64,000 bases of DNA from Bacillus sp. UNC438CL73TsuS30 (GTDB lineage Bacteria > Bacillota > Bacilli > Bacillales > Cytobacillaceae): positions 1-64,000 of the forward strand of contig NZ_KI535301.1 in NCBI RefSeq assembly GCF_000482325.1. Reading direction: 5' to 3'. This document shows, piece after piece, positions 1-64,000 of the stretch (the stretch's first letter is position 1; each line of letters begins with the position of its first letter). Below the pieces are notes generated by a model, which was not told the origin of the DNA, searched no databases, and saw only the letters and a program-made list of their open reading frames with translations. The position numbers and the translations under genes were made by a program.

Positions 1-1
1 A

Positions 2-70
2 GAACGAATCATGAAGCTGCCAACCATCATGGACTCAGGAAACCAAGAACAAGAGGGAGGGAATCATTAA
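2..70 (+). CDS. C-terminal end of an unidentified protein (partial)
   Basis: An open frame enters from the left edge and ends at TAA 68-70 with residues ...KLPTIMDSGNQEQEGGNH. Only 22 codons are visible, so no family can be assigned. A GAGGGAGGG Shine-Dalgarno-like stretch inside its last codons (53-61) suggests a second, overlapping gene follows. Confidence 0.35.
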   Translation, partial: ERIMKLPTIMDSGNQEQEGGNH

Positions 71-218
71 GGATCACGTCCAAATTGACGGCCATGGTTA
101 TCAATTTGAAAATTATGGTAAAGGAATTAACCGAACCTATCAAGCCCTTTTATCGTTTCAAAAAATGCGAAAATCGGGTAAAGGCCCCCGTCTGCCCAAA
201 TTAGGGAAATCAGGATAA
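66..218 (+). CDS. possible small protein overlapping the preceding gene
   Basis: A 50-codon frame follows a good GAGGGAGG ribosome site (53-60) at normal spacing, but the only start available is ATT (66-68). It encodes a basic peptide with GHGYQFENYGKGINRTYQ near its middle and a Lys/Gly/Pro-rich tail. It overlaps the end of the upstream frame by 5 bases, as translationally coupled genes do. I do not recognise the family. The rare start codon keeps confidence low. Confidence 0.3.
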   Translation: MKDHVQIDGHGYQFENYGKGINRTYQALLSFQKMRKSGKGPRLPKLGKSG

Positions 219-261
219 ATAGAGGGCCTTAGGAAGGGAAAATACAAAAAAACAATGAAAG

Positions 262-291
262 TTTGTGAAAAAATCCAATAAAATTCACAAA
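262..291. other. inverted repeat TTTGTGAA / TTCACAAA
   Basis: TTTGTGAA (262-269) and TTCACAAA (284-291) form perfect inverted half-sites 14 bases apart in otherwise empty DNA. The half-sites resemble those of Rex-type repressors, but the spacing is wider than the family's usual one and no gene starts nearby. Function unknown. Confidence 0.25.
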
Positions 292-345
292 GTATGTGAA
301 ATAAGGTTTAGAAGTGGAATAAACTACAACTTAATCGACAGTCTC

Positions 346-575
346 GATTTTTCGGTTAAATGCAGAATGGTGCCCATTTCGGGGTAAATAAGGGAAGATT
401 TTCCGATTATGCAAAGCAAAATCTGCCATTTTTGAGTTTTTCGAGTCAATAGGCAAATTTCTCCGTCTATTTTCGTCTTTTTTAATAATAAATACTAAAT
501 AAGCGAATTTTTTCCGTCTATTTATCGGCTCGGGTGCATATCCTGATTCCCCAACTGATAAGTGTGGACCTTCTG
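346..575. repeat. dispersed intergenic repeat, copy A (about 230 bp)
   Basis: This non-coding stretch matches 17308-17535 in the same orientation over nearly its whole length. The best-conserved parts are TTTCGGGGTAAATAAGGGAA, GATTTTCCGATTATGCAAAG, AAATAAGCGAA..TTCCGTCTA and GATAAGTGYGGACC. It contains degenerate internal repeats of AATAAGSGAA followed by a T-run and CCG. A short stub, GCGGAAATCAACAAC at 577-591, matches the end of the other repeat family (11879-12064). Confidence 0.8.
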
Positions 576-597
576 CGGAAATCAACAACCAAATTGA

Positions 598-627
598 AAA
601 AAGGGCAGATTCTCAAAGAATCTGCCC
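598..627 (-). terminator. rho-independent terminator of yceI
   Basis: Perfect 11-bp stem GGGCAGATTCT (603-613) / AGAATCTGCCC (617-627) with a 3-base loop. On the minus strand it is followed by a T-run, 16 bases past the yceI stop. Confidence 0.9.
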
Positions 628-642
628 CAATTTGCTATATTA

Positions 643-1173
643 TTAAGCTTTTGCAGCTTGGATTTGTAAGTTGATTTTTACTTTATCGCCTACAAGCACG
701 CCGCCAGTTTCTAGTGCTGCGTTCCAAACTAAACCGTAGTCAGAACGGTTAATGGTACCTTGTGCACTGAAACCAACTTTTTCATTTCCCCATGGATCTT
801 TTCCTTGACCTTCAAACGTAACAGCGAAAGTTTCTTGTTTAGTTACGCCACGTAATGTTAAATCACCAGTAAGGTTGTATTCACCTTCATCTGTTTTTTC
901 AATTTTTGTAGCACGGAAAGTCATGTTTGGATGATTTTCTGCGTCAAAGAAATCTGCAGAAACCAAGTGACCGTCACGATCTTTATTGCGTGTATCTACA
1001 CTTGCAGTTTCAATTGAGAATTCGATTGCTGCTGTTGTTAAATCAGTTGGATCAGCGTCGATCGTTGCACTGAAATTATTGAAAGTACCTTTCACGTTTG
1101 CAATCATCATATGGCGAACAGAAAAATCTACACTGCTATGTGCAGTATCAAGAGCCCATTTTGTTTTTGTCAT
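643..1173 (-). CDS. yceI: YceI family polyisoprenoid-binding-like protein
   Basis: This 176-residue protein begins MTKTKWALDTAHSSVDFSVRH and continues with the VKGTF, DPTDL and VDTRNKDRDGHL.SADFFDAENHP segments typical of the YceI family. Members form a lipocalin-like barrel that binds long isoprenoid or amide ligands; the physiological role in bacilli is not settled. No signal peptide is present, so it is probably cytosolic. The ATG at 1173 is chosen because GGAGG lies 7 bases upstream; the frame extends 11 codons further without a better site. It is a single-gene unit with its own terminator. Confidence 0.9.
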   Translation of the reverse strand: MTKTKWALDTAHSSVDFSVRHMMIANVKGTFNNFSATIDADPTDLTTAAIEFSIETASVDTRNKDRDGHLVSADFFDAENHPNMTFRATKIEKTDEGEYNLTGDLTLRGVTKQETFAVTFEGQGKDPWGNEKVGFSAQGTINRSDYGLVWNAALETGGVLVGDKVKINLQIQAAKA

Positions 1174-1329
1174 GTTATTTCTCCTCCAGTTTTGTTTTGA
1201 AATCATTTATCTCGAAATAAAAATAACTTAATTCAAGGTAAATTATATGTTGAATCCATGTATATTGTCAATCAATTTTCGTAAAATTTTTTCGATTTAT
1301 TTATTAAAAGGAATAACAAGGGGGAAGGA

Positions 1330-1368
1330 ATGAATGAAGGCAGAAAACAAATACTAAAAATGGCATAA
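1330..1368 (+). pseudogene. 13-codon ORF resembling the N-terminus of a DUF4097/SHOCT-like protein
   Basis: GGGGAAGG (1321-1328) precedes ATG at 1330, and the frame reads MNEGRKQILKMA then TAA. Bacillus YvlB-type (DUF4097) proteins typically begin MNEERKxILKMLEEG, so this looks like a gene start truncated just after its first helix. A terminator-like hairpin follows within 3 bases. It could instead be a short leader peptide. Confidence 0.3.
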
Positions 1369-1370
1369 AA

Positions 1371-1391
1371 AAAACGCCAAATTGGCGTTTT
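1371..1391. terminator. palindromic terminator-like hairpin
   Basis: AAAACGCCAA-ATTGGCGTTTT is near-perfectly self-complementary, with an A-run before and T-run after, so it could end transcription on either strand. It lies between divergent yceI and helD, directly after the 13-codon ORF. Confidence 0.6.
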
Positions 1392-1552
1392 GAGTTTGAA
1401 ATATTGGTTGAATGTTAAAAATAGGCATGTTAAAATTAATATTGGTCTAATCGGTGATTTTGAAATCTATATATAAATATCCTATAATAACATTATCACA
1501 TTTTTTGATGATTGTCAAAAAAAAGGCCAAATTTTTTCTGGAGAGTGGTTCG

Positions 1553-3871
1553 ATGAGCGATTTACAAAACTTAGACTGGCGAAAAGAACAGGATCGTGTT
1601 GATTTCGTTGTAAGGGAAATTGACAAAAAGACAAAAAAATTCAAGCAAGGTGCCGGTAATGTCAGCTCTGATGTTCTCGAGTTACGAAAAACTTTCTGGG
1701 AAGATGTAACGGTCAATATGGATGAACCGGATGACGTTATTGAGACTGCCGCAAGTATTAAGCAGCAGGCTGAATTACTTTCAGAACGGGAGCGGACACA
1801 TAAACAGATTGATAAGCAGCTAAACACTTTAGCAAGATTAAAATATTCGCCCTACTTTGGTCGAATTGATTTTTGGGAGAACGGGGAAAAGTCCGCTGAT
1901 CAAGTATATCTTGGAATTGCCTCACTCATGGATGAGCAAGATGAGAACTTTTTAATTTATGATTGGCGCGCCCCTATATCAAGTCTTTATTATGATTATC
2001 CTCCGGGTCCGGCTGAATATGAAACGCTTGAAGGAACTATTAAAGGGGAAATGAAATTAAAGCGTCAATTTATTATTCGGGCATCCGAAATTAAAGGGAT
2101 GTTTGATACCGGGGTTACCATTGGTGATGAAATGCTTCAAGAAGTGCTAGGGAATAATGCCAGCACACAAATGAAAAGTATCGTCGCAACCATTCAAAGG
2201 GAACAAAATCAGATTATCCGCGATGAGCGAAGCAATCTACTGATTGTTCAGGGAGTGGCTGGAAGTGGAAAAACATCCGCAGCCTTACAAAGAGTTGCTT
2301 ATTTGCTTTATCGTTACCGTGGAACATTGAAGTCGGAAAATATTATGCTGTTTTCCCCGAATCCCTTATTTAATAGCTATGTAGCCACCGTCCTCCCTGA
2401 ATTAGGGGAAGAAAATATGCAACAGGTTACTTTTCAGGAGTACCTGAACCACCGCCTTGGAAAAGAATTTGAGGTCGAAGACCCTTTTTCTCAAATGGAA
2501 TATTTGTTAAATGGGCAAGAAGGGCAGGAATATCTAACACGGGTTGAAGGCATTCGCTACAAGGCTAGTTTAGCTTTTAAAGATGTTATGGATTTATATG
2601 CTTTGAACTTGTCTAAACAAGGTTTAATTTTTAGGGATCTAACCTTCAGAGGAGAGGTGCTTTTTTCAAAAGAAACGATTCATGATTACTTTTATTCTTT
2701 AGATGCATCTTACTCGATTCCGAACCGAATGCAGTTGGTAAAGGAATGGTTATTAAGAGAATTAAAGAGAAGGGTGAGAAAGGAGCGCACAAAGAGCTGG
2801 GTCGAGGAAGAAACGCAATTTCTAGAAAAAGAAGATTATCTGGATGTATATAAAAAATTGCAAGAAAAGAACCGGTTCACGCATAACAGCTTTGATGATT
2901 TTGACAGTGAGCAAAAGCTGCTTGCGGAAATGGTTGTAAAAGAAAAGTTTAAACCAATTTTTGCGAAAGTCAAAAGATTGAAGTTTGTGGATATGCCGGC
3001 AATATACGAGCAGCTTTTTGAAGAGAATAAGGAGGGGGCTTTTCCTGAAGATTGGCCTCAAATTTGTGCACAAACTCTTCAAAAATTAAAAAAGCTGGAG
3101 ATTGCATACGAAGATGCCACCCCATTTGTTTATTTGCAGGATCTAATTGAGGGGCGTACTTCCAATACTTCGATTCGGCATATTTTTATAGATGAAGCAC
3201 AGGACTATTCACCATTTCAATTTGCTTTCCTTCAGATGTTATTTCCATTTAGTAAAATGACCTTATTAGGTGATTTTAATCAAGCAATTTTCTCCGGTGT
3301 AACCGGTTCTGATACGGTTTTGACCGACCTTGAAATCAGCAGTGATAAGGTTGAAAGGATTGTTTTGACAAAAACCTATCGTTCGACTAAGGAAATTGTT
3401 GAGTTTACTCGTGCTTTGATTGAAGGTGGGGAACAAATTGAACCCTTTAACCGGACAGGGAAGAAACCAGCGGTCAAGAAAGTTGAAAAAGATCAGATTG
3501 ATGAAGTGATCTTAAATAAAATTAAGGAAATGCAAGGTGAAGGGCATCGGACGATTGCGGTTATTTGCAGAACAGAAAAGGAAAGTAAGGCAGCCTATGA
3601 GGTATTGAAGGGCAGAATTCCTCTTCATTTAATTGAAAAAGGGACGATATCGTATGAGAAAGGGATTCTTGTTATCCCATCCTATTTGGCAAAAGGAATT
3701 GAATTTGACGCTGTCATTCTCTACGATAGCTCACAGTATAAGGATGAACAGGAACGAAAACTATTTTATACGGTTTGTACTAGGGCGATGCATGAACTGC
3801 ATCTGCTAACATCGGATGGGATTAGTCCGTTAATGGAAAATGTACCGCAAACTGCCTATGTTTTTGACTAA
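1553..3871 (+). CDS. helD: RNA polymerase recycling motor HelD (UvrD/Rep-like ATPase)
   Basis: This 772-residue protein is close to the 774 residues of B. subtilis HelD. HelD is an SF1 helicase-like ATPase that binds core RNA polymerase and releases stalled or post-termination complexes from DNA. Visible features are an N-terminal coiled-coil-rich arm (to about residue 120), Walker A GVAGSGKTSAAL near 233, Walker B FIDEAQDY near 546, GDFNQAIF, and C-terminal helicase motifs ending CTRAMHELHLL. ATG 1553 is preferred because CTGGAGAGTGG lies just upstream; the in-frame extension to 1454 has AT-rich, non-family sequence. It is monocistronic, with a terminator at 3877-3905. Confidence 0.93.
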   Translation: MSDLQNLDWRKEQDRVDFVVREIDKKTKKFKQGAGNVSSDVLELRKTFWEDVTVNMDEPDDVIETAASIKQQAELLSERERTHKQIDKQLNTLARLKYSPYFGRIDFWENGEKSADQVYLGIASLMDEQDENFLIYDWRAPISSLYYDYPPGPAEYETLEGTIKGEMKLKRQFIIRASEIKGMFDTGVTIGDEMLQEVLGNNASTQMKSIVATIQREQNQIIRDERSNLLIVQGVAGSGKTSAALQRVAYLLYRYRGTLKSENIMLFSPNPLFNSYVATVLPELGEENMQQVTFQEYLNHRLGKEFEVEDPFSQMEYLLNGQEGQEYLTRVEGIRYKASLAFKDVMDLYALNLSKQGLIFRDLTFRGEVLFSKETIHDYFYSLDASYSIPNRMQLVKEWLLRELKRRVRKERTKSWVEEETQFLEKEDYLDVYKKLQEKNRFTHNSFDDFDSEQKLLAEMVVKEKFKPIFAKVKRLKFVDMPAIYEQLFEENKEGAFPEDWPQICAQTLQKLKKLEIAYEDATPFVYLQDLIEGRTSNTSIRHIFIDEAQDYSPFQFAFLQMLFPFSKMTLLGDFNQAIFSGVTGSDTVLTDLEISSDKVERIVLTKTYRSTKEIVEFTRALIEGGEQIEPFNRTGKKPAVKKVEKDQIDEVILNKIKEMQGEGHRTIAVICRTEKESKAAYEVLKGRIPLHLIEKGTISYEKGILVIPSYLAKGIEFDAVILYDSSQYKDEQERKLFYTVCTRAMHELHLLTSDGISPLMENVPQTAYVFD

Positions 3872-3876
3872 CAAAA

Positions 3877-3905
3877 AAGCTGTATGATCATTGATCATAC
3901 AGCTT
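3877..3905 (+). terminator. terminator after helD
   Basis: 14-bp perfect stem AAGCTGTATGATCA / TGATCATACAGCTT, with flanking A- and T-rich tails. It can serve both helD and the convergent small gene that ends at 3914. Confidence 0.85.
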
Positions 3906-3913
3906 CTTCTTTA

Positions 3914-4057
3914 TTATAAATTTTTTCTTTCGTATTGTTTTTGCACTTGTTGATATGCTAATCGAAAAATTTCTTCTTCTGACGTATTCCGGTTTGTAAT
4001 CACATTCGTTAAATAGTTTTTTCCTTGGTAGGTTACCGTGATATTTACTTGCATCAT
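3914..4057 (-). CDS. BA3454-type small stress-response protein
   Basis: 47 residues, MMQVNITVTYQGKNYLTNVI..., followed by an acidic-then-basic helix (NTSEEEIFRLAYQQVQKQYERKNL). The pattern of a short beta segment with V-T-V-x-Y-x-G-K-x-Y-x-T-N-V-I and then a helix matches the BA3454 family of short Bacillus stress proteins; the biochemical role is unknown. AAAGGTGA lies 5 bases before the first of two tandem ATGs. It is convergent with helD. Confidence 0.6.
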   Translation of the reverse strand: MMQVNITVTYQGKNYLTNVITNRNTSEEEIFRLAYQQVQKQYERKNL

Positions 4058-4156
4058 TAAAATCACCTTTCTTTATACGATCAAATTCAAAACGATTCAT
4101 TTTATGCCAATCATTCAATTTTATGACTTCAGATTTCGAATTGTTTTTGACAGATT

Positions 4157-4165
4157 TGTTATAAT
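4157..4165 (+). promoter_or_regulatory. extended -10 promoter element for the GNAT gene
   Basis: TGTTATAAT is a TGn extended -10 with a consensus TATAAT, 35 bases before the chosen start codon. No consensus -35 sits at 16-18 bases upstream, which extended -10 promoters tolerate. Confidence 0.4.
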
Positions 4166-4199
4166 GATTGTTAAAGTATATAGGTTCGGAGGCAGGATT

Positions 4200-4673
4200 A
4201 TGTCCATGTATTTTGAAGAAATTACCCAAGATACACTTTATATTGCTCTAGAGATTATCAACTCAAATCCAGAGTATAATCAACTTGAAAACGGCAAACT
4301 CACTAGAACGATTGACGATATGGAAAAAGAATTTCTAAATCCACAATCAACTAGTGTGTTTATTAAATTAGATGACACCTATATCGGGATCATTGATTAC
4401 TTGCTGGAAAATCCAAAAGATCAGACTCCTTGGTTAGGACTATTAATCATTCACAAAGATTATCAAGGATATGGCTTTGGTGTTCAGGCGTATGAAATAT
4501 ACGAAAATGAAATGTTAGATCGAGGATTAATATGTATTCGAATTGGTGTGATAAAAGATAATCACAAGGCACACTCTTTTTGGGAATCATTGGGATTTAA
4601 ATATTTTAAAAAAGCACTATGGAAAAAAGAAATTGAGATTTCATGTTATGAAAAGCAGTTAGAACAAAACTAG
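4200..4673 (+). CDS. GNAT family N-acetyltransferase
   Basis: 157 residues with the GNAT core. The strand-4 segment WLGLLIIHKDYQGYGFGVQAYEIYE carries the acetyl-CoA pyrophosphate-binding Q-x-x-G-x-G/A pattern (QGYGFG), and VIKDNHKAHSFWESLGFKYF is the usual N-x-x-A...F/Y-x-x-x-G-F end motif. The acceptor substrate cannot be read from sequence. The ATG at 4200 follows GGAGG at 4189-4193; the longer open frame upstream overlaps the divergent BA3454-like gene and the promoter. Confidence 0.85.
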   Translation: MSMYFEEITQDTLYIALEIINSNPEYNQLENGKLTRTIDDMEKEFLNPQSTSVFIKLDDTYIGIIDYLLENPKDQTPWLGLLIIHKDYQGYGFGVQAYEIYENEMLDRGLICIRIGVIKDNHKAHSFWESLGFKYFKKALWKKEIEISCYEKQLEQN

Positions 4674-4679
4674 ACGACG

Positions 4680-4910
4680 CTATACCTCGAGAACCATAAA
4701 TTCCTCTGCAAAACGCTGTACGTGGATTTTGTCTATTTTATTCTTCTTTAATAAAGATTCTGCAATGACAAGATAATGTTGAACCTGAGCATCTTTTTTT
4801 AATTCCCGCAGTGATACATCGCCATTCAGTAATTGGATGGCTTTTTCTTTGATGTCTTGACTGTTTGAAGATTCATAAATAAGGAAAGCAATACATGTAA
4901 CTTTATCCAC
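4680..4910 (-). CDS. small hypothetical protein
   Basis: 76 residues starting at GTG (MDKVTCIAFLIYESSNSQ). This start has GAGGAG 8 bases upstream, whereas the upstream in-frame GTG at 4919 abuts that site. It is mainly helical, with no membrane segment or signal. I recognise no family. It converges on the GNAT gene with only 6 bases between stops and no obvious terminator. Confidence 0.55.
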   Translation of the reverse strand: MDKVTCIAFLIYESSNSQDIKEKAIQLLNGDVSLRELKKDAQVQHYLVIAESLLKKNKIDKIHVQRFAEEFMVLEV

Positions 4911-5015
4911 AAGAACCACTCCTCATATCAAGAATCGAATAATTCTATACTAATTCGACTATCATTTAAAAAACTCCTGCAAATTTCCAGAAAAATCGCA
5001 AAAAATGGTCCAAGG

Positions 5016-5045
5016 TTGTTTTTTAGAGCGGTTTTTTTATATAAT
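5016..5045 (+). promoter_or_regulatory. sigma-A promoter of asnS
   Basis: TTGTTT (5016-5021), an 18-base spacer and TATAAT (5040-5045). Transcription should start near 5052, leaving only about 30 bases before the hairpin at 5084. Confidence 0.6.
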
Positions 5046-5083
5046 GTTAAAGGGATAAAAGAAAAACTTTTTGTCGTGGATTT

Positions 5084-5116
5084 ACCTTTCATCCCGCTTG
5101 GGGTGAGAGGTTTTTT
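5084..5116 (+). terminator. terminator/attenuator in the asnS leader
   Basis: ACCTTTCATCCC (5084-5095), loop GCTT, GGGGTGAGAGGT (5100-5111) make a 12-bp stem with two G-U pairs, followed by TTTTT. It lies between the asnS promoter and its start codon, so it should attenuate asnS. There is no room for a T-box upstream, and no T-box sequence is present. Confidence 0.7.
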
Positions 5117-5148
5117 ACATATTTAAATGCTTTAGGAGGTCTATTGTA

Positions 5149-6540
5149 ATGAAAAATTCCTTAATTAAGGATTTGTACAGAAATACAGAAAATTATATTG
5201 ATCAAAAAGTTCAATTATCGGGTTGGATTCGTACCATTCGTGATTCCAAAACTTTTGGTTTTATTGAAATAAATGATGGAAGCTTTTTTAAAGGGGTTCA
5301 AATTGTTTTTGACGAACAATTGGATAATTTTAAAGAAATCGCTAAGCTCCCAATCAGCTCATCGATTAAGGTTGTCGGTGATTTTATTCATACGCCTCAA
5401 GCGAAGCAGCCTTTTGAAATTAAAGCAACTGAAATTTCCATAGAAGGTACTTCGAATGCAGATTACCCATTACAAAAGAAAAAGCACTCATTTGAGTATT
5501 TAAGAACGATTGCTCATTTACGGCCAAGAACAAATACATTTTCAGCAGTTTTCCGTATACGCTCGCTAGCATCTTATGCGATCCATCAATTTTTCCAAGA
5601 AAAAGGCTTCGTGTATGTTCATTCGCCAATCATCACAGGCAGTGATACGGAAGGTGCTGGTGAAATGTTCAGAGTGACCAACTTGGATATGGACAACCTT
5701 CCGAAAAATGAAGAAGGAAAAGTTGATAACACGATGGATTTCTTTGGAAAAGAAACAAATCTTACGGTTAGCGGTCAGTTATCCGGTGAAGCCTTTGCGT
5801 TGGCATTCCGAAATGTATATACCTTTGGTCCGACATTTAGGGCAGAGAATTCCAATACGGCAAGGCATGCAGCTGAATTCTGGATGATTGAGCCAGAGGT
5901 TGCTTTTGCAGAGCTTCCAGACATTATGGATCTTGCTGAGGAAATGGTCAAATATGTGATTGGTTATGTTCTTGAACAGGCACCTGAAGAGATGAACTTC
6001 TTTAACAGCTTTATTGAAAAAGGCTTGTTAGATCGCCTGAATAACGCCCATAAGGCAGATTTTGGCCGTGTAACCTATACAGAGGCAATTGAACTTTTAC
6101 AAAAATCCGGAGAGCAGTTTGCTTATCCTGTTGAGTGGGGACTAGATTTACAAACCGAGCATGAACGCTACCTATGTGAAAAAGTCTACCAGAAGCCAGT
6201 ATTTGTTACGGATTATCCGAAAGAAATCAAAGCTTTCTATATGAGATTAAACGAAGACGACAAGACAGTCGCTGCGACCGATTTACTTGTACCTGGTATC
6301 GGCGAACTAATCGGAGGCAGTCAGCGTGAGGAGCGCGAAGAGATTCTTGCCTCAAAAATCAAAGAACTTGGAATGAGTGAGGAAGATTATTGGTGGTATT
6401 TGGAGCTAAGAAAGTACGGCGGTACAAAGCACTCCGGATATGGTCTAGGTTTCGAACGGTTAATCATGTACTTAACAGGCATGTCGAATATTAGAGACGT
6501 TATTCCATTCCCAAGAACAACAGGAAACGCAGATTTTTAA
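5149..6540 (+). CDS. asnS: asparaginyl-tRNA synthetase
   Basis: A 463-residue class IIb aminoacyl-tRNA synthetase that charges tRNA-Asn. It has an N-terminal OB-fold anticodon domain ([25 protein letters not shown], about residues 18-45), motif 2 [21 protein letters not shown], and motif 3 [15 protein letters not shown] near the C-terminus. The length is as expected for a bacterial AsnRS. AGGAGG sits 9 bases before the ATG. It stands alone behind an attenuated leader, unlike the B. subtilis arrangement after aspB. Confidence 0.97.
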
Positions 6541-6556
6541 TTAAAAACAAAAATAA

Positions 6557-6585
6557 AAAGAAGGCCGGAATGGTCTTCTTTTTTT
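6557..6585 (+). terminator. terminator after asnS
   Basis: Stem AAAGAAGGCC (6557-6566) / GGTCTTCTTT (6572-6581), loop GGAAT, then a T-run. Confidence 0.85.
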
Positions 6586-6603
6586 GACTTGAGTAGCGAG
6601 GAA

Positions 6604-6777
6604 TTATGGACGGTGTAACTCCTCTTCGAAGAAAAAAGTGGACGGATGCTCTTTAACAACATAAGAATATCTTTTCATGTTTTTTACATATTGCCATTTC
6701 AAAATCGTAACCATCTCTTCCGTTCCCTTAATATATACAATCTCTCCACTATTATAGCGGTTATTTGAACTACCCAA
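6604..6777 (-). CDS. small hypothetical protein
   Basis: 57 residues starting at TTG (6775-6777) with GGGGTG a few bases upstream. The sequence SGEIVYIKGTEEMVTILKWQYVKNMKRYSYVVKEHPSTFFFEEEL has a clear alternating beta pattern and an acidic end, which supports real coding. I know no family function. It converges on asnS. Confidence 0.5.
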   Translation of the reverse strand: MGSSNNRYNSGEIVYIKGTEEMVTILKWQYVKNMKRYSYVVKEHPSTFFFEEELHRP

Positions 6778-6922
6778 ATTAACACCCCATTTAATATTCT
6801 ATCTCCATTATACTATAGTATGAAAAAATACTCCTTGTTATAGGAGAGGAACTTTTTTATTTTTTGGAAAAGTATTCCTATCCTACCGAATCCCTTCCTA
6901 TTATTCGCTGATAGAATAAAAA

Positions 6923-6946
6923 AATAGCACGCCGAGGCGTGCTATT
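6923..6946 (-). terminator. terminator after lysP
   Basis: AATAGCACGCC / GGCGTGCTATT perfect 11-bp stem with a 2-base loop, followed on the minus strand by a seven-base T-run; 5 bases beyond the lysP stop. Confidence 0.9.
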
Positions 6947-6950
6947 CTAA

Positions 6951-8432
6951 TTAGTTATTTAAATCACATTTATCTAAAGGAATTAATTTCGTCTTCTTTG
7001 TAAATTTATATCCTAACCATAAGATGATAAACAATGGCAATCCGATATAGGAGACGAATACACCATTCCAATCGATATGGTCTCCGGTAAATGCGGAGTA
7101 GTTTTGACCTAAAACGACGAATCCGCACACAACAAAGGCAAAGATTGGACCAAATGGGAAAAGCTTAGATTTATATGGAAGTTTGCTTAAGTCCTTGCCT
7201 TGTGCAACATAGGCTCTGCGGAATCGGTAATGGCAAATCGCAATTCCCAACCAAGCGATGAAACCTGACATACCTGAAGCATTCAATAACCAAATATATA
7301 CAGTTCCGTCACCGAAGAGGGAAGCAAGAAATGCAACAGTACCGACTAAAGTAGTAACGATTAACGCATTAACAGGTACACCATTTTTATTTAATTTGCC
7401 AAGGAATTTTGGGGCTTTACCCTGACGAGCTAAATCCCAAAGCATACGAGTTGAGGCATACATCCCTGAATTTCCTGCTGACAATACCGCAGTTAAAATA
7501 ACAGCATTCATGACAGATGCAGCAAAGGCAATCCCTGCTTTTTGGAATACAAGTGTAAACGGACTGACTGTTACATCACTGTTTGCTAAATTACCGTTCG
7601 TGTATGGAATCAATAAACCAATTACTAAAATAGCTAAAACATAGAATAATAGAATGCGCCAGAAAACTTGACGAACAGCACGAGGAATTGCTTTTTCTGG
7701 ATTGTCTGTTTCACCGGCTGCCACACCAAGAAGCTCAGTTCCTTGGAAGGAGAATCCTGCTGCCATAAAGATTCCAAGCATGGTCATGAAACCACCATGG
7801 AACGGGGCATCCCCAACAGTGAAATTCTTGAAACCGATAACATGTCCGCCCATAATACCAGATATCATTAATATTCCAGTAATAATAAAGATGATAACAG
7901 TGACAACTTTAATTAAGGAGAACCAATATTCCGCTTCACCAAAGCCTTTAACTGAAATAAAGTTTAGTAGAAACATAATGGCTAAAAAGATGGCACTCCA
8001 CAAAATAGATGGGGTGTGCGGAAACCAAAATTTCATGATCATTGTAACAGCGGCTAATTCTGCAGCAATGGTGATGGCCCAGTTATACCAATAATTCCAC
8101 CCAAGAGCGAATCCCAAGGAAGGGTCAACAAATTTGCTTGCATACGTACTAAAGCTTCCAGCAACCGGCATATAGGAGCCCATTTCGGCTAAGCTTGTCA
8201 TTAAAAAGTAAACCATAATCCCAATGATTAGATAGGAAAGAATCGCACCACCAGGTCCGGCAGTAGCGATTGCGCCGCCGCTTGCAAGGAATAAACCTGT
8301 CCCGATTGTCCCCCCGAGTGAGATCATTGTAAGGTGACGGGCTTTTAAGCTGCGCTTTAATCCTGTTTTTTCTTTGTTCGAAATTAGAACATCAGCACTT
8401 GAATTTTCTTTTGATACACGTGCAGTTTGCAT
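6951..8432 (-). CDS. lysP: lysine-specific APC-family permease
   Basis: A 493-residue, 12-TM amino acid:proton symporter of the plasma membrane. Long stretches match E. coli LysP as I know it: LKARHLTMISLGGTIGTGLF in TM1, GWNYWYNWA, ISVKGFGEAEYWFSLIKV, FSFQGTEL, AVILTAVLSAGNSGMYASTR and GFIAWLGIAICHYRFRR. Lysine specificity is supported independently by the lysine riboswitch upstream. The N-terminus is a 28-residue cytosolic tail. AAGGAG lies at good spacing before the ATG at 8432. Expected to be made when intracellular lysine is low. Confidence 0.93.
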   Translation of the reverse strand: MQTARVSKENSSADVLISNKEKTGLKRSLKARHLTMISLGGTIGTGLFLASGGAIATAGPGGAILSYLIIGIMVYFLMTSLAEMGSYMPVAGSFSTYASKFVDPSLGFALGWNYWYNWAITIAAELAAVTMIMKFWFPHTPSILWSAIFLAIMFLLNFISVKGFGEAEYWFSLIKVVTVIIFIITGILMISGIMGGHVIGFKNFTVGDAPFHGGFMTMLGIFMAAGFSFQGTELLGVAAGETDNPEKAIPRAVRQVFWRILLFYVLAILVIGLLIPYTNGNLANSDVTVSPFTLVFQKAGIAFAASVMNAVILTAVLSAGNSGMYASTRMLWDLARQGKAPKFLGKLNKNGVPVNALIVTTLVGTVAFLASLFGDGTVYIWLLNASGMSGFIAWLGIAICHYRFRRAYVAQGKDLSKLPYKSKLFPFGPIFAFVVCGFVVLGQNYSAFTGDHIDWNGVFVSYIGLPLFIILWLGYKFTKKTKLIPLDKCDLNN

Positions 8433-8518
8433 ATTATCTTTACTCCTTTTCTTTGCTGTCTAGTTACAGCACCTAAAAAAAGGTGCTACAGCTTTTCTAA
8501 TAGGAAGGAGTTTGGAAT

Positions 8519-8776
8519 AAAAAATGCCACCGAAGTAGATTCAGGTGGCATATCAATACCCCGCATCATACCTTCCGAAAGATAGCTCAACACGATTAGC
8601 TGGTAGGGCTAATCATGACAGTTCTGTTCCTATTTGGAGACAGCCCCAGCATACTTTTATAAGAGAAAAAATATGCTTCGGCAGCTTTTCCTTTCAAACG
8701 AAGTTAACGATGTCTCTTTCATCTCGTCCGCTTTACTAATAAAAACCGCGACCTCTACCTCATCGGTTTGATGAGG
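8519..8776 (-). promoter_or_regulatory. lysine riboswitch (L-box) with terminator, controlling lysP
   Basis: Read on the minus strand, the leader has the conserved L-box signature: GATGAGGTAGAGGTCGCG at the 5' end, AGTAAAG, GAAAGGAAAAGCTGCCGAAG, TGGGGCTGTC, ACTGTCATGA and TGAGCTATC. The expression platform is TGCCACCTGAA..TTCGGTGGCA (8525-8550) followed by a T-run, a standard intrinsic terminator. Lysine binding is expected to favour the terminator and shut off lysP. A further small hairpin (AGCACC/GGTGCT, about 8468-8487) lies between the platform and the start codon. Confidence 0.95.
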
Positions 8777-8806
8777 ATTTAAATATTCAAGTTAATATAT
8801 TAATAA

Positions 8807-8834
8807 AGTATAAATAATATTAAAAAATTGTCAA
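8807..8834 (-). promoter_or_regulatory. sigma-A promoter of lysP
   Basis: On the minus strand TTGACA (8829-8834), a 16-base spacer and TATACT (8807-8812), about 30 bases before the riboswitch. The rest of 8835-9056 is AT-rich with no other feature that I can support. Confidence 0.65.
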
Positions 8835-9089
8835 TTGTTTTTCTTAAAGAATAATTTTCATCAAAATAAGGGAAAATATAACACTGAATAAATAGTATAT
8901 ATCCTACATAAAAATTCAATTTTATAAGGTTTTTTTCAATAATATTGGTAAAATATCCGAAAAGATTAATAAAAGAAAATTTAAATTTATCTGATAATTG
9001 TATATTATTGTAAAAAACTATTAAATTTACTTGGGGACCGAGAATCGGTATGATATTTGAAAAGAATAGATAGTAGGAGGGGCACTTTC

Positions 9090-9905
9090 TTGCAATATCT
9101 TGGAATAGTTTTCGGTTCTCTCATTGTTGCTTTTGGATTTAATCTTTTCTTAATTCCTCATCAAGTCTTAAGTGGAGGAATGAGCGGAATTTCCATGATT
9201 CTAGGGATGATTACCCCATTAAATACGGGATTTGCAAACTTTCTTTTGAATCTTCCGTTATTAATTATTGGATATAAAATGCTCGGACGAAGATTAATTA
9301 TTAATTCAATCCTATCCGTAATCATTATTTCGATTGGTCTTTATATCATTCCTGTTCATGCCATCGCGCAAGATAAAATACTTTCTTCTATATTTGGAGG
9401 AGCGATTACGGGACTTGGGGTCGGGATGGTATTTCGCAGCTCTGGATCAACAGGCGGTTTTGATATCATTAGCATGATTCTAGCAAGAAAAATGGATTTT
9501 CCAATTGGTGCCCTTCTATCCGGGATGAACGGTGTAGTCATAATCATCAGTGGATTTTTATTTAATTGGGATTCTGCTCTCAATACATTGGTCTCCATTT
9601 TTGTTACCGGTAAAGTGGTCGATGCCATTTATACGGACCATGCCAAGCTTACTATTATGATAATTACTGAAAAAGGCGAAGAAATGCGGAAACATCTGCT
9701 GTCTAATTTATACAGAGGTTTAACCATAATGGATGGAGTAGGCGGTTACTCTAATAACAAAAGAAATATTTTAGTCACGGTTATTTCCAGGTATGAATTA
9801 AATGATGTTAAGAATCTCATCTCTGAGGTGGATACCTCAGCATTCGTTAATATTACCGAAACAATTGAAGTAATGGGACTGTTTCATCGACCCAGTCCAA
9901 ATTAG
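9090..9905 (+). CDS. YitT family membrane protein with DUF2179 domain (paralogue 1)
   Basis: A 271-residue protein with an N-terminal five- or six-helix membrane domain (first 150-160 residues), containing the family patterns IPHQVLSGGMSGISMIL, LLNLPLLIIGYKMLG and STGGFDIISMILARK. It is followed by a cytosolic DUF2179 domain (TIMIITEKGEEMRKHLLSNLYRGLTIMDG). The function of YitT proteins is unknown. The TTG at 9090 is chosen because AGGAGGGG (9074-9081) lies 8 bases upstream; a TTG at 9057 would place that ribosome site inside the gene. Two paralogues are at 18025 and 40185. Confidence 0.85.
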   Translation: MQYLGIVFGSLIVAFGFNLFLIPHQVLSGGMSGISMILGMITPLNTGFANFLLNLPLLIIGYKMLGRRLIINSILSVIIISIGLYIIPVHAIAQDKILSSIFGGAITGLGVGMVFRSSGSTGGFDIISMILARKMDFPIGALLSGMNGVVIIISGFLFNWDSALNTLVSIFVTGKVVDAIYTDHAKLTIMIITEKGEEMRKHLLSNLYRGLTIMDGVGGYSNNKRNILVTVISRYELNDVKNLISEVDTSAFVNITETIEVMGLFHRPSPN

Positions 9906-9911
9906 TACACA

Positions 9912-9959
9912 AAAGGGGCTCCCAAAGGTCAGTTAACTGACTTTTTGAACAGCCCCTTT
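9912..9959. terminator. bidirectional terminator
   Basis: AAAGGGGCT (9912-9920) pairs with AGCCCCTTT (9951-9959), enclosing an inner AGTTAACT hairpin. It is followed by T-rich sequence and sits between convergent stops of the YitT and DUF421 genes. Confidence 0.75.
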
Positions 9960-9963
9960 CTTT

Positions 9964-10824
9964 TTAACCATTCAAGTATGGTTCTAACTGATCGATTGAA
10001 TTTTGGACAATGGCTGCATTTTTCATATACATGTCCTTTGATTCCTCACAGTTGGTGGAAAGTGAAAATAACTCCAAGTCTGCATGGGTTTTTTTCAGCA
10101 TCGCCATTAAGAGCGGCCGCTGCTGCGGGGAAGGTACTTGTAATTTGTCATCATAAATATCGATGGTTAATTCCCCGTATGAATCCACCTGTCCGATAAA
10201 AACATTATCAAGCGTAACCCCGAGTTTTTCTAATTCTGTAGTAAGCCAGCCACGGCTTTTTCCTGATGAACGAAGTGCTTCATCTAAAATTTTTCCGTCC
10301 ATAATTACGGTTTGGGGCTCTTTTTCATTTGCGGTTTTCATTTGCAAATCTTTTGGAGTGAGAGGTCGATTCTCTTTCTTCAACATGGCACTCAAATTCC
10401 CTTTAGGTTCTAGGACAGCAAACTCAACATCAGCGATTCTAAAAATGTCCTTCTGCCTAAGCAGGGCGGATAATTCATCAATCGTGTATTTTTCCTTCTT
10501 TAAATTTTCTTCCAAAACTTTTCCATCCTTAATTACTACAGCTCCTCTACCATCCATAACATCACGGAACTTTTTGCTTTTTAATGAAAGGAAGTCAGCC
10601 ATGAAAGTAACCAGACCAAACACGATGATGGCCAACGCCCCATGATATGCATTACTTTCAAGTCCAGTCACTACTTCACCAGCAATACTGCCTATAGTAA
10701 TGCCTGCAACATACTCAAAGAAGTTAAGTTCGGAGATTTGTTTTTTTCCAAGAAGTTTAGTGGTTAGAAATACTAATAATAAGAAGATTAGTGATCGAGC
10801 AATTATTAAAACCCATCCAGGCAT
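9964..10824 (-). CDS. DUF421 (YetF/YcaP-like) membrane protein
   Basis: 286 residues with three N-terminal membrane helices (to about residue 80; RSLIFLLLVFLTTKLLGKKQISELNFFEYVAGITIGSIAGE is the family signature). These are followed by tandem soluble lobes containing GRGAVVIKDGKVLEENLKK...DELSALLRQKDIF and a second VIMDGKILDEALRSSG..WL copy. YetF-type proteins occur at the end of spoVA-2mob spore heat-resistance operons together with DUF1657 genes, exactly as placed here after two DUF1657 genes. The fold's activity is unknown. An inner-forespore-membrane location is an inference. Confidence 0.85.
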   Translation of the reverse strand: MPGWVLIIARSLIFLLLVFLTTKLLGKKQISELNFFEYVAGITIGSIAGEVVTGLESNAYHGALAIIVFGLVTFMADFLSLKSKKFRDVMDGRGAVVIKDGKVLEENLKKEKYTIDELSALLRQKDIFRIADVEFAVLEPKGNLSAMLKKENRPLTPKDLQMKTANEKEPQTVIMDGKILDEALRSSGKSRGWLTTELEKLGVTLDNVFIGQVDSYGELTIDIYDDKLQVPSPQQRPLLMAMLKKTHADLELFSLSTNCEESKDMYMKNAAIVQNSIDQLEPYLNG

Positions 10825-10843
10825 CTTTTCTCACCTCAATCCA

Positions 10844-11047
10844 TTATCCTTTGTATTGCGGTTCTTGACGTTCAAGTTCATATACTCTTGTCTGAATGTC
10901 CTTTTTTACCTGTTCAAATGTAAGGGCAGTCTCATGAAAAACTCTTTTCGCTTCCTCATCAAGTGAGTTGAGAGCCAGAGACGATAACTGTGCCTCAATA
11001 TCTTTAATCGTTGCAAGTGTTGTCTTTACATTAGAAGCAACGGTCAC
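10844..11047 (-). CDS. DUF1657 protein
   Basis: A 67-residue all-helical protein, MTVASNVKTTLATIKDIEAQLSSLALNS..., ending ELERQEPQYKG, which is the family's E-P-Q-Y C-terminus. It shares start and end patterns with its paralogue at 11141. DUF1657 genes are known from forespore operons with SpoVA or YetF proteins; the function is unknown. Only 19 bases separate it from the DUF421 gene, implying co-transcription. Confidence 0.85.
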   Translation of the reverse strand: MTVASNVKTTLATIKDIEAQLSSLALNSLDEEAKRVFHETALTFEQVKKDIQTRVYELERQEPQYKG

Positions 11048-11105
11048 AATGCATCTTCCTTTCTTGAAGGACTTACTATGTAATGAGATTCACGATAGAA
11101 ATGAA

Positions 11106-11130
11106 AAAGGGGTTGGCAAAAACGCCAACC
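11106..11130 (-). terminator. terminator between the two DUF1657 genes
   Basis: GGTTGGC (11111-11117) / GCCAACC (11124-11130) stem with a T-run on the minus-strand side, directly after the stop of the upstream DUF1657 gene. It would make the first DUF1657 gene separately abundant, or partially uncouple it from the next two. Confidence 0.7.
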
Positions 11131-11140
11131 TATTTGCTTA

Positions 11141-11344
11141 TTATTGATTATATTGTGGCTCTTCGGCCTGAATTTCTTGAAGGCGTGGTTCTAAGCTATC
11201 TAACACTGATTGAGTCTGCTGGGCAGCTTGTTGATAAAGCTGTTTTGCATTCTGGTTATCAGTGGCTAATGCGAAGGTTTCAAAACTTGCTTGGGCACTT
11301 TTTAAACTAGCTAAGGCTTGCTTTACTTGTGTTCCTACTGTCAT
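11141..11344 (-). CDS. DUF1657 protein
   Basis: 67 residues, MTVGTQVKQALASLKSAQASFETFALATDNQNAKQLYQQAAQQ..., ending EIQAEEPQYNQ. It is a helical hairpin-type paralogue of the next gene with the same length and the same E-E-P-Q-Y end. GAGGGA lies upstream of the ATG. Likely the first gene of the spore-type cluster with the DUF421 gene. Confidence 0.85.
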   Translation of the reverse strand: MTVGTQVKQALASLKSAQASFETFALATDNQNAKQLYQQAAQQTQSVLDSLEPRLQEIQAEEPQYNQ

Positions 11345-11383
11345 TTAATAATCCCTCTTTTTCAATGAATTCAATTACAAAAG

Positions 11384-11414
11384 TAGTATGTGAACTTACA
11401 CATGAGCCTATGTA
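11384..11414 (-). promoter_or_regulatory. possible sigma-G promoter of the DUF1657/DUF421 cluster
   Basis: On the minus strand TACATA (11409-11414), an 18-base spacer and CATACTA (11384-11390). CATACTA fits the forespore sigma-F/G -10 consensus CATnnTA; the -35 is one base off GnATA. Forespore expression would agree with the known biology of this gene set. A second CATAGTA lies upstream of the other DUF1657 gene, after the terminator. Confidence 0.4.
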
Positions 11415-11489
11415 CATTTTTGTTTTCTTTTTTTAAAATTTCGCGCATATAGTTAAGCAGTATGAATTTTTAAACTTGGAGGGAAGAGT

Positions 11490-11831
11490 GTGAGAGATAA
11501 AATAGGAAAAGATGATTTTGTACCAGGTTTTGTTCCCCATCATAATCATGGTTCTGTTGATTATACAGGTGTAAGTTCAAACCATGTCCATCAGTGCCTA
11601 GATGTAACATCGCCCCCAATTCAAACCCAGGATGGAAGTCATATTCATTATACAGAAGGGTATGTACTATTTGAGGATGGACATACCCATTATTATAAGG
11701 CCTATTCAGGTCCAGCTATTTCTGTCGGTAACGGTATGCATGTTCATTATTATGATTTTCATACTACAGAGGATAGTGGTCATAGCCATCATGTAAAGGG
11801 CGTCGATCACCCCGCCCCAGGGTCAAAATAA
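11490..11831 (+). CDS. YmaF-like histidine-rich protein
   Basis: 113 residues with repeated His-containing blocks: VPHHNHG, SSNHVHQCLDVTS, DGSHIHYTEGYVLFEDGHTHYY, GNGMHVHYYDF and DSGHSHHVKG. The repeated F-E-D-G-H-T-H-x-Y pattern matches B. subtilis YmaF. The ordered His pairs suggest metal binding, which is inferred rather than known. GTG start with GGAGGG 8 bases upstream. No signal peptide. Confidence 0.65.
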   Translation: MRDKIGKDDFVPGFVPHHNHGSVDYTGVSSNHVHQCLDVTSPPIQTQDGSHIHYTEGYVLFEDGHTHYYKAYSGPAISVGNGMHVHYYDFHTTEDSGHSHHVKGVDHPAPGSK

Positions 11832-11841
11832 CGGAAACAAA

Positions 11842-11872
11842 AAGGTCTCTCTTCCATAGAAGGGGGACCTTT
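11842..11872 (+). terminator. terminator after the YmaF-like gene
   Basis: AAAGGTC (11841-11847) pairs with GACCTTT (11866-11872) around an imperfect CTTCC/GGGGG inner stem. The T-tail is weak. Confidence 0.5.
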
Positions 11873-11878
11873 ATGAAT

Positions 11879-12064
11879 AGGCTGTGTTAAAGGACAATGG
11901 TGATTTTGAAAAACGTTGATTGGAGCGGAAGGTGCGAGACTCCTGCGGGAGTAGCGGGACAGGTGAGACCCCACAGGCGCTTAAGCGCTGAGGAGGCTCA
12001 CCGCTCGCCCCGCGGAAAGCGAGCATCCTGGAGCGGAAATCAACAACAAAGTTTAACAGAGCTT
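11879..12064. repeat. Bacillaceae-type intergenic hairpin repeat, copy 1 (about 185 bp)
   Basis: A GC-rich element starting GTTGATTGGAGCGGAAGG, through GAGACTCCTGCGGGAG, GTGAGACCCCACAGGCG, CCGCGGAAAGCGAGC and ending CTGGAGCGGAAATCAACAAC. Ends are imperfect inverted repeats (GCTGTGTTAAA... / ...TTTAACAGAGC), and the whole can fold as a long branched hairpin. A second copy is at 39925-40085. I recognise this as a very common Bacillaceae intergenic repeat. It fills the gap between two convergent genes. Confidence 0.85.
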
Positions 12065-12069
12065 AAGGT

Positions 12070-13317
12070 TTAAAAAATGATTTTTTCCAAAACAAGGGGA
12101 TTTAGAGCAGTGGTTTGGTCTACAAATAGGAACGCATCATAGCGCTCACCCATTTGAGAAGGAACATAATTTCCAAAATGCTCATATTCCGGCTGATAGA
12201 CAACACCAATTGCCCGATGACCAATGGTATTGTCGAATTCATAGCGATTTTCATCTGTAAACAAAAGAAACTGATTAAATTCTCCACTCAAATGCATAAG
12301 ATACTCCCAACTTCCATATTGAGCAGGAGGCACCTCCGTAATTTGAAAATTCAAGCCCCAATCCCTAGAAGCAATGACAGTACCGCTATAGGTACCGAAG
12401 CCCACGATGTAAACATCCTTTTCTGGATGCCTCTCTCGGAGCAATTGTCCAACATTGACCATCCCATCTTCCTTCATGTCGGTTGCCCGGGCATCGCCAA
12501 CATGTGTGTTATGCTCCCAGATAATGATCTTTGCATCGTCACCATAATAGTTGATAATCGCTTCAATCGCTTCAGCCATGTGACGATCTCTAATATTCCA
12601 GGACTCTGAATCACTTCGCACCATAATGCGATAATATTCTTCCGCATGGGCCGTAACAAGTGCGTTCACTTCCATGTTCAGGCTTCCCTCGAAGTCATCC
12701 TGGTATTGCCATTTATTTTTTTGAATGGATGATAATAATTGGAGTGCTTCATTGGTGCAGTTTTCTGATAAATAACCAGCTGACACAGCATAAGATTCAT
12801 GATTACGATTATACGTTTCGAAACAGGAAAAAGCTTTTCTAGCTGTTTCAAGTTCTGGTGATTGAGTTTTTTCAAGGTAATGGATAATTTCATCCAAACT
12901 TTCCCATAAACTGTAGACATCGATGCCGTAAAAACCAACATTTTGATTACTTTGTTGATTATAATCTTTTAACCATTCGATGAGGCCGATCATTTCATGA
13001 TTTGCCCACATCCAGGTTGGCCATCGTTCAAATGCCTCTAATACTTCCTTAACATTCTGTTTTGGTTGGCCGTATCCTTTTATATAGCGATTGATATTTT
13101 GACAAGCCGGCCAATCTCCTTCAACCGCGATTATCGAAAATCCTTTTTCCGTAATTAATTTTTTTGTTAATTCAGCACGAAGTGTATAAAATTCGGAAGT
13201 TCCATGTGATGACTCCCCTAAGAGCACATATTTTGCTTCCCCAATTTGCTGGATAAGTGGATCTAAATCATTAATGGAAGAAAACTGCTTGGCATGTTTT
13301 TTAATGGATTCCTGCAT
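12070..13317 (-). CDS. erythromycin esterase family protein
   Basis: 415 residues of the EreA/EreB-like fold: YVLLGESSHGTSEFYTLRAELTKKLI (catalytic-site GE-x-x-H-G-T), VEGDWP.C.NINRYIKG, WANHEMIGLIEWLKDYN, GFYGIDVYSLWES and IIWEHNTHVGDAR (the conserved E-H-N-x-H). Relatives hydrolyse macrolide lactones, but many chromosomal Bacillus members have no shown substrate, so resistance should not be assumed. The start at 13317 (MQESIKK) has AAAGGA 9 bases upstream; the ATG at 13335 overlaps that site. Single-gene unit. Confidence 0.85.
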   Translation of the reverse strand: MQESIKKHAKQFSSINDLDPLIQQIGEAKYVLLGESSHGTSEFYTLRAELTKKLITEKGFSIIAVEGDWPACQNINRYIKGYGQPKQNVKEVLEAFERWPTWMWANHEMIGLIEWLKDYNQQSNQNVGFYGIDVYSLWESLDEIIHYLEKTQSPELETARKAFSCFETYNRNHESYAVSAGYLSENCTNEALQLLSSIQKNKWQYQDDFEGSLNMEVNALVTAHAEEYYRIMVRSDSESWNIRDRHMAEAIEAIINYYGDDAKIIIWEHNTHVGDARATDMKEDGMVNVGQLLRERHPEKDVYIVGFGTYSGTVIASRDWGLNFQITEVPPAQYGSWEYLMHLSGEFNQFLLFTDENRYEFDNTIGHRAIGVVYQPEYEHFGNYVPSQMGERYDAFLFVDQTTALNPLVLEKIIF

Positions 13318-13479
13318 TCTATCCATTCCTTTCATTTTAGACTCAATGAAGGTCTTTAATAATGTTCCCTTGTCTATTTAAACCTAAAGAAAAAGACGCC
13401 TTCATTTCCATTGGGAAAAAGAGGAAGTTATTATGTTAAAATCAGTATTTACTGTACGTAAGAGTGAAATATTTTGTTG

Positions 13480-13509
13480 TTGACATACTAAAGGGTATCT
13501 ATATATAAT
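13480..13509 (+). promoter_or_regulatory. sigma-A promoter of the MarR efflux operon
   Basis: TTGACA (13480-13485), 18-base spacer, TATAAT (13504-13509). Downstream, TATTCG is repeated directly (about 13533-13547, 9-base period) around a TTCGAA core. This is a candidate MarR operator, but the symmetry is poor. Confidence 0.65.
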
Positions 13510-13587
13510 TCTATCTTGTGATAAATCAATTCGTATTCGAAATATTCGATTTAGAAACCTTAGATTATCGAGGCAAAGGAGGAAGTA

Positions 13588-14028
13588 ATGTACGAATTAA
13601 ACAATGTAATTGTTGAGTCATTTTCGGAAATAAACAAGGCCATTTATCGGCTTATTAAAACTGAAGCAGACCGGATGGGAATCACGGTCGTTCAACTGAA
13701 GGCCCTTTATAGAATTTCTTCAAACCCTAAGATTGGCTTGGGTGACCTAGCCGATAAATTAAGGTTAACGAACAGCACTGTCAGTGGGGTTATTGATCGA
13801 TTAGTTCAAAGTGGTTTGGTTGAGCGGATTGTTCCGCCTGAAAATCGCAGAGCGGTTTCGATTCATTTAACCCAAGCTGGAAAAGAGCTGTTAGATCAAG
13901 TTTATTCTTCTGAATCTATCCTAAGAAAAAAATTAAATGATGTGATGGATTTACCAAAAGAGGAGATTGAACATTTATTAAGTTTACACAGGCTTATTCT
14001 AACGAAGCTTTCAATTGAGGAGGATTAA
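13588..14028 (+). CDS. MarR family transcriptional regulator
   Basis: 146 residues with a winged helix-turn-helix (GLGDLADKLRLTNSTVSGVIDRLVQSGLVERIVPPENRRAVSIHLT, about residues 51-95) between dimerisation helices. MarR proteins commonly repress the adjacent efflux genes and release DNA on ligand binding. AAAGGAGG precedes the ATG. It is the first gene of a three-gene operon, with 5 bases to the HlyD gene, so autoregulation is likely. Confidence 0.9.
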   Translation: MYELNNVIVESFSEINKAIYRLIKTEADRMGITVVQLKALYRISSNPKIGLGDLADKLRLTNSTVSGVIDRLVQSGLVERIVPPENRRAVSIHLTQAGKELLDQVYSSESILRKKLNDVMDLPKEEIEHLLSLHRLILTKLSIEED

Positions 14029-14033
14029 TTTAT

Positions 14034-14699
14034 ATGAACACTAAACGGCTGATTTTAGTAAACATTTTGATATTACTTATTTTAGTCGGAGGGGGTTTTG
14101 CAGCCTATTCCTACTACAACAAAACAGTAAATTATTTATCTACTGACAATGCTCAAATTGCAGGGCAGCAGGTGACAGTTGCTGCACCGGCTAATGGGAA
14201 ATTAACAGATTGGACCGGAAATGTAGGCGATCATTTTTCCAAGAATCAAAAAATTGGAACCATTCTAGCTGCTGGAACGGGGGCGGGGGCAGCTGCAGCA
14301 CCAACTTCCATTAATATAACTCTTCCGACTAGTGGCACAATTGTACAAACCAATGCTGTGAAAAATTCCTTTGTAGCTGCTGGTACCCCGCTTGCTCAGG
14401 TATATGATCTTGATAAGTTATGGGTAACTGCTAATATTGAGGAAACTTCAATTGATGCAATAGCTGAAGGGCAAGATGTTGATATTTATGTAGATGCTTT
14501 TCCTAATTCAACATTAAAAGGAACAGTGGAGAAAATTGGCCTTGCAACATCAGGTACTTTTTCTCTTCTGCCAAGTTCCAACAGTACAGGTAACTATACA
14601 AAAGTAACACAAGTAATTCCTGTTAAAATTTCAATTGATGATAACAAAGGACTTCAGATTGTCCCTGGTATGAACGTGACCGTGAGAATTCATAAGTAG
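14034..14699 (+). CDS. HlyD/EmrA-type efflux adaptor
   Basis: 221 residues: one N-terminal membrane anchor (LILVNILILLILVGGGFAAYSYY), a biotinyl-lipoyl-like half motif (VTVAAPANGKLTDWTGNVGDHFSKNQKIGTI), the second half (LPTSGTIVQTNAVKNSFVAAGTPLAQVYDLDKLWVTANIEE) and a beta-barrel domain ending VPGMNVTVRIHK. It lacks the long alpha-hairpin of Gram-negative EmrA, as expected where no outer membrane exists. It likely partners the downstream DHA2 transporter. Confidence 0.85.
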   Translation: MNTKRLILVNILILLILVGGGFAAYSYYNKTVNYLSTDNAQIAGQQVTVAAPANGKLTDWTGNVGDHFSKNQKIGTILAAGTGAGAAAAPTSINITLPTSGTIVQTNAVKNSFVAAGTPLAQVYDLDKLWVTANIEETSIDAIAEGQDVDIYVDAFPNSTLKGTVEKIGLATSGTFSLLPSSNSTGNYTKVTQVIPVKISIDDNKGLQIVPGMNVTVRIHK

Positions 14700-14707
14700 G
14701 TGATTCG

Positions 14708-16507
14708 ATGTCAATATATATCACGGTTTATGTCATTTTAAGCATATTGGTGCTATTACTGTTTAATTTTATGTTTATGAAAAAAGGCAGAAAACCCAAG
14801 AATCGTTCTGTAAAGGATTCAACCCCTGATGTTCAGGAAAAGAATCACAAAAGGAACATGGAAGAAGAAGTAGAGGATTTATTGAAGGTATCTGCGATAA
14901 CAGAGCCAGCATTGGAATATGTTGAAGCAAATGTAGAACCGATTGAGGAAGAGGAGTCACCAACATTATCAAGGGTGAAAGAAGCGAAAAAAGAAATAGG
15001 AAAAGGAAAAATTCTTACAGCTTTGATGTTGGGGGCATTCGTCGCGATTTTGAACCAGACCTTGCTTAATGTTGCTATCCCACATATCATGTCGGATTTA
15101 AATGTTTCCGCAACAACAGTTCAATGGTTATCCACTGGCTATATGCTTGTGAACGGTATTTGTATCCCAATCACTGCCTATTTAATAGAAAAGTTTGGTA
15201 CAAGAAGATTATTTATTACCGCGATTATGCTTTTTACAATCGGGTCATTTATATGTTCGTTTTCAACAAATTTTAGCTTTCTTATGATCGGCAGGATTGT
15301 GCAAGCATCCGGTGCAGGTATCATTATGCCTCTGTTGATGACTGTTTTCTTTGCTATTTTTCCACCGGAAAAACGGGGAATGGCGATGGGGATGATGGGA
15401 ATTGTTATGCTGTTTGCCCCAGCCATTGGTCCAACTTTATCAGGGTGGCTGATTGAACATTATTCTTGGAGATTATTGTTTGATATTGTTATTCCAATTG
15501 GTATTATTGATTTAATCTTAAGCTTTATTTGGATGAGGGATGTAACGAAAATCACCAATCCAAAGTTTGATCTCCCAGGTGTATTATTCTCCACATTGGG
15601 ATTTGGTTTCCTCCTTTATGGTTTTAGTGAAGCCGGAAGTAAAGGGTGGTCGAGTGGAACAGTAGTGATCTCGCTTGTCATTGGAATCATTACATTAATC
15701 GCCTTTGTCATTCGTGAGCTAACAACTGATCATCCGATGTTAGAACTGCGCGTCTTTAAATATGATATTTTCGCATTAACGACAATTATCAGTATGATTA
15801 TTAATATGGCGATGTTTGGCGCAATGATCTTGCTGCCAATCTATCTGCAAAATATTCGTGGATTTACTGCACTAGAATCGGGCCTTCTGTTACTGCCAGG
15901 AGCAATTGTGATGGGCATAATGTCACCCATATCCGGTGCATTATTTGATAAAATTGGAGCCAGATGGTTAGCCGTTGTCGGGTTAACGATAACAGTTATT
16001 ACAACTTGGCAATTTTCTAGCCTAAGCATGACGACTAGTTATTCTCATATTTTATTCCTATATGTAATGAGGATGTTTGGAATGTCCTTTTTAATGATGA
16101 CGGTTATGACAGAAGGATTAAACCAATTACCACGTCATCTTGGCGCCCATGGTACTGCTGCCTCTAATACAGCTCGACAGGTTGCCGGAAGTATTGGAAC
16201 AGCGTTTCTTGTTACAGTTATGTCGACTAGACAAGAAGCCCATATGGGAGACTATTCAAACCTGATTACAAGTACCAACCCATTTATCGCAGGAAAAGTA
16301 TCCCAAATTGGTCAAGGTATTGCGGCGCTTGCACATGTACCTGCAGGTGCTGGTAACCAACTGAGTTTGTATATGATTTATGGGCAAACCATGAAACAGG
16401 CAACCATTGATGGAATCAATGATTCATTCGTTGTTGCAACGGTTATTGCAGCAGTTGCATTGGTTCTCGCTTTCTTTATTAAACGCGCACGTATAAAGGA
16501 ACAATAA
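14708..16507 (+). CDS. DHA2 family (EmrB/QacA-like) multidrug MFS transporter with N-terminal extension
   Basis: A 599-residue protein; typical DHA2 members are about 480-510. The 14-TM core starts near residue 105 (ILTALMLGAFVAILNQTLLNVAIPHIM) and has motif A AYLIEKFGTRRLF, motif C-like GIVMLFAPAIGPTLSGWLIEHYSWR and a final basic tail. It is a proton-drug antiporter. The first 100 residues are unusual: one hydrophobic helix (ITVYVILSILVLLLFNFMFM), a basic patch, then a strongly acidic linker (MEEEVEDLLK...EPIEEEESPT). Follows the adaptor gene by 8 bases. Confidence 0.9.
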   Translation: MSIYITVYVILSILVLLLFNFMFMKKGRKPKNRSVKDSTPDVQEKNHKRNMEEEVEDLLKVSAITEPALEYVEANVEPIEEEESPTLSRVKEAKKEIGKGKILTALMLGAFVAILNQTLLNVAIPHIMSDLNVSATTVQWLSTGYMLVNGICIPITAYLIEKFGTRRLFITAIMLFTIGSFICSFSTNFSFLMIGRIVQASGAGIIMPLLMTVFFAIFPPEKRGMAMGMMGIVMLFAPAIGPTLSGWLIEHYSWRLLFDIVIPIGIIDLILSFIWMRDVTKITNPKFDLPGVLFSTLGFGFLLYGFSEAGSKGWSSGTVVISLVIGIITLIAFVIRELTTDHPMLELRVFKYDIFALTTIISMIINMAMFGAMILLPIYLQNIRGFTALESGLLLLPGAIVMGIMSPISGALFDKIGARWLAVVGLTITVITTWQFSSLSMTTSYSHILFLYVMRMFGMSFLMMTVMTEGLNQLPRHLGAHGTAASNTARQVAGSIGTAFLVTVMSTRQEAHMGDYSNLITSTNPFIAGKVSQIGQGIAALAHVPAGAGNQLSLYMIYGQTMKQATIDGINDSFVVATVIAAVALVLAFFIKRARIKEQ

Positions 16508-16511
16508 TAGA

Positions 16512-16539
16512 AAAGGGCTCAGCATCTGCTTAGCCCTTT
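16512..16539 (+). terminator. terminator of the MarR-HlyD-DHA2 operon
   Basis: AAAGGGCT (16512-16519) / AGCCCTTT (16532-16539), then ATTTTTAT. Confidence 0.8.
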
Positions 16540-16631
16540 ATTTTTATAGAATTATTTCCAAATATTTCACATTTTCGTCACAGGTAAACGGTGAATTCTC
16601 ATTTTTCGGTGCTATACTATAGGTGTAGAGG

Positions 16632-16809
16632 TTAATAAAACAAATTAACATCTTAGGAGACTCAACCATACGTGTTCGTTCCGTTTGTGAACGAGTAGTA
16701 GGTAATCTGTACCAATATTTGGATAGGAGGAGCGATGAAAAAAATAAATTGGAAAAGGATGCGAAATTAATTATCTTAACCTTCTTCCAATCAAGTTTTT
16801 CATTGCCAT
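16632..16809 (+). CDS. unidentified open frame, possibly a gene remnant
   Basis: A frame of about 58 codons after an in-frame TAG, with no convincing start. It reads through INILGDSTIRVRSVCERVVG, an amphipathic YLDRRSDEKNKLEKDAK stretch and a hydrophobic end. TAGGAG at 16654 might act as a ribosome site for a non-ATG start. Within it a second start, GGAGGAGCG-ATG at 16735, gives only 11 codons. No family recognised; it may be non-coding. Confidence 0.2.
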
Positions 16810-17024
16810 GAGACCATACCAAATGGGAGGAAAATGAGTCTAATAAATCGGTAACACACCAAAAAATTGTTTCTTTTTAGGAATTTGAATTCCATTTAAC
16901 ATGAGAATTAATTCCTTCAACGGAACAAACACACATCGGCTGATGGTTCAAACCTTCCGGTAAATAGGAAGGGGAATGAATGACCAAATTGGCGGATGTC
17001 ATGGTTGGGTCCCCTAAGATGTTA
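16646..17024. repeat. 24-bp inverted repeats bounding a 331-bp interior
   Basis: TAACATCTTAGG-A-GAC-T-CAACCAT (16646-16669) recurs in inverted orientation at 17001-17024 with 2 mismatches in 24. The interior and flanks hold small open frames on both strands but no recognisable gene. The repeats might bound a decayed mobile or regulatory element; their function is not known to me. Confidence 0.6.
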
Positions 17025-17047
17025 TAACCTTTAAGCTGCCGGATCAA
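16877..17047 (-). CDS. possible small protein of unknown family
   Basis: 56 codons from a TTG (17045-17047), with AAAGGA about 10 bases upstream. It begins IRQLKGYNILGDPTMTSANL and has a Cys pair (PMCVCSVEG) before a polar end. Composition looks protein-like rather than random, and NILGD-S/P-T is shared with the opposite-strand frame because of the inverted repeat. No family recognised. Confidence 0.3.
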   Translation of the reverse strand: MIRQLKGYNILGDPTMTSANLVIHSPSYLPEGLNHQPMCVCSVEGINSHVKWNSNS

Positions 17048-17124
17048 ACAAAAGAGTTCCTTTTTGAGGGGCTTTTATTAAAATACGTGCCGAAATGACA
17101 GTCGTATTGGTATATAAAATAGTA

Positions 17125-17146
17125 AAACTCGCCAATTGGCGAGTTT
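17125..17146. terminator. palindromic terminator-like hairpin
   Basis: AAACTCGCCAATTGGCGAGTTT is a perfect 22-base palindrome followed by CTTTATT. Its orientation and the gene it serves are unclear. Confidence 0.5.
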
Positions 17147-17307
17147 CTTTATTAGGAATACAAAAACCTTATTTTATATAAAACCTCACTTACTTCTGAT
17201 ACGGTTCAATGTATTGCATCTCTTGGATTTTTGAGAAAACTCACTCCCTTTTAAATAAGATTTCTTGCCTTTAATCGAGTAACCAGCAAAAGTAAAAAAT
17301 AAGGGAA

Positions 17308-17535
17308 GATTTTTCGGTTAAATGTAGAATGGAGCTCATTTCGGGGTAAATAAGGGAAGATTTTCCGATTATGCAAAGCAAAATCCCCCATTATCACGTT
17401 TTTCGAATCAATAGGGGAAATATCTCCCTCTATTTAAAGCTTTTTTTATGGAAATTTCTAAATAAGCGAAATTGTTCCGTCTATTCATCAGCTGGTATGC
17501 TTAGTCTAGTCCCCAACCGATAAGTGCGGACCCTC
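17308..17535. repeat. dispersed intergenic repeat, copy B
   Basis: Same-orientation match to 346-575. Copy B shows two tandem versions of AATAAGGGAAGATTTT-Y-CG (about 17299 and 17348) and keeps the AAATAAGCGAA and GATAAGTGCGGACC blocks. The surrounding 17150-17700 contains no gene that I can support. Confidence 0.8.
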
Positions 17536-17739
17536 TTAATCCCAGATGCAGGTATCAGCAGCTGTTTAGCGACCAGTTAATACTCAAAACGGTACTGCAA
17601 ATGACAGAAGTTTTGACCCTCTTTTTTAATTGTACAATACTTATTGTCCATGATTAACCACACGGTAAAAATCTTTACCCTCCCAAAATTGGAATAATAG
17701 CTGATGTTGTAGGAAAAAATTAGTGAGGAAGGAGTGGAT

Positions 17740-17901
17740 TTGTTTATGTATAACCGAATGGATAAGAAAAAAGATCCAACAGTTGCACCTGGAATGGATG
17801 ACCAGGAAGAGTTGGAGCAAAGTGCAACGGAAGAAGAGGTTGAAAGTGGAGAGTATACAAGTGTCACGACCCTTTCATATGATGAAGTAGATCCAAGTTG
17901 A
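17740..17901 (+). CDS. small acidic hypothetical protein
   Basis: 53 residues, MFMYNRMDKKKDPTVAPGMD..., followed by an acidic run (DDQEELEQSATEEEVESGEY) and TSVTTLSYDEVDPS. GAGGAAGGAG at 17725-17734 suits TTG 17740; ATG 17746 is the alternative. A strong terminator follows the stop. The low-complexity acidic composition suggests a disordered protein. Family unknown to me. Confidence 0.55.
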   Translation: MFMYNRMDKKKDPTVAPGMDDQEELEQSATEEEVESGEYTSVTTLSYDEVDPS

Positions 17902-17913
17902 TTTCCAACCGTT

Positions 17914-17940
17914 CTGCCTGATATACCAGGCAGTTTTTTT
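17914..17940 (+). terminator. terminator after the small acidic protein gene
   Basis: CTGCCTG (17914-17920) / CAGGCAG (17927-17933), then seven T residues. Confidence 0.85.
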
Positions 17941-18024
17941 GTTCCAATTTGGAGCAAATGAATATCAATAACAGTCATAGTTCGATATACTTAAATTAGA
18001 ACTTCAAATGAAAGGGGCAGGTTA

Positions 18025-18942
18025 ATGGCAGAAATTCAAAATATCACTATTACCGAACAACAGGAAGCGCTTTTGGAGAGAATGCAGCACCGGAGACTAA
18101 CAAAAAGAAAGATATTTCAAAGAATCTTATTAATCACGCTCGGGGCGACATTAATGGGAGTTGGGCTCGAAATTTTTCTTGTTCCCAACAATGTAATTGA
18201 CGGAGGTATTACTGGTATTTCCATTATGCTTTCCTATCTTACCGGATGGAAAATAGGTATCTTCCTCTTTATTCTAAACATGCCGTTTTTCTACATCGGA
18301 TATAAACAAATTGGAAAAACCTTCGCTTTATCCACTCTTTATGGAATTATCATTCTTTCCATTGCTACAACATTACTTCATCCAGTCCCTGCATTTACGC
18401 AAGATATTTTGCTTGCATCTGTGTTTGGAGGGATTATTCTCGGAATTGGAGTCGGTATTGTCATTCGTTATGGTGGTTCTTTAGACGGAACCGAAATCCT
18501 TGCGATTCTTTTTAACAATAAGCTCCCTTTTTCGGTTGGGGAAATCATCATGTTTTTTAATCTCTTTATTTTAGGCAGTGCCGGTTTCGTCTTTTCATGG
18601 GATCGGGCCATGTATTCGTTAATTGCCTATTTTGTTGCTTACAAAACGATTGATATCACAGTGACCGGTTTGGATGAATCTAAATCGGTTTGGATTATAA
18701 GTGACAATGCCAAACAAATAGGGGATGCCATCATGAGCCGACTTGGCCGTGGTGTGACCTATATGAAGGGTGAGGGTGCATACTCGGGGGATGATAAAAA
18801 AGTAATCTTTTGTGTCATCAATCGTCTTGAAGAAGCAAAATTAAAGGAAATTGTCTCTGAAAATGATGATCATGCCTTTTTAGCCGTTGCGGACATTGCT
18901 GAAGTCCGTGGAGGAAGATTTAAGAAAAAAGATATCCATTAG
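18025..18942 (+). CDS. YitT family membrane protein with DUF2179 domain (paralogue 2)
   Basis: 305 residues with a charged cytosolic N-terminus of about 35 residues (MAEIQNITITEQQEALLERMQHRRLTKRK), then the membrane domain (LVPNNVIDGGITGISIMLSYLTG, LFILNMPFFYIGYKQIGK, GGSLDGTEILAILFNNK) and a C-terminal DUF2179 domain (VWIISDNAKQIGDAIMSRLGRGVTYMKGEGAYSG). AAAGGGGCAGG precedes the ATG. Function of the family is unknown. Confidence 0.85.
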   Translation: MAEIQNITITEQQEALLERMQHRRLTKRKIFQRILLITLGATLMGVGLEIFLVPNNVIDGGITGISIMLSYLTGWKIGIFLFILNMPFFYIGYKQIGKTFALSTLYGIIILSIATTLLHPVPAFTQDILLASVFGGIILGIGVGIVIRYGGSLDGTEILAILFNNKLPFSVGEIIMFFNLFILGSAGFVFSWDRAMYSLIAYFVAYKTIDITVTGLDESKSVWIISDNAKQIGDAIMSRLGRGVTYMKGEGAYSGDDKKVIFCVINRLEEAKLKEIVSENDDHAFLAVADIAEVRGGRFKKKDIH

Positions 18943-18971
18943 AAGCTTGAGAAAAGCTTCTATTTTTTTAT
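18940..18971 (+). terminator. terminator after YitT paralogue 2
   Basis: TAGAAGCTT (18940-18948) / AAGCTTCTA (18954-18962) followed by a T-run; the stem includes the stop codon. Confidence 0.85.
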
Positions 18972-19122
18972 TCGGAAATATTTTATTTCATGTCAGAAAC
19001 AGAGGGTTTGCGCGGAGATTTTTGTCGTTTGCTGATGAATTTGAAGAGAAGAAAAAACGTATTTTGTCAAAAAATGCGCTTACCTAGGAAATATTATCAG
19101 AAAATACAGGAAATTTCCTCAA

Positions 19123-19150
19123 TAAAAAAATGGCAGAATCACACCGCCAT
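19123..19150 (-). terminator. terminator after the csgA-like gene
   Basis: On the minus strand ATGGC pairs with GCCAT (19130-19134 / 19146-19150) before a seven-base T-run. The stem is short but well placed, 15 bases past the stop. Confidence 0.5.
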
Positions 19151-19164
19151 CTTTTTATGTAAGA

Positions 19165-19419
19165 TTAAAACAATAACTCATATACTTCATTTAATTCATG
19201 TGCCCTTTTTGCATCAAGTTCTTCTTTCGCATACATAATTTCTTTTGGGAGGATGTCATTTAAAAATTCAATTTCTTTTTGACTTAAATGGCGAACAAAG
19301 TCCCCCTCAGAGGTAAATCTCCCCTCAGAAACCTTACGAAATAGGTGGCGGCCCTCTGAATGATGTTCGTCATTGTAATTTGATAATATTTCACGGAGAT
19401 ATCCTAATGTTTTATCCAT
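19165..19419 (-). CDS. csgA: CsgA-like sigma-G-dependent sporulation protein
   Basis: 84 residues, MDKTLGYLREILSNY..., ending KRAHELNEVYELLF. Both ends match what I recall of B. subtilis CsgA (MD-x-TLGYLRE-x-LSN ... ELNEVYELLL), a small acid-soluble-type spore protein gene transcribed by sigma-G. It is predicted helical and cytosolic in the forespore. Its precise role is unknown. The assignment is from memory of the family and should be confirmed by alignment. Confidence 0.7.
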   Translation of the reverse strand: MDKTLGYLREILSNYNDEHHSEGRHLFRKVSEGRFTSEGDFVRHLSQKEIEFLNDILPKEIMYAKEELDAKRAHELNEVYELLF

Positions 19420-19524
19420 TTTTATTTCACCAAACCTTTCCCGTTCTTATTTTTCGACGGAAAAATTTTTATATACGTTTAAAAGAAAAAAAGAGCAAGC
19501 ACGAAGGCATTGCTCTAAATGGAA

Positions 19525-19758
19525 TTAAAAGAAGAATGGGAAGAATCCAACTCCAAACGGGACAAAGAATGGTCTTCCGAAAAATGGCCCAGGAAAAAAT
19601 CCAAACCCATAGCCTTCATTCGGTTGTTTTGAATTTAATTCAGCCACTTCAAAACCGTCTTCTTTAACTTTAACAACTTTCCCGATCACCCAGTCTCCTT
19701 TTTCGTTTTTAAACCGAATCATTTGACCTTCAAGTTGACGTGCTCTTTCATAATTCAT
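19525..19758 (-). CDS. small protein with Gly/Phe/Pro-rich tail
   Basis: 77 residues: an N-terminal 45-residue beta-type segment (RARQLEGQMIRFKNEKGDWVIGKVVKVKEDGFEVAEL, KOW/SH3-like) followed by a low-complexity tail of GF, PFF and FGV repeats ending in FPFFF. Such tails occur in Bacillus spore-coat or surface proteins, but that role is only a guess. AAGGAGG lies 8 bases before the ATG, so translation is well supported. Lies between csgA-like and methyltransferase genes on the same strand. Confidence 0.6.
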   Translation of the reverse strand: MNYERARQLEGQMIRFKNEKGDWVIGKVVKVKEDGFEVAELNSKQPNEGYGFGFFPGPFFGRPFFVPFGVGFFPFFF

Positions 19759-19856
19759 TCAAGGATCCTCCTTCCGTTAGGGACTTGCTATAAATTATGT
19801 AAAGAGTTCACAAGTTGAAAGGGCGAGTAACCATCTTGTCCAATTAGTTACAAAAA

Positions 19857-19881
19857 AAGCCTTCCGGTTAACGGAAAAGCC
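19857..19881 (-). terminator. possible terminator after the methyltransferase gene
   Basis: On the minus strand TTCCG-TTAAC-CGGAA is followed by GGC and a T-run of seven. The stem is short; position 13 bases past the stop supports it. Confidence 0.5.
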
Positions 19882-19893
19882 CTTTTTGAATCA

Positions 19894-20604
19894 TTATTTT
19901 GTACAGGTAATAATCCGATAGCTAAGGACATCCTGATATTTTAAAACCATATTCGCATGCATGTTGAAGATTGCAAATAATTCTGGTTCGAAATTAGCTG
20001 AAAAATTGAATTCGGGTGCGTGATTGCCTTCTGCTAAGGACTGTTTTTGTTTTTTAACTTCAATATTTTTATATCCTGTTTTTTCTAAAAGCTCTTTCCA
20101 ATCTTCCTCTAACAATAAAGAATCTACAGCATAAAATTGTTTGATTTCTTGCTCCTCTTGCATCGAAAGCTTTTGGTTAATCGTCATTTCATTTGCGATA
20201 AAGCGACCGCCTTTTTTTAATACCCGATAGAATTCTTTTAATGTTTTTGGTTTATTTACAAAAGCCAGGACCGACTCAGATAAGACGAAATCAAAAGAAT
20301 TGTCCGTAGAAGGAATTTCTTCAACGGATCCTTGAATAATTTGAACCGGCAATTTCATGGTTTCAAATCGATTTTTCGCTTTTTCAATCATAATCGGATT
20401 GATTTCGACTCCTGTAACGTTTGCTTGGTATTGCTGGGCTAAAAATGCTGCCGTTTGCCCTGTTCCACATCCAGCATCTAATATATGTGATTGATTCGTG
20501 ATTTTTTCATTTGCAAGTAATTCCTTTGTTAATATGATACCACCGGGATGAGCACCGCCAACGCCAAACTTGGCTAAAAAATCAAAATAGGTTAAGGCTC
20601 TCAC
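19894..20604 (-). CDS. class I SAM-dependent methyltransferase
   Basis: 236 residues from GTG 20604 with the Rossmann methyltransferase motifs: motif I ILDAGCGTGQTAAFLAQ, acidic ribose-binding VTGVEINPIMIEKAK, motif II-like FDFVLSESVLAFV and motif III-like EFYRVLKKGGRFIANEM. The N-terminal FLAKFGVGGAHPGG segment is typical of small-molecule methyltransferases. Substrate unknown. The start is placed by GGTGGTG upstream and by family length; the open frame extends a further 46 codons with hydrophobic, poorly coding sequence. Confidence 0.8.
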   Translation of the reverse strand: MRALTYFDFLAKFGVGGAHPGGIILTKELLANEKITNQSHILDAGCGTGQTAAFLAQQYQANVTGVEINPIMIEKAKNRFETMKLPVQIIQGSVEEIPSTDNSFDFVLSESVLAFVNKPKTLKEFYRVLKKGGRFIANEMTINQKLSMQEEQEIKQFYAVDSLLLEEDWKELLEKTGYKNIEVKKQKQSLAEGNHAPEFNFSANFEPELFAIFNMHANMVLKYQDVLSYRIITCTK

Positions 20605-20791
20605 CAGACACACCACCCAAATCTTTTTTTTGCATACTATGTAAAAGGACTTGGATGGGTTCTTTTTCAAAGATTTAAATTTACTTAAAATAGATAATAA
20701 TATTATTATGTAAACTAAAAAGTTAATCCCATTAACTCCCACTATAAGGAATCCCCCAATGATTCTATACTTGGAAGTGGGAGGGGATCAT

Positions 20792-21601
20792 TTGATTTAT
20801 TTACTTGGTATTATTTTTTGCGTTTTCAGCATTTATTTTTTTTATAAAGCACATAAAAATACAAAAGATGTTGTTTTAAATAATATTACGGTTTCACATT
20901 CAAAATTAATGGATAAGCCACTTAATATCCTTCATCTATCCGATTTACATCTTGAAAATATATCGATTTCCCCAGAAGAATTGTATCAAACCGTTTCAAA
21001 TCAAAAAATTGATTTAATTGCGCTTACGGGTGATTTTTTAGATCGTAAAAGAAGTATACCAAAATTGGTTCCATATCTTTCAGCATTATCACGTTTGAAT
21101 CCGAGATTTGGAATGTATGCTGTATATGGGAATCATGATTATTTCTAAAAAAAAGAAAATTTTGAGCTTCTTAAACAGACATTAGAAGAAAATGGATGTA
21201 TAACACTTCAAAATCAGCATGTTTCTTTTAAAGTTGATGGGGAAGTGATCAACATCATTGGAATTGATGACCATCATTCACATCGAAGTAATGTCGAAGA
21301 ATCCTACCGAAACCTGCAGAATGGCTACAATCTGGTTTTAACGCACGACCCTAATGTGGTGCTGAAAATGAAAAACTATCCGTATGATTATCTTTTATCT
21401 GGTCATTTTCATGGCGGACAAATCCATTGGCCCAAACCTTATCATTTGTTAAAAATGGGGAAGCTGATCCGGATGAACATTGTGAAAGGTTTACATTACC
21501 ATGAGGGGAAGCCATTTTATATTAGTGAAGGTTTAGGCCAAACGGGAGTGAATATACGGATTGGCAGTCGTCCAGAAATAACTTTCCATCATATTTCGTA
21601 A
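20792..21601 (+). pseudogene. metallophosphoesterase interrupted by an in-frame TAA
   Basis: A calcineurin-like phosphoesterase reads from TTG 20792 (GGGAGGGG at 20779-20786). An N-terminal membrane helix is followed by LSDLHLE, LTGDFLDR and GNHDYF, then TAA at 21146-21148. It continues in the same frame through KKENFELLKQ, IIGIDDHH, LTHDPN, SGHFHGGQIHWP and YISEGLGQTGVNIRIGSRPEI to 21601. Together about 269 codons give a complete YkuE/YpbG-type enzyme with all metal-ligand motifs. Only one codon is lost; restarting at GTG 21245 would give a non-functional half. Confidence 0.85.
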
Positions 21602-21630
21602 AAGCTGGGGCATTTTCCCCCGCTTTTATC
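21600..21630 (+). terminator. terminator after the metallophosphoesterase
   Basis: AAAGC-T-GGGG / CCCC-C-GCTTT stem (21601-21626) with a weak T-tail. Confidence 0.6.
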
Positions 21631-21725
21631 GTTTTATCTACCAAAACATATCCTGACATTACCATAACTAAAAAGGTAATTCTTAAACATCCTAAAAAGG
21701 AACACTGGCAGAAGGAGAGCTGGCC

Positions 21726-22307
21726 ATGAGAATACGCCTAGCGATTTTATGGATATGGAAATTAATTGACCCATTATTTTATTTATGTTCACGCTTACAT
21801 TATATCCAGGAAGAGAATAAGAAAAAATCAATTTTTAGAGTGAGGATTACTAAATATAAAGGGAAAAACATCATTTTATCTGATGGTACGTTAATTTGCC
21901 GTAACGATCTTTTGATTAAGATTCATTTACACAATGTCCGGCTCCTAAATGAATATATAAAAATGAAAAATGACCTAAACCGGGCAAGGCAGATCTATAA
22001 GACCGTTTTAAGGTCGATGCCCTCCCTTGCCCGTTATATAAGCACGCATCCAAGCGAAACGCAAATTAAGGGGATCATTGGAATCACGACAATTAATAAA
22101 GGGGTTGTACCTCTAGGATTTGAAACTTTTAGACCCAATAACCGCCTCTACCGGCGCGCTAAAAAAGTCGGCCAATTACCTATTTTTCTGCTTACAAAAT
22201 CATCCTTCAGCAATTTCCAAAAAAATAAACTGAATTATTTATTGATGTCTAAAGATAAGCTTTATCAACGGTATGGATGTAGTCTCCCAGCAAATAACAA
22301 TCAATGA
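21726..22307 (+). CDS. YkoP-like protein
   Basis: 193 residues: an N-terminal hydrophobic segment (LAILWIWKLIDPLFYLCSRLHYI), a short beta region (VRITKYKGKNIILSDGTLICRNDLLIKIHLHNVRLL) and a helical part (ARYISTHPSETQIKGIIGITTINKGVVPLGFE). The K-G-x-x-I-x-L-S-D-G-T...D-x-L-I-x-x-H-L-H-N segment resembles the YkoP domain, whose function is unknown. GAAGGAGAG precedes the ATG by 8 bases. Confidence 0.55.
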   Translation: MRIRLAILWIWKLIDPLFYLCSRLHYIQEENKKKSIFRVRITKYKGKNIILSDGTLICRNDLLIKIHLHNVRLLNEYIKMKNDLNRARQIYKTVLRSMPSLARYISTHPSETQIKGIIGITTINKGVVPLGFETFRPNNRLYRRAKKVGQLPIFLLTKSSFSNFQKNKLNYLLMSKDKLYQRYGCSLPANNNQ

Positions 22308-22401
22308 GTACATTCCCAAACATAAGCTCAGATTATAGTGCACAAATTAAGCTAATGAAAGGGTTAAACCTTTTCATTATAATTCGAAGGAGTGCTATGA
22401 T

Positions 22402-22704
22402 ATGAGGAACGTTAACATCGAACCGATTTTCAATATGTTTAAACGAAAACGAAAAAGTCGAGGGGCTATGTGGGCTTCCCTTTTTGGTCTTGGTTTAAGT
22501 GCTGCTGTGTATGGAGTTACACGAGGAAAACGAAAAATCTCAGCACTTCCTTTGCAAAATATGCAAAACAATATGCAAACGAATATGCAAAATATGGTGA
22601 AAACCTTCACTCCGAAAACCAATATAGGTATGATGGATAACGCAGCATTAACAGAGTTTTCTGAGGAGTTATTAGAAAGCGCGTTAAGAAATAAAAGACA
22701 ATAG
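22402..22704 (+). CDS. small hypothetical protein with one membrane segment
   Basis: 100 residues: a basic N-terminus (FKRKRKSRGAMW), a hydrophobic ASLFGLGLSAAVYGV segment, a basic patch (TRGKRK) and a Met/Asn/Gln-rich repeat (LQNMQNNMQTNMQNM) before an acidic C-terminal helix. Short Bacillus proteins of the DUF3918 type have a similar layout, but the match is loose. AAGGAG lies about 10 bases upstream of the ATG, and a strong terminator follows. Confidence 0.5.
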   Translation: MRNVNIEPIFNMFKRKRKSRGAMWASLFGLGLSAAVYGVTRGKRKISALPLQNMQNNMQTNMQNMVKTFTPKTNIGMMDNAALTEFSEELLESALRNKRQ

Positions 22705-22707
22705 TTG

Positions 22708-22738
22708 AAAAAAGTCCGCTCACAGGAGCGGACTTTTT
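22708..22738. terminator. bidirectional terminator
   Basis: AAAAAAGTCCGCTC / GAGCGGACTTTTT stem with a 4-base loop, between convergent stops of the small membrane protein and the VanW gene. Confidence 0.9.
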
Positions 22739-23616
22739 CAATAGGGTGGCTTTGGTACTTCTTTTGGCTGATAATTTATGACTTCAGAGGAATAAAGCTT
22801 AATGACTAATAAATTCCCTAATGTTTTAGCACGAATTAAAACCGGCTGATTGTATTTATTTTTAAATTCGAAATCAGGTCCAAACCAGCTAACGGTTGCA
22901 TCACGGCCTTTTGGAATATAAGGCACCTCTCTGGTGTGCGAAAACCGCTGGACAATCTGCATGCCTGCATTATCAACGGCATTAAAAAGGGTGGACGAGA
23001 CCTGACAAATTCCACCACCAATATCTTCAGCGTATTCCCCCCTTACAATAACGGGAGCCCGTAAATAACCTTTTTCCGCTGTTCTCTTTCCAACGACTTG
23101 GTTAAAGGAAAACTTCTCACCTGGAAAAATAACATAATTATTAATAGCTTTTACCGCTAATTTAATATTATTGGTTCTCGTTTTATTCCCTGAATTAAAG
23201 GAGGTGACATATCGGCCAATTCGTTTACTTTTTATATCCGCTAACAATTCACTATCTATTCTGGGATATACAGGCAGCATGGGAATTTCGAGATTAACCG
23301 AGCGATTTCCAAAATAGAAAGCATAAAATTGTTCGGTAAAGGCTTTGCGGTAAACTTGGTATCCAACCTGCTCCGCTACAATATTCCCATTCTGATCAAG
23401 CCTGGCATCCTTTGATGGAACAGTGAGCTGTTGGTCCAACTGATCTAGAAAGGAATTGTATTTTTTTTCAGCAATAATCGGTAACCCGGGATATTGATAG
23501 GAGAATTCTGCCCGTTTAACGACAGATATGGTCCGGCCATCCTTTGTAATTGACAAAGTATCCTGCGGGAGCATTTGCCCAGTATAAACCATTAATCCTA
23601 ATAACCAAGATAACAT
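22738..23616 (-). CDS. VanW family protein (YoaR-like)
   Basis: 292 residues with an N-terminal hydrophobic segment (LSWLLGLMVYTGQML), then a YoaR-type peptidoglycan-binding-like region and the VanW domain (NIKLAVKAINNYVIFPGEKFSFNQVVGKRTAEKGYLRAPVI, EDIGGGICQVSSTLFNAVDNAGM, DATVSWFGPDFEFKN). The G-G-G-I-C-Q-V-S-S-T-L-F-N-A motif is diagnostic. It likely acts at the cell envelope; no enzymatic activity is established for the domain. ATG 23616 has GAGGAGGG 6 bases upstream. Confidence 0.9.
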   Translation of the reverse strand: MLSWLLGLMVYTGQMLPQDTLSITKDGRTISVVKRAEFSYQYPGLPIIAEKKYNSFLDQLDQQLTVPSKDARLDQNGNIVAEQVGYQVYRKAFTEQFYAFYFGNRSVNLEIPMLPVYPRIDSELLADIKSKRIGRYVTSFNSGNKTRTNNIKLAVKAINNYVIFPGEKFSFNQVVGKRTAEKGYLRAPVIVRGEYAEDIGGGICQVSSTLFNAVDNAGMQIVQRFSHTREVPYIPKGRDATVSWFGPDFEFKNKYNQPVLIRAKTLGNLLVIKLYSSEVINYQPKEVPKPPY

Positions 23617-23699
23617 GATCAACCCTCCTCACTATAGGATGGTTCGAAAAAATGATTTCATGTAAGCAATTTGGAAAAAAATTAACTATTTTTCCATTT

Positions 23700-23752
23700 T
23701 TGTCTTTACAATTATCAAAAAATATAATATTATCATTATTGAGAATGATAAT
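23700..23752 (+). promoter_or_regulatory. promoter with overlapping palindromic operator
   Basis: TTGTCT (23700-23705), 17-base spacer, TATAAT (23723-23728). The perfect inverted repeat ATTATCATT-6-AATGATAAT (23729-23752) begins at the end of the -10 and covers the expected start site. It is probably the autoregulatory operator of the HTH gene. The half-sites also resemble Fur-box elements. Confidence 0.55.
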
Positions 23753-23775
23753 AAAAAATAGGAGCATGGTTCAGA

Positions 23776-24315
23776 ATGAAGGAATCAACCGTTGATGTGA
23801 TCTTGCATCCAGTTCGTATGAGAATTATACAGTGCTTAATAAACCAACAACACACTGCCCAGCAATTGAAGGAATTGCTTCGAGATATCCCGCAGGCATC
23901 TTTATATCGGAATATAAAAAAATTAGCTGAAGCCGAAATTATTCATGTGATTAGGGAGATTCCGAATCGGGGAACCATCGAAAAAGTTTATTCTATTCAA
24001 AATCCGAATAAATCTTTAATTGGCCCTGAAGAAATCAATACATTACCCAATGATGAGCAACTGGGCTTGTTTATTAAATTTATGGCTAATTTAATGGCGG
24101 AGTTTGAACAGTATTTACAGCAGGAAAAAAAAGATTTTGCTGCAGATGGAGTAACCTTTCGTCAGGCTTCCATTTATTTAAGTGATGAAGAATTTTCCGA
24201 GTTTGCCCAGGACCTAGTTAAGGTTTTTTCAAAAGTAATCAATAATAAGCCTTCAAAAGAAAGAAGACGGAGAACCGTTGGCACCATTATTATTCCGGAA
24301 AAAAAGAATAAATAA
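23776..24315 (+). CDS. ArsR-like helix-turn-helix regulator
   Basis: 179 residues. The N-terminal winged helix (VDVILHPVRMRIIQCLINQQHTAQQLKELLRDIPQASLYRNIKKLAEAEIIHVIRE) is of the HTH_20/ArsR type, followed by a helical effector or dimer region and a basic C-terminus (SKERRRRTVGTIII). It lacks the Cys metal-binding motif of ArsR metal sensors. It probably controls the adjacent hydrolase, 21 bases downstream in the same operon, and itself through the palindrome at 23729-23752. Confidence 0.8.
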   Translation: MKESTVDVILHPVRMRIIQCLINQQHTAQQLKELLRDIPQASLYRNIKKLAEAEIIHVIREIPNRGTIEKVYSIQNPNKSLIGPEEINTLPNDEQLGLFIKFMANLMAEFEQYLQQEKKDFAADGVTFRQASIYLSDEEFSEFAQDLVKVFSKVINNKPSKERRRRTVGTIIIPEKKNK

Positions 24316-24336
24316 ATTAATAGGGGGAATTCCATA

Positions 24337-25314
24337 ATGGAATTTAGGGAGAAGGATGTAACGATTCAAAGTAAGGTAGCGCTTAAAGGAACACTAAGTT
24401 TACCAAATGTACGTAGTGAAAAGCGGCCGGCAATACTGATCATAGGCGGTACAGGGAAAATGGACCGCAATGGTAAAGTAAATGAAAAGCTTGATTTAAA
24501 ACTTTATCGCCAGTTAGCTGAATTCTTAACGTCTTTAGGATTCATTACCTTGCGCTACGATAAGCGCGGAGTTGCAGAAAGCGAAGGGGACTATTATAAA
24601 ACAGGACTTTGGGATTTAGTGGATGATGCCAGAGCCGGAGTTCAATTTTTGAAAAATCTGCCTGAGGTCAACCCTGATCAAATAATGGTGTTAGGTCACA
24701 GCGAAGGAAGTATGATTGGGACGTTAGTAGCTGCAAGAGAAGAATTAGCAGGGGCCATTTTGCTTTCCGGCGCAGTTGCAAACTTGAGCGAAGCAGTAAA
24801 ATATCAAAGGGATATTGCGAGCCAAGACGTGATGACGTTAAAAGGCTTTCAAGGATTTTTACTTCGATTGCTTGGAGTTCAAAATAAAATTGAAAAACAG
24901 GCTCAAAAGTTTACAGATAAAGTTCTTAGTTCAAATAAAGAAGTAATGAAAATCGGCTTTTCGAAAATAAATGCAAAGTGGATGCGGGAACATTTTCAAC
25001 ATAATATAAGAGAGGACTTAGCGAAAGTAACCTGTCCGGTTCTTGCGATTACGGGGGCGAGGGATATCCAAGCCAACCCAAAGGATTTAGAAGATCTTTC
25101 CAAATACGTACAGGGTGAATCAGAATACTACATGGTTGAAAATATGGGGCATTCCTGTAAGTTTCAAGAGAAAACATCGAATATGCTTTCAGTAAAGAAG
25201 GATATCATCTCGGAAGGCAATTTGCCTATTCATCCTGAATTATTAGGATTACTGGAGAAATGGCTGGAAAAACAATGTACGGTCAATTACGCTGAAGAAC
25301 CGGTTATTATATAA
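24337..25314 (+). CDS. alpha/beta hydrolase (serine aminopeptidase S33-like)
   Basis: 325 residues with the alpha/beta-hydrolase order: oxyanion strand ILIIGGTGKMDRNGK, YDKRGVAESEGD, nucleophile elbow VLGHSEGSMIG (Ser in G-H-S-E-G), acid TGARDIQANPKDLE and catalytic His VENMGHSC. Relatives hydrolyse esters or peptides of small substrates, and the natural substrate is unknown. Cytosolic (no signal). Co-transcribed with the HTH regulator. Confidence 0.85.
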   Translation: MEFREKDVTIQSKVALKGTLSLPNVRSEKRPAILIIGGTGKMDRNGKVNEKLDLKLYRQLAEFLTSLGFITLRYDKRGVAESEGDYYKTGLWDLVDDARAGVQFLKNLPEVNPDQIMVLGHSEGSMIGTLVAAREELAGAILLSGAVANLSEAVKYQRDIASQDVMTLKGFQGFLLRLLGVQNKIEKQAQKFTDKVLSSNKEVMKIGFSKINAKWMREHFQHNIREDLAKVTCPVLAITGARDIQANPKDLEDLSKYVQGESEYYMVENMGHSCKFQEKTSNMLSVKKDIISEGNLPIHPELLGLLEKWLEKQCTVNYAEEPVII

Positions 25315-25320
25315 TCTTAA

Positions 25321-25354
25321 AAAAAGTGGGGGACAATAGTCTCTCACTTTTTTT
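25321..25354 (+). terminator. terminator after the hydrolase
   Basis: AAAAAGTG / CACTTTTT outer stem (25321-25328 / 25345-25352) with an inner GGGGGAC-type continuation and a T-tail. Confidence 0.8.
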
Positions 25355-25460
25355 AAAAAATCAATGAAAAATTTGTAGAAAAATAGTATAGTAGCAGTAG
25401 TTATAACAGAAAGATAGCTTATGATAGCAGAAAGCTATCCTATATATAGGAGTGGAAAGC

Positions 25461-25655
25461 ATGACGGAAAATGGACGTGTTCAATTAAATGTAAGAGTAT
25501 CGAAGGAAATTTCTGTGAAGTTAGATGAAATTGTCGAATATTATCAGGAAAACTTGAAAGTAGGACGGGTGTATAAAGGCGATGTGTTAACAGATATTAT
25601 CGAAAAGTACTATGAAGTGATGAAAAAACAGAAACAGATGAATAAAAGATTTTAG
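25461..25655 (+). CDS. small ribbon-helix-helix-like protein
   Basis: 64 residues, MTENGRVQLNVRVSKEISVKLDEIVEYYQ.... A short strand (RVQLNVRVSKE) is followed by two helices, the layout of ribbon-helix-helix DNA-binding proteins, with a basic C-terminus. TAGGAG lies 9 bases before ATG 25461. GATAGCTT/AAGCTATC half-sites (about 25412-25438) just upstream may be an autoregulatory site. Target unknown. Confidence 0.6.
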   Translation: MTENGRVQLNVRVSKEISVKLDEIVEYYQENLKVGRVYKGDVLTDIIEKYYEVMKKQKQMNKRF

Positions 25656-25672
25656 AATACTTGCAAAATTTT

Positions 25673-25731
25673 TTGAATATTAAAATTCAGAGAGTATAAT
25701 TATACTTAAAGCATACCAACCGGTTGGTATG
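25673..25731 (+). promoter_or_regulatory. promoter and perfect 20-bp TetR-type operator O1
   Basis: TTGAAT (25673-25678), 16-base spacer, TATAAT (25695-25700). The perfect palindrome CATACCAACCGGTTGGTATG lies at 25712-25731, covering the start of the transcript. Its size and symmetry fit a TetR-family operator, and the TetR gene is in the same operon. Confidence 0.8.
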
Positions 25732-25753
25732 TATGGGGAGGTGGAAAAATAAA

Positions 25754-26527
25754 ATGGAAGTATTAAAACTTTTTGATTTGACGGGTAAAACAGCGATTGT
25801 TACTGGAGGAGGCCGCGGCCTTGGTGCTCAAATTGCCCAAGGTTTTGCAGAAGCGGGGGCAAATGTTGTTTTATGCTCACGAAAGGTGAAGGCGTGCCAA
25901 GAAGTGGCTGGGCAGTTGGAAAAACTAGGGGTAAAAATGCTTGCACTTAAATGTGATATTGCCAATCCGGATGATGTGGCCCATGTCGTTGCAGAAACCA
26001 AAAAGGCGTTTGGTTCGATTGATATCCTTGTTAATAACAGTGGGGCAACATGGGGCGCACCTGCAGCAGAAATGCCGCTTGAAGCTTGGAAAAAGGTCAT
26101 TGATGTCAATGTGACCGGAACCTTTTTGATGAGTCAAGCAGTGGGAAAAGAGATGATTGAACAGCGGTCAGGAAAAATTATCAATATTGCTTCCGTTGCC
26201 GGATTTGGCGGAACCGACCCAAGACTAATGGATGCGATTGGCTATAACACGAGCAAGGGTGCTGTTATTACCTTTACAAAGGATCTCGCAGTGAAATGGG
26301 GGAAATACAATATTCATGTGAATGCAATTGCCCCTGGGTTCTTTCCAACGAAAATGTCAAAGGGATTAATTGAACATGGAAAAGAAGCGATCTTGGCGGG
26401 AACCCCTTTACGTCGATTTGGTACAGATGACGATTTAAAAGGCGCTGCACTGTTTCTAGCCTCAAATGCCTCAAACTATGTTACGGGTAATATATTAGTA
26501 GTTGATGGCGGAACAGCAGCAATGTAA
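25754..26527 (+). CDS. short-chain dehydrogenase/reductase
   Basis: 257 residues of the classical SDR family: cofactor motif TGGGRGLG, NNSG, the catalytic Ser in NIASVAG, Y-x-x-x-K as YNTSKG, and the PG-turn APGFFPTKM. It acts on an alcohol/ketone with NAD(P)H and lies under TetR control. The ATG at 25754 has GGGGAGGTGG upstream; a further 10 codons upstream are open but overlap operator O1. Similar SDR genes accompany acyl-CoA metabolism genes in bacilli; the substrate is unknown. Confidence 0.88.
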   Translation: MEVLKLFDLTGKTAIVTGGGRGLGAQIAQGFAEAGANVVLCSRKVKACQEVAGQLEKLGVKMLALKCDIANPDDVAHVVAETKKAFGSIDILVNNSGATWGAPAAEMPLEAWKKVIDVNVTGTFLMSQAVGKEMIEQRSGKIINIASVAGFGGTDPRLMDAIGYNTSKGAVITFTKDLAVKWGKYNIHVNAIAPGFFPTKMSKGLIEHGKEAILAGTPLRRFGTDDDLKGAALFLASNASNYVTGNILVVDGGTAAM

Positions 26528-26611
26528 AAAACAAAAATGCGTAATAAGGGAGCGATCCTGAGATATGGTATAATTTTCTTTAGATTTATAACAGATTGCG
26601 GGGACATAGGT

Positions 26612-27178
26612 GTGAAAGAAAAAATTACAGAACAAAGCATCCGTTTATTTGAAAAAAAAGGCTTCAGCGAAACGTCCATACAGGATTTAGTTGAGTCAAT
26701 AGGTGTCACCAAAGGAACGTTTTATTATTATTTTTCCAGTAAAGAAGAATTACTTTTAGATATCCATCTTGGCTATATCAATGACTTGCTGCAGCACCAA
26801 GAACGGATTTTAAACGACAACAGCAAAAGCTGTAAGGAAAAATTATTTGAGATTGTCCGTATGCTGATTACGAATATTAAAACCCAGGGACAGGCAGCAA
26901 AAATCTTCTTCAGAGAAATGAAGAATCTAAGTGAAGAACGCCTCGCCATTGTTGTTCCAAAAAGAGATCAATTCCGTTTAAATATCGAAGGCTTGATCAT
27001 TGAAGGGATGAAGCTCGGCGAATTCCGTCCCGATTTAAATGCTTCTATCATAACGTTTGGGATTCTTGGGATGACGAATTGGAGCTATCAGTGGTTTAAT
27101 CCAAGCGGTAAATCCTCTGACAGCGAGGTTGCTGAAATGTTTGTGGAAATGATTCTAAAAGGAATTCAAGTAAAATAA
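26612..27178 (+). CDS. TetR/AcrR family repressor
   Basis: 188 residues from GTG 26612. The N-terminal HTH is KITEQSIRLFEKKGFSETSIQDLVESIGVTKGTFYYYFSSKEELLLDIH (textbook TetR, Y-Y-Y-F-x-x-K-E-x-L), followed by an all-helical ligand domain. It lies 84 bases after the SDR gene. The two palindromes at 25712 and 27220 are the obvious operators, so it should repress both its own operon and the downstream one. Confidence 0.9.
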   Translation: MKEKITEQSIRLFEKKGFSETSIQDLVESIGVTKGTFYYYFSSKEELLLDIHLGYINDLLQHQERILNDNSKSCKEKLFEIVRMLITNIKTQGQAAKIFFREMKNLSEERLAIVVPKRDQFRLNIEGLIIEGMKLGEFRPDLNASIITFGILGMTNWSYQWFNPSGKSSDSEVAEMFVEMILKGIQVK

Positions 27179-27195
27179 ACCGATGTAGAGGGTAT

Positions 27196-27239
27196 TTTAC
27201 ACCCTTCTACAATCGTTTGCATACTGACTAGTTAGTATG
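27196..27239 (+). promoter_or_regulatory. promoter with overlapping TetR-type operator O2
   Basis: TTTACA (27196-27201), 18-base spacer, CATACT (27220-27225). CATACTGACTAGTTAGTATG (27220-27239) is palindromic at 18 of 20 bases and shares the CATAC-N10-GTATG-type outer arms with O1, so the same repressor should cover this -10. Confidence 0.65.
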
Positions 27240-27275
27240 AAATGTGAATTTGTTGAACGAAAGTGGAGGGAAACG

Positions 27276-27386
27276 ATGCCACATCAAATAAGTCATGATA
27301 CCATACCGGTTCGAAATTGTAGGTAGTCCGTTTTTCAATTTGTGAAAAGTCTTATTCAGCACGCCGCAGGAATTCCAGGAAAGTAG
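27276..27386 (+). pseudogene. internally deleted remnant, possibly of an APH-like phosphotransferase gene
   Basis: GGAGGG precedes ATG 27276, which reads MPHQISHDTIPVRNCR then TAG (27324-27326). The same frame continues with SVFQFVKSLIQHAAGIPGK to a second TAG at 27384. D-T-I-P-V-R is a common N-terminus of the aminoglycoside-phosphotransferase-like proteins found beside SDR and acyl-CoA dehydrogenase genes. A start and an end of a gene seem to be fused with the middle lost. The family call is tentative. Confidence 0.4.
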
Positions 27387-27394
27387 GAGATAGT

Positions 27395-28369
27395 ATGAAA
27401 GTAATTCAATTTAATGAATATGGCGGTCCGGAAGTTCTTCAAATGGTGGAAAAAGAAAAGCCTATACCCACAGGGAGTAATGTGTTAATTGAAATTAATG
27501 CGATTGGTGTTAATTATGCGGATACCGCACGAAGGGAAGGGCAGTATGTGGTTCCGACTCCGCTGCCATTTATTCCGGGGGCTGAAATTGCAGGTGTGGT
27601 TAGGGAGGTTGGTGATCAAGTTAAAAATGTGTCGCCTGGTGATCGGGTTGTGACCTTGATTGAATCGGGGGGGTATGCGGAGTTTGCAGTTGCGGATGAA
27701 CGCTCCTTGATTTCTATTCCTGAGCAATTAGATTTTCGGAATGCAGCTGCTTTGCCACTTCAAGGACTGAGTGCTTATCATATATTAAAAACAATGGGGC
27801 GGTTGGAGAAGGGAGAAAGTGTTCTGGTTCATGCGGCTGCGGGCGGTGTTGGGACGATTGCCGTTCAGCTGGCGAAATTGTTTGGTGCTGGGAAGGTGAT
27901 TGCGACGGCAAGCAGTACTGAAAAGTTGTCGCTAGCAGCGAAGATGGGGGCAGATGTTTTAGTTAATTATACGGAGGAAGATTGGGAGCTGCAGGTTCTT
28001 GAAGCGACCGGTGGCACGGGGGTTGATGTTGCGCTTGAAATGGCGGGTGGAGAGGTGTTTAATAAAACGCTTAATTGTCTTGCTACTTTTGGCAGATTAG
28101 TGATTTATGGGGTGGCAAGCGGTGAGCAGAGCCGTTTTTATCCGTCTAGCTTGATGGCACGAAACCAATCGGTGATTGGGTTTTTCTTGCCGCAAATTAT
28201 GAGAAAACCAGAGTTATTGCAGCCGAGTTTGATGGAGTTACTTGCTTATCTTGGGGATGGAAAGCTTAAGCTTACAATTGGCGGGGTTTACCCTTTGGGG
28301 GAAGCAGCTTCTGTTCATCGTTTGCTGCAGTCTCGTAAGACGAGAGGGAAATTGATTTTGGAACCGTGA
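27395..28369 (+). CDS. quinone oxidoreductase (medium-chain dehydrogenase/reductase, non-zinc type)
   Basis: A 324-residue QOR/zeta-crystallin-type enzyme: catalytic-domain GVNYADTARREGQY, FIPGAEIAGVVREVGDQV, then the NADPH Rossmann motif VHAAAGGVGTIAVQLAKLFGAGKVIATASS and C-terminal SRKTRGKLILEP. Structural zinc cysteines are absent, as in the family. It reduces quinones or enones with NADPH. TAGGAG is 6 bases before the ATG. It belongs to the second TetR-controlled unit. Confidence 0.9.
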   Translation: MKVIQFNEYGGPEVLQMVEKEKPIPTGSNVLIEINAIGVNYADTARREGQYVVPTPLPFIPGAEIAGVVREVGDQVKNVSPGDRVVTLIESGGYAEFAVADERSLISIPEQLDFRNAAALPLQGLSAYHILKTMGRLEKGESVLVHAAAGGVGTIAVQLAKLFGAGKVIATASSTEKLSLAAKMGADVLVNYTEEDWELQVLEATGGTGVDVALEMAGGEVFNKTLNCLATFGRLVIYGVASGEQSRFYPSSLMARNQSVIGFFLPQIMRKPELLQPSLMELLAYLGDGKLKLTIGGVYPLGEAASVHRLLQSRKTRGKLILEP

Positions 28370-28475
28370 ATAATGAGTGATTGAGTGTGGCCATGGTGCC
28401 CGTGCAGGTGTAAAAATGGGTTGGACGGGCACTATAAAAATGGAATTTTAGAAATTGAAATTTTACATATTTGTC

Positions 28476-28691
28476 GGCGACAAAATAGCAGCACCAAGCC
28501 GTCAAACTGTCGCCAATAGCCCTGATAGGCGACAAAATAGCAGCACTAAGTCGTCAAACTGTCGCCAATAGCCCTGATAGGCGACAAATAGCAGCACCAA
28601 GCCGTCAAATTGTCGTCAATAGCCCCGATAGGCGACAAAAATGCAGCACCAAGCCATCAAATTGTCGCCAATAACCCCCCGATAAGCGACA
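28476..28691. repeat. four tandem ~52-bp hairpin repeats
   Basis: Units begin at 28476, 28528, 28580 and 28631 (52, 52, 51 and 54 bp), with a partial fifth at 28685. Each is GGCGACAAAATAGCAGCACC, then AAGCCGTCAAA and CTGTCGCCAATAGCCCTGATA with small changes, so GGCGACA and TGTCGCC form a stem inside every unit. No gene lies in 28370-28877; the rest of that gap is AT-rich. Confidence 0.9.
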
Positions 28692-28877
28692 AAATCAAAA
28701 CTCCCAAAATATCTCAATACCAAATTCCTCACACAAAACTACCTCACCAAGCTCAATTATTAATAAACTATGAACAAAGTTTTAAAGAGTATGTAAGAAA
28801 TCCCCCATTCGGTTGATAAGCTCCGAAATTGGTATACACTTGAAATAGGTAGTTTTTCATGTAGGAGATGAATCATA

Positions 28878-29579
28878 TTGAAAATACTTGTAATTGAAGA
28901 TAATAAAAGTGTATGCACAATGATTGAAATGTTTTTTGCCAAAGAAGGAATACAAGGAGAATTTATCAATAACGGCCTAGAAGGCTATAACCGTTTTAAA
29001 AGCGAAACCTGGGACGCACTCATTGTCGATTGGATGCTGCCAGGAATGGACGGAGTCACCATATGCCGGAAAATTAGAGAAGAAAAACACTCGGTGCCCA
29101 TTATTATGCTAACCGCAAAAGACAGCGAGTCAGACCAGGTACTTGGCCTGGAAATGGGTGCCGACGATTATGTGACAAAACCGTTCAGTCCCCTCACATT
29201 AATGGCCAGAATCAAAGCGGTAACACGGAGATTTCAAAACCAAGTAGCCGATCCCCAAGAGGAATTTCTCCAGACCGAGCATTTTAAAATCAGCAAAAAT
29301 ACCCGAGAGGTCATTGTTGATGGGGAGAACATCACCAATTTAACGCCAAAAGAATTTGATTTGTTATATTATATGATCGAGCACCCAAAACAAGTTTTTT
29401 CAAGAGAACAGCTGCTGGAAAGAGTCTGGGGCTACCAGTTCTACGGCGATGAACGGACCGTTGATGTTCACATCAAAAGGCTGCGAAAAAAAGTAGAAAT
29501 GACCGGAATACCTTTCTTCCACACTATATGGGGAGTTGGATACAAGTTCGATGAGTCGATTAAAACGGATGAAATTTAG
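28878..29579 (+). CDS. OmpR-family response regulator
   Basis: 233 residues: receiver domain with phospho-acceptor Asp51 (LIVDWMLPGMDG), acidic pocket EDN at 7-9 and Lys101 (VTKPF), then a winged-helix DNA-binding domain (NLTPKEFDLLYYMIEHPKQVFSREQLLERVWGYQFYGDERTVDVHIKRLRKK). Its 3' end overlaps the kinase gene by 29 bases. The htrA-type protease just downstream suggests a CssR-like envelope-stress role, though that is inference from context. Confidence 0.92.
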   Translation: MKILVIEDNKSVCTMIEMFFAKEGIQGEFINNGLEGYNRFKSETWDALIVDWMLPGMDGVTICRKIREEKHSVPIIMLTAKDSESDQVLGLEMGADDYVTKPFSPLTLMARIKAVTRRFQNQVADPQEEFLQTEHFKISKNTREVIVDGENITNLTPKEFDLLYYMIEHPKQVFSREQLLERVWGYQFYGDERTVDVHIKRLRKKVEMTGIPFFHTIWGVGYKFDESIKTDEI

Positions 29580-30993
29580 GTATGCATACCAACAATTTTT
29601 TAGCCATATTAGCATTATCATTGTTGCTTTTTTAGTTTTAAGTCTATTGTTTGCCCATTATATTGAAAGTTTGGTCTATGAAAATAAGGCCGATGAACTG
29701 GTTTCATATGGTAAGGCGATTATTTCAGATATTGACCACAATCCAGAGGATACTGGGCGAATTATCAATCAATACAGTACGGTCTTATCCAAAAGGAAAA
29801 TGACCTTTAGTATGTTTGATCAAGGTTTTAATCTCTACTCGGTGGGGAAACGCGGGCCGACCATCACCAATTTAGAACCCGACCAATTAAGGGAGATTGC
29901 CAAAGGCCATACCCTTGTGGTCAATGCTGATTATAAAACCTTTGGTTCAGAAGGCGTAACCTTTGTCGTGAAACCATATATAAATAATGGTCGATTTTAC
30001 GGTGGCATCCTCATAGCTTCACCTATTAGTGGAACAAGTGCGATGATTGAAAAAGTCAATCAATTTTTACTCTATACGATTCTCATTGCACTGGGAGTTT
30101 CGTTTTTGCTTAGCTGGCTATTATCAAGATTACATGTTAATCGAATTAAACGGCTCCAAGAAGCAACATCGCAAGTATCGGCGGGGAATTACCACGTCAG
30201 TGTGCCTGCTTCCAACTTTGATGAAATCGGTGAATTAGCCAGCGACTTTAACCGTATGGTCAATAAAATCAACCGTTCTATGGAAGAAATTGAAAGCTTG
30301 GAAAATCGGAGAAGGCAGTTTATGTCCGATGTTTCTCATGAATTACGAACCCCCTTAACGACCATCAGCGGGGTGATTGAAGGATTGAAAAACAATATGA
30401 TTCCTGAGGGAGATAAGGAAAAAGGAATCAATCTTGTTAGTCAGGAAGCGAAACGATTGATCCGCCTCGTCAATGAAAACTTGGATTATGATAAAATCCG
30501 CTCGAATCAAATCCAGCTGTTCCGTGAAGAAATACAGCTGCAGGAAGTGCTTGAAATTATTCAAGAGCAATTATATCTGCAAGCAGAAGAGAAAAATAAT
30601 CAAATTATTGTGGAAGCGGACCCTGATGTACATGTAAATGCGGATTATGACCGCCTCATTCAAATTTTGATTAACATCACTAAAAATAGTATCCAATTTA
30701 CAACAAATGGAACGATTTGGCTGAGAGGCATGTCGGAACAAAACGATACGATTATTGAAATTGAAGATACTGGTGTGGGCATTGACCCGAAGGAAGTCGA
30801 GAATATTTGGCATCGCTTTTATAAAGCGGATATCTCAAGAACTAGTAACCCATACGGAGAATTTGGCTTAGGGCTTTCGATTGTAAAACAATTAATTGTT
30901 CTCCATAACGGGGAAATTGATGTTTTTAGTGAAAAAGACAAAGGAACAAAATTCATCATTCGATTTAAAAATGAAAAGAATGCTGCGGTGTAA
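29551..30993 (+). CDS. sensor histidine kinase
   Basis: 480 residues from ATG 29551 (a TTG at 29536 is an alternative). TM1 is near residues 19-38, an extracellular sensor of about 130 residues follows, TM2 is near 170-192, then come a HAMP domain, HisKA with phospho-acceptor H263 (SDVSHELRTPL) and HATPase (NITKNSIQFT, EDTGVGIDPKE, FGLGLSIVKQL). It is paired with the upstream regulator by gene overlap. A short AAAGCTGCAGCTTT hairpin follows the stop. Confidence 0.92.
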   Translation: MSRLKRMKFRYAYQQFFSHISIIIVAFLVLSLLFAHYIESLVYENKADELVSYGKAIISDIDHNPEDTGRIINQYSTVLSKRKMTFSMFDQGFNLYSVGKRGPTITNLEPDQLREIAKGHTLVVNADYKTFGSEGVTFVVKPYINNGRFYGGILIASPISGTSAMIEKVNQFLLYTILIALGVSFLLSWLLSRLHVNRIKRLQEATSQVSAGNYHVSVPASNFDEIGELASDFNRMVNKINRSMEEIESLENRRRQFMSDVSHELRTPLTTISGVIEGLKNNMIPEGDKEKGINLVSQEAKRLIRLVNENLDYDKIRSNQIQLFREEIQLQEVLEIIQEQLYLQAEEKNNQIIVEADPDVHVNADYDRLIQILINITKNSIQFTTNGTIWLRGMSEQNDTIIEIEDTGVGIDPKEVENIWHRFYKADISRTSNPYGEFGLGLSIVKQLIVLHNGEIDVFSEKDKGTKFIIRFKNEKNAAV

Positions 30994-31154
30994 AAGCTGC
31001 AGCTTTTTCATATGGAGACAATAGTTGAGTTTTCATATTTTTTCTTGTTTTATTACAAAACCATTTAAAGTTTGTTAATAATTTCGTCATATTTGTTGGA
31101 TAAAGTAAGAATAAATAAATGATTCAATAATAAGCAAAAGGAGATCGAAAGCTT

Positions 31155-32558
31155 ATGAATTATAAAGATGAATTTAACCCAGAAAATGAACAAAACGAAA
31201 CCAATTCCATTGACCTTACCATGCCGGCAAGTTCTCAAAACGGATCGGATGCTGAAAGACCAAATCTTGACAAAGAAACTCATGATTATAACCGAGCATC
31301 CTATGAGACTCATCACACACAAGAAACAAACGACAGAGAATACACCACCGCCTCTCATGGTGGAGAAGCAACCCGTTCTAAAGAAGAACCGAAAACCAGC
31401 AATAAAAGAAATTTAAAAGGCTTCGCCTCAACCTTAGCTGCAGGTGTAATCGGTTCGGTATTGACCTTAACGATTCTACCACATACAGACTATATGAAAA
31501 ATTATTTTGAGAAAGCGGATAACCAATCAGCTGCTACGGAAGTAAAAGCAGTGACGGCACAGCCAACGGTGGCAAAAACTTCGGGTTCGTCCATAGCTGA
31601 TACAGTTGAAAAGGTATCAAAAGCTATAGTGGGAATTGAAAACTATCAAAAACAGCAAAATAGTGATTTCTTTGGTAATTCCAGCCCCTCCTCTCAAAGT
31701 GTTGAAACAGGCTCTGGATCTGGGGTGATTTTTCAAAAAAATAATAATGATGCCTATATCGTAACGAATAACCACGTTGTCGAAGGCGCTTCAAAACTTG
31801 AAATCTCTTTATATAATGGTGAAAAAACAAAGGCAGAGGTCGTTGGGACGGATGCTTTAACCGATTTGGCTGTCTTAAAAATTGATGCAAAATATGTGAA
31901 TGCAACCGCAAGCTTTGGGGATTCATCCACACTACGACCTGGTGATCAAGTGTATGCAATCGGTAACCCGCTGGGACTTGACCTTTCTAGAACGGTAACA
32001 CAGGGAATTATCAGTGCAACCAACCGCAGCATTGCGGTTGATACCTCGGCAGGAAGCTGGGATACAAATGTTATTCAAACAGATGCTGCCATTAATCCGG
32101 GGAATAGCGGCGGTGCGTTGATCAATTCACAAGGGCAGGTAATTGGCATTAACAGCCTAAAGATTTCAGAGAATGGTGTCGAAGGATTAGGCTTTGCCAT
32201 CCCGAGTAATGACGCAATCCCAATTGTCAATCAATTAATAAAAAATGGAAAAATTGAGCGTCCATATATCGGCATTGGTCTTGAAGATTTAGATCAAATT
32301 CCGCAAATATATTGGCAAAACCTGCCTAGCAGTGTCCAAAAGGGCGTGATGATTACGCAAGTGGATCCGCATTCAGCTGCTTTAAGTTCTGGGCTCGAAG
32401 TGAAGGATGTCATTGTTTCCATGAATGGCACGAAAATTGGTTCCTCTTCCGAATTACGTAAATATTTATATACGAAAGTAAATGTAGGAGATACCGTAAA
32501 GTTTGGGGTATACCGCAATGGTAAGCTTAAAACGATTGATGTAAAGCTATCTAAATAA
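31155..32558 (+). CDS. htrA: HtrA-like membrane-anchored serine protease
   Basis: 467 residues: a 85-residue acidic cytosolic tail, one membrane helix (about 88-108), a trypsin-like domain with triad His207 (VTNNHVVEG), Asp237 (LTDLAVL) and Ser318 (NPGNSGGAL), then one PDZ domain (about 370-467). HtrA proteins degrade or refold misfolded exported proteins. AAAAGGAGATCG precedes the ATG. It lies 161 bases after a two-component system, the pairing known for cssRS and htr genes in B. subtilis. Confidence 0.93.
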   Translation: MNYKDEFNPENEQNETNSIDLTMPASSQNGSDAERPNLDKETHDYNRASYETHHTQETNDREYTTASHGGEATRSKEEPKTSNKRNLKGFASTLAAGVIGSVLTLTILPHTDYMKNYFEKADNQSAATEVKAVTAQPTVAKTSGSSIADTVEKVSKAIVGIENYQKQQNSDFFGNSSPSSQSVETGSGSGVIFQKNNNDAYIVTNNHVVEGASKLEISLYNGEKTKAEVVGTDALTDLAVLKIDAKYVNATASFGDSSTLRPGDQVYAIGNPLGLDLSRTVTQGIISATNRSIAVDTSAGSWDTNVIQTDAAINPGNSGGALINSQGQVIGINSLKISENGVEGLGFAIPSNDAIPIVNQLIKNGKIERPYIGIGLEDLDQIPQIYWQNLPSSVQKGVMITQVDPHSAALSSGLEVKDVIVSMNGTKIGSSSELRKYLYTKVNVGDTVKFGVYRNGKLKTIDVKLSK

Positions 32559-32613
32559 GCTTTCATGTTTTGATGCAAAATAAGACCTAAACAATCACGT
32601 CAGAGGTGATGAG

Positions 32614-33027
32614 ATGAATCGGGTCGGAAAATATGCGAGTGGAAAGATTGTAGAGGATACCGTGCTGTTAAAAATGGTTCTGGATCTTCCAGAGAAAGAT
32701 AAAATGCTGATGTGGTCTGAGGGATATATCGACATGGTCATTGAAAAATTACCGGAATATGGGCGGGATATTTTGGTGAATCGCAAGAAGAAATGGGAAG
32801 ACACCAAGGCTTATTATCAGGATCAGCTCGAAGACATTCTTTCAAAGGAAGAGGTAAAGTTGAAAATGAAGAGCGAACGCAAAAAGTTCGCTCTTTTTGT
32901 CATGCAGCATTTTAAGGAATTTCAATCGTTATTGTTTTTATGCTATGACGGAAATTTAAAAGAGGTTGATTTAAGGAAATTTGTTTTTCGCAGGCGATAT
33001 GGTTCAAGAAAATCATATTTAAAATAG
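32614..33027 (+). CDS. hypothetical protein with a terminator-like hairpin inside its frame
   Basis: 137 residues, MNRVGKYASGKIVEDTVLLKMVLDLPEKDKMLMWSEGYIDMVIE..., charged and helical, ending EVDLRKFVFRRRYGSRKSYLK. AGAGGTGAT precedes the ATG. I cannot name the family with confidence; some features loosely recall the helical C-terminal part of T4-type RNA ligases, but no nucleotidyltransferase motif is present. A strong hairpin plus T-run at 32871-32898 lies within the frame, so full-length mRNA may be rare and a shorter product is possible. Confidence 0.5.
   Translation: MNRVGKYASGKIVEDTVLLKMVLDLPEKDKMLMWSEGYIDMVIEKLPEYGRDILVNRKKKWEDTKAYYQDQLEDILSKEEVKLKMKSERKKFALFVMQHFKEFQSLLFLCYDGNLKEVDLRKFVFRRRYGSRKSYLK
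32871..32898 (+). terminator. intrinsic-terminator-like hairpin inside an open frame
   Basis: GAGCGAAC (32871-32878) / GTTCGCTC (32886-32893), loop GCAAAAA, followed by TTTTT. It could terminate the htrA-proximal transcript midway through the 137-codon frame. Confidence 0.65.
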
Positions 33028-33170
33028 TTTATCAGCGATAATTTAAAAGGTTTAAAATTTTTTAAAAAGTATATTTACTTTTTCGGTTTAAAGTTGTAAA
33101 CTTTAAAATAATTCAGGCATAAACACTATTGATATAGTAAAAATATGTTATTTTTTAAAAATAAATAATT

Positions 33171-33277
33171 CCTTATCGCGAGTGGTGGAGGGACAGGCCC
33201 TATGAAACCCGGCAACCGCTGTTTGATTCAAACAGAAGGTGCTAAATCCTGCAGAGTACATACTCTGAAAGATAAGG
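33171..33277 (+). promoter_or_regulatory. SAM-I riboswitch (S-box) of the nucleoside-transport operon
   Basis: Classic S-box layout: P1 arm CCTTATC (33171-33177) pairing with GATAAGG (33271-33277), GAGTGGTGGAGGGACAGGCC, CTATGAAACCCGGCAACCG, AAGGTGCTAAATCCTGCAGA and the P4 hairpin GAGTACATACTC. The terminator at 33296-33327 follows, as usual for SAM-dependent premature termination. The region 33028-33170 upstream is very AT-rich and must hold the promoter, but I see no unambiguous -35/-10 pair. Confidence 0.97.
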
Positions 33278-33295
33278 GAGAGTCGAGGTGAAAAT

Positions 33296-33327
33296 GCGCT
33301 CTTCCTAATGGGAAGGGCGCTTTTTTT
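33296..33327 (+). terminator. expression-platform terminator of the SAM riboswitch
   Basis: GCGCTCTTCC (33296-33305) / GGAAGGGCGC (33311-33320), then seven T. High SAM should favour this stem and stop transcription before the lipoprotein gene. Confidence 0.93.
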
Positions 33328-33404
33328 GCTCTACATAATCATGGTTATACTTTTTCCTAAAAAAGGAAGAAATTATATTATAAAAATAAATGAGGGGGAT
33401 CAAC

Positions 33405-34418
33405 ATGAAGAAACTAGCATTAATCGTTACGATTTTTGCCTTTTTGTTAGCAGGCTGCGGAGGGGCAAATTCTTCTTCTTCAAAAAGCAAGGAGAAAGGT
33501 TCAGAAAAGAAGCGTGTTGCGTTAATTTTACCGGAAAAAATTGGGGTGAACCCTTTCTTCCAACAAATGGATGAAGGCGCTAAAAAGGCTGGAAAAGAAT
33601 TTAACGTTGATGTAAAAACCATTGAGTCAACTGACCAAGCAGCGATTGAACAAAACCTTCGTACAGCTGTAGCGGAAAATTACGATTTGATCATTACTTC
33701 TTCCTTTGAGTCAGAAGACGCTTTAAAGAAAGTAGCAACGGAAAATCCAACTAAACAATTTGCCATCATTGATACAACCGTTGATTTACCAAACGTTCGC
33801 AGTGTAACCTTCCGTGAACAAGAAGCAGCTTACCTTTTAGGAGCAGCTGCAGGTCTTTCGACCAAAACGAATAAAGTCGGGATGGTTGTAGCCATCGATG
33901 CACCGTTGATGAAGAAATGGACAGGCGGCTTCCAAGAAGGATTAAAAGCAACGAATCCAAAAGCACAATTTCTTGTAAACTATGTTGGCAGCTTTACAGA
34001 CCCGGCAAAGGCAAAAGAACTTGCCCTGCTTCAAGCCTCTAAGGGTGCAGATTTTGTTGCAGGTGCTTCAGCCGTTGGTGATTTAGGAGTATTTGAAGCA
34101 GCAAAAGAAAAAGGATTCTATACTTCGGGACAAGATGTTGACCGAACCGAAGTGGATCCAAAGCATGTTGTTCTTTCTCAATTAAAGGGAACGGATGCGG
34201 CTGCCTACGAAACCATTAAAGATTACGCAAAAGGCACATACAAAGCAGGAGTGGTTTCCTATGGTTTGAAGGAAGATGGAGTCGGGCTAACGTATGTAAC
34301 AAAAGAAAGCAAGAGTCCGCTTAATCCATTTGTTGGACAAGCGAATATCGATAAGGTAAAAGCCATTAAAGATGACATCATTTCCGGTAAGGTAACGGTA
34401 ACAGACCCGTTAAAATAA
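33405..34418 (+). CDS. nupN: BMP-family nucleoside-binding lipoprotein (NupN-like)
   Basis: 337 residues; lipoprotein signal with lipobox LLAGCG (Cys near residue 18), then a Ser-rich linker and the Bmp/Med/PnrA fold (VALILPEKIGVNPFFQQMDEGAKKAG, LIITSSFESEDALKK, EQEAAYLLGAAAGLSTKTNKVGMVV, DFVAGASAVGDLGVFEAAKEKGFYTSGQDVDR). It binds a nucleoside outside the membrane for the downstream ABC importer. GAGGGGGA lies 5 bases before the ATG at 33405. The gene sits directly behind a SAM riboswitch, unlike CodY-controlled B. subtilis nupN, which hints at a sulfur-containing nucleoside ligand. Confidence 0.9.
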   Translation: MKKLALIVTIFAFLLAGCGGANSSSSKSKEKGSEKKRVALILPEKIGVNPFFQQMDEGAKKAGKEFNVDVKTIESTDQAAIEQNLRTAVAENYDLIITSSFESEDALKKVATENPTKQFAIIDTTVDLPNVRSVTFREQEAAYLLGAAAGLSTKTNKVGMVVAIDAPLMKKWTGGFQEGLKATNPKAQFLVNYVGSFTDPAKAKELALLQASKGADFVAGASAVGDLGVFEAAKEKGFYTSGQDVDRTEVDPKHVVLSQLKGTDAAAYETIKDYAKGTYKAGVVSYGLKEDGVGLTYVTKESKSPLNPFVGQANIDKVKAIKDDIISGKVTVTDPLK

Positions 34419-34435
34419 TCGCTTAATGCATAGTA

Positions 34436-34472
34436 GGGAAGCTATCTAAAGAGTTTTAGAAGATAGCTTCCC
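34436..34472 (+). terminator. strong intercistronic hairpin after the binding-protein gene
   Basis: GGGAAGCTATCT (34436-34447) / AGATAGCTTCCC (34461-34472), a perfect 12-bp stem with a 13-base loop and a short T-tail. It probably protects the binding-protein mRNA and lets only part of transcription continue, giving excess binding protein over the importer. Confidence 0.7.
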
Positions 34473-34511
34473 TTTCACCATGAAAAACAGGTTTGAAGGG
34501 AGATAAAAAGG

Positions 34512-36038
34512 ATGCCTCGATTGGAAATGAAAAACATGACAAAGCGTTACGGAAATTTTGAGGCAAACTCTGATGTATCGTTTTCCTTAAATCCCGGGGA
34601 AGTCCATGCCATTGTTGGGGAAAACGGGGCTGGAAAAACTACTCTAATGCGCATGTTATATGGATTAGAACAGCCGAGTGCCGGCTCTATTTTGCTTGAT
34701 GGCAAGCAGGTTGACTTTAAAAGTCCATTAGACGCACTAAGTCATGGCATCGGCATGGTTCATCAGCATTTTATGTTAATTCCAAATTTAACGGTGACAG
34801 AAAATATTGTCATTGGACGCGAGCCTAAGAAGGCAGGATTTTTTAATCGTAAGAAAGCGGCTGAATTGGTTTCAGAGGTTTCAAACAATTTTGGAATTCC
34901 TGTTAGACCAACCGTTAAGGTGTCGGAGTGTTCTGTCGGGGAACAGCAGCGCATCGAAATTGTCAAAGTCCTTTACCAAGGGGCCGACATCATCATTTTG
35001 GACGAACCGACAGCGGTGTTAACCCCTTTAGAGGTAAAAGAATTGCTTAAGACGATTCGGTTTTTAGCAGAAAAGGGGAAGAGCATCATCCTTATTACCC
35101 ACAAGCTGCATGAAGTAATGGAAGTGGCAGATCGGGTAACGGTATTAAGAGGAGGTAAGGTAACTGGAACTTTTCAAATCGTGGATACGAATGCAGATGA
35201 ATTAGCGAAAAGGATGGTTGGCCGGGACCTCGTTCAATTAAAGGATCGTAAACAAACAGTTGGAAATGAGTTCCTTAAGGTTCAGGGAATAACGGTCCAA
35301 GGGAAATCCGAAAAACCTTTACTCGATGGTATTACCTTTTCTGTCTCTGAGGGTGAGATTGTCGGGATTGCCGGTGTTTCCGGCAATGGCCAATCCGAAT
35401 TGCTTCAGGCGATATCGGGACTGATCGAGGTGGAGCAAGGCAGGATTGAACTAGGGGGAACAGAGATTACTCGTTCGTCCGTTAAGTATAGAAGAGAAGC
35501 GGGTTTAGCCCATATCCCGGAAGACCGCTATTTATGGGGGGCGGCAAAAGAGGCAAGTGTCGAAGAAAATGCCTTTATGGGATACCATCGTAACTCTGTT
35601 TTTTCGAAAAAGAATTGGTTATTAAAAAGAGATTTTCAACAAATCGTCAAAAAATGGATTGGCAAATATTCAATAAAGGCTGGTGCCTTAAACAACAACG
35701 CCGGGAATTTATCTGGCGGAAATTTACAAAAACTGATCGTTGCCAGAGAGCTCGGACACGAGACCCCATTTCTCATCGCTGCTGAACCGACAAGAGGGGT
35801 TGATATCGGTGCAATGGAGGTCATTCATGATGCCCTTATGGAAAAACGAAACGAGGGTGGAGCGATTCTTCTCGTCTCTTCCGAGTTAACGGAAATTATG
35901 ACTTTATCGGACCGAATCCTTGTGATGTATGAAGGCAGAGTGGTTGGGGAGTTATCCGGGAAAGAGGCAACCGAAGAAAAATTAAGTATTTTGATGGCAG
36001 GAGGAACTTTAAATGAATCGATTGAGACAACAGCTTAA
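34512..36038 (+). CDS. nupO: nucleoside ABC transporter ATPase (NupO-like)
   Basis: 508 residues with two fused ABC domains, as in sugar/nucleoside importers. The first has Walker A GENGAGKTTLM, signature-region CSVGEQQRIEIVKVLYQGADIIILDEPTAVLTP and H-loop LITHKL. The second has degenerate Walker A GVSGNGQSELLQ and LSGGNLQKLIVARELGHETPFLIAAEPTRGVDIG. It powers import through the two permeases downstream and overlaps the next gene by 26 bases. Confidence 0.93.
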   Translation: MPRLEMKNMTKRYGNFEANSDVSFSLNPGEVHAIVGENGAGKTTLMRMLYGLEQPSAGSILLDGKQVDFKSPLDALSHGIGMVHQHFMLIPNLTVTENIVIGREPKKAGFFNRKKAAELVSEVSNNFGIPVRPTVKVSECSVGEQQRIEIVKVLYQGADIIILDEPTAVLTPLEVKELLKTIRFLAEKGKSIILITHKLHEVMEVADRVTVLRGGKVTGTFQIVDTNADELAKRMVGRDLVQLKDRKQTVGNEFLKVQGITVQGKSEKPLLDGITFSVSEGEIVGIAGVSGNGQSELLQAISGLIEVEQGRIELGGTEITRSSVKYRREAGLAHIPEDRYLWGAAKEASVEENAFMGYHRNSVFSKKNWLLKRDFQQIVKKWIGKYSIKAGALNNNAGNLSGGNLQKLIVARELGHETPFLIAAEPTRGVDIGAMEVIHDALMEKRNEGGAILLVSSELTEIMTLSDRILVMYEGRVVGELSGKEATEEKLSILMAGGTLNESIETTA

Positions 36039-37083
36039 TGCCCTAATACAGCCGATTCTAGCCATCGTTCTTGGTTTGATTGTCGGTATGGCGGCCATTC
36101 AAATCGTCCATGGTTCGATTATCCAAACCTATACCGAAATGTGGAATGGCGCCTTTGGGAACTTCTATTTCTTTACTTCCACTTTAGCGAGAGCGACTCC
36201 AATTTTACTTATCGCCCTAGGTGTCGGCTTTGCGTTTCGGGCCGGGGTCTTTAATCTTGGTGCAGAAGGTCAGTTGGTTTTTGGCGGCATTGCTGCAGCC
36301 TTAACGGCGTTGTATTTACCCGGACCATTCGTTGTGAAAATGATCGGTGCCCTTTTGGCAGGAATTATGGCGGGAGGAGTATGGTCACTATTAGCGGGTT
36401 GGATGGAGTTAAAGTTTAAGGTTCAATTGGTTATTTCTACCTTGCTCTTAAACTATATTGCTACTTATTTTGCTAGTTATCTAGTTTCAAAACCGTTTCA
36501 AGACCGGACCGGATCGGCGGCATTGGCCCAGACAAAAATGCTCGATGCACATCTCTGGCTGCCAAAATTATTCGCGGGTATGCCCGTACACCTTGGCTTT
36601 GTCTTCGCCATCCTATTTGCCCTCGTGTTATATATTTGTTTCCGATTTACTTCGACAGGGTATCAAATTTCCATGCTGGGAAAAAATCCTTTTTTCGCGT
36701 CCTATGGGGGGATTCATAAGCAAAAAATTACGCTACTCTCGATGTTTATCAGCGGGGCCTTATCAGGACTCGCCGGTACGTTTGAAATTATGGGAACACA
36801 CTACCGTTTTATTGATGGTGCTTTAACGGCTCCAAGCTATGCCTGGACAGGCTTAATGGCTGCCTTATTGGCCAATTCGAATCCGATTGGGACCATCTTT
36901 ACCTCAATTTTACTTGCTGCACTGCAGACGGGGGCGATGGGAGTAGAACGAAATACCGATGTACCGCTTGAGATTTCTAGCGTGATTCAGGCCGTTATTA
37001 TTCTATTTATATCAGCTAAGTTTGCTTTTAAAGGCTTTAAAGTCATCAAGAAAAGGAGGAAGGCAGATGGAGCAGCTGTTTGA
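36013..37083 (+). CDS. nupP: nucleoside ABC transporter permease (NupP-like)
   Basis: 356 residues with about 8-9 membrane helices and the permease signature ATPILLIALGVGFAFRAGVFNLGAEGQLVFGGIAAA. ATG overlaps the ATPase gene. Near the end, LANSNPIGTIFTSILLAALQTGAMGVER matches the conserved C-terminal half of the family. It forms a heterodimer with the next permease. Its 3' end overlaps that gene by 17 bases. Confidence 0.92.
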   Translation: MNRLRQQLNALIQPILAIVLGLIVGMAAIQIVHGSIIQTYTEMWNGAFGNFYFFTSTLARATPILLIALGVGFAFRAGVFNLGAEGQLVFGGIAAALTALYLPGPFVVKMIGALLAGIMAGGVWSLLAGWMELKFKVQLVISTLLLNYIATYFASYLVSKPFQDRTGSAALAQTKMLDAHLWLPKLFAGMPVHLGFVFAILFALVLYICFRFTSTGYQISMLGKNPFFASYGGIHKQKITLLSMFISGALSGLAGTFEIMGTHYRFIDGALTAPSYAWTGLMAALLANSNPIGTIFTSILLAALQTGAMGVERNTDVPLEISSVIQAVIILFISAKFAFKGFKVIKKRRKADGAAV

Positions 37084-37987
37084 TGTTTCGTTGTTAAGTT
37101 CAACCATCCGCATGGTGGCTCCGATTCTGTTAGCTGCCCTTGGCGGAATGCTTTGCACCCGGGTCGGAATTTTTAATGTGGGCTTAGAAGGGCTGATCAT
37201 AACAGGTGCCTTCACAGCGGTTGTCGGAAATTATTATACCCATAGCCTTATTTTAGCTGTCCTTATGGCGGCAGCGAGCAGTGTGCTGCTTTCCCTTTTA
37301 TTTGGCTTCATGACGATTAAAATGAAGGCCAATGAAATTGTGGTTGGGGTCGCGATTAACTTTTTAGGATTAGGCCTGACGACTTTCTTTTTACGAACGA
37401 TCTTTCATGTGAAAGGTGCGTATTACAACAAAGATATGGAGGGCTTACCACACTGGAAGATCCCAGTGATCGATAAAATTCCTTTTTTAGGTGATGTGTT
37501 TTCAGGGCACTCCCCACTAGTTTATTTGGCCATTATATTAGCCATTTTATTCTATATCTTTTTTTACAAAACCGTTGCAGGTTTTCGTATGCTTGCTGTT
37601 GGATTCAATGCAGCAGCTTCGAAAACAGTCGGTATAAAAGTACAGGCCTGGCAATACTTAGCCATTGCCTTATGCGGTGCGCTTTGCGGGCTTGCAGGTG
37701 CACAGCTTTCCTTAGGACAGGTAACGATGTTCTCAGAAGGTATGAGTTCCGGCAGGGGATTTATTGCATTGGTGGCAATGATGCTGGGACAATCACATCC
37801 AATTGGAGTATTGGCTTCAAGTCTATTATTTGGATTAATGGATGCACTAAGTACTAGATTACAAGGGTTATCGGTTCCGACCCAATTTACGATGATGATT
37901 CCATTTGTTTTAACTCTTCTCGCCATGTTCTTCTTAAAGGATAAGGGCGTCGATCAAAATCAATCAGGCCAGCAAAGTTCTAGGTAA
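37067..37987 (+). CDS. nupQ: nucleoside ABC transporter permease (NupQ-like)
   Basis: 306 residues from ATG 37067, which follows AGGAGG. Signature VAPILLAALGGMLCTRVGIFNVGLEGLIITGAFTAVVG near the N-terminus and GRGFIALVAMMLGQSHPIGVLASSLLFGLMDALSTRL near the end are typical of the shorter of the two family permeases. Second half of the importer channel; 15 bases from the next gene. Confidence 0.92.
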   Translation: MEQLFDVSLLSSTIRMVAPILLAALGGMLCTRVGIFNVGLEGLIITGAFTAVVGNYYTHSLILAVLMAAASSVLLSLLFGFMTIKMKANEIVVGVAINFLGLGLTTFFLRTIFHVKGAYYNKDMEGLPHWKIPVIDKIPFLGDVFSGHSPLVYLAIILAILFYIFFYKTVAGFRMLAVGFNAAASKTVGIKVQAWQYLAIALCGALCGLAGAQLSLGQVTMFSEGMSSGRGFIALVAMMLGQSHPIGVLASSLLFGLMDALSTRLQGLSVPTQFTMMIPFVLTLLAMFFLKDKGVDQNQSGQQSSR

Positions 37988-38002
37988 GGAGGAGAAAATA
38001 GA

Positions 38003-38668
38003 ATGAATAAAGCAGAAAAAATTAAAAAAATGAAAGTACCGGTTAATGATAATCCCGAATTAGCATCCCGGCTTCCTCAAGGGCAAGTTCTCACGGAACG
38101 GTTCCCGATTCTTCATGAGGGTGAAATCCCAACCTATGATTTGGAAAATTGGACGCTCAAATTATTTGGTGAAGTTGGAGAGGAAAAAGTTTTTAAGTAC
38201 GCAGATATTCTAGCCATGCCACAATCATCTGTAACGTGCGATATTCATTGTGTAACAAGATGGTCAAGGTTTGATAATACGTTTCAAGGTGTTTTATTTA
38301 AAGATTTTATAGAAGCTGCCGGAGTAAATCCGACCGGAAAATATGTGATGGTCCATGGCGATCAGGATTATACTGCCAATGTACCACTTGAAGATTTATT
38401 ACGGGATGACTGTATTTTAGCGCATACCTTTGAGGGAAAGCCGCTGTCTGCTAAGCATGGCTGGCCGCTTCGCCTTGTGCTGCCGCATTTATATTTTTGG
38501 AAAAGTGTCAAATGGGTGCGGGGATTCCAATTTATGGAGGAAAACCAACCCGGCTTTTGGGAACAAAACGGTTTTCATTTAAATGGCGATCCCTTTAAAG
38601 AAGAAAGATTTTCAGGAGAAGATCTGCCAATTCCAGAGGATGAATGGGAGCACAAAGATTATGACTAA
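38003..38668 (+). CDS. sulfite-oxidase-like molybdopterin oxidoreductase (YuiH-like)
   Basis: 221 residues carrying the sulfite-oxidase fold core: LTERFPILHEGEIPTYDLENWTLKLFGEVG, then the Mo-ligand Cys segment SVTCDIHCVTRWSRFDNTFQGV, YVMVHGDQDYTANVPLEDLL, LAHTFEGKPLSAKHGWPLRLVLPHLYFWKSVKWVRGFQF. No Tat or Sec signal, so it should be cytosolic. It resembles B. subtilis YuiH; the substrate is unknown. It is embedded in the SAM-riboswitch operon and overlaps the phosphorylase start, so a sulfur-compound role is attractive but unproven. Confidence 0.85.
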   Translation: MNKAEKIKKMKVPVNDNPELASRLPQGQVLTERFPILHEGEIPTYDLENWTLKLFGEVGEEKVFKYADILAMPQSSVTCDIHCVTRWSRFDNTFQGVLFKDFIEAAGVNPTGKYVMVHGDQDYTANVPLEDLLRDDCILAHTFEGKPLSAKHGWPLRLVLPHLYFWKSVKWVRGFQFMEENQPGFWEQNGFHLNGDPFKEERFSGEDLPIPEDEWEHKDYD

Positions 38669-39383
38669 TAGGCTGCCAAATTTAAAAATCAATCCGGAGG
38701 AACTCCCAAAACGTGTTCTAGTCTGTGGTGACCCTTTTCGAGCAAAGAAAATTGCCTCTTTACTAGAAGATGCCACACTTTTAGCTGAAAGCCGAGAGTA
38801 TCATAGTTTCAAAGGAAAATGGAACGGTGTAGAGGTAGGCGTAGTTAGTCATGGGGTAGGTTCTCCTGGTGCAGCCGTTTGTTTTGAAGAATTGGCCCTT
38901 GGGGGAGTACAGCAAATCATCCGGGTCGGAACAGCTGGCTCCTATCAAGCGGATGTTACACCGGGCAGTCTTGTTATTAGTAAGGCCGCTGTCCGTTGTG
39001 ACGGGCTGACGAGTCAGTTAGTCCCGCAAGGTTTCCCGGCTGTTGCGGACGCTAAAATTGCTGAAGCGTTGGAAAAAGCATCGATCATGAACAAAGCGGA
39101 TGTTTATTCCGGAATCACCTTGACCCTAGATGTATTTTACCAAGGAGTTTTGGAATTCCCGCATGCAATTTATCAGAAAGCCGGTGTTCTCGCGGTGGAG
39201 ATGGAAATTTCCGCTTTATATATCATTTCATCGTTAAGAGGAATGAAGGCTGGAGCGATTGTGGCCATTGATGGATATGCCGATGCCGATTTACGAAATA
39301 CATACAATCCGCATACGGACAAAGTTAAAGAGGCAGTGGATGATGGAATAAAAATAGCCTTAGATGCCTTGGTTACACTTTAA
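38661..39383 (+). CDS. nucleoside phosphorylase (PNP/UDP family)
   Basis: 240 residues from ATG 38661, overlapping the previous stop by 8 bases. Family motifs: LVCGDPFRAKKIA (phosphate-loop G-D-P-x-R), VGVVSHGVGSPGAAVCFEEL, IIRVGTAGSYQADVTPGSLVIS and VLAVEMEISALYIIS (ribose-binding E-M-E). VAIDG near the end places an Asp where purine-type members carry their proton-donating Asp. The enzyme splits nucleosides with phosphate. In a SAM-responsive operon, methylthioadenosine or a related nucleoside is a plausible substrate; ordinary purine nucleosides remain possible. Confidence 0.88.
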   Translation: MTNRLPNLKINPEELPKRVLVCGDPFRAKKIASLLEDATLLAESREYHSFKGKWNGVEVGVVSHGVGSPGAAVCFEELALGGVQQIIRVGTAGSYQADVTPGSLVISKAAVRCDGLTSQLVPQGFPAVADAKIAEALEKASIMNKADVYSGITLTLDVFYQGVLEFPHAIYQKAGVLAVEMEISALYIISSLRGMKAGAIVAIDGYADADLRNTYNPHTDKVKEAVDDGIKIALDALVTL

Positions 39384-39453
39384 AAAACTAATTACGATGT
39401 CATCACTTCCCTCCTAAGAATATGCTATAGGTGAACAACATGGAGGTGGCGTG

Positions 39454-39882
39454 ATGGCTGTAGTGAGGGCAAGAAAATCCGATATCGACCTGTTAGCCAG
39501 GTTGCTTCGGGCTGAAGGTGAGGGAGAAGGGGATCTTGGGATGCTTCTCATCGGGAATGTGGGAATTAACCGGATACGTGCAAACTGTTCTGATTTTAAA
39601 GGACTTCGCACCATTCCGCAAATGGTGTTTCAACCACATGCATTTGAAGCAGTTACACATGGATATTTTTATCAATCACCCAGATCATCTGAAAGACGTT
39701 TAGCGCAAAAGGTAATCGACGGGCAAAGATTTTGGCCGGCAAAATTCAGCCTATGGTATTTTAGACCGGATGGTGATTGCCCAAGTACATGGTATGATCA
39801 GCCGTTTGTTTCAAGATATAAGCTGCATTGCTTTTATGAACCAACATCTGATACCTGCGCGAATGTATATAATACATTTTAA
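39454..39882 (+). CDS. cwlJ: spore cortex-lytic enzyme CwlJ
   Basis: 142 residues, the same length as B. subtilis CwlJ, and nearly collinear with it: MAVVRARKSDIDLLARLLRAEGEGEG (catalytic Glu in R-A-E), MLLIGNVGINRIRANCSDFKGLRTI, PHAFEAVTHGYFYQ, WPAKFSLWYFRPDGDCPSTWY, ending CANVYNTF. It is a cortex hydrolase needed for Ca-DPA-triggered germination, located in the spore coat. GGAGGTG precedes the ATG. No gerQ-like partner gene is adjacent. Confidence 0.96.
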   Translation: MAVVRARKSDIDLLARLLRAEGEGEGDLGMLLIGNVGINRIRANCSDFKGLRTIPQMVFQPHAFEAVTHGYFYQSPRSSERRLAQKVIDGQRFWPAKFSLWYFRPDGDCPSTWYDQPFVSRYKLHCFYEPTSDTCANVYNTF

Positions 39883-39888
39883 GATTCC

Positions 39889-39920
39889 TAGAGCCGTTAT
39901 GCTAACGGCTCTATTTTATT
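39889..39920 (+). terminator. terminator after cwlJ
   Basis: TAGAGCCGTTA / TAACGGCTCTA perfect 11-bp stem with a 3-base loop, then TTTTATTT. Confidence 0.9.
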
Positions 39921-39924
39921 TAAA

Positions 39925-40085
39925 GACTATGTTATAGAACAAGGTTGATTTTTAAAACAAAGTTGATTGGAGCGGAAGGCACGGAGACTCCTGTGGGAGT
40001 ACGGGGTAGGGGAGACCCCGCAGGAGCGAAGCGACGCTCCCGGACCGCCCACGGAAAGCGAAGTGCCTGGAGCGGAAAACACACC
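39925..40085. repeat. Bacillaceae-type intergenic hairpin repeat, copy 2
   Basis: Same family and orientation as 11879-12064: GTTGATTGGAGCGGAAGGC, GAGACTCCTGTGGGAG, GGAGACCCCGCAGGAGC, CACGGAAAGCGAAGTGCCTGG, AGCGGAAAAC. The central GCGCTTAAGCGC-type part differs (GAGCGAAGCGACGCTC here), and the 3' terminal inverted repeat is lost. Confidence 0.85.
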
Positions 40086-40184
40086 TAAGTATGAATTAGA
40101 ATTTCATTAAATTCCATCTGGTCGAATAAGTTTTTCTCTTGGACATATATGTAGTAAAAAGAGTATTGGACAAGGATGGATTGC

Positions 40185-40769
40185 ATGGTAAAAAAAATGG
40201 TGGTTATTGGCTTTGGGAGTACCTTAATTGGCATCGGCCTAAATGGATTTATTATTCCATTTCATTTAATCAATGGCGGGTTTATAGGAATAAGCCTGAT
40301 TATAAATTATCTATCGGGATTTAAAGCCGGATTAATTTTTATTCTCCTTAATTTTCCCGTCTATATGTTTGCCTTTAAATCTGATCCGCTTTATTTTGTT
40401 AACGGTATAATTGGGGCAATCATTTCCGGAATAATGATTGAATTACTGATTCCATTAAATGGTGTCTTCCATTTACCGATTATGAGCAGTGTGATTATCG
40501 GTGCAGTCATCATTGGGATTGGGGTCGGGGTCATGTTAAGAAATCATATTAGCCCTGGAGGAATGGATTTACTAGCATTGCTTATGGCAAAATGGTCAAA
40601 AATCAATGTCGGTGTGATTATTTTTGCAATGGACACCGTGATCATATTTGCTGCCTTGTTTCTGCTCCAGGATGCTAAACTATTTTATTCGTTGTTGATT
40701 GTCTCAATTGTTGGATTACTTGCGAGCATGATTACCTCTTTTCGCGGTGTCAAATTTTTTATTTCTTAA
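40185..40769 (+). CDS. YitT-type membrane protein lacking the DUF2179 domain (paralogue 3)
   Basis: 194 residues consisting only of the membrane part: GSTLIGIGLNGFIIPFHLINGGFIGISLIINYLSG, IFILLNFPVYMF, GVGVMLRNHISPGGMDLLALLMAKWSKINVG and a C-terminal helix, then a stop where the other two paralogues continue into DUF2179. AAGGATGG is 5 bases before ATG 40185. The stop is not followed by DUF2179-like sequence, so it is a short family form rather than a fresh truncation. Function unknown. Confidence 0.75.
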   Translation: MVKKMVVIGFGSTLIGIGLNGFIIPFHLINGGFIGISLIINYLSGFKAGLIFILLNFPVYMFAFKSDPLYFVNGIIGAIISGIMIELLIPLNGVFHLPIMSSVIIGAVIIGIGVGVMLRNHISPGGMDLLALLMAKWSKINVGVIIFAMDTVIIFAALFLLQDAKLFYSLLIVSIVGLLASMITSFRGVKFFIS

Positions 40770-40855
40770 TTTTTGGATCTTATTTTTGGAAGTTCGTTTA
40801 TTTTGATAAACTATTAGAGGGAACTAAAATAAATTTTTAAAGTGCAGGCAGGATA

Positions 40856-41362
40856 ATGAAACCAATACCAGATCATTTAAAGGAAAATTTAACGATTTTA
40901 TTTGTGGGATTTAATCCAAGTATACGTTCAGGTGAAGTAGGACATCATTATGCAAATCCAAACAACCGCTTTTGGAAAATTCTTTTTGAAGCGGGGCTGA
41001 CACCAAGAAAATATGAAGCCACAGAAGATGGGGATTTAGTAGAAAGGGGTTATGGGTTCACCAATATTGTGGCCAGGCCTACTAAGGCGGCAGATGAAAT
41101 TACGAGGGAAGAATATCGCGAGGGTAGAGAAATTTTAAAAGAAAAGATTCTACAATTTAAACCGAGGGTGGTTTGTTTTGTCGGGAAAGGCGTATACCAG
41201 GAATATAGTGGCCGAAAAACGGCGCCTTGGGGGGTACAAACGGAATCGGTTGTTCCGGGGACAATTGATTTTGTCGCACCATCTTCAAGTGGACTTGTCC
41301 GAATGAGGATGGAGGAGATTGTGGAGATATACAAGCAACTAACTAAATTAATTGAAGAATAA
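40856..41362 (+). CDS. mug: mismatch-specific (G:T/U) DNA glycosylase, Mug-like
   Basis: 168 residues of the uracil-DNA-glycosylase superfamily: ILFVGFNPSIRSGEVGHHYANPNNRFWKILFEAGL contains the G-x-N-P-S active-site motif and N-P-N-N-R-F-W, GFTNIVARPTKAADEI is typical of MUG/TDG, and the intercalation loop is VAPSSSGLVR. It removes U or T opposite G in base-excision repair. ATG follows GCAGG; a weak site, but the family start fits. Confidence 0.9.
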   Translation: MKPIPDHLKENLTILFVGFNPSIRSGEVGHHYANPNNRFWKILFEAGLTPRKYEATEDGDLVERGYGFTNIVARPTKAADEITREEYREGREILKEKILQFKPRVVCFVGKGVYQEYSGRKTAPWGVQTESVVPGTIDFVAPSSSGLVRMRMEEIVEIYKQLTKLIEE

Positions 41363-41394
41363 AAAACATCGAGGGGTGTGCCTTCGATGTTTTT
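41361..41394. terminator. bidirectional terminator between mug and sqhC
   Basis: AAAAACATCGA (41361-41371) / TCGATGTTTTT (41383-41393) with an 11-base loop. Confidence 0.85.
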
Positions 41395-41400
41395 TCTAAG

Positions 41401-43266
41401 TTAATTTCCATATTTTTTTTGATAATGCGAAAGGGCGATTAACGGGAAAACATAGCGGTAGCTGTGATAGTGGATGTAAAAGGCGCCCGCCATACCTTGG
41501 CCCTTTGGATAGTCTGTTGTCCAATCCTCTTTTTCGATCGAAGCGAGCAAATACGAAATTCCTCTATCAATCTCTTTTGTTGGCTGATCCGAAGCTGCGA
41601 TTAAGGCATCAAGTGCCCAGGCGGTATGTGTCAACGTACTGGCGCGGAGCGGGACATAGGTTTCTTGATTATCACTTTGACAAGATTCCCCCCAGCCACC
41701 GTCATCATTTTGCGTGCTCTTCAGCCAGGTTACCGCCTTTACGACAGGCGGTTCAGTAGCGGGGACTCCGACTGATAAAAGCCCTGTGATTGCTGCCCAT
41801 GTCCCGTAAAGATAGCAAATTCCCCATCTTCCATACCAGGACCCGTTCTTTTCCTGGTTTTTCATAAGCCATTTGACAGCTCTTTTTACATCCTCATGAT
41901 TGCGTGATAGATTCGTATAATTCCCGAAAAATTCAAGGGTTCGTCCTGTAAGATCTGCACAGGTAGGGTCCAATAACATATACTTACCTTTTTCAACGGG
42001 TAAAAACTCAACAAGCTTTGAATTGACGTTTTTTTCAAAGGCTGCCCAGCCGCCATCATCATTTTGCATCGAAAAAATCCAGTTAATCCCGCGGTCCCAA
42101 GCGTTAAGGTGAGAGGAAGCGATTCTTGAAATCGAGCGAAGCGAGGCGGTCGTATCATCAACATCCGGGAGTATATGGTTCACATGGGAAAAACCCCAGC
42201 CCCCCGGCAGACTGTTCGGATTATGAATCACCCAATCACCGAATTTATGATGCTGCCTTTCTAATAAATATTGATTTGCCCGTACAATCATTGGGTCTTC
42301 CGGTATAATACCTGCCCCCTGCAGCGCATAACCAATTAATGAGGTATTCCAAACAGTTGCCGTCGTGTACTGCAAATGGGGAAAGCCCTTAATCTCACAT
42401 TTCATAGACTTAATTCCATTTACCGCATTGATAATAATCGGGTCGGTCTTTTTGTACCCTAGTGAGAGGAGTGCGAAAATCATTAAAAATGTGCAGCTGT
42501 AATAGCAGTAAAACGTACCATCCGGCTCTATTCGGTCGAGCATATATTTTTTAGCCCGTTCGATGGCTAATCTGTGCAGGTCACCAGGTAATCCGAGTAA
42601 ATTTTTTACACCATCTTCAAGGAAGGAAAACAGCGACCGCATTTCGCTTGAACGAACCCATGGGTCAGGTGTGTTACGGTCTATCTGCAATTCCGATAAA
42701 TTTGGACTTTTCGCTGTGGTGAGGGTGAATTTTTTATCCGCCAAAATCATGATGGGAGTGAGATTTGCTCTGCCAAAAACAGAAAATGAATAGAAATTGA
42801 TCGGGAAGCTTAGTGGTAAGAGAATGACCTCAACCGGCAGCGGGGAAAATGTTGGCCATTTATATTGTCCAGTAATGGCTAACATGACCTTTGTATACAT
42901 ACTAGCTTCTTCCAAGCCGCCATTCGCCAATATAAATCTTTTTGCCGCTCTCAAGCGACGATCACTTTTTTGAAAATACCCTGAATAAAGTAGAGCGTAA
43001 TAGGCCTCAATGGTTGCTGTCAGATTTCCTTCGCCCTCATCGTAAAATATTTTCCACGCCCCATTCTTTTCCTGCCTGGATAATATTCGCTTAGCTAACC
43101 CTTGGATTAATTCTTCATCATGTAATTCCAATGTCCTTAATAAAATAATCATATATGCATCTGTTGAAATTCCTGTTTCAAAGGGATAGTTCCATGAGCC
43201 GTCGGGAGATTGATCGTTCTTTAGCTTTCCTACAATCCAGTCGATGCCCTTACTTGCAGTGATCAT
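41401..43266 (-). CDS. sqhC: sporulenol synthase / squalene-hopene-cyclase family
   Basis: 621 residues, close to B. subtilis SqhC (632). The terpene-cyclase acid motif DVDDTTASLR (D-x-D-D, near residue 368) is intact, and multiple QW repeats are present (QSPDGSWNYP, QEKNGAWKI, QNDDGGWAAFEK, QEKNGSWYGRWG, QNDDGGWGES). It cyclises tetraprenyl-beta-curcumene to sporulenol, a spore sesquarterpene. The start is uncertain: ATG 43266 has GAGAGG 14 bases upstream, longer than usual. Confidence 0.92.
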   Translation of the reverse strand: MITASKGIDWIVGKLKNDQSPDGSWNYPFETGISTDAYMIILLRTLELHDEELIQGLAKRILSRQEKNGAWKIFYDEGEGNLTATIEAYYALLYSGYFQKSDRRLRAAKRFILANGGLEEASMYTKVMLAITGQYKWPTFSPLPVEVILLPLSFPINFYSFSVFGRANLTPIMILADKKFTLTTAKSPNLSELQIDRNTPDPWVRSSEMRSLFSFLEDGVKNLLGLPGDLHRLAIERAKKYMLDRIEPDGTFYCYYSCTFLMIFALLSLGYKKTDPIIINAVNGIKSMKCEIKGFPHLQYTTATVWNTSLIGYALQGAGIIPEDPMIVRANQYLLERQHHKFGDWVIHNPNSLPGGWGFSHVNHILPDVDDTTASLRSISRIASSHLNAWDRGINWIFSMQNDDGGWAAFEKNVNSKLVEFLPVEKGKYMLLDPTCADLTGRTLEFFGNYTNLSRNHEDVKRAVKWLMKNQEKNGSWYGRWGICYLYGTWAAITGLLSVGVPATEPPVVKAVTWLKSTQNDDGGWGESCQSDNQETYVPLRASTLTHTAWALDALIAASDQPTKEIDRGISYLLASIEKEDWTTDYPKGQGMAGAFYIHYHSYRYVFPLIALSHYQKKYGN

Positions 43267-43427
43267 CCTATTTTTTCATTCCTCTCCCATTAATGGATTC
43301 TTATCTATACATATTCCCTTTAGGTAAGGAGAATTCGTAGGGGAGGTGCTGTGTTATATTTTTTCTGCGAAGCCGTGAAAAATCACCACTTGACAGTATT
43401 ACCGAAGAACTGAAGAAGAAAAGCAAA

Positions 43428-44489
43428 ATGGTTGGTAAGGCTTCTGTTCATGAAGAGCTGTTACCGAAACGGGACCGCTTGCTGTTAAAACAAATTAGGC
43501 TGAAAACCCAAGAATATAATCTAAACAATGTCACAAGGACCCGAGCGTATTTTGAATTTTATCAGTACCATCCCGAAATTCATTGGGCATTTTTAGGTCA
43601 TATGGTTTCAAGGAATGGCGGCTTTAATATGAGCGATTTAAAAGGAGAATTTTTGACGAGATTGTTATCGAAAAAAGAAAGAAATTCATTTTTTTCCTTT
43701 CTGGAGCGGGGAAATTGGCTGATTTTCCAAGATGCCTATCCGCAATTTTTACTTTATCGCGAAAGTCTTTATATCAGCAAACCGTTATTTTACTTATTTC
43801 CATACCTAAATATTTCGACCTTCATGGAAACCATTTGGAATCATTTTTGGCAAAATCATGACACCTACATCCTTACGATGGCCCTTATAGTGAATGAGCA
43901 AAGCTATTTAGAAAAGAGAGTCGTGCAAAACCCTCAATTTAAAAAGGAGGTGTTCAATAAACTGGAGTTTAAACTGCAGGATTTGCTTTCCTTTAACCAA
44001 ATTCTTTTTCCGTATGGAAAAAAAAATATGGTGGGCCAGACCCTTCATCAATTTGGCTCGGTCAATGAGCGAATTTTATTAGGAAAACGATTATATGCTG
44101 TTTTATATCAGGACCGGGATATTTTTGAGGGTGTGGTGGAATGGGCAAAAAGTCATCCGCATACAGGTTCAAGAAAGGATTACTGGCCGGATGTTTTCAA
44201 TCATATCAATGAAGGAGTTCCGGGCGCGGCTTACCAGCTTCGTTTAAAATCCTGCCGTCTGCGTCCTGGTGCAAGAAAAATATTTAGTCCCAATTTGGAA
44301 TCCGCTTGGAAAAATCGAACGCATCCGGAAGCGGAAAAAGGTGATTGGTTTCTCGACTGGCGGGTTGTGGATTATTTAAAAGAGGACAATGAATCTTATG
44401 ATGGGGAGATTAAGAATGAATACTGTAAAACACTTGAACGGCTCGAGCTTGCCGCCCTTGCGAAAAAAGCGATATCTATTTTGGATTAA
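43428..44489 (+). CDS. yppC: DUF2515 protein (YppC-like), probably with a frameshifted 5' end
   Basis: 353 residues as read: VTRTRAYFEFYQYHPEIHWAFLGHMVSRNGGFNMSDLKGEFL, WLIFQDAYPQFLLYRESL, HPHTGSRKDYWPDVFN and LKSCRLRPGARKIFSPNLESAWKN are the DUF2515 conserved blocks; function unknown. ATG 43428 lacks a ribosome site. A perfect site (GGGGAGG) and GTG lie at 43340-43353 in another frame. Adding one T to the T6 run at 43359-43364 would join that start to this frame (MLYFFLRSREKSPLDSITEEL), giving about 380 residues. Confidence 0.75.
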   Translation: MVGKASVHEELLPKRDRLLLKQIRLKTQEYNLNNVTRTRAYFEFYQYHPEIHWAFLGHMVSRNGGFNMSDLKGEFLTRLLSKKERNSFFSFLERGNWLIFQDAYPQFLLYRESLYISKPLFYLFPYLNISTFMETIWNHFWQNHDTYILTMALIVNEQSYLEKRVVQNPQFKKEVFNKLEFKLQDLLSFNQILFPYGKKNMVGQTLHQFGSVNERILLGKRLYAVLYQDRDIFEGVVEWAKSHPHTGSRKDYWPDVFNHINEGVPGAAYQLRLKSCRLRPGARKIFSPNLESAWKNRTHPEAEKGDWFLDWRVVDYLKEDNESYDGEIKNEYCKTLERLELAALAKKAISILD

Positions 44490-44877
44490 AACGTATATTC
44501 CCGCAATGCTGCTTGGTTCACTTCTTGGAACGTATTTAAATCTCTATTTTGTTGAAAAACAAATGTATCGTTTTCCAATTAGGCCTTATCCGGAATTTTT
44601 TTCGATTAATATTGTGTTCACCCTTGTAGTGCTTCCGGTCTTTATTTTTGTTTTTCTTTATATGATGAAAAAGGTAAATGGATGGGGGAAGGCGGGAATT
44701 GTCCTATTTTTAAGTCTCTTCATGCCAATCATGGAAAAGTTATCAGAGATGGTAGGGATGTTCGCGCATTCGAGTGAATGGAAACACCTTTATGCGGCAG
44801 GAGGTTATTTAATTTTTTTAACGGTTATTTATAGCTTTTTTCATTGGATGGAGAATAAAAACAAAAGCCAAGACTAA
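44416..44877 (+). CDS. small membrane protein, CBO0543-like
   Basis: 153 residues with about four membrane helices; RPYPEFFSINIVFTLVVLPVFIFVFLYM and the helices around it recall the CBO0543 family of clostridial and bacillar membrane proteins (function unknown). The ATG at 44416 follows GGGGAG, and the gene overlaps the DUF2515 gene by 74 bases, so expression is probably coupled. The family call is moderate only. Confidence 0.5.
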   Translation: MNTVKHLNGSSLPPLRKKRYLFWIKTYIPAMLLGSLLGTYLNLYFVEKQMYRFPIRPYPEFFSINIVFTLVVLPVFIFVFLYMMKKVNGWGKAGIVLFLSLFMPIMEKLSEMVGMFAHSSEWKHLYAAGGYLIFLTVIYSFFHWMENKNKSQD

Positions 44878-44890
44878 TGTCTTGGCTTTT
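44863..44890 (+). terminator. terminator after the small membrane protein
   Basis: AAAAGCCAAGAC (44863-44874) / GTCTTGGCTTTT (44879-44890) perfect stem overlapping the stop codon. Confidence 0.9.
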
Positions 44891-44891
44891 C

Positions 44892-44976
44892 AGGTACCGC
44901 GTAAGCTGCACCTGCCCCTTCCGTCCGTACAGTGGTTAAGTGTCCCGCAACAAGCGAATGTTCGGAAGGGGTACCT
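44892..44976. other. possible structured RNA or hairpin element
   Basis: AGGTA (44892-44896) pairs with TACCT (44972-44976) and CCCCTTCCG (44915-44923) with CGGAAGGGG (44963-44971), enclosing 39 GC-rich bases in AT-rich surroundings between convergent genes. The outer and inner helices stack on the 3' side without a gap. No known riboswitch or sRNA class recognised. Confidence 0.4.
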
Positions 44977-45047
44977 CTAGTTTACCACAAATTTGGAAAA
45001 AATAAAGATGGTTACAAACTTTCTTTTCTTGTTTGAAAAGTGTAAAT

Positions 45048-45461
45048 TTAATTAGGTTCTACGTGGACATGGACATCTAAGACATGATGTTCCTTTATTA
45101 ATTCATTTTCAACTTTGGTTGCAATATCATGAGCTCCACGAATATCTAAGTCAGAATTTACTAGGATTACTATGTCCACTACCACGTTATTTCCGTAATT
45201 CCTAGCCTTAATGTCTTGAACACCTTTTACACCATAACACTTAATAATCGAATCTTTATATGATTCTATTTGTTTTACATCAAAGCCATCAGTTAAATGG
45301 TGCGATGTATCTCTAAAAATCTCCCAACCAGTCTTACAAATGATGAGTCCAACAATTATAGCAGTAATAGGGTCTAACCAAGGAAGGCCAAACTGAGCCC
45401 CAATAATTCCGATGAATGTTCCTACGCTAACCCATGCATCTGAGAGATTATCCTCCCGCAC
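45048..45461 (-). pseudogene. N-terminally deleted CDF manganese/cation exporter
   Basis: 137 codons encode only the C-terminal half of a cation diffusion facilitator: REDNLSDAWVSVGTFIGIIGAQFGLPWLDPITAIIVGLIICKTGWEIF (TM5-TM6, with the D-N-L-S-D metal site of TM5 as in MneP/MneS-like exporters), then HHLTDGFD and the cytosolic domain ending HVLDVHVHVEPN. TM1-TM4, about 150 residues, are missing. The break at about 45461 abuts the tandem repeats at 45480-45609. The GTG at the break is accidental, so a working transporter is unlikely. Confidence 0.85.
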
Positions 45462-45479
45462 AGGCTAAAATTCTAAGTG

Positions 45480-45609
45480 TATGGGAACGATGAAGCCCGG
45501 AAAGTGCCCGTGCCAGCTAAAAATCTCTGAATATGGGAACGATAGAGCCCTGATAGTGCCGCACCATCTATAAATCTCTGAATATAGGAACTATGAAGCC
45601 AGGAAAGTC
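45480..45609. repeat. 2.5 tandem copies of a 51-52-bp repeat
   Basis: Units begin TATGGGAACGAT at 45480, TATGGGAACGAT at 45532 and TATAGGAACTAT at 45583. Each continues with GAGCC or AAGCC, then CTGATAGTGCC or CGGAAAGTGCC, and ends AAATCTCTGAA. The period (52, 51) is the same as in the repeat at 28476, and GAGCCCTGATAG is shared with that family. Confidence 0.85.
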
Positions 45610-45638
45610 TTATTTTACTGGTAGAAATAAATCTTTAA

Positions 45639-45696
45639 TTGACAATCAATATCAATAAAAATACAATAGTTTTAGATGATATTGAAAATCGTTATC
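45639..45696 (+). promoter_or_regulatory. sigma-A promoter and Fur box of the efeU operon
   Basis: TTGACA (45639-45644), 17-base spacer, TACAAT (45662-45667). GATATTGAAAATCGTTATC (45678-45696) matches the 19-bp Fur box at 15 positions and lies over the start of the transcript. Iron-bound Fur should repress the operon. Confidence 0.8.
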
Positions 45697-45726
45697 AATT
45701 GTTGGACTTCACAAGGAGGATCCTTT

Positions 45727-47229
45727 ATGGGCAAAAATCTATTACTTAAATTATCTATCCTACTATTAATATTAGTATTTGGGGTACATACTACTGTGTC
45801 AGCGGCTGGAAATTCCAGTGAGGATATAAAGAAAGCTGAAGTTTCAGTTGATAAAGCCATCGACTATGCTTCTAAAGGGAATCTTTCCGAAGCACAAAAG
45901 GCGTATGATCAATTTAATAAAACCTGGAGAGAAATTGAAGAAGGAATTAAAGCTGATTCAGCGACTGCATATCGAGACATTGAATCGAATATGGGGCAGG
46001 TTGTTTATGCCCTTACCCTTAAGAAGCAGGATCAGGTTTTACAAGCTTTAAAAGGTTTAAAAGCAGTTAATGAAAAATTTGCAAGTGGGGGCTATCCAAA
46101 AGAAGCAGGCATTAAGAAAGAAGATATCTCTTTAGATGATTTTATCGTGCTTCTCCAAGAAACAAAGAAGGAAATTAAGGAGCAAAAGCAATCAGAAGCT
46201 CTTGCAGATATTAAAAAGGCAAGTAGCAGCTGGTTGAGCGTAGAAGGAGTAGTTGTTGCACAATCTGCCACAGTTTATAGCGATTCCGAAAGAGATTTGG
46301 TAACCATTCAAGCTATGCTTGCTGCAAATCCACCAAATTTTAAAGATGCAAATAAAACTGTCGATAACATGATAAAATACTTGACCCCTTTAGCTGATAA
46401 AACGGAATATACTTATTGGGATGCAGCAATGATTCTTATTCGTGAAGGTTTAGAAGCATTGCTTGTTGTTATAGCCCTTATGTCATTTGTAAAAAAATCA
46501 GGTGAGGGAAAGGGAAAAGGCTGGATTTGGACTGGTGTTTTATCGGGTCTTGGCGTTAGTGTGATTCTTGCAGTCATTGTTAAATTTGTCATTTCTTCTG
46601 GCGCGTTTGGTAACAATAATGCTCTAATCGCTGGTTGGACTGGGGTTTTTGCAGCAGTCATGTTACTGTATATGAGCTATTGGCTTCACAGTCAATCCAA
46701 TATAGCTGATTGGAATCGGTATATTCGTGAAAAAAGCCAAACAGCATTAACCACAGGTAAACTAGTTTCTTTAGGGGTTCTTGCCTTTCTTGCGGTATTT
46801 CGGGAAGGAACAGAAACAGTGTTGTTTTATATCGGAATGGCAAGCCAGATAAAACTTCAGGCATTACTGATAGGTTTTCTCATAGGAGCAGCAATACTGG
46901 GAATCTTAGCTTATCTAATGGTATTTGTCGGATTAAAATTGCCACTTCGTCCATTCTTTATGGTATCTAGTTTAATCGTATTTTACCTGTGTATTAAGTT
47001 TACAGGTATGGGGATTCATAGCCTACAATTATCTGGCTTAATCCCAACAACGAATTCTCAAAGCATCCCAAGTATAGAATTTTTTGCACTATACCCATCT
47101 TGGGAAAGTACAATTCCACAGGTAATTCTGGTTCTTGGTGCAGTGATTATACTTTTATCAAAAAAATTTAAAAATCAAAAACAAAATGCTGTGAACAATA
47201 ATCACAATGAAAGTAGGAAACTATCATGA
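45727..47229 (+). CDS. efeU: FTR1/EfeU-family iron permease
   Basis: 500 residues from ATG 45727 (GGAGGA 7 bases upstream). A signal peptide (LSILLLILVFGVHTTVSAAG) leads to an extracellular helical domain (about 30-225) that carries two similar blocks at 64-90 (NKTWREIEEGI..ATAYRDIE) and 167-190 (SSSWLSVEGVV..ATVYSDSE). Seven membrane helices follow, with two R-E-x-x-E iron motifs, REGLE (239-243) and REGTE (359-363). It imports iron, probably Fe(III). The next gene starts inside its stop (ATGA). Confidence 0.93.
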   Translation: MGKNLLLKLSILLLILVFGVHTTVSAAGNSSEDIKKAEVSVDKAIDYASKGNLSEAQKAYDQFNKTWREIEEGIKADSATAYRDIESNMGQVVYALTLKKQDQVLQALKGLKAVNEKFASGGYPKEAGIKKEDISLDDFIVLLQETKKEIKEQKQSEALADIKKASSSWLSVEGVVVAQSATVYSDSERDLVTIQAMLAANPPNFKDANKTVDNMIKYLTPLADKTEYTYWDAAMILIREGLEALLVVIALMSFVKKSGEGKGKGWIWTGVLSGLGVSVILAVIVKFVISSGAFGNNNALIAGWTGVFAAVMLLYMSYWLHSQSNIADWNRYIREKSQTALTTGKLVSLGVLAFLAVFREGTETVLFYIGMASQIKLQALLIGFLIGAAILGILAYLMVFVGLKLPLRPFFMVSSLIVFYLCIKFTGMGIHSLQLSGLIPTTNSQSIPSIEFFALYPSWESTIPQVILVLGAVIILLSKKFKNQKQNAVNNNHNESRKLS

Positions 47230-47600
47230 AAAAATTAACATCAATGGTTTTAGCAGTTGGTCTAGGGAGTGCATTAGTATTAGCTGGTTGTACTTCAACT
47301 GATAACAAAGTTTCTGATGGTGTAAATAAAATGTTGGATACAACAGGACAGTTATCAAAAGCAATCGATAGTGGTGACCAAGCAAAAGTAAAAGAAGTTG
47401 GACCGAAATTAGAAGATCAATGGTCTTCGTTTGAAGACGATGTGAAAAAGGATAACAAAGACCTTTACGGAAAAGTTGAAAAATATCTAGATCCGACGAT
47501 TGCTGGTTCAGAAGCAAAAACTCTTGATAAGGAGGCATTGGGTTCTTTAAATGATCAATTAACGGATGCCTTGAAAGAATTACAGAAAAAAACCAAATAA
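47226..47600 (+). CDS. iron-transport-associated lipoprotein with an FTR1-type extracellular block
   Basis: 124 residues: lipoprotein signal with lipobox VLAGC (Cys22), then a helical domain whose core QWSSFEDDVKKDNKDLYGKVEKYLD (about 65-89) matches the two blocks in the extracellular domain of the preceding permease (W-x-x-x-E/F ... Y-x-x-x-E). Translationally coupled to efeU by ATGA and under the same Fur box. It likely binds or hands over iron at the membrane surface. No EfeO imelysin or EfeB peroxidase domain is present. Confidence 0.8.
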   Translation: MKKLTSMVLAVGLGSALVLAGCTSTDNKVSDGVNKMLDTTGQLSKAIDSGDQAKVKEVGPKLEDQWSSFEDDVKKDNKDLYGKVEKYLDPTIAGSEAKTLDKEALGSLNDQLTDALKELQKKTK

Positions 47601-47608
47601 TTAAATTT

Positions 47609-47643
47609 AAAACACCGACTACATTTTAGAAGTCGGTGTTTTA
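47609..47643 (+). terminator. terminator of the efeU operon
   Basis: AACACCGACT (47611-47620) / AGTCGGTGTT (47631-47640) with flanking A and T runs. Confidence 0.88.
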
Positions 47644-47800
47644 TTAAATTTACTTAGACTGTTCCATATGGAATTACTTAATTTTGTTAGCTTCGGAAGT
47701 CCCAATAATTTAATAGGGAGGATTTAAAAAGCAGAAGGAAAATTCTGAGGCAACCGTAGATTGATAATAAAGATAAATTAAGTAGATTATCAATGGTTAA

Positions 47801-47820
47801 GGGGGGAATTTTCCCCCTCC
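47801..47820 (-). terminator. weak terminator-like hairpin
   Basis: GGGGGAA / TTCCCCC stem 16 bases past the FMN reductase stop; no proper T-run. The gap 47643-47800 holds GGGAGGATTT but no open frame that I can support. Confidence 0.3.
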
Positions 47821-47835
47821 TATTTTTTCATCGCC

Positions 47836-48384
47836 TTATCTTAAAGTTTTTAATGCACCGCTCCATGCGATTAGTTGATCAAGCATAGCATTTACATTAT
47901 TAAGATGTAAATCTTGAGGTTTGAAATTGGATCCGTTCTCGAAATCCGTAAATAAGGATAATGTTGGATGTACTCGAACATCAGCGATTAGTAATTCACC
48001 ACAAATTCCACGTAAATGTTCAGCTGCACGAGCACCGCCGGTAGAGCCGTAGCTGACAATACCTGCTGCTTTATTATTCCATTCATCACGAGCAGAATCT
48101 AATGCATTTTTTAATGCACCTGTAATACTGTGATTATATTCTGCAACAATAAATACAAAACCGTCTAAAGAAGCTAGTTTTTCCGACCAAGCTTTTAATC
48201 CAGGTTCATCTCCTGCAGTTGTAAAAACAAATGGCAGATTGAATTGGGCAATATCTACAATCTCATAATCTGCATCCCCACGTTTATCAGCAATACCTTT
48301 AACCCATTCTCCAACTTGCGGACTCACTCTACCTTGGCGTGTGCTACCTAAAATAATTCCTATTTTTTGTTTTTCATTTGCCAT
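47836..48384 (-). CDS. NADPH-dependent FMN reductase / azoreductase-like flavoprotein
   Basis: 182 residues from ATG 48384: flavodoxin-like fold with KIGIILGSTRQGRVSPQVGEWV (FMN phosphate loop G-S-T-R-x-G-R), FIVAEYNHSITGALKNALDSARDEW (the family's P/A-E-Y-N-x-S motif) and GIVSYGSTGGARAAEHLR. It reduces FMN, quinones or azo compounds. The start has AAAGGAGGAAG upstream. An in-frame ATG at 48435 would add MGLLNKLFGSSTKEEEV and also has a weak site (AAAGGC), so a longer form is possible. Confidence 0.88.
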   Translation of the reverse strand: MANEKQKIGIILGSTRQGRVSPQVGEWVKGIADKRGDADYEIVDIAQFNLPFVFTTAGDEPGLKAWSEKLASLDGFVFIVAEYNHSITGALKNALDSARDEWNNKAAGIVSYGSTGGARAAEHLRGICGELLIADVRVHPTLSLFTDFENGSNFKPQDLHLNNVNAMLDQLIAWSGALKTLR

Positions 48385-48605
48385 TACTTCTTCCTCCTTT
48401 GTGGAACTTCCGAATAATTTGTTTAAAAGACCCATAAGATCAACTGCCTTTTGTTTATTATGGCCCTAACAAATTTATTATGAGTAATGAAGTCATACTC
48501 TATTCCTAAACTCCTTAGTTACAGTTGTTTGAAATGAAGGAAAATAGTTGATATAATAACTTCTTGGGTCAGATATGAAAAAATCAGTATTAGGAGATGA
48601 ATGGA

Positions 48606-49046
48606 ATGACAAAAAAGGGATACATATCAATGCAAAATGGAAACAAAATCGAATTTGAACTTTATCCAAACGAAGCACCTGGTACAGTTGCTAACTTTGA
48701 AAAATTAGCAAAAGAAGGTTTCTACAATGGATTAACATTCCACCGTGTCATCCCTGGTTTTGTAAGCCAAGGCGGATGCCCGAGCGGAACAGGAACTGGG
48801 GGTCCTGGTTACACAATCAAATGTGAAACTGAAGGAAATCCTCATAAACATGTTCCTGGTGCGTTCTCAATGGCTCACGCGGGCAGAGATACTGGCGGCA
48901 GCCAATTCTTTATTGTTCACGAATCACAGCCTCACCTAAATGGTGTACACACTGTTTTCGGACAAGTGACTTCAGGACTTGAGCATGCAAAAGCAATGAG
49001 AAATGGCGATGTAATGGAGAAAGTCGAAGTATTTGACGAAGAATAG
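48606..49046 (+). CDS. ppiB: cyclophilin-type peptidyl-prolyl cis-trans isomerase
   Basis: 146 residues: [52 protein letters not shown] carries the active-site F-H-R-V...Q-G-G, followed by [35 protein letters not shown]. It speeds proline isomerisation in the cytosol. ATG 48606 sits 9 bases after TAGGAG; an ATG at 48597 abuts it. Confidence 0.95.
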
Positions 49047-49053
49047 GATTTGA

Positions 49054-49097
49054 AAAAGGTTGTCCGGAAAGATTTCTTTTTGGACAGCCTTTTTTTG
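49054..49097 (+). terminator. terminator after ppiB
   Basis: AAGGTTGTCC (49057-49066) / GGACAGCCTT (49082-49091), then a T-run. Confidence 0.88.
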
Positions 49098-49123
49098 TGT
49101 TTATTTGGGGGAAATTCAGCTTC

Positions 49124-49228
49124 GCAGATTAAAGCGGGCTTTATGCAGATAAAATCGCTTTTACCGCAGATAAAAGGGTCCGGTACGCAGATAAAAATAC
49201 TTTTACCGCAGATAAATATTTCAATACC
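49124..49228. repeat. five exactly 21-bp-spaced GCAGATAAA repeats
   Basis: GCAGATWAA occurs at 49124, 49145, 49166, 49187 and 49208, each exactly 21 bp apart. The second half of the unit varies (CGCTTTTACC, TACTTTTACC, GGGTCCGGTAC). It lies between a terminator and the next gene's ribosome site, and stays open in one frame per strand (heptads such as QIKSLLP), although no start or ribosome site suggests coding. Confidence 0.85.
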
Positions 49229-49267
49229 CGGGCAAATTATCTTCAAATCCTAATTTTGGGGGTCCAT

Positions 49268-50056
49268 ATGAAGAAATTTGCTTTTATTTTCATTCCCTTA
49301 CTTGTATTTTTTATCGGTACTCCTGTTTTTGCAGAAAGTAATGTCCCTTATCAATTAAAAGCTGCCATTATTATTGATGATTTCGGCGGTGGAACCGGGG
49401 GTGTGCGTGACTTTTTAGAAGGAGATATTCCGATTACAGCTGCCGTTATGCCTTTTACAGAAAAATCAAAGGAACATGCCGAATGGGCTCATAAAAATGG
49501 TTTTGAGGTCATCGTTCATTTACCGATGGAACCGAAAAGAGGAAAAAGATCATGGCTCGGTCCAAAACCGATTACCGTAGATCTTTCTCCAAAAGAAGTA
49601 AAAGCTCGTGTTGAGGAGGCGATTAGTACCGTCCCATATGCTGTAGGACTGAACAATCATATGGGGTCACTTGCGGTGGAGAACGAGCCAATTGTCCGTG
49701 CGATAGTAGAAGTTGCCAAGGAAAAAGGTCTCTATATTATTGACAGTGGGACAAGTTCACAGAGTAAATTTCCAAAGGTAGCTGAAGAGTTAGGTGTTCC
49801 ACTTTTAAAAAGAGATGTGTTTCTCGATGATATTTCATCCTCATCATATGTGAGAAAACAAATGATTCGACTGGCAAAGGTGACAGAAATCAAGGGAAAA
49901 GGAATTGCCATCGGGCATGTCGGGATTAACGGAAAGGTTTGTTCCATTGGAATATTTGAATCACAAGATGAATTTAATAAACGACACATTAAAATTGTTC
50001 CGGTGTCGGAGCTATTTGCTAAAAAAATGAAGAAAAAGACATTTCCCCTCTATTAA
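49268..50056 (+). CDS. divergent polysaccharide deacetylase (YibQ-like)
   Basis: 262 residues: signal peptide (KKFAFIFIPLLVFFIGTPVFAES), then the divergent NodB-like fold AAIIIDDFGGGTGGVRDFLEGDIPITAAVMPF, GFEVIVHLPMEPKRG, GLNNHMGSLAVENEPIVRAIVEVAKEKGLYIIDSGTSSQS and a late GIAIGHVGI. The D-D, H-L-P-M-E-P and N-N-H-M-G-S motifs are diagnostic. Exported; substrate unknown. GGGGG lies 5 bases before ATG 49268. Confidence 0.88.
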   Translation: MKKFAFIFIPLLVFFIGTPVFAESNVPYQLKAAIIIDDFGGGTGGVRDFLEGDIPITAAVMPFTEKSKEHAEWAHKNGFEVIVHLPMEPKRGKRSWLGPKPITVDLSPKEVKARVEEAISTVPYAVGLNNHMGSLAVENEPIVRAIVEVAKEKGLYIIDSGTSSQSKFPKVAEELGVPLLKRDVFLDDISSSSYVRKQMIRLAKVTEIKGKGIAIGHVGINGKVCSIGIFESQDEFNKRHIKIVPVSELFAKKMKKKTFPLY

Positions 50057-50068
50057 AATAAGATTTTT

Positions 50069-50098
50069 AACGCCGAGCATTTAGGAGTCGGCGTTTTT
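50069..50098 (+). terminator. terminator after the deacetylase gene
   Basis: AACGCCGA (50069-50076) / TCGGCGTT (50088-50095), then TTT. Confidence 0.85.
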
Positions 50099-50165
50099 GA
50101 TTGCATCATTAAATTCCATTTTCATTAAACATTATTTAAATGTTTAAAAAATTAAAAATTATAGC

Positions 50166-50194
50166 TTGATTGTTTTTTAATTCTGTTATAGAAT
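50166..50194 (+). promoter_or_regulatory. sigma-A promoter of leuA
   Basis: TTGATT (50166-50171), 17-base spacer, TAGAAT (50189-50194), about 40 bases before the T-box leader. Confidence 0.6.
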
Positions 50195-50234
50195 AAGAAA
50201 AATTAAAAAGCTAAAATAAATAAAACACATTGAA

Positions 50235-50459
50235 TGGGAATATTAAGGAATATTTATTGCATAGAGAGCTGTCGGCTGGTGAGAGACAGTCAATAAATTC
50301 CCCAACTCGCCCAGGAGTGGTAAAGCTGATATGTAGGTTTTACCGGTTGACAGCCGTAATCAAGTCGTTAAGTGGGTTCGTTTGTTTTTTATGCGAATCA
50401 AAAAGAGTGGTACCACGTAGGCAAAGCCTGTCGTCTCTTATGAGATGATAGGCTTTTTT
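50235..50459 (+). promoter_or_regulatory. leucine T-box leader of leuA
   Basis: Stem I elements AGAGAGCTGTCGGCTGGTGA and GAGACAGT, a specifier loop with CTC (Leu, 50306-50308, in CAACTCGCC followed by CAGGAGT), the T-box itself AGAGTGGTACCACG (50404-50417) and a terminator AGCCTGTCGTCTC / GAGATGATAGGCT (50425-50437 / 50442-50454) with a T-run. Uncharged tRNA-Leu should stabilise the antiterminator and switch leuA on. Confidence 0.92.
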
Positions 50460-50504
50460 ATTTTAACTAAACGAACGATAAAAAATAAAAAGGTGGTTGT
50501 CAGA

Positions 50505-52208
50505 ATGAAAAATGTTCAAAAGTATTCCCGAGGATATTTTATGCCCCCAGTGAAAAGCTTGAAATGGACAGAAAAGGAGTACATAGAGGAAGCTCCTACA
50601 TGGTGCAGTGTGGACTTAAGAGATGGAAATCAGGCTTTAATCGTACCAATGAGTTTGGAGGAAAAGCTGGAATATTTTCAATTGCTTTTGGAAGTAGGTT
50701 TCAAGGAAATAGAAGTCGGTTTTCCAGCTGCATCGGATACAGAATATGCTTTTTTACGTACCTTGATTGAAAAGGATTTGATTCCGGACGATGTAACGAT
50801 TCAAGTGTTAACACAGTCCAGAGAACACATTATAAGAAAAACGTTTGAATCGCTTCAAGGAGCAAAAAAAGCCGTCGTGCACCTTTACAATTCGACATCT
50901 TTGGCACAGCGCGAACAAGTTTTTCAAAAAACGGAAGAAGAAATTATCGACATTGCTGTAACCGGAGCAAAACTCCTTAAGAAATATGCTGCTGAAACCG
51001 AGGGGAATTTCCAGTTTCAATATTCACCGGAAAGCTTCACGGGTACGGAAATGGAGTTTGCACTTGATATATGCAACCAAGTACTTGATATTTGGCAGCC
51101 TACTGCCGAGAACAAGGTGATTATCAACCTTCCAGCTACCGTGTCAATGTCAATGCCTCACGTTTACGCAAGTCAAATTGAGTATATGAGTGACCATCTG
51201 AACTACCGCGACAATGTGATCCTGTCACTCCATCCACACAATGACAGGGGAACAGGGGTTGCAGATGCAGAGCTGGGAATGCTTGCCGGAGCGCAGAGAG
51301 TAGAAGGAACACTGTTTGGAAATGGTGAGAGAACAGGAAACGTCGACATCGTAACGCTTGCCTTAAATATGTTCTCGCACGGAGTAAATCCAAAGCTTAA
51401 TTTTGAAAATATCCCTGCCATCCTTGCCAGGTATGAAGAATTGACAAGAATGAGGGTTCCTGAAAGACATCCATATGGCGGTGAACTTGTCTTTACTGCA
51501 TTTTCTGGATCCCATCAGGATGCGATTGCGAAAGGGATGAACTGGCGTGAGGAAGAGGAACGTCAGTATTGGTCAGTACCATATCTATTGATTGATCCAA
51601 AGGATATTGGCAGACAGTATGAAGGAGATATCATCCGTATTAATAGCCAATCCGGTAAAGGGGGCATTGGTTATGTGCTTAAGCAAAATTATGGGCTTGA
51701 TCTGCCGGCGAAAATGCGTGAAAGTTTCGGATATCAGGTTAAAAATGTATCGGATCGTTTGCATAAGGAGCTTTTGCCGGATGAAATTTATGACATTTTC
51801 ATCAATGAATATGTAAATATTAATAGCCCTGTTGAGTTTATCAATTACCGATTTACTCAAAATGATCATTATGAAACCAATGTATCGATCAAGGTCGATA
51901 ACGTGGTTCATGAAGCTTTGGGTGTGGGGAATGGAAGACTGGATGCAATCAGTAATGTTCTTCAAACGACACTAGGTATTCATTATAAAGATTTAATCTA
52001 TAAGCAGCATGCTTTAGAAATCGGTTCGGGATCAAATGCTGTATCTTATGTAGGATTTACCGCATTGGATGGTGCTGTTTATTGGGGCTGTGGGATTGAC
52101 GCAGATATTATGACCTCCTCTGTAAAAGCTTTGTTTAGTGCAGTTAACAACATGGTATCCAGTGTCAACACAAAAATTGAAACAGGATATTCTCTTTCAA
52201 ATAAATAA
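50505..52208 (+). CDS. leuA: 2-isopropylmalate synthase (long, LeuA type 2)
   Basis: 567 residues, first committed step of leucine synthesis: acetyl-CoA + 2-oxoisovalerate. The TIM-barrel part starts WCSVDLRDGNQALI and includes EVGFPAASDTEYAFLR, VSMSMPHVYASQIEYM, LHPHNDRGTG (metal H-x-H) and GNGERTGNVD; a C-terminal regulatory domain follows. This is the yeast/actinobacterial-type long form, not the approx. 515-residue form of the B. subtilis ilv-leu operon. AAAGGTGG precedes ATG 50505. It stands alone behind a leucine T-box. Confidence 0.94.
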   Translation: MKNVQKYSRGYFMPPVKSLKWTEKEYIEEAPTWCSVDLRDGNQALIVPMSLEEKLEYFQLLLEVGFKEIEVGFPAASDTEYAFLRTLIEKDLIPDDVTIQVLTQSREHIIRKTFESLQGAKKAVVHLYNSTSLAQREQVFQKTEEEIIDIAVTGAKLLKKYAAETEGNFQFQYSPESFTGTEMEFALDICNQVLDIWQPTAENKVIINLPATVSMSMPHVYASQIEYMSDHLNYRDNVILSLHPHNDRGTGVADAELGMLAGAQRVEGTLFGNGERTGNVDIVTLALNMFSHGVNPKLNFENIPAILARYEELTRMRVPERHPYGGELVFTAFSGSHQDAIAKGMNWREEEERQYWSVPYLLIDPKDIGRQYEGDIIRINSQSGKGGIGYVLKQNYGLDLPAKMRESFGYQVKNVSDRLHKELLPDEIYDIFINEYVNINSPVEFINYRFTQNDHYETNVSIKVDNVVHEALGVGNGRLDAISNVLQTTLGIHYKDLIYKQHALEIGSGSNAVSYVGFTALDGAVYWGCGIDADIMTSSVKALFSAVNNMVSSVNTKIETGYSLSNK

Positions 52209-52340
52209 GCGGAAGGACTCTTTAGACGACCTTTTATTAGAAAGATAAATTTCCAGCATTTTAATTTTTTCCATTGTCACAATCCAAAGTTTCCGCCAAA
52301 ATAAATAGAAAAAGGCAACAAGGGAGAAGGAAACAGAAAA

Positions 52341-53093
52341 ATGAAATTAGTTTCATGGAATGTAAACGGCCTAAGGGCTTGTGTAAAAAAAGGATTTTTA
52401 GATTATTTTAATGAAGTGGACGCAGATATTTTTTGTATTCAGGAAACGAAGCTGCAAGAGGGGCAAATTGAGCTAGATTTAGTGGGCTATAAGCAATATT
52501 GGAATTATGCCGAAAAGAAAGGCTATTCCGGCACAGCTGTTTTTACAAAAATGGATCCGATTTCGGTAAAATATGGACTGTTAGATGAGGATTCTGAATC
52601 TGAGGGCCGTATTCTTACACTGGAATTCGATGATTTCTTCTTGGTGAATGTGTATACACCGAACTCACAGCGGGATTTAGCTAGACTTCCGTTTCGTTTG
52701 GAGTGGGAGGAACGAATTTTAGAACATCTTCAAAAATTAGATGCCATCAAGCCGGTTGTGTTATGTGGGGATTTAAACGTTGCCCACAAGGAAATTGATT
52801 TGCGCAATCCAAAGTCAAATCTCGGGAATTCCGGTTTTACGGAGGAAGAGCGCGGGAAAATGACCGGGCTGCTGGAGTCCGGCTTCATTGACAGTTTCCG
52901 GCATTTTTACCCTGACCAGGAAGGGGCCTACACTTGGTGGTCTTACATGATGAAGGTCCGCGAGCGGAATATTGGATGGCGGATTGATTACTTTATTGTT
53001 TCCGAGCAGCTGCGCGATCGTTTAGTTGACGCGAACATTCATGCAACCGTTTTGGGCAGTGATCATTGTCCAATTTTACTAGAAATAAAGTAG
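52341..53093 (+). CDS. exoA: exodeoxyribonuclease III / AP endonuclease
   Basis: 250 residues of the EEP superfamily: MKLVSWNVNGLRACVKKGFLDYF, DIFCIQETKLQ (catalytic Glu), YSGTAVFTK, NVYTPNSQ, LCGDLNVAHKEIDLRNPK (G-D-x-N) and LGSDHCPILLEI (catalytic D-H). It cuts DNA at abasic sites and degrades 3' ends in base-excision repair. GGGAGAAGG precedes the ATG. Confidence 0.95.
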   Translation: MKLVSWNVNGLRACVKKGFLDYFNEVDADIFCIQETKLQEGQIELDLVGYKQYWNYAEKKGYSGTAVFTKMDPISVKYGLLDEDSESEGRILTLEFDDFFLVNVYTPNSQRDLARLPFRLEWEERILEHLQKLDAIKPVVLCGDLNVAHKEIDLRNPKSNLGNSGFTEEERGKMTGLLESGFIDSFRHFYPDQEGAYTWWSYMMKVRERNIGWRIDYFIVSEQLRDRLVDANIHATVLGSDHCPILLEIK

Positions 53094-53199
53094 AATTTGA
53101 TAACTTTTTCTTATCAAAATTCATAAAAAAACCGTCATTTTCTTTATCGTATATGTGGTTTATAGTTAAATTACTCCATTACGGTTAGGGGAAATGAAA

Positions 53200-53970
53200 A
53201 TGGATATTAAAAAAGATGTTCAACAGCAATTTGGGAAAAGCGCAGACTCCTATGTTTCAAGCGAGATCCATAAACAAGGGAAAGACTTGCAAATATTGTT
53301 GAGGATGGCGGAAGTGAGCGGGAATGAAGCTATTCTTGATGTGGCAACAGGCGGTGGGCATACGGCCAATGCGTTTGCGCCATTGGTCAAACAAGTGACC
53401 GCAGCTGATCTTACCGCTGAAATGTTACAGGCAGCTGAAAAATTTATCAAGGGAAATGGTCACCAAAACGTTAATTTTGTTCAAGGTGATGCGGAAAACC
53501 TTCCGTTTCCTGATGAATCCTTTGATTTGCTCACATGCCGGATTGCCCCACACCACTTTCCAAACGTCGATCAATTTGTAAAAGAAGTGTATCGTGTCTT
53601 AAAGCATCAAGGGCAGTTTTTATTGGATGACAATGTGGTCCCGGAAGAGGATGAGTATGATCAGTTTTATAACTTCATCGAAAAAAAGCGGGACTACAGC
53701 CATTTTCGCGCTTGGAAAAAGACAGAGTGGTTAAAGATGCTTGAACTGAATGGACTGGATATTGTTGAATGGCATCGGTTTGAAAAAACGTTCCGTTTTG
53801 ATCCATGGTGTGGTCGAATGAAATTAGCCCAAGAGGATAAAGAAGAATTAACTCAATTTATTCTGCAGTCCACTGCCAAAATCAAGGATAAATTTGAGAT
53901 TATAATCGAGAATAATCAGGTTGTTTCATTTAAAGGCGAAGCAATCGTTTTAAAGGCTAGGAAAAAATAA
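53200..53970 (+). CDS. class I SAM-dependent methyltransferase (UbiE-like)
   Basis: 256 residues: MDIKKDVQQQFGKSADSYVSS is the usual start of this group, followed by motif I AILDVATGGGHTANAFAPLV, VTAADLTAEMLQAAEKFI, VQGDAENLPFPDESFDLLTCRIAPHHFPN and VYRVLKHQGQFLLDDNV. The substrate is not evident; close relatives are annotated only as YcgJ-like. ATG 53200 is 7 bases after AGGGGA (an ATG at 53194 is too close). Confidence 0.85.
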   Translation: MDIKKDVQQQFGKSADSYVSSEIHKQGKDLQILLRMAEVSGNEAILDVATGGGHTANAFAPLVKQVTAADLTAEMLQAAEKFIKGNGHQNVNFVQGDAENLPFPDESFDLLTCRIAPHHFPNVDQFVKEVYRVLKHQGQFLLDDNVVPEEDEYDQFYNFIEKKRDYSHFRAWKKTEWLKMLELNGLDIVEWHRFEKTFRFDPWCGRMKLAQEDKEELTQFILQSTAKIKDKFEIIIENNQVVSFKGEAIVLKARKK

Positions 53971-53972
53971 TG

Positions 53973-54024
53973 AAAAAACCCTTTGCACGAAAAAGATCAC
54001 TCTCTTTTTTGCAAAGGGTTTTTT
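53973..54024. terminator. long bidirectional terminator
   Basis: AAAAAACCCTTTGC (53973-53986) / GCAAAGGGTTTTTT (54011-54024) with an inner AAAAAGA/TCTTTTT extension. Confidence 0.92.
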
Positions 54025-54041
54025 GTGGTATTTAACCGATC

Positions 54042-54203
54042 TTAAATATCATTTAATGCCGTACCAAATTCATCAAATTCAGGTAATCTTTCGTCAGCAG
54101 CTGAATTTTCCAGATTCTGCTCTTCATTATTAACATTTCCATTTTGTTCATCCTTCTTTTGCTGGACCAATGAAACCATCTCCTTTTCTGAAGTTTTACC
54201 CAT
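54042..54203 (-). CDS. small acidic hypothetical protein
   Basis: 53 residues from ATG 54203 (MGKTSEKEMVSLVQQKKDEQ..), with GGGG 8 bases upstream. Asn/Glu-rich middle and an acidic C-terminus (RLPEFDEFGTALNDI). It is predicted to be disordered, and no family is recognised. It is convergent with the methyltransferase, sharing its terminator. Confidence 0.5.
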   Translation of the reverse strand: MGKTSEKEMVSLVQQKKDEQNGNVNNEEQNLENSAADERLPEFDEFGTALNDI

Positions 54204-54421
54204 GTATTTTTCCCCAAAAAAATCCATCTTAACCTATGTTTATAAAAAGTGGTGTGGTTATATGCATCCTACCAGAGGAGGCGGATTGTAAAAATCATAC
54301 GGAATCCAAGCTAAAAAATCAGTTATTTTTGTATAAAACAACCATAGTTATATGAGGAGAAAACCGATAAATTAAGAATATAGAAATTGAATGTTCTGAA
54401 AATATGGAAGGTTCACACGAA

Positions 54422-55612
54422 ATGAGAGGTGAGGTTGTGAGTTTCATATCGAAAAGAATAGGTCAGATTCCACCCTATTTATTCGCGGAAATCAATAAGA
54501 AAAAAGCTGCGATGATAGAGTCAGGAGTGGATATCATTGATTTAGGGATTGGCGATCCTGACCTCCCCACTCCAAAGCATATCGTTGATAAATTGGTGGA
54601 GGAGCTTCAAGATCCCTATCAATTAAAATATCCGAGCTTTACAGGGTGCGCTGAATTTAGAAATGCAGTTGCAGATTTCTATTTACGGCAATTCGGGGTA
54701 AAGCTTGATCCGGAAACGGAAGTGCTGGCGTTGATTGGGTCAAAAGAAGGGATTGCCCACTTAATTCCGACATTAATCGATCCGGGAGATTACGTATTAA
54801 TTCCAGATCCAAGCTACCCTGTTTATCGGATGGCAACCATGCTTGCAAATGGACAGTATTTTAATATGCCGCTTAAGATTGAGAACAACTTTGAGCCTGA
54901 CTTTACAGCTATTCCAAGAAAAATAGTGGAACAAGCCCGGCTGATGCTGTTGAATTATCCCGGGAATCCGACGGCAGCTACAGTGGATCTTTCATTTTTC
55001 AATCAAGCGATTGCATTTGCGCAAAAACATCAAATCCCGATTGCCCATGACTCAGCCTACAATATGGTCACCTTTGATGAATATAAGGCACCAAGTATTC
55101 TTCAGGCTGAGGGAGCAAAAGAGGTTGCGGTCGAATTTGGATCCCTTTCTAAAACTTATAATATGACAGGATTCCGAATTGGTTATGTGGTTGGAAATAA
55201 GGAAATTATTAAAGCGCTTTCCATCCTTAAAAGCAATACAGACACAGGTCAGTTTACGCCGATTCAAAAGGCAGCAGCCTTTGCTTTAAACAGTGATCAT
55301 AGTTGTGTGTCCAAACATAATCAAATCTATCAAGAACGGATGCTGTCAATGGTGGAGGGGCTCAAATCCATTGGGGTCAAGGCGGAGCCGCCAAAGGGAA
55401 GTTTCTTCATCTGGGCTCCCGTCCCAAAGGGATATACTTCTTCTGATTTTGTAACAAGTGTTCTGGAACAAACGGGTGTAATTCTAACCCCCGGAAATGC
55501 ATTTGGTCCTTCAGGAGAAGGCTATTTCCGCGTCTCCTTATCCGTTCCAAGTGAAAGATTACAAGAAGCGATTGAAAGAATTAAACAAAATTTAAAAATA
55601 ACGATTAGCTAA
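54422..55612 (+). CDS. class I/II aminotransferase, LL-diaminopimelate-aminotransferase-like
   Basis: 396 residues, fold-type I PLP enzyme: IIDLGIGDPDLPTPKHIVDKL, YPSFTGCAEFRNAVADFY, PDPSYPVYRMAT, LNYPGNPTAATVD, AHDSAYNMVTFD and the PLP-lysine motif GSLSKTYNMTGFRIGYVVG. It resembles DapL or YugH-type enzymes. Because it heads a catabolic cluster and lies 12 bases before an aldehyde dehydrogenase gene, a degradative amine or amino-acid substrate is more likely than lysine biosynthesis. The start is uncertain (ATG 54404 or 54422, or GTG 54437). Confidence 0.85.
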   Translation: MRGEVVSFISKRIGQIPPYLFAEINKKKAAMIESGVDIIDLGIGDPDLPTPKHIVDKLVEELQDPYQLKYPSFTGCAEFRNAVADFYLRQFGVKLDPETEVLALIGSKEGIAHLIPTLIDPGDYVLIPDPSYPVYRMATMLANGQYFNMPLKIENNFEPDFTAIPRKIVEQARLMLLNYPGNPTAATVDLSFFNQAIAFAQKHQIPIAHDSAYNMVTFDEYKAPSILQAEGAKEVAVEFGSLSKTYNMTGFRIGYVVGNKEIIKALSILKSNTDTGQFTPIQKAAAFALNSDHSCVSKHNQIYQERMLSMVEGLKSIGVKAEPPKGSFFIWAPVPKGYTSSDFVTSVLEQTGVILTPGNAFGPSGEGYFRVSLSVPSERLQEAIERIKQNLKITIS

Positions 55613-55624
55613 ACTGGAGGGTAT

Positions 55625-57109
55625 ATGATGAAAAAAATCTTAAACTATATTAATGGTGAATGGTGTCCATCCTCAACTGGGAAATTTACTCCCGTTCTAA
55701 ATCCGGCAAATGGTCAAGTATTGGCTGAGGTAACACAATCAACGCAGGAAGATGTGGATCGTGCAGTCCAAGCAGCAAAAAATGCGCAGAAGGAATGGCG
55801 CTTAGTACCTGCTCCGGAACGAGCAGATATTTTATATAAAGTTGGTTATCTATTAAAAGAAAGAAAAGAAAAATTGGCGCAAATTCTCACAAGTGAAATG
55901 GGAAAAGTGATCGAGGAAGGACGAGGGGAAGTTCAGGAAGCGATTGATATGGCCTTTTATGTTGCCGGAGAGGGCCGGAGACTATTTGGCGATACGGTTC
56001 CATCTGAGCTTCGCAATAAGTTTGCGATGAGCGTACGTGTTCCAATCGGAATTGCCGGGCTGATTACGCCATGGAATTTCCCTATTGCGATTGCCTCTTG
56101 GAAATCCCTTCCGGCCCTTGTAACTGGGAATGCAGTGGTCTGGAAGCCTGCAACCGAAACGCCGATGGTTGCGGAAGAATTTGTCAAGATTTATGAAGAT
56201 GCCGGCCTGCCTAAGGGATTGTTAAATCTAGTCAATGGTTCGGGAAGTGTCGTCGGGAATGCGATGGTCGAGCATCCTGATATCGATTTAATTTCCTTTA
56301 CAGGTTCAAATGAAGTAGGCAAGGAAATTAACGGCCGCGCCGGTGCGTTGTTAAAAAGAACTTCTTTAGAAATGGGCGGTAAAAATGCGATCACGGTTTT
56401 AGAAGATGCCGATCTTGATTTGGCGGTTGAAGGCATTTTATGGGGAGCATTTGGAACAGCTGGTCAAAGATGTACGGCAACAAGCCGGGTCATTGTACAC
56501 AAGGATGTGAAAGCGGAGCTTGAAAGAAAGCTGCTTGCTAGTATCGATGGATTGAAAATGGGCGATGGGCTTGATGAAAGTGTTAAGGTTGGCCCGGTGA
56601 TCAATCGTTCTTCCTTAGAACGGATTGATGAGTATGTGAAAATCGGGCAGGAAGAAGGAGCGAAGCTTCTAACTGGTGGAAGAATTGTCTCGGAGAACGG
56701 GTTAGATCAAGGGAACTTCTATGCGCCAACGATCTTCACGGATGTAACTCCAGAGATGAGAATCGCGAAGGAAGAGATTTTTGGACCGGTTGTTTCGATT
56801 ATTGCCGTTACTAGTTTAGAAGAAGCGATTGAAGTCAATAACAGCGTTGAGTTTGGGCTTTCGAGTGCGATTTATTCCGCTGATGTGAATCGGATATTCC
56901 AAGCCATGCGTGATTTGGATACGGGGCTTGTCTACGTGAATGCCGGTACGTCCGGTGCGGAAATCCATCTGCCATTTGGGGGGACAAAAGGAACGGGGAA
57001 TGGCCACAGAGATTCCGGCGTAGCTTCGTTGGATGTATACACTGAATGGAAATCAATCTATGTGGATTACAGTGGAAAATTACAGCGGGCCCAGATTGAT
57101 AACAATTAA
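55625..57109 (+). CDS. NAD(P)-dependent aldehyde dehydrogenase
   Basis: 494 residues: YINGEWCPSSTGKFTPVLNPANGQVLAEV, ITPWNFPIAIASWK, FTGSNEVGKEI, catalytic Glu in LEMGGKNAI, catalytic Cys in FGTAGQRCTATSR, EEIFGPVVSII and a C-terminal GTSGAEIHLPFGGTKGTGNGHRDSG. That last motif resembles the semialdehyde dehydrogenases (ALDH7/KGSADH side of the family). It would oxidise the aldehyde left after transamination by the adjacent enzyme. CTGGAGGG precedes tandem ATGs. Confidence 0.92.
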   Translation: MMKKILNYINGEWCPSSTGKFTPVLNPANGQVLAEVTQSTQEDVDRAVQAAKNAQKEWRLVPAPERADILYKVGYLLKERKEKLAQILTSEMGKVIEEGRGEVQEAIDMAFYVAGEGRRLFGDTVPSELRNKFAMSVRVPIGIAGLITPWNFPIAIASWKSLPALVTGNAVVWKPATETPMVAEEFVKIYEDAGLPKGLLNLVNGSGSVVGNAMVEHPDIDLISFTGSNEVGKEINGRAGALLKRTSLEMGGKNAITVLEDADLDLAVEGILWGAFGTAGQRCTATSRVIVHKDVKAELERKLLASIDGLKMGDGLDESVKVGPVINRSSLERIDEYVKIGQEEGAKLLTGGRIVSENGLDQGNFYAPTIFTDVTPEMRIAKEEIFGPVVSIIAVTSLEEAIEVNNSVEFGLSSAIYSADVNRIFQAMRDLDTGLVYVNAGTSGAEIHLPFGGTKGTGNGHRDSGVASLDVYTEWKSIYVDYSGKLQRAQIDNN

Positions 57110-57130
57110 GAATCGCTAGAAACGAGAGGA

Positions 57131-57172
57131 AATTAACCTGTCATTCCACAACTGGAATACAGGTTAATTTTT
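57131..57172 (+). terminator. strong terminator dividing the catabolic cluster
   Basis: AATTAACCTGT (57131-57141) and ATTCCA (57143-57148) pair with TGGAAT (57153-57158) and ACAGGTTAATT (57159-57169); 17 pairs with one bulge, loop CAAC, then TTTTT. It separates the aminotransferase/ALDH pair from the acyl-CoA genes. Confidence 0.88.
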
Positions 57173-57195
57173 CATTAAGGATAGGAGTGTACAGG

Positions 57196-58044
57196 ATGGA
57201 AAAATTAACAGTTGTTGGTTCGGGGGTTATGGGCAGGGGGATTGCATATGTTGCGGCTCTCGGCGGCTTTCAAGTAACTCTAAACGACGTTAGCCAGGAA
57301 AATCTAGATAAAGCAAAGCTCTACTTAGAAACCGAAATGACCAAGAGTGCGGATAAAGGTTTTTTAACAAGAGAACAGGCCTCAGTTGCCTTACAACGAA
57401 TTGAATATACTACTAGTTTAGAAGAGGCTGCCGGTGACACAGATGTTGTTATTGAAGCTGTATTTGAATTAATGGAACTGAAAGTGGAGATTTTCAAAAA
57501 ATTAGACAAAATTTGTCCGAAGCATACAATCCTCGCGACGAATACTTCAACGATGAGCCCTACAGAGATAGCTGCCCAGACCTCAAGACCGGAAAAATGT
57601 ATCGCGATGCACTTCTTTAATCCCGTCCACAAAATGAAATTAATTGAAATCGTCCGAGGGCTTGAAACCTCAGATGAGACGATGTACAAGGCAAAAGAAA
57701 TTGGCGAAAAACTAGGGAAAGAAACGGTAGAAGTCAATGAATTCCCCGGTTTTGTGACAAGCCGTATGAATTGTCTCATTGGCAATGAAGCGATGAATCT
57801 TCTAATGGAAGGTGTTGCTTCAGCAGAGGACATCGATAAGGCGATGAAGCTGGGCTTAAATCATCCAATGGGGCCGTTAGCTCTAGCAGATTTAGTAGGT
57901 TTAGATACTAGATTACGAAATATGGAATATCTATATAAAACACTAGGTGAAAAATACCGGCCATGCCCGCTCTTAATAAAGTATGTAAAAGCAGGCCGAT
58001 TAGGACGCAAATCCGGCCAGGGATTTTACGCCTATGAAGGTTGA
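57196..58044 (+). CDS. 3-hydroxyacyl-CoA (3-hydroxybutyryl-CoA) dehydrogenase
   Basis: 282 residues: Rossmann motif VVGSGVMGRGIAYVAALGGFQVTLND, VIEAVFELMELK, ATNTSTMSPTEIAAQTSRPEKCIAMHFFNPVHKMKLIEIV (catalytic His/Glu region) and NEFPGFVTSRMN...GLNHPMGPLALADLVGLD. It oxidises (S)-3-hydroxyacyl-CoA to the 3-keto form with NAD. Short PaaH/Hbd type without a hydratase domain. ATAGGAG precedes ATG 57196. Confidence 0.93.
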   Translation: MEKLTVVGSGVMGRGIAYVAALGGFQVTLNDVSQENLDKAKLYLETEMTKSADKGFLTREQASVALQRIEYTTSLEEAAGDTDVVIEAVFELMELKVEIFKKLDKICPKHTILATNTSTMSPTEIAAQTSRPEKCIAMHFFNPVHKMKLIEIVRGLETSDETMYKAKEIGEKLGKETVEVNEFPGFVTSRMNCLIGNEAMNLLMEGVASAEDIDKAMKLGLNHPMGPLALADLVGLDTRLRNMEYLYKTLGEKYRPCPLLIKYVKAGRLGRKSGQGFYAYEG

Positions 58045-58061
58045 CTTGGGGGTTCTATAAA

Positions 58062-58775
58062 ATGAAAAGAACGTTAAGCTGTGAAAAATTAAGATCAGCT
58101 GCCGATGCAATCAAATGGATTGAATATGGGGATGAACTATTAGTGGGCGGTTTCGGACTTTGCGGCACCCCGTTTACCTTAATCGATACGATTGCAGAAT
58201 CGGACCATGCCAGGGAATTGACGATTATTAGCAATAACTTAGGTGAAGCCGGCAAAGGGCTTGGAAAACTGCTCATCTCGAAACATATTAAAAAAGCAGT
58301 AGGATCGTATTTTACTTCCAATCGTGACGCGGTTAAAGCCTGGAAAAGCGGCGAGCTGGAAATCGAATTGATTCCGCAGGGCACCTTAGCAGAGGCGATC
58401 CGGGCTGGCGGTGCCGGCATTGCTGGATTCTATACGAAAACAGCTGTCGGGACAAAGCTGGCCGAAGGAAAAGAGGAAAGGGAATTTGACGGTGAACGCT
58501 ATATTTTTATCAGAGGAATAAAAGCAGACGCGGCTCTAATAAAAGCCGCAAAGGCTGACACCATGGGCAATCTCGTTTATTCGAAGACTGCCCGAAATTT
58601 CAACCCGATGATGGCAACGGCGGCAAAACTGGTGATTGCGGAAGTGGATGAAATTGTCGAAGCAGGCACATTCGAGCCGGAACAAATCGTGACCCCGCAT
58701 TCCTATGTAGACATCCTGGTCTTAAATGACCGCTACGAAAAAATCGGAGGTGAATATGTTGAACGTCACCGATAA
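58062..58775 (+). CDS. scoA: 3-oxoacid CoA-transferase subunit A
   Basis: 237 residues of CoA-transferase family I, alpha subunit: DELLVGGFGLCGTPFTLIDTIAES, TIISNNLGEAGKGLG, IELIPQGTLAEAIRAGGAGIAGFYTKTAVGT and GIKADAALIKAAKADTMGNLVYSKTARNFNPMMATAAKLVIAEVDE. It works with subunit B in moving CoA from succinyl- or acetyl-CoA to a 3-oxoacid. TTGGGGG lies 10 bases before ATG 58062. Overlaps subunit B by 20 bases. Confidence 0.92.
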   Translation: MKRTLSCEKLRSAADAIKWIEYGDELLVGGFGLCGTPFTLIDTIAESDHARELTIISNNLGEAGKGLGKLLISKHIKKAVGSYFTSNRDAVKAWKSGELEIELIPQGTLAEAIRAGGAGIAGFYTKTAVGTKLAEGKEEREFDGERYIFIRGIKADAALIKAAKADTMGNLVYSKTARNFNPMMATAAKLVIAEVDEIVEAGTFEPEQIVTPHSYVDILVLNDRYEKIGGEYVERHR

Positions 58776-59436
58776 AAAACAAGATACCGACCGGATTCGA
58801 ATTGCCAAACGAATTGCTTCCGAGCTTGAAGACGGAACAGTTGTGAACCTTGGTGTGGGAATTCCTACGTTAATTCAAAACTATTTAAAGCCGGATGCCC
58901 GCGTCTATCTTCAGTCAGAAAACGGGCTGTTAGGGATGGGACCAACCCCGCCTAAAGAGGAAATCGATATGGATTTGATCAGTGCTAGTAAACATCCGAT
59001 TACAACCGGAGTGGGCTCCTCGATTTTTTCAAGTGCCGATTCTTTTGTGATGATTCGCGGCGGCCATGTCGATGTAGCCGTGATGGGCGCCCTTCAGGTC
59101 AGTGAAACCGGGGAAATTGCCAATTGGGCGGTTCCTGGTCAGGATATCCTTGGGGTTGGCGGGGCAATGGACTTAGTGGCAAGTGCCAATAAAATTATTA
59201 TCGCGATCACTCAAGTGACAAAAGACAATAAACCGAAAATAGTAAAACAGCTGAGCTATCCTACTAGCGGAATTCGGAAGGCTGAAATGATTGTGACGGA
59301 AAAAGCAGTATTTCGAATCGACAACGGCAGGCTACGATTAGACGAAGTGGCAGAGGGCTCTTCAGTAGAAGAAATAAAGAGATTAACAGATTCCGAGTTT
59401 ATCGTATCTGAAAATCTTAAAACCATGCCATTTTAA
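58756..59436 (+). CDS. scoB: 3-oxoacid CoA-transferase subunit B
   Basis: 226 residues: IAKRIASELEDGTVVNLGVGIPTLIQNYL, catalytic Glu in LQSENGLLGMGP, GGHVDVAVMGALQVSETGEIANW and GGAMDLV. It provides the glutamate that forms the enzyme-CoA thioester. GGAGGTGAAT abuts ATG 58756, within the end of subunit A, the usual coupling. Confidence 0.92.
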   Translation: MLNVTDKKQDTDRIRIAKRIASELEDGTVVNLGVGIPTLIQNYLKPDARVYLQSENGLLGMGPTPPKEEIDMDLISASKHPITTGVGSSIFSSADSFVMIRGGHVDVAVMGALQVSETGEIANWAVPGQDILGVGGAMDLVASANKIIIAITQVTKDNKPKIVKQLSYPTSGIRKAEMIVTEKAVFRIDNGRLRLDEVAEGSSVEEIKRLTDSEFIVSENLKTMPF

Positions 59437-59457
59437 TTGAATGAGAGGTGTAAAACG

Positions 59458-60237
59458 ATGATGGACTACGCCAATATTTTAGTAAAAGCGGAAGGGAATA
59501 TCGGGTTTATTATCATCAATCGTCCAGAACAAAGAAATGCATTAAATGTAGAAACATTACAGGAAATCGAAACGGCACTTGATGAATTAAGGAGCAATGA
59601 AGAAATTCGGGTGGTGATTTTTACCGGTGCCGGTGAAAAATCGTTTGCTGCCGGGGCAGATATCAGCCAGTTAAATAAAAGAACAATGCTAGAGGCGCTT
59701 CAGCCCAATATGACTGCGACTTATCGCAAAATCGAAGACTATGAAAAGCCGACAATAGCGGCCATCAATGGCTTTGCTTTAGGCGGCGGGTTAGAGCTGG
59801 CCCTTGCCTGTGACATCCGGATTGCCTCCCATAACGCTAAGGTCGGTCTGCCGGAAGTAGGCTTAGGGATTATCCCGGGTGCAGGCGGGACGCCAAGACT
59901 TACAAGATTAATAGGAAAAGGGAAGACGATGGACCTCGTCTTAACAGGAGACATCATTACTGCCGATGAGGCAGAAAGGTTGGGAATTGTCAGCAAGGCC
60001 GTTCCGGCAGAGGACCTAATGGACAGAGTAAGGGAATATGCTCGGAAGATAAGCCAAAAAGGTCCGTTAGCGTTAAGGCTAGCAAAAGCAGTTGTTAATC
60101 GTGGTGCGGATGTTGAGATGGAAACCGCTCTTTATTTAGAAAAACTTGCTCAAACCGTTTTGATGGGTTCAGAGGATAAACAGGAAGGAACACAAGCCTT
60201 TCTTGATAAAAGACAACCACAATTTCAAGGAAAATAG
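59458..60237 (+). CDS. enoyl-CoA hydratase/isomerase (crotonase-like)
   Basis: 259 residues: NRPEQRNALNVETLQEIETAL, FAAGADISQLN (oxyanion), INGFALGGGLELALACDIRIAS and VGLPEVGLGIIPGAGGTPRLTRLIG. Both catalytic glutamates of crotonase (in G-G-L-E-L and L-P-E-V-G) are present, so it should hydrate 2-enoyl-CoA such as crotonyl-CoA. GAGAGGTG precedes ATG 59458. Confidence 0.92.
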   Translation: MMDYANILVKAEGNIGFIIINRPEQRNALNVETLQEIETALDELRSNEEIRVVIFTGAGEKSFAAGADISQLNKRTMLEALQPNMTATYRKIEDYEKPTIAAINGFALGGGLELALACDIRIASHNAKVGLPEVGLGIIPGAGGTPRLTRLIGKGKTMDLVLTGDIITADEAERLGIVSKAVPAEDLMDRVREYARKISQKGPLALRLAKAVVNRGADVEMETALYLEKLAQTVLMGSEDKQEGTQAFLDKRQPQFQGK

Positions 60238-60252
60238 TAGGGGGATAAGAAA

Positions 60253-61401
60253 ATGGATTTTACTTTGTCGGAGGATATTCAGTTATTACAAAAGGCCGTC
60301 CATGATTTTGTACAGGAAGAAGTAGAAAAGGTTGCAATGGAAATAGAAGAAAAAGATGAAATCCCCAGTCATATTGTAGAAGCCTCGAAGGATATGGGCT
60401 TATTCGGGCTAAGCATACCGGAGGAATATGGCGGACTCGGCCTTGATATGGTGGGGAAATGTGCAATCTATGAAGAACTGGGCAAGACCCATAATGGCTA
60501 TACAACCTTGATTGGGGCCCATACTGGAATCGGTTCGGTCGGAATCGTGGAACTGGGTACAGAGAAACAAAAGCAAAAATATCTTCCCAAGATGGCAAGC
60601 GGAGAATGGATTGGTGCCTTCGCCCTCACAGAGCCGAGCGCCGGTTCAAACGCCGCCAATCTTAAAACAAAGGCGGAGAAAAAGGGAGATAAATATATTT
60701 TAAATGGCTCGAAACATTATATTACCAACGCCGTCTGCGGGAATGTTTTTACCGTAATGGCCGTAACGGATCCGAGTAAAGGGGCGAAAGGAATCACCTC
60801 CTTTATCGTTGAAAAGGATTTTCCAGGCTTCATTGTCGGGAATGTTGAGAAAAAAATGGGGTTGCGCGGCTCCCATTCTGCTGAGCTTTTCTTCGAAGAT
60901 CTTGAAGTACCGGCTGAAAATGTGCTGGGTGAAGAAGGAAAAGGCTATGTGAATGCCTTGAAAATCCTTGCCAATGGACGGGCTGGCTTAGCAGCGCGAA
61001 ACCTTGGATCCTGTGAAAAATTGCTGGAATTAAGCACCGATTATGCGATGCAGCGAGTCCAGTTTGATAAACCGATTTTTGAACAACAAGCGGTTCAGCA
61101 TATGTTGGCAGATATGGCGATGGAAATCGAATTGCTTCGTTCGATTACCTACCGTGTTGCCTGGATGACCGATCAAGGGATGAGAGTGGTAAAAGAGGCG
61201 GCAATGGCCAAACTTTACGGTTCAGAAGCCTACAATCGTGTGGCAGATTTAGCCGTCCAGATCCATGCTGGAATTGGGTATATGAAGGATTATCCTATTG
61301 AACGATTCTACCGGGATGCACGGATTACGAAGATCTATGAAGGAACGAGTCAAATCCAGAAAAACATTATTGCAGCTGAATTAAAACGAGAGTTTAGATA
61401 A
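60253..61401 (+). CDS. acyl-CoA dehydrogenase
   Basis: 382 residues: GLSIPEEYGGLGLDMVGKCAIYEELGK, GAFALTEPSAGSNAANLKTKAEKKGDKYILNGSKHYITNAV (FAD site), MGLRGSHSAELFFEDLEVP, ILANGRAGLAARNLGSCEKLLELSTDYAMQRVQFDKPI and catalytic Glu in KIYEGTSQIQKNI. Short/branched-chain type in length and active-site position; exact chain length unknown. It needs an electron-transfer flavoprotein, which is not encoded here. AGGGGGAT precedes the ATG. Confidence 0.93.
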   Translation: MDFTLSEDIQLLQKAVHDFVQEEVEKVAMEIEEKDEIPSHIVEASKDMGLFGLSIPEEYGGLGLDMVGKCAIYEELGKTHNGYTTLIGAHTGIGSVGIVELGTEKQKQKYLPKMASGEWIGAFALTEPSAGSNAANLKTKAEKKGDKYILNGSKHYITNAVCGNVFTVMAVTDPSKGAKGITSFIVEKDFPGFIVGNVEKKMGLRGSHSAELFFEDLEVPAENVLGEEGKGYVNALKILANGRAGLAARNLGSCEKLLELSTDYAMQRVQFDKPIFEQQAVQHMLADMAMEIELLRSITYRVAWMTDQGMRVVKEAAMAKLYGSEAYNRVADLAVQIHAGIGYMKDYPIERFYRDARITKIYEGTSQIQKNIIAAELKREFR

Positions 61402-61418
61402 GAGGGCGGGGTGAGAAA

Positions 61419-62612
61419 ATGAGGAATGTAGTGATTATTGATGGTGTTCGAACCGCAATTGGAAGAATGGGCGGAACACTGAAGGATGTTGAAGCAGACT
61501 TTTTATCCGAAAAAGTAATGCGTGAGGCATTAACAAGAAGCGGGATCAATGGTGAAGAGGTAAATGAAGTAGTTTGGGGGCATGCCAAGCAAAGCTCAGA
61601 TGTACCAAATCTTGCAAGGTTAGCTGCTTTGAGGGCTGGTCTGCCAATTGAGGTGCCGGGTTATACGGTTCATCGCCAATGCGGTTCCGGGCTTCAGGCC
61701 ATTAATAACGCAGCACAGCAAATTATGTGCGGCTTGTCTGATGTGGTATTGGCGGGCGGTGCGGAAAGTATGAGTACGGCACCCTATTATTTAAGAAAGG
61801 CAAGATATGGCTACGGAGCAGGCAATGCCGAAATTGTGGATCCAAATACCGAAAGTCAGCCAAGAGCGCAGCCGATAGAAGTTTATGGTAATCTAACAAT
61901 GGGATTAACCGCAGAAAATCTAGCGGAAAAATATCAAATTAGCCGCGGGGAGCAGGATGAATTTGCATTCGAAAGTCAGCAGAAAGCTGCCGAAGCGATT
62001 CAGTCCGGAAGGTTTACGGATGAAATTGTACCTTACGAAGTAAAGGTGAAAAGGGAGAAAATACTCTTTGAAGTTGATGAGCATCCACGTCTCACAAGCC
62101 TTGAAAAGCTTGCATCCTTAAAGCCTGTCTTCAAAGATGGGGGAACGGTTACCGCAGGAAATGCGAGCGGAAGAAATGATGGTGCCGCTGCGCTTGTGAT
62201 GATGTCTGAAGAGGAAGCTGCCGAGCGCGGACTTTCTCCACGTCTAAGGGTAATTTCTCAGGCTTCCGTTGGGGTAGCACCAGAAATTATGGGAATTGGT
62301 CCGGTACCAGCCACCCTTAAAGCCTTAAAACTTGCGGGTCTTACATTGGATGATATTGATTTAATTGAACTGAACGAAGCATTTGCGGCACAAGCCTTAG
62401 CCTGTGTGAAAGAATTAAACATGGATCGGAAAAAAATAAATGTTAACGGCGGAGCGATTGCCCTCGGACATCCCATTGGCGGAACCGGTGCCATTCTTAC
62501 GGTTAAAATCATGAATGAATTAGAGCGCCGCGGCGGTCGTTATGGATTAATTACGGCTTGTATCGGCGGCGGGCAGGGAATTGCGACCATCGTAGAGAAT
62601 TTACGAGTATAA
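61419..62612 (+). CDS. acetyl-CoA acetyltransferase (thiolase)
   Basis: 397 residues: VIIDGVRTAIGRMGGTLKDV, nucleophile Cys in VHRQCGSGLQAINNAAQQI, GGAESMSTAPYYLR, DIDLIELNEAFAAQ, NVNGGAIALGHPIGGTGA (His) and ACIGGGQGIA (second Cys). All four catalytic motifs are intact. It cleaves 3-ketoacyl-CoA, here probably acetoacetyl-CoA or a homologue, completing the route to acetyl-CoA. AGGGCGGGG precedes the ATG. Confidence 0.95.
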   Translation: MRNVVIIDGVRTAIGRMGGTLKDVEADFLSEKVMREALTRSGINGEEVNEVVWGHAKQSSDVPNLARLAALRAGLPIEVPGYTVHRQCGSGLQAINNAAQQIMCGLSDVVLAGGAESMSTAPYYLRKARYGYGAGNAEIVDPNTESQPRAQPIEVYGNLTMGLTAENLAEKYQISRGEQDEFAFESQQKAAEAIQSGRFTDEIVPYEVKVKREKILFEVDEHPRLTSLEKLASLKPVFKDGGTVTAGNASGRNDGAAALVMMSEEEAAERGLSPRLRVISQASVGVAPEIMGIGPVPATLKALKLAGLTLDDIDLIELNEAFAAQALACVKELNMDRKKINVNGGAIALGHPIGGTGAILTVKIMNELERRGGRYGLITACIGGGQGIATIVENLRV

Positions 62613-62632
62613 CCAACTTGGAGGGAAAATGT

Positions 62633-63628
62633 ATGAGTAAGCCACGTGTATTGCAGATCCTCCCTATGTACCATTCAAACGGAGAAAAGGTTTTACGTGA
62701 AGGCGCAGAAGTCATTCAAACAAATGACTATGAGATTGCCCATCTCTGCAGTCTTGTGAAAGATGTGGAGGCGATTGTTCTAAGGGCACCAGCTAAAATC
62801 ACAAGGGAAGTGATGGACGCAAATCCTCATTTGAAAGTCATATCAGGTGCGGGAGTAGGTCTTGACAATATTGATGTTTCCTATGCAACGGAGAAGGGGA
62901 TCCCTGTTGTTCATGCTCCTTCGGTCAATAAAGTATCAACCGCAGAACATGCTGTTATGCTGATCATGGCATTAGCAAAGTCAGTCGTCCCCTTCCATGA
63001 AAATATGAAAAAAGGGAACTATGATGCGCGAAATTCCATTTCATCCTTTGAGTTAAAAGGAAAGAAAGTAGGATTGATTGGGTTCGGAAACATCGCCCAA
63101 GAGGTGGCCAAACGGCTGAAGCTTGGATTTGAAATGGAAGTAACGGCCTGGGTGAGGGAATTTATTCCGGAAAAACATAAATATGCACATGAAATCGGGG
63201 TAAAGATTTGTACAGATATGGAGGAGGTATTTAGTCAATCGGATTTTATTTCCTTACATATTCCATTAAATGAGCAAACGCGGTATTCGATTGATCAAAA
63301 ATATTTTTCATTAATGAAACCATCAGCGTTCTTGGTGAATACCTCACGCGGGGCAGTGGTCAATCAAGATGATTTATATCGAGCGTTAAATGAAGGTATG
63401 ATCGCAGGTGCGGGTCTTGATGTATTTGATCCAGAGCCCCCTTCTAAGGATTTGCCGCTATTATCCTTACCGAATGTTGTGTTAACTCCCCATGTTGGCG
63501 GGACAACTGTGGAATGTAATTACGTGATGGCGACAACCGTCGCGGAAAATGTCATCAATATTTTAAATGGTAAAAGGCCCCGGTTTATTGGCAACCCAGA
63601 AGTTTTACAGATAAAAACAGGAGAATAG
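62633..63628 (+). CDS. D-2-hydroxyacid dehydrogenase, C-terminal-binding-protein type
   Basis: 331 residues: substrate-domain IVLRAPAKITREVMDANPHLKVISGAGVGLDNIDVSYATEKGIPVVHAPSVN, NAD motif KKVGLIGFGNIAQEVAKRL, catalytic Arg in LVNTSRGAVVNQ, Glu in FDPEPPS and His in LTPHVGGTTVECN. It reduces a 2-oxoacid or oxidises a 2-hydroxyacid. GGAGGG precedes ATG 62633, 20 bases after the thiolase stop. Its place in a thiolase operon is unusual. Confidence 0.9.
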   Translation: MSKPRVLQILPMYHSNGEKVLREGAEVIQTNDYEIAHLCSLVKDVEAIVLRAPAKITREVMDANPHLKVISGAGVGLDNIDVSYATEKGIPVVHAPSVNKVSTAEHAVMLIMALAKSVVPFHENMKKGNYDARNSISSFELKGKKVGLIGFGNIAQEVAKRLKLGFEMEVTAWVREFIPEKHKYAHEIGVKICTDMEEVFSQSDFISLHIPLNEQTRYSIDQKYFSLMKPSAFLVNTSRGAVVNQDDLYRALNEGMIAGAGLDVFDPEPPSKDLPLLSLPNVVLTPHVGGTTVECNYVMATTVAENVINILNGKRPRFIGNPEVLQIKTGE

Positions 63629-63638
63629 GAGAAAACAT

Positions 63639-64000
63639 ATGGATCATTATTCAATCGCCTTGCTTCCCGGTGATGGTATTGGCGTGGATGTTGTCCGCGA
63701 GGGAAGAAAGGTATTAGATACAGTTTGTAAGCTCCATGGCGGGTTGTCATTATCCTTCACTGAATTTGACTGGAGCTGCGAGTACTATGCGAAAAATGGC
63801 AAAATGATGCCGGATAACGGATTAGAGATCTTGAAGGATTTTGATTCCATCTTCTTGGGGGCGGTCGGTTATCCGGGTGTACCGGACCATGTTTCGCTTT
63901 GGGGATTGCTTCTGCCAATTAGACGCCAGTTTGAACAATACATCAACCTGCGTCCTGTTAAATTGCTAAAAGGAATTCAATCGCCGCTTGCCGGTAAAAC
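63639..64000 (+). CDS. tartrate dehydrogenase / beta-decarboxylating malate dehydrogenase-like (partial)
   Basis: The first 120 codons are visible: SIALLPGDGIGVDVVREGRKVLD, FTEFDWSCEYYAKNGKMMPDNG, FDSIFLGAVGYPGVPDHVSLWGLLLPIRRQFEQYINLRPVKLL. D-W-x-C-E-Y-Y and V-P-D-H-V-S-L-W-G-L-L are typical of TtuC/YcsA-type tartrate (D-malate) dehydrogenases within the isocitrate/isopropylmalate family, distinguishing it from LeuB and Icd. It is truncated by the window edge. AATAGGAG lies 6 bases before ATG 63639. Confidence 0.88.
   Translation, partial: MDHYSIALLPGDGIGVDVVREGRKVLDTVCKLHGGLSLSFTEFDWSCEYYAKNGKMMPDNGLEILKDFDSIFLGAVGYPGVPDHVSLWGLLLPIRRQFEQYINLRPVKLLKGIQSPLAGK

Follow-up and report, generated by a model that had tools for sequence, protein, structure and literature searches.

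The S-box-controlled operon analysed here probably serves the salvage of 5'-modified purine nucleosides derived from S-adenosylmethionine (SAM), above all methylthioadenosine (MTA) or 5'-methylthioinosine (MTI); 5'-deoxyadenosine or 5'-deoxyinosine are probably substrates as well. The operon lies in a window of 64,000 nucleotides (the whole stretch of DNA analysed) from Bacillus sp. UNC438CL73TsuS30, and its six genes encode a BMP lipoprotein, an ABC ATPase, two permeases, a sulfite-oxidase-fold protein, and a nucleoside phosphorylase (NP). At low SAM, the S-box would let transcription proceed, and the lipoprotein would bind the nucleoside for uptake into the cell by the ABC importer. NP would then use phosphate to split the nucleoside into the base and 5-methylthioribose-1-phosphate (or 5-deoxyribose-1-phosphate). 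The single MtnA of the genome would isomerise this sugar phosphate, after which the products of mtnWXBD would yield methionine; a class II aldolase encoded beside mtnA would offer a side exit to DHAP. The freed base would enter purine salvage, and this would account for the PurR-box-like pairs of many relatives. The probable target of the oxidoreductase is the substrate in oxidised form.

Riboswitch leader and gene order

The leader contains an S-box (SAM-I riboswitch) aptamer at positions 33170–33278 of the forward strand, which carries all features of the operon (RF00162, 92.3 bits, gathering score 44.4, model positions 1–108 all matched). It is followed by an intrinsic terminator (33296–33320; 11-pair stem and T run), with a predicted folding energy of -19.9 kcal/mol (33269–33325). 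RNA folding also predicts a competing antiterminator (33275–33306; -12.7 kcal/mol over 33269–33309), in which 33275–33282, using the 3' strand of P1, pairs with 33299–33306. The aptamer score and the predicted terminator/antiterminator switch place the leader among SAM-I riboswitches and bear out the original prediction of an S-box with terminator ahead of the operon. Opening of the switch at low SAM would suit a methionine source. The genome has 12 S-boxes, and mtnK and mtnWXBD are among the genes that they precede.

The six genes were found where they had been predicted and belong to the families named (PF02608, ABC ATPase, two BPD_transp_2, PF00174, and PF01048), except that the NP frame likely starts at 38661 (240 aa) rather than as a 266-aa frame from 38583. 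From 38661, the NP gene overlaps the oxidoreductase gene by 8 bases. A probable transcript terminator (39889–39913; 11-pair stem and T-rich tail) lies downstream. The gene block is found again in many soil bacilli, and the predicted arrangement of S-box, BMP protein, and phosphorylase recurs in the genome comparison: the same gene order occurs in 77 of 80 loci, which argues that the operon is more than a chance assembly, and an S-box precedes it in 30 of the 80. The exceptions in order are one locus without the oxidoreductase gene (L157) and two cut at contig edges (L140 and L162); in L166 the NP match is split in two pieces. No further conserved neighbours beyond the six genes were seen when 34 of the 80 loci were examined; the only extra cluster present in at least four of them was an antisense frame within the operon. 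Within the family of the source genome, 14 of 20 loci have the S-box (many of these genomes are shared with the 80-locus set). The 50 loci with no S-box upstream weigh against the favoured reading; for one of them (L101) hardly any sequence ahead of the operon is available, and 39 belong to Paenibacillus or Cohnella, a group in which no locus has the S-box. Three points went beyond the original prediction: relatives carry a PurR-box-like layer, the oxidoreductase is an integral member of the unit, and NP is akin to Plasmodium purine nucleoside phosphorylases (PNPs).

PurR-box-like pairs (three mismatches or fewer) occur upstream of 37 of the 80 loci—23 of 30 with an S-box and 14 of 50 others, versus about 1% in controls—the motif having first been noticed in the very sequences in which it was then counted. 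The window leader has the S-box alone and falls outside the PurR regulon, its best PurBox pair having six mismatches, as by chance. Across the source genome the pattern has 33 matches per strand versus 36 in a reversed control, so that only the place-specific enrichment counts. One of the two joint best matches in this genome (two mismatches) lies 19 nt from a gene that, by eye, is GMP-reductase-like and is presumably under PurR control. The pairs in relatives agree with ordinary purine nucleoside salvage, in which adenosine, inosine, or guanosine would be imported, NP would free the base, and the S-box would link purine uptake to SAM status. We regard this explanation as unlikely in view of the residues and neighbours of NP described below, and the genome already has, by eye, an apparent PunA and two DeoD enzymes.

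Phosphorylase clade, pocket, and links to mtnA

NP (38661–39383; PF01048, 136.8 bits) falls in a clade with Plasmodium PNP and MtnA-linked NPs (support 100/100, the Plasmodium branch being long), and its closest relatives of solved structure are the Plasmodium PNPs. Its scores lie below the cut-offs for uridine phosphorylase (TIGR01718; 151.9 bits, cut-off 280.3), and below the curated cut-offs for DeoD PNP (122.4 of 230, 101.4 of 232.25, and 99.6 of 338) and MTA/SAH nucleosidase (45.6 of 169 and 24.5 of 73.8). The general acid Asp205 is kept in 78 of 79 NPs, as is the 5'-methylthio pocket (Val67 in 79/79, Val74 in 77/79, and Met182 in 78/79). NP thus has the clade placement and the general-acid Asp of Plasmodium-type PNPs, and lacks their Tyr160 and His7. 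The equivalent of the 5'-OH-binding His7 is Ile in 42 and Asn in 37 of the 79, never His, a loss that argues against ordinary nucleosides as substrates; the MtnA-linked NP of L265 retains the His. Plasmodium PNP itself cleaves inosine well, and MTI too, according to PMC3885546. There, the inosine/MTI ratio of 1.6 falls to 0.1 when His7 is replaced by Ser and to 0.3 when it is replaced by Phe (Table 1), and replacement by Ala hardly alters it (2.2). Tyr160 of the Plasmodium enzyme favours MTI, the Tyr160Phe variant having a ratio raised from 1.6 to 12. All 79 NPs have Phe160, as in inosine-preferring PNPs, which speaks against a strong MTI preference and, with the inosine activity of the Plasmodium enzyme, for ordinary purine nucleoside salvage.

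The genomic context of the clade points toward methionine salvage. Among high-scoring NP loci from elsewhere in the phylum, outside Bacilli (L255–L265; 11 of 12 rows sampled), 9 of 11 have mtnA on the same strand within 1.2 kb, compared with 0 of 14 low-scoring outgroup loci (14 of 21 rows sampled; Fisher p = 2.7e-5). When the high-scoring side is counted by genus, the figures are 5 of 7 versus 0 of 14 (p = 0.001). Weighing against the link, the other two of the 11 have no mtnA close by, and the same holds for four Bacilli NPs of the clade (L208, L220, L221, and L222), which are also without a nearby importer. One of these four, in a Brevibacillus-like genome (L220), is a lone phosphorylase directly behind an S-box, an arrangement that, like the mtnA linkage, argues against ordinary purine salvage. 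No credible S-box was found around the high-scoring loci of other classes or around the mtnA of the source genome (one match, 14.6 bits, E 0.54). The predicted co-occurrence with mtnA was also seen by presence alone: matched by handle, all 50 NP-clade genomes have MtnA versus 190 of 348 others, a comparison confounded by kinship. Judged on sequence, then, the mtnA linkage of the clade, the loss of the 5'-OH His, and the lone NP behind an S-box support the original proposal of sulfur-nucleoside salvage, in which import would be followed by cleavage for the recovery of methionine.

Some loci suggest a second fate for the sugar. In the operon L223, NP is accompanied by mtnA, a class II aldolase, and a nucleoside transporter, and L255 and L256 likewise have isomerase and class II aldolase clustered with NP. 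In L255, MtnA scores above its curated cut-off, and an MtaD-like deaminase and a methionine-gamma-lyase-like enzyme score below theirs. In the source genome, the single mtnA (L291, away from NP) is followed by a class II aldolase, 52% identical to that of L223, with no kinase beside the pair. Clusters of phosphorylase, isomerase, and aldolase were predicted earlier (PMC6079011). The main substrate might accordingly be 5'-deoxyadenosine or 5'-deoxyinosine, radical SAM waste that would be turned into DHAP by way of MtnA and the aldolase in a phosphorylase form of the DHAP shunt. We hold this to be possible but not probable as the principal role: the low-SAM S-box suits a methionine source and 5'-deoxyadenosine is without sulfur, while mtnWXBD are present in the genome (mtnK and mtnW above cut-off, mtnXBD by eye). 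Dual use is likely, which makes 5'-deoxynucleosides as much partners as rivals of the favoured MTA-type substrates. The genome already has MtnN and MtnK for MTA, a point against the favoured reading. It has no orthologue of the MTA deaminase MtaD (best match 27%, partial), so that MTA itself would not be cut if NP were strict for 6-oxopurines.

Importer and oxidoreductase

The lipoprotein (33405–34418; PF02608, 202.5 bits, cut-off 24.1) is of the BMP/PnrA type by its domain and by an LAGC motif seen by eye close to the N-terminus. Its orthologues in 21 other genomes of the family are 68–76% identical, with the next among the matches listed at 39% or less. A double ABC ATPase (34512–36038; PF00005 in two stretches) and permeases 1 (36013–37083; PF02653, 136.7 bits) and 2 (37067–37987; PF02653, 131.4 bits) complete the importer, whose ligand is most likely a sulfur-containing purine nucleoside such as MTA. 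Among NCBIfam models, one for a putative B6 ABC transporter scores best with each of the four genes. An importer for vitamin B6 or another non-nucleoside is nonetheless highly improbable, as the scores are far below cut-off (82.1 of 400 for the lipoprotein; 441.7 of 670, 138.8 of 400, and 155.6 of 465 for the others) and the fixed partner is a nucleoside phosphorylase. In favour of ordinary purine salvage, BmpD and PnrA bind ordinary nucleosides (PMC7093131), as do BMP proteins with solved structures. BMP proteins also adjoin NP in L257, L259, and L265. In a quick tree these belong to another BMP branch, outside that of the window importer, and orthology to it is not supported, so the pairing looks repeated.

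The oxidoreductase (38003–38668; Oxidored_molyb, PF00174, 142 bits) has 221 aa, comprising the catalytic domain only, with no signal peptide by eye. Its Cys83, presumably the Mo ligand by family resemblance, is invariant (78/78). The AlphaFold model (mean pLDDT 83) matches the sulfite-oxidase family in fold, and searches of solved structures and folds returned sulfite-oxidase-family and small pterin-binding matches with no clue to the substrate. Its score as the protein-methionine-sulfoxide reductase MsrP, 50.1 bits, is below the cut-off of 207, and an export signal is absent by eye. The gene is in place in 77 of 78 Bacilli operon loci uncut by a contig end and absent from all 11 high-scoring loci of other classes. 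These two distributions and the MsrP kinship fit a route, doubtful as it is, dedicated to taking up and repairing oxidised by-products of SAM, in which MTA and its sulfoxide would be imported, the sulfoxide reduced by the cytosolic Mo protein, and the MTA split. To our knowledge, no nucleoside-sulfoxide reductase has been described. The same route fits a report of MTA sulfoxide alongside MTA in human cell culture medium (PMC2219991).

Significance and comparison with known systems

Cells generally discard MTA and 5'-deoxyadenosine, or the products of these, by export. No dedicated ABC importer for nucleosides of this type appeared among the open-licence papers listed. The SAM riboswitch, together with the PurR-box-like pairs of many relatives, would mark the nutrient as methionine and purine at once. 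If the MTA-type salvage proposed here is right, many proteins labelled uridine or nucleoside phosphorylase need renaming, and a molybdenum protein of unassigned role gains a testable substrate.

The window importer resembles the PnrA/BMP importers (Treponema pallidum PnrA and Borrelia burgdorferi BmpD) in having a PF02608 lipoprotein, an ATPase, and two permeases, the component set also of Bacillus subtilis NupNOPQ, which we take to be a nucleoside importer of this type. It differs in its fixed enzyme partners and in a lipoprotein on a separate branch, at most 39% identical to the other family BMPs listed. In B. subtilis, methylthioribose is taken up via MtrA/YfnA (PMC5743806). With Bacillus methionine salvage (mtnN, mtnK, mtnA, and mtnWXBD), the chemistry would be shared from MTR-1-P onward, whereas entry in the operon would be by whole-nucleoside uptake and phosphorolysis. 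The DHAP shunt and 5-deoxyribose salvage use the same working trio, an MtnA-type isomerase and a class II aldolase together with a phosphorylase or a kinase, and some of their clusters include a transporter (PMC6079011 and PMC12632272). What sets the window operon apart is its S-box, along with the BMP-ABC importer and the oxidoreductase; the isomerase and aldolase genes are located elsewhere in the genome. NP shares with P. falciparum PNP its clade, general-acid Asp, phosphate Args, and Val/Val/Met pocket, but has Ile or Asn for His7 and Phe for Tyr160, and is a bacterial enzyme in an operon with an importer. Finally, the oxidoreductase has the catalytic-domain fold and invariant Cys in common with MsrP/YedY and the sulfite oxidases, from which it differs in having neither a dimerisation domain nor, by eye, a signal peptide.

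A SAM riboswitch ahead of a conserved six-gene operon

The original observation of an S-box and terminator preceding transporter, oxidoreductase, and phosphorylase genes on one strand is borne out in the window. A complete S-box (33170–33278, + strand, 92.3 bits) is followed by a terminator found by terminator search (33296–33320, + strand). By folding, this S-box shows the usual terminator/antiterminator switch: formation of P1 leaves the terminator free (−19.9 kcal/mol for 33269–33325), and the alternative pairing of 33275–33282 with 33299–33306 blocks it (−12.7 kcal/mol for 33269–33309). All six gene families are in place 3' of the S-box on the same strand, namely a BMP lipoprotein, a double ABC ATPase, two permeases, a molybdopterin oxidoreductase, and a PNP_UDP_1 phosphorylase (NP). 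The 93 bases separating genes 1 and 2 contain no terminator-like site. A 143-amino acid cell-wall-hydrolase-like frame (PF07486, 39451–39882) separates the operon from its probable terminator (39889–39913) and is not among recurrent neighbors in the 34 loci examined; no further gene recurs beside the six-gene unit in these loci. The window also contains a lysine riboswitch (8575–8765, − strand, 116.2 bits) and a T-box leader (50221–50441, + strand, 123 bits).

An orthologue of the BMP protein at ≥68% identity occurs in 22 of 193 family genomes (this strain's included), the next among the matches listed having ≤39% identity. The closest named phosphorylase is that of Bacillus salipaludis (95% identity). 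A genome search for the S-box/BMP/phosphorylase arrangement had been proposed. When named species were scanned, the best 80 of 103 relatives yielded 80 loci (L096–L175), chiefly from Paenibacillus, Brevibacillus, Neobacillus, Metabacillus, Robertmurraya, and Cohnella, with the six-gene order kept in 77 and an S-box ahead of the operon in 30. The exceptions in order are L157, which lacks the oxidoreductase gene, and L140 and L162, which stop at contig edges; in L166 the NP match is split in two pieces. Among family loci, whose genomes are partly shared with these 80, an S-box precedes the operon in 14 of 20. Paenibacillus or Cohnella account for 39 of the 50 S-box-less loci, and none of the loci of these genera has an S-box.

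The strain's genome, a draft with 8.76% contamination, has 12 S-boxes. Nine precede hom, an O-acetylhomoserine-sulfhydrylase-like gene, metI/metC/metH-type genes, metNPQ, sulfate-assimilation genes, mtnK, mtnWXBD, metK, and an RbsB/A/C-like importer, as assigned by eye from gene content, with mtnK, mtnW, and the importer checked further. The other three are the window's, one ahead of a methyltransferase-like gene, and one without a facing gene. The second of these (L023:9868–9976, in C10) is the genome's best at 106 bits and precedes a small methyltransferase-domain protein (9148–9729). The third (L028:8937–9035, in C1, minus strand) runs toward the 3' end of an HMGL-like gene encoded on the plus strand, with 1.6 kb to the start of the next listed minus-strand frame. 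The S-box-controlled importer at L025:781–4700 (in C7), with an RbsB-like binding protein, an RbsA-like ATPase, and an RbsC-like permease, each below its curated cut-off, is a candidate for uptake of methylthioribose or a related sugar.

The phosphorylase and the linkage of its relatives to MtnA

NP does not reach the cut-off for uridine phosphorylase, for DeoD, or for MTA nucleosidase; among solved structures, its best relatives are the PNPs of Plasmodium. P. falciparum PNP uses inosine and 5'-methylthioinosine (MTI) about equally (PMC3885546). In alignment with the Plasmodium enzyme, 79 NPs retain Asp206 (78/79), the phosphate-binding Arg45 and Arg88 (79/79 each), and the methylthio pocket (Val66, 79/79; Val73, 77/79; Met183, 78/79). 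The position of His7 is occupied by Ile (42/79) or Asn (37/79), and never by His. In Plasmodium PNP, His7 contacts the 5'-OH, and its substitution by Ser or Phe lowers the inosine/MTI ratio from 1.6 to 0.1 or 0.3, a shift toward MTI, with Ala (2.2) having hardly any effect (PMC3885546). At the position of Tyr160, however, all 79 NPs have Phe, and the Plasmodium Tyr160Phe substitution gives a ratio of 12 with loss of the MTI preference (PMC3885546), which would count against the MTI-favoring reading of His7 loss.

Matches to NP occur in 51 of 398 genomes of the class, one of which (G303, 36% identity) belongs to the outgroup score class. The oxidoreductase gene adjoins NP in 33 of the 39 class loci examined (out of 51), being absent from G303 and from five in-clade loci (L208, L211, L220, L221, and L222). 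In L220, an S-box precedes NP alone; this NP shares 83% identity with the Brevibacillus centrosporus protein. The extended form of L211, L223:7867–12710, encodes in order NP, a GntR regulator, MtnA, a Na+-nucleoside transporter, and a class II aldolase; this operon, from a family (f19) taken for Paenibacillaceae, would be a DHAP shunt of the phosphorylase type equipped with a transporter. Clusters of phosphorylase, isomerase, and aldolase have been predicted before (PMC6079011).

A phylum-wide search matched 32 of 398 genomes in two score classes, with new matches from other classes. MtnA lies ≤1.2 kb away on the same strand in 9 of 11 high-class loci of other classes (11 of 12 rows taken; farthest in L257 and L263, at ~1.1 kb) and in none of 14 low-class loci (14 of 21 rows, two of these loci short; Fisher p = 2.7e-5). 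The difference persists when the high-class loci are counted by genus (5/7 vs 0/14, p = 0.001). Of these high-class loci, 8/11 have a methionine-gamma-lyase-like gene and 3/11 a BMP gene; L255 and L256 have the order MtnA, NP, class II aldolase, MtaD-like deaminase, methionine-gamma-lyase-like gene. A different unit, consisting of a BMP-ABC importer, a His-type nucleoside phosphorylase, and an amidohydrolase, occurs in L267, L268, and L277 from other classes. Co-occurrence with mtnA had also been suggested for checking: among the 398 genomes of the class, MtnA is present in 50/50 NP-clade genomes vs 190/348 others (240 in all, matched by handle), a contrast inflated by kinship.

In a 58-protein tree, operon NPs, MtnA-linked NPs, and Plasmodium PNP form one clade (100/100, branch 1.2) that excludes DeoD and the low-class NPs; the exact place of Plasmodium PNP is unsure because its branch is long. 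With N-termini judged by eye, the 5'-OH His is kept in 12/12 low-class NPs (L242 truncated) and missing in 10/11 high-class NPs of other classes (L240/L265 keeps it; L241 truncated).

A putative salvage route and the oxidoreductase

We read the operon as serving import and phosphorolysis of MTA-type purine nucleosides. At low SAM the switch would open and the importer would bring in such a nucleoside, which the phosphorylase would cleave to a base, perhaps adenine or hypoxanthine, and 5-methylthioribose-1-phosphate. MtnA and then mtnWXBD would lead to methionine, and the base would enter purine salvage. Since MtaD was not found in the strain's genome, NP would cut MTA directly, MTI would be imported, or another deaminase would act. 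The genome has five BMP genes and five PNP_UDP proteins (by eye PunA, MtnN, two DeoD, and the window's NP). Its one MtnA has directly 3' a class II aldolase (52% identical to that of L223) and no kinase, so that no neighboring gene supplies the 5-deoxy- or 5-methylthio-ribose-1-phosphate this pair needs; the supply could come from the window's phosphorylase or from MtnK.

A redox step may also belong to this route. The oxidoreductase is conserved, consists of the sulfite-oxidase catalytic fold alone, has Cys83 in 78/78 sequences (window included), and no signal peptide was seen in it. In a fold search, small PruR proteins apart, target coverage among matches with E ≤0.001 was highest for 1xdy/1xdq, which we take to be E. 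coli YedY (MsrP). The gene is missing from L157 and from 11/11 high-class loci of other classes. The boldest reading, which we consider improbable, is a sulfoxide reductase for oxidized MTA; MTA sulfoxide has been measured alongside MTA in culture medium (PMC2219991). Searches of the open-licence literature turned up no report of this operon, and a term search of PMC3766115 gave no hit for nucleoside, methylthio, or Bmp.

PurR-box-like pairs upstream in relatives

The heptamer TGTCGAA, which resembles the Spo0A box, occurs ≤450 nt upstream of the operon in 28/50 S-box-less loci vs 1/30 S-box loci of L096–L175 (expected, 0.046 per 450 nt).

A motif pair, CGAACATT...AATGTTCG, was first spotted in S-box-less loci and scored afterwards as two 8-mers with ≤3 mismatches and an allowed spacing of 14 to 20. 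It is present upstream in 23/30 S-box loci and 14/50 S-box-less loci, against a background of 1.2% in shuffles (n = 1600) and 1.1% in random windows (n = 732), and all 37 positive loci show a spacing of 18 or 19. The window's upstream region lacks the pair (6 mismatches), and the pattern is not enriched overall in the strain's genome (33 vs 36 in a reversed control). The occurrence of these pairs beside S-boxes makes joint control of the operon by SAM and purines probable in many relatives, as expected for a nutrient supplying both. The B. subtilis PurR PurBox has a CGAA core and two 14-bp boxes with a 16–17-bp spacer (PMC8789054); the relatives' motif pair would be similar to it, provided that each box extends one base beyond the 8-mer.
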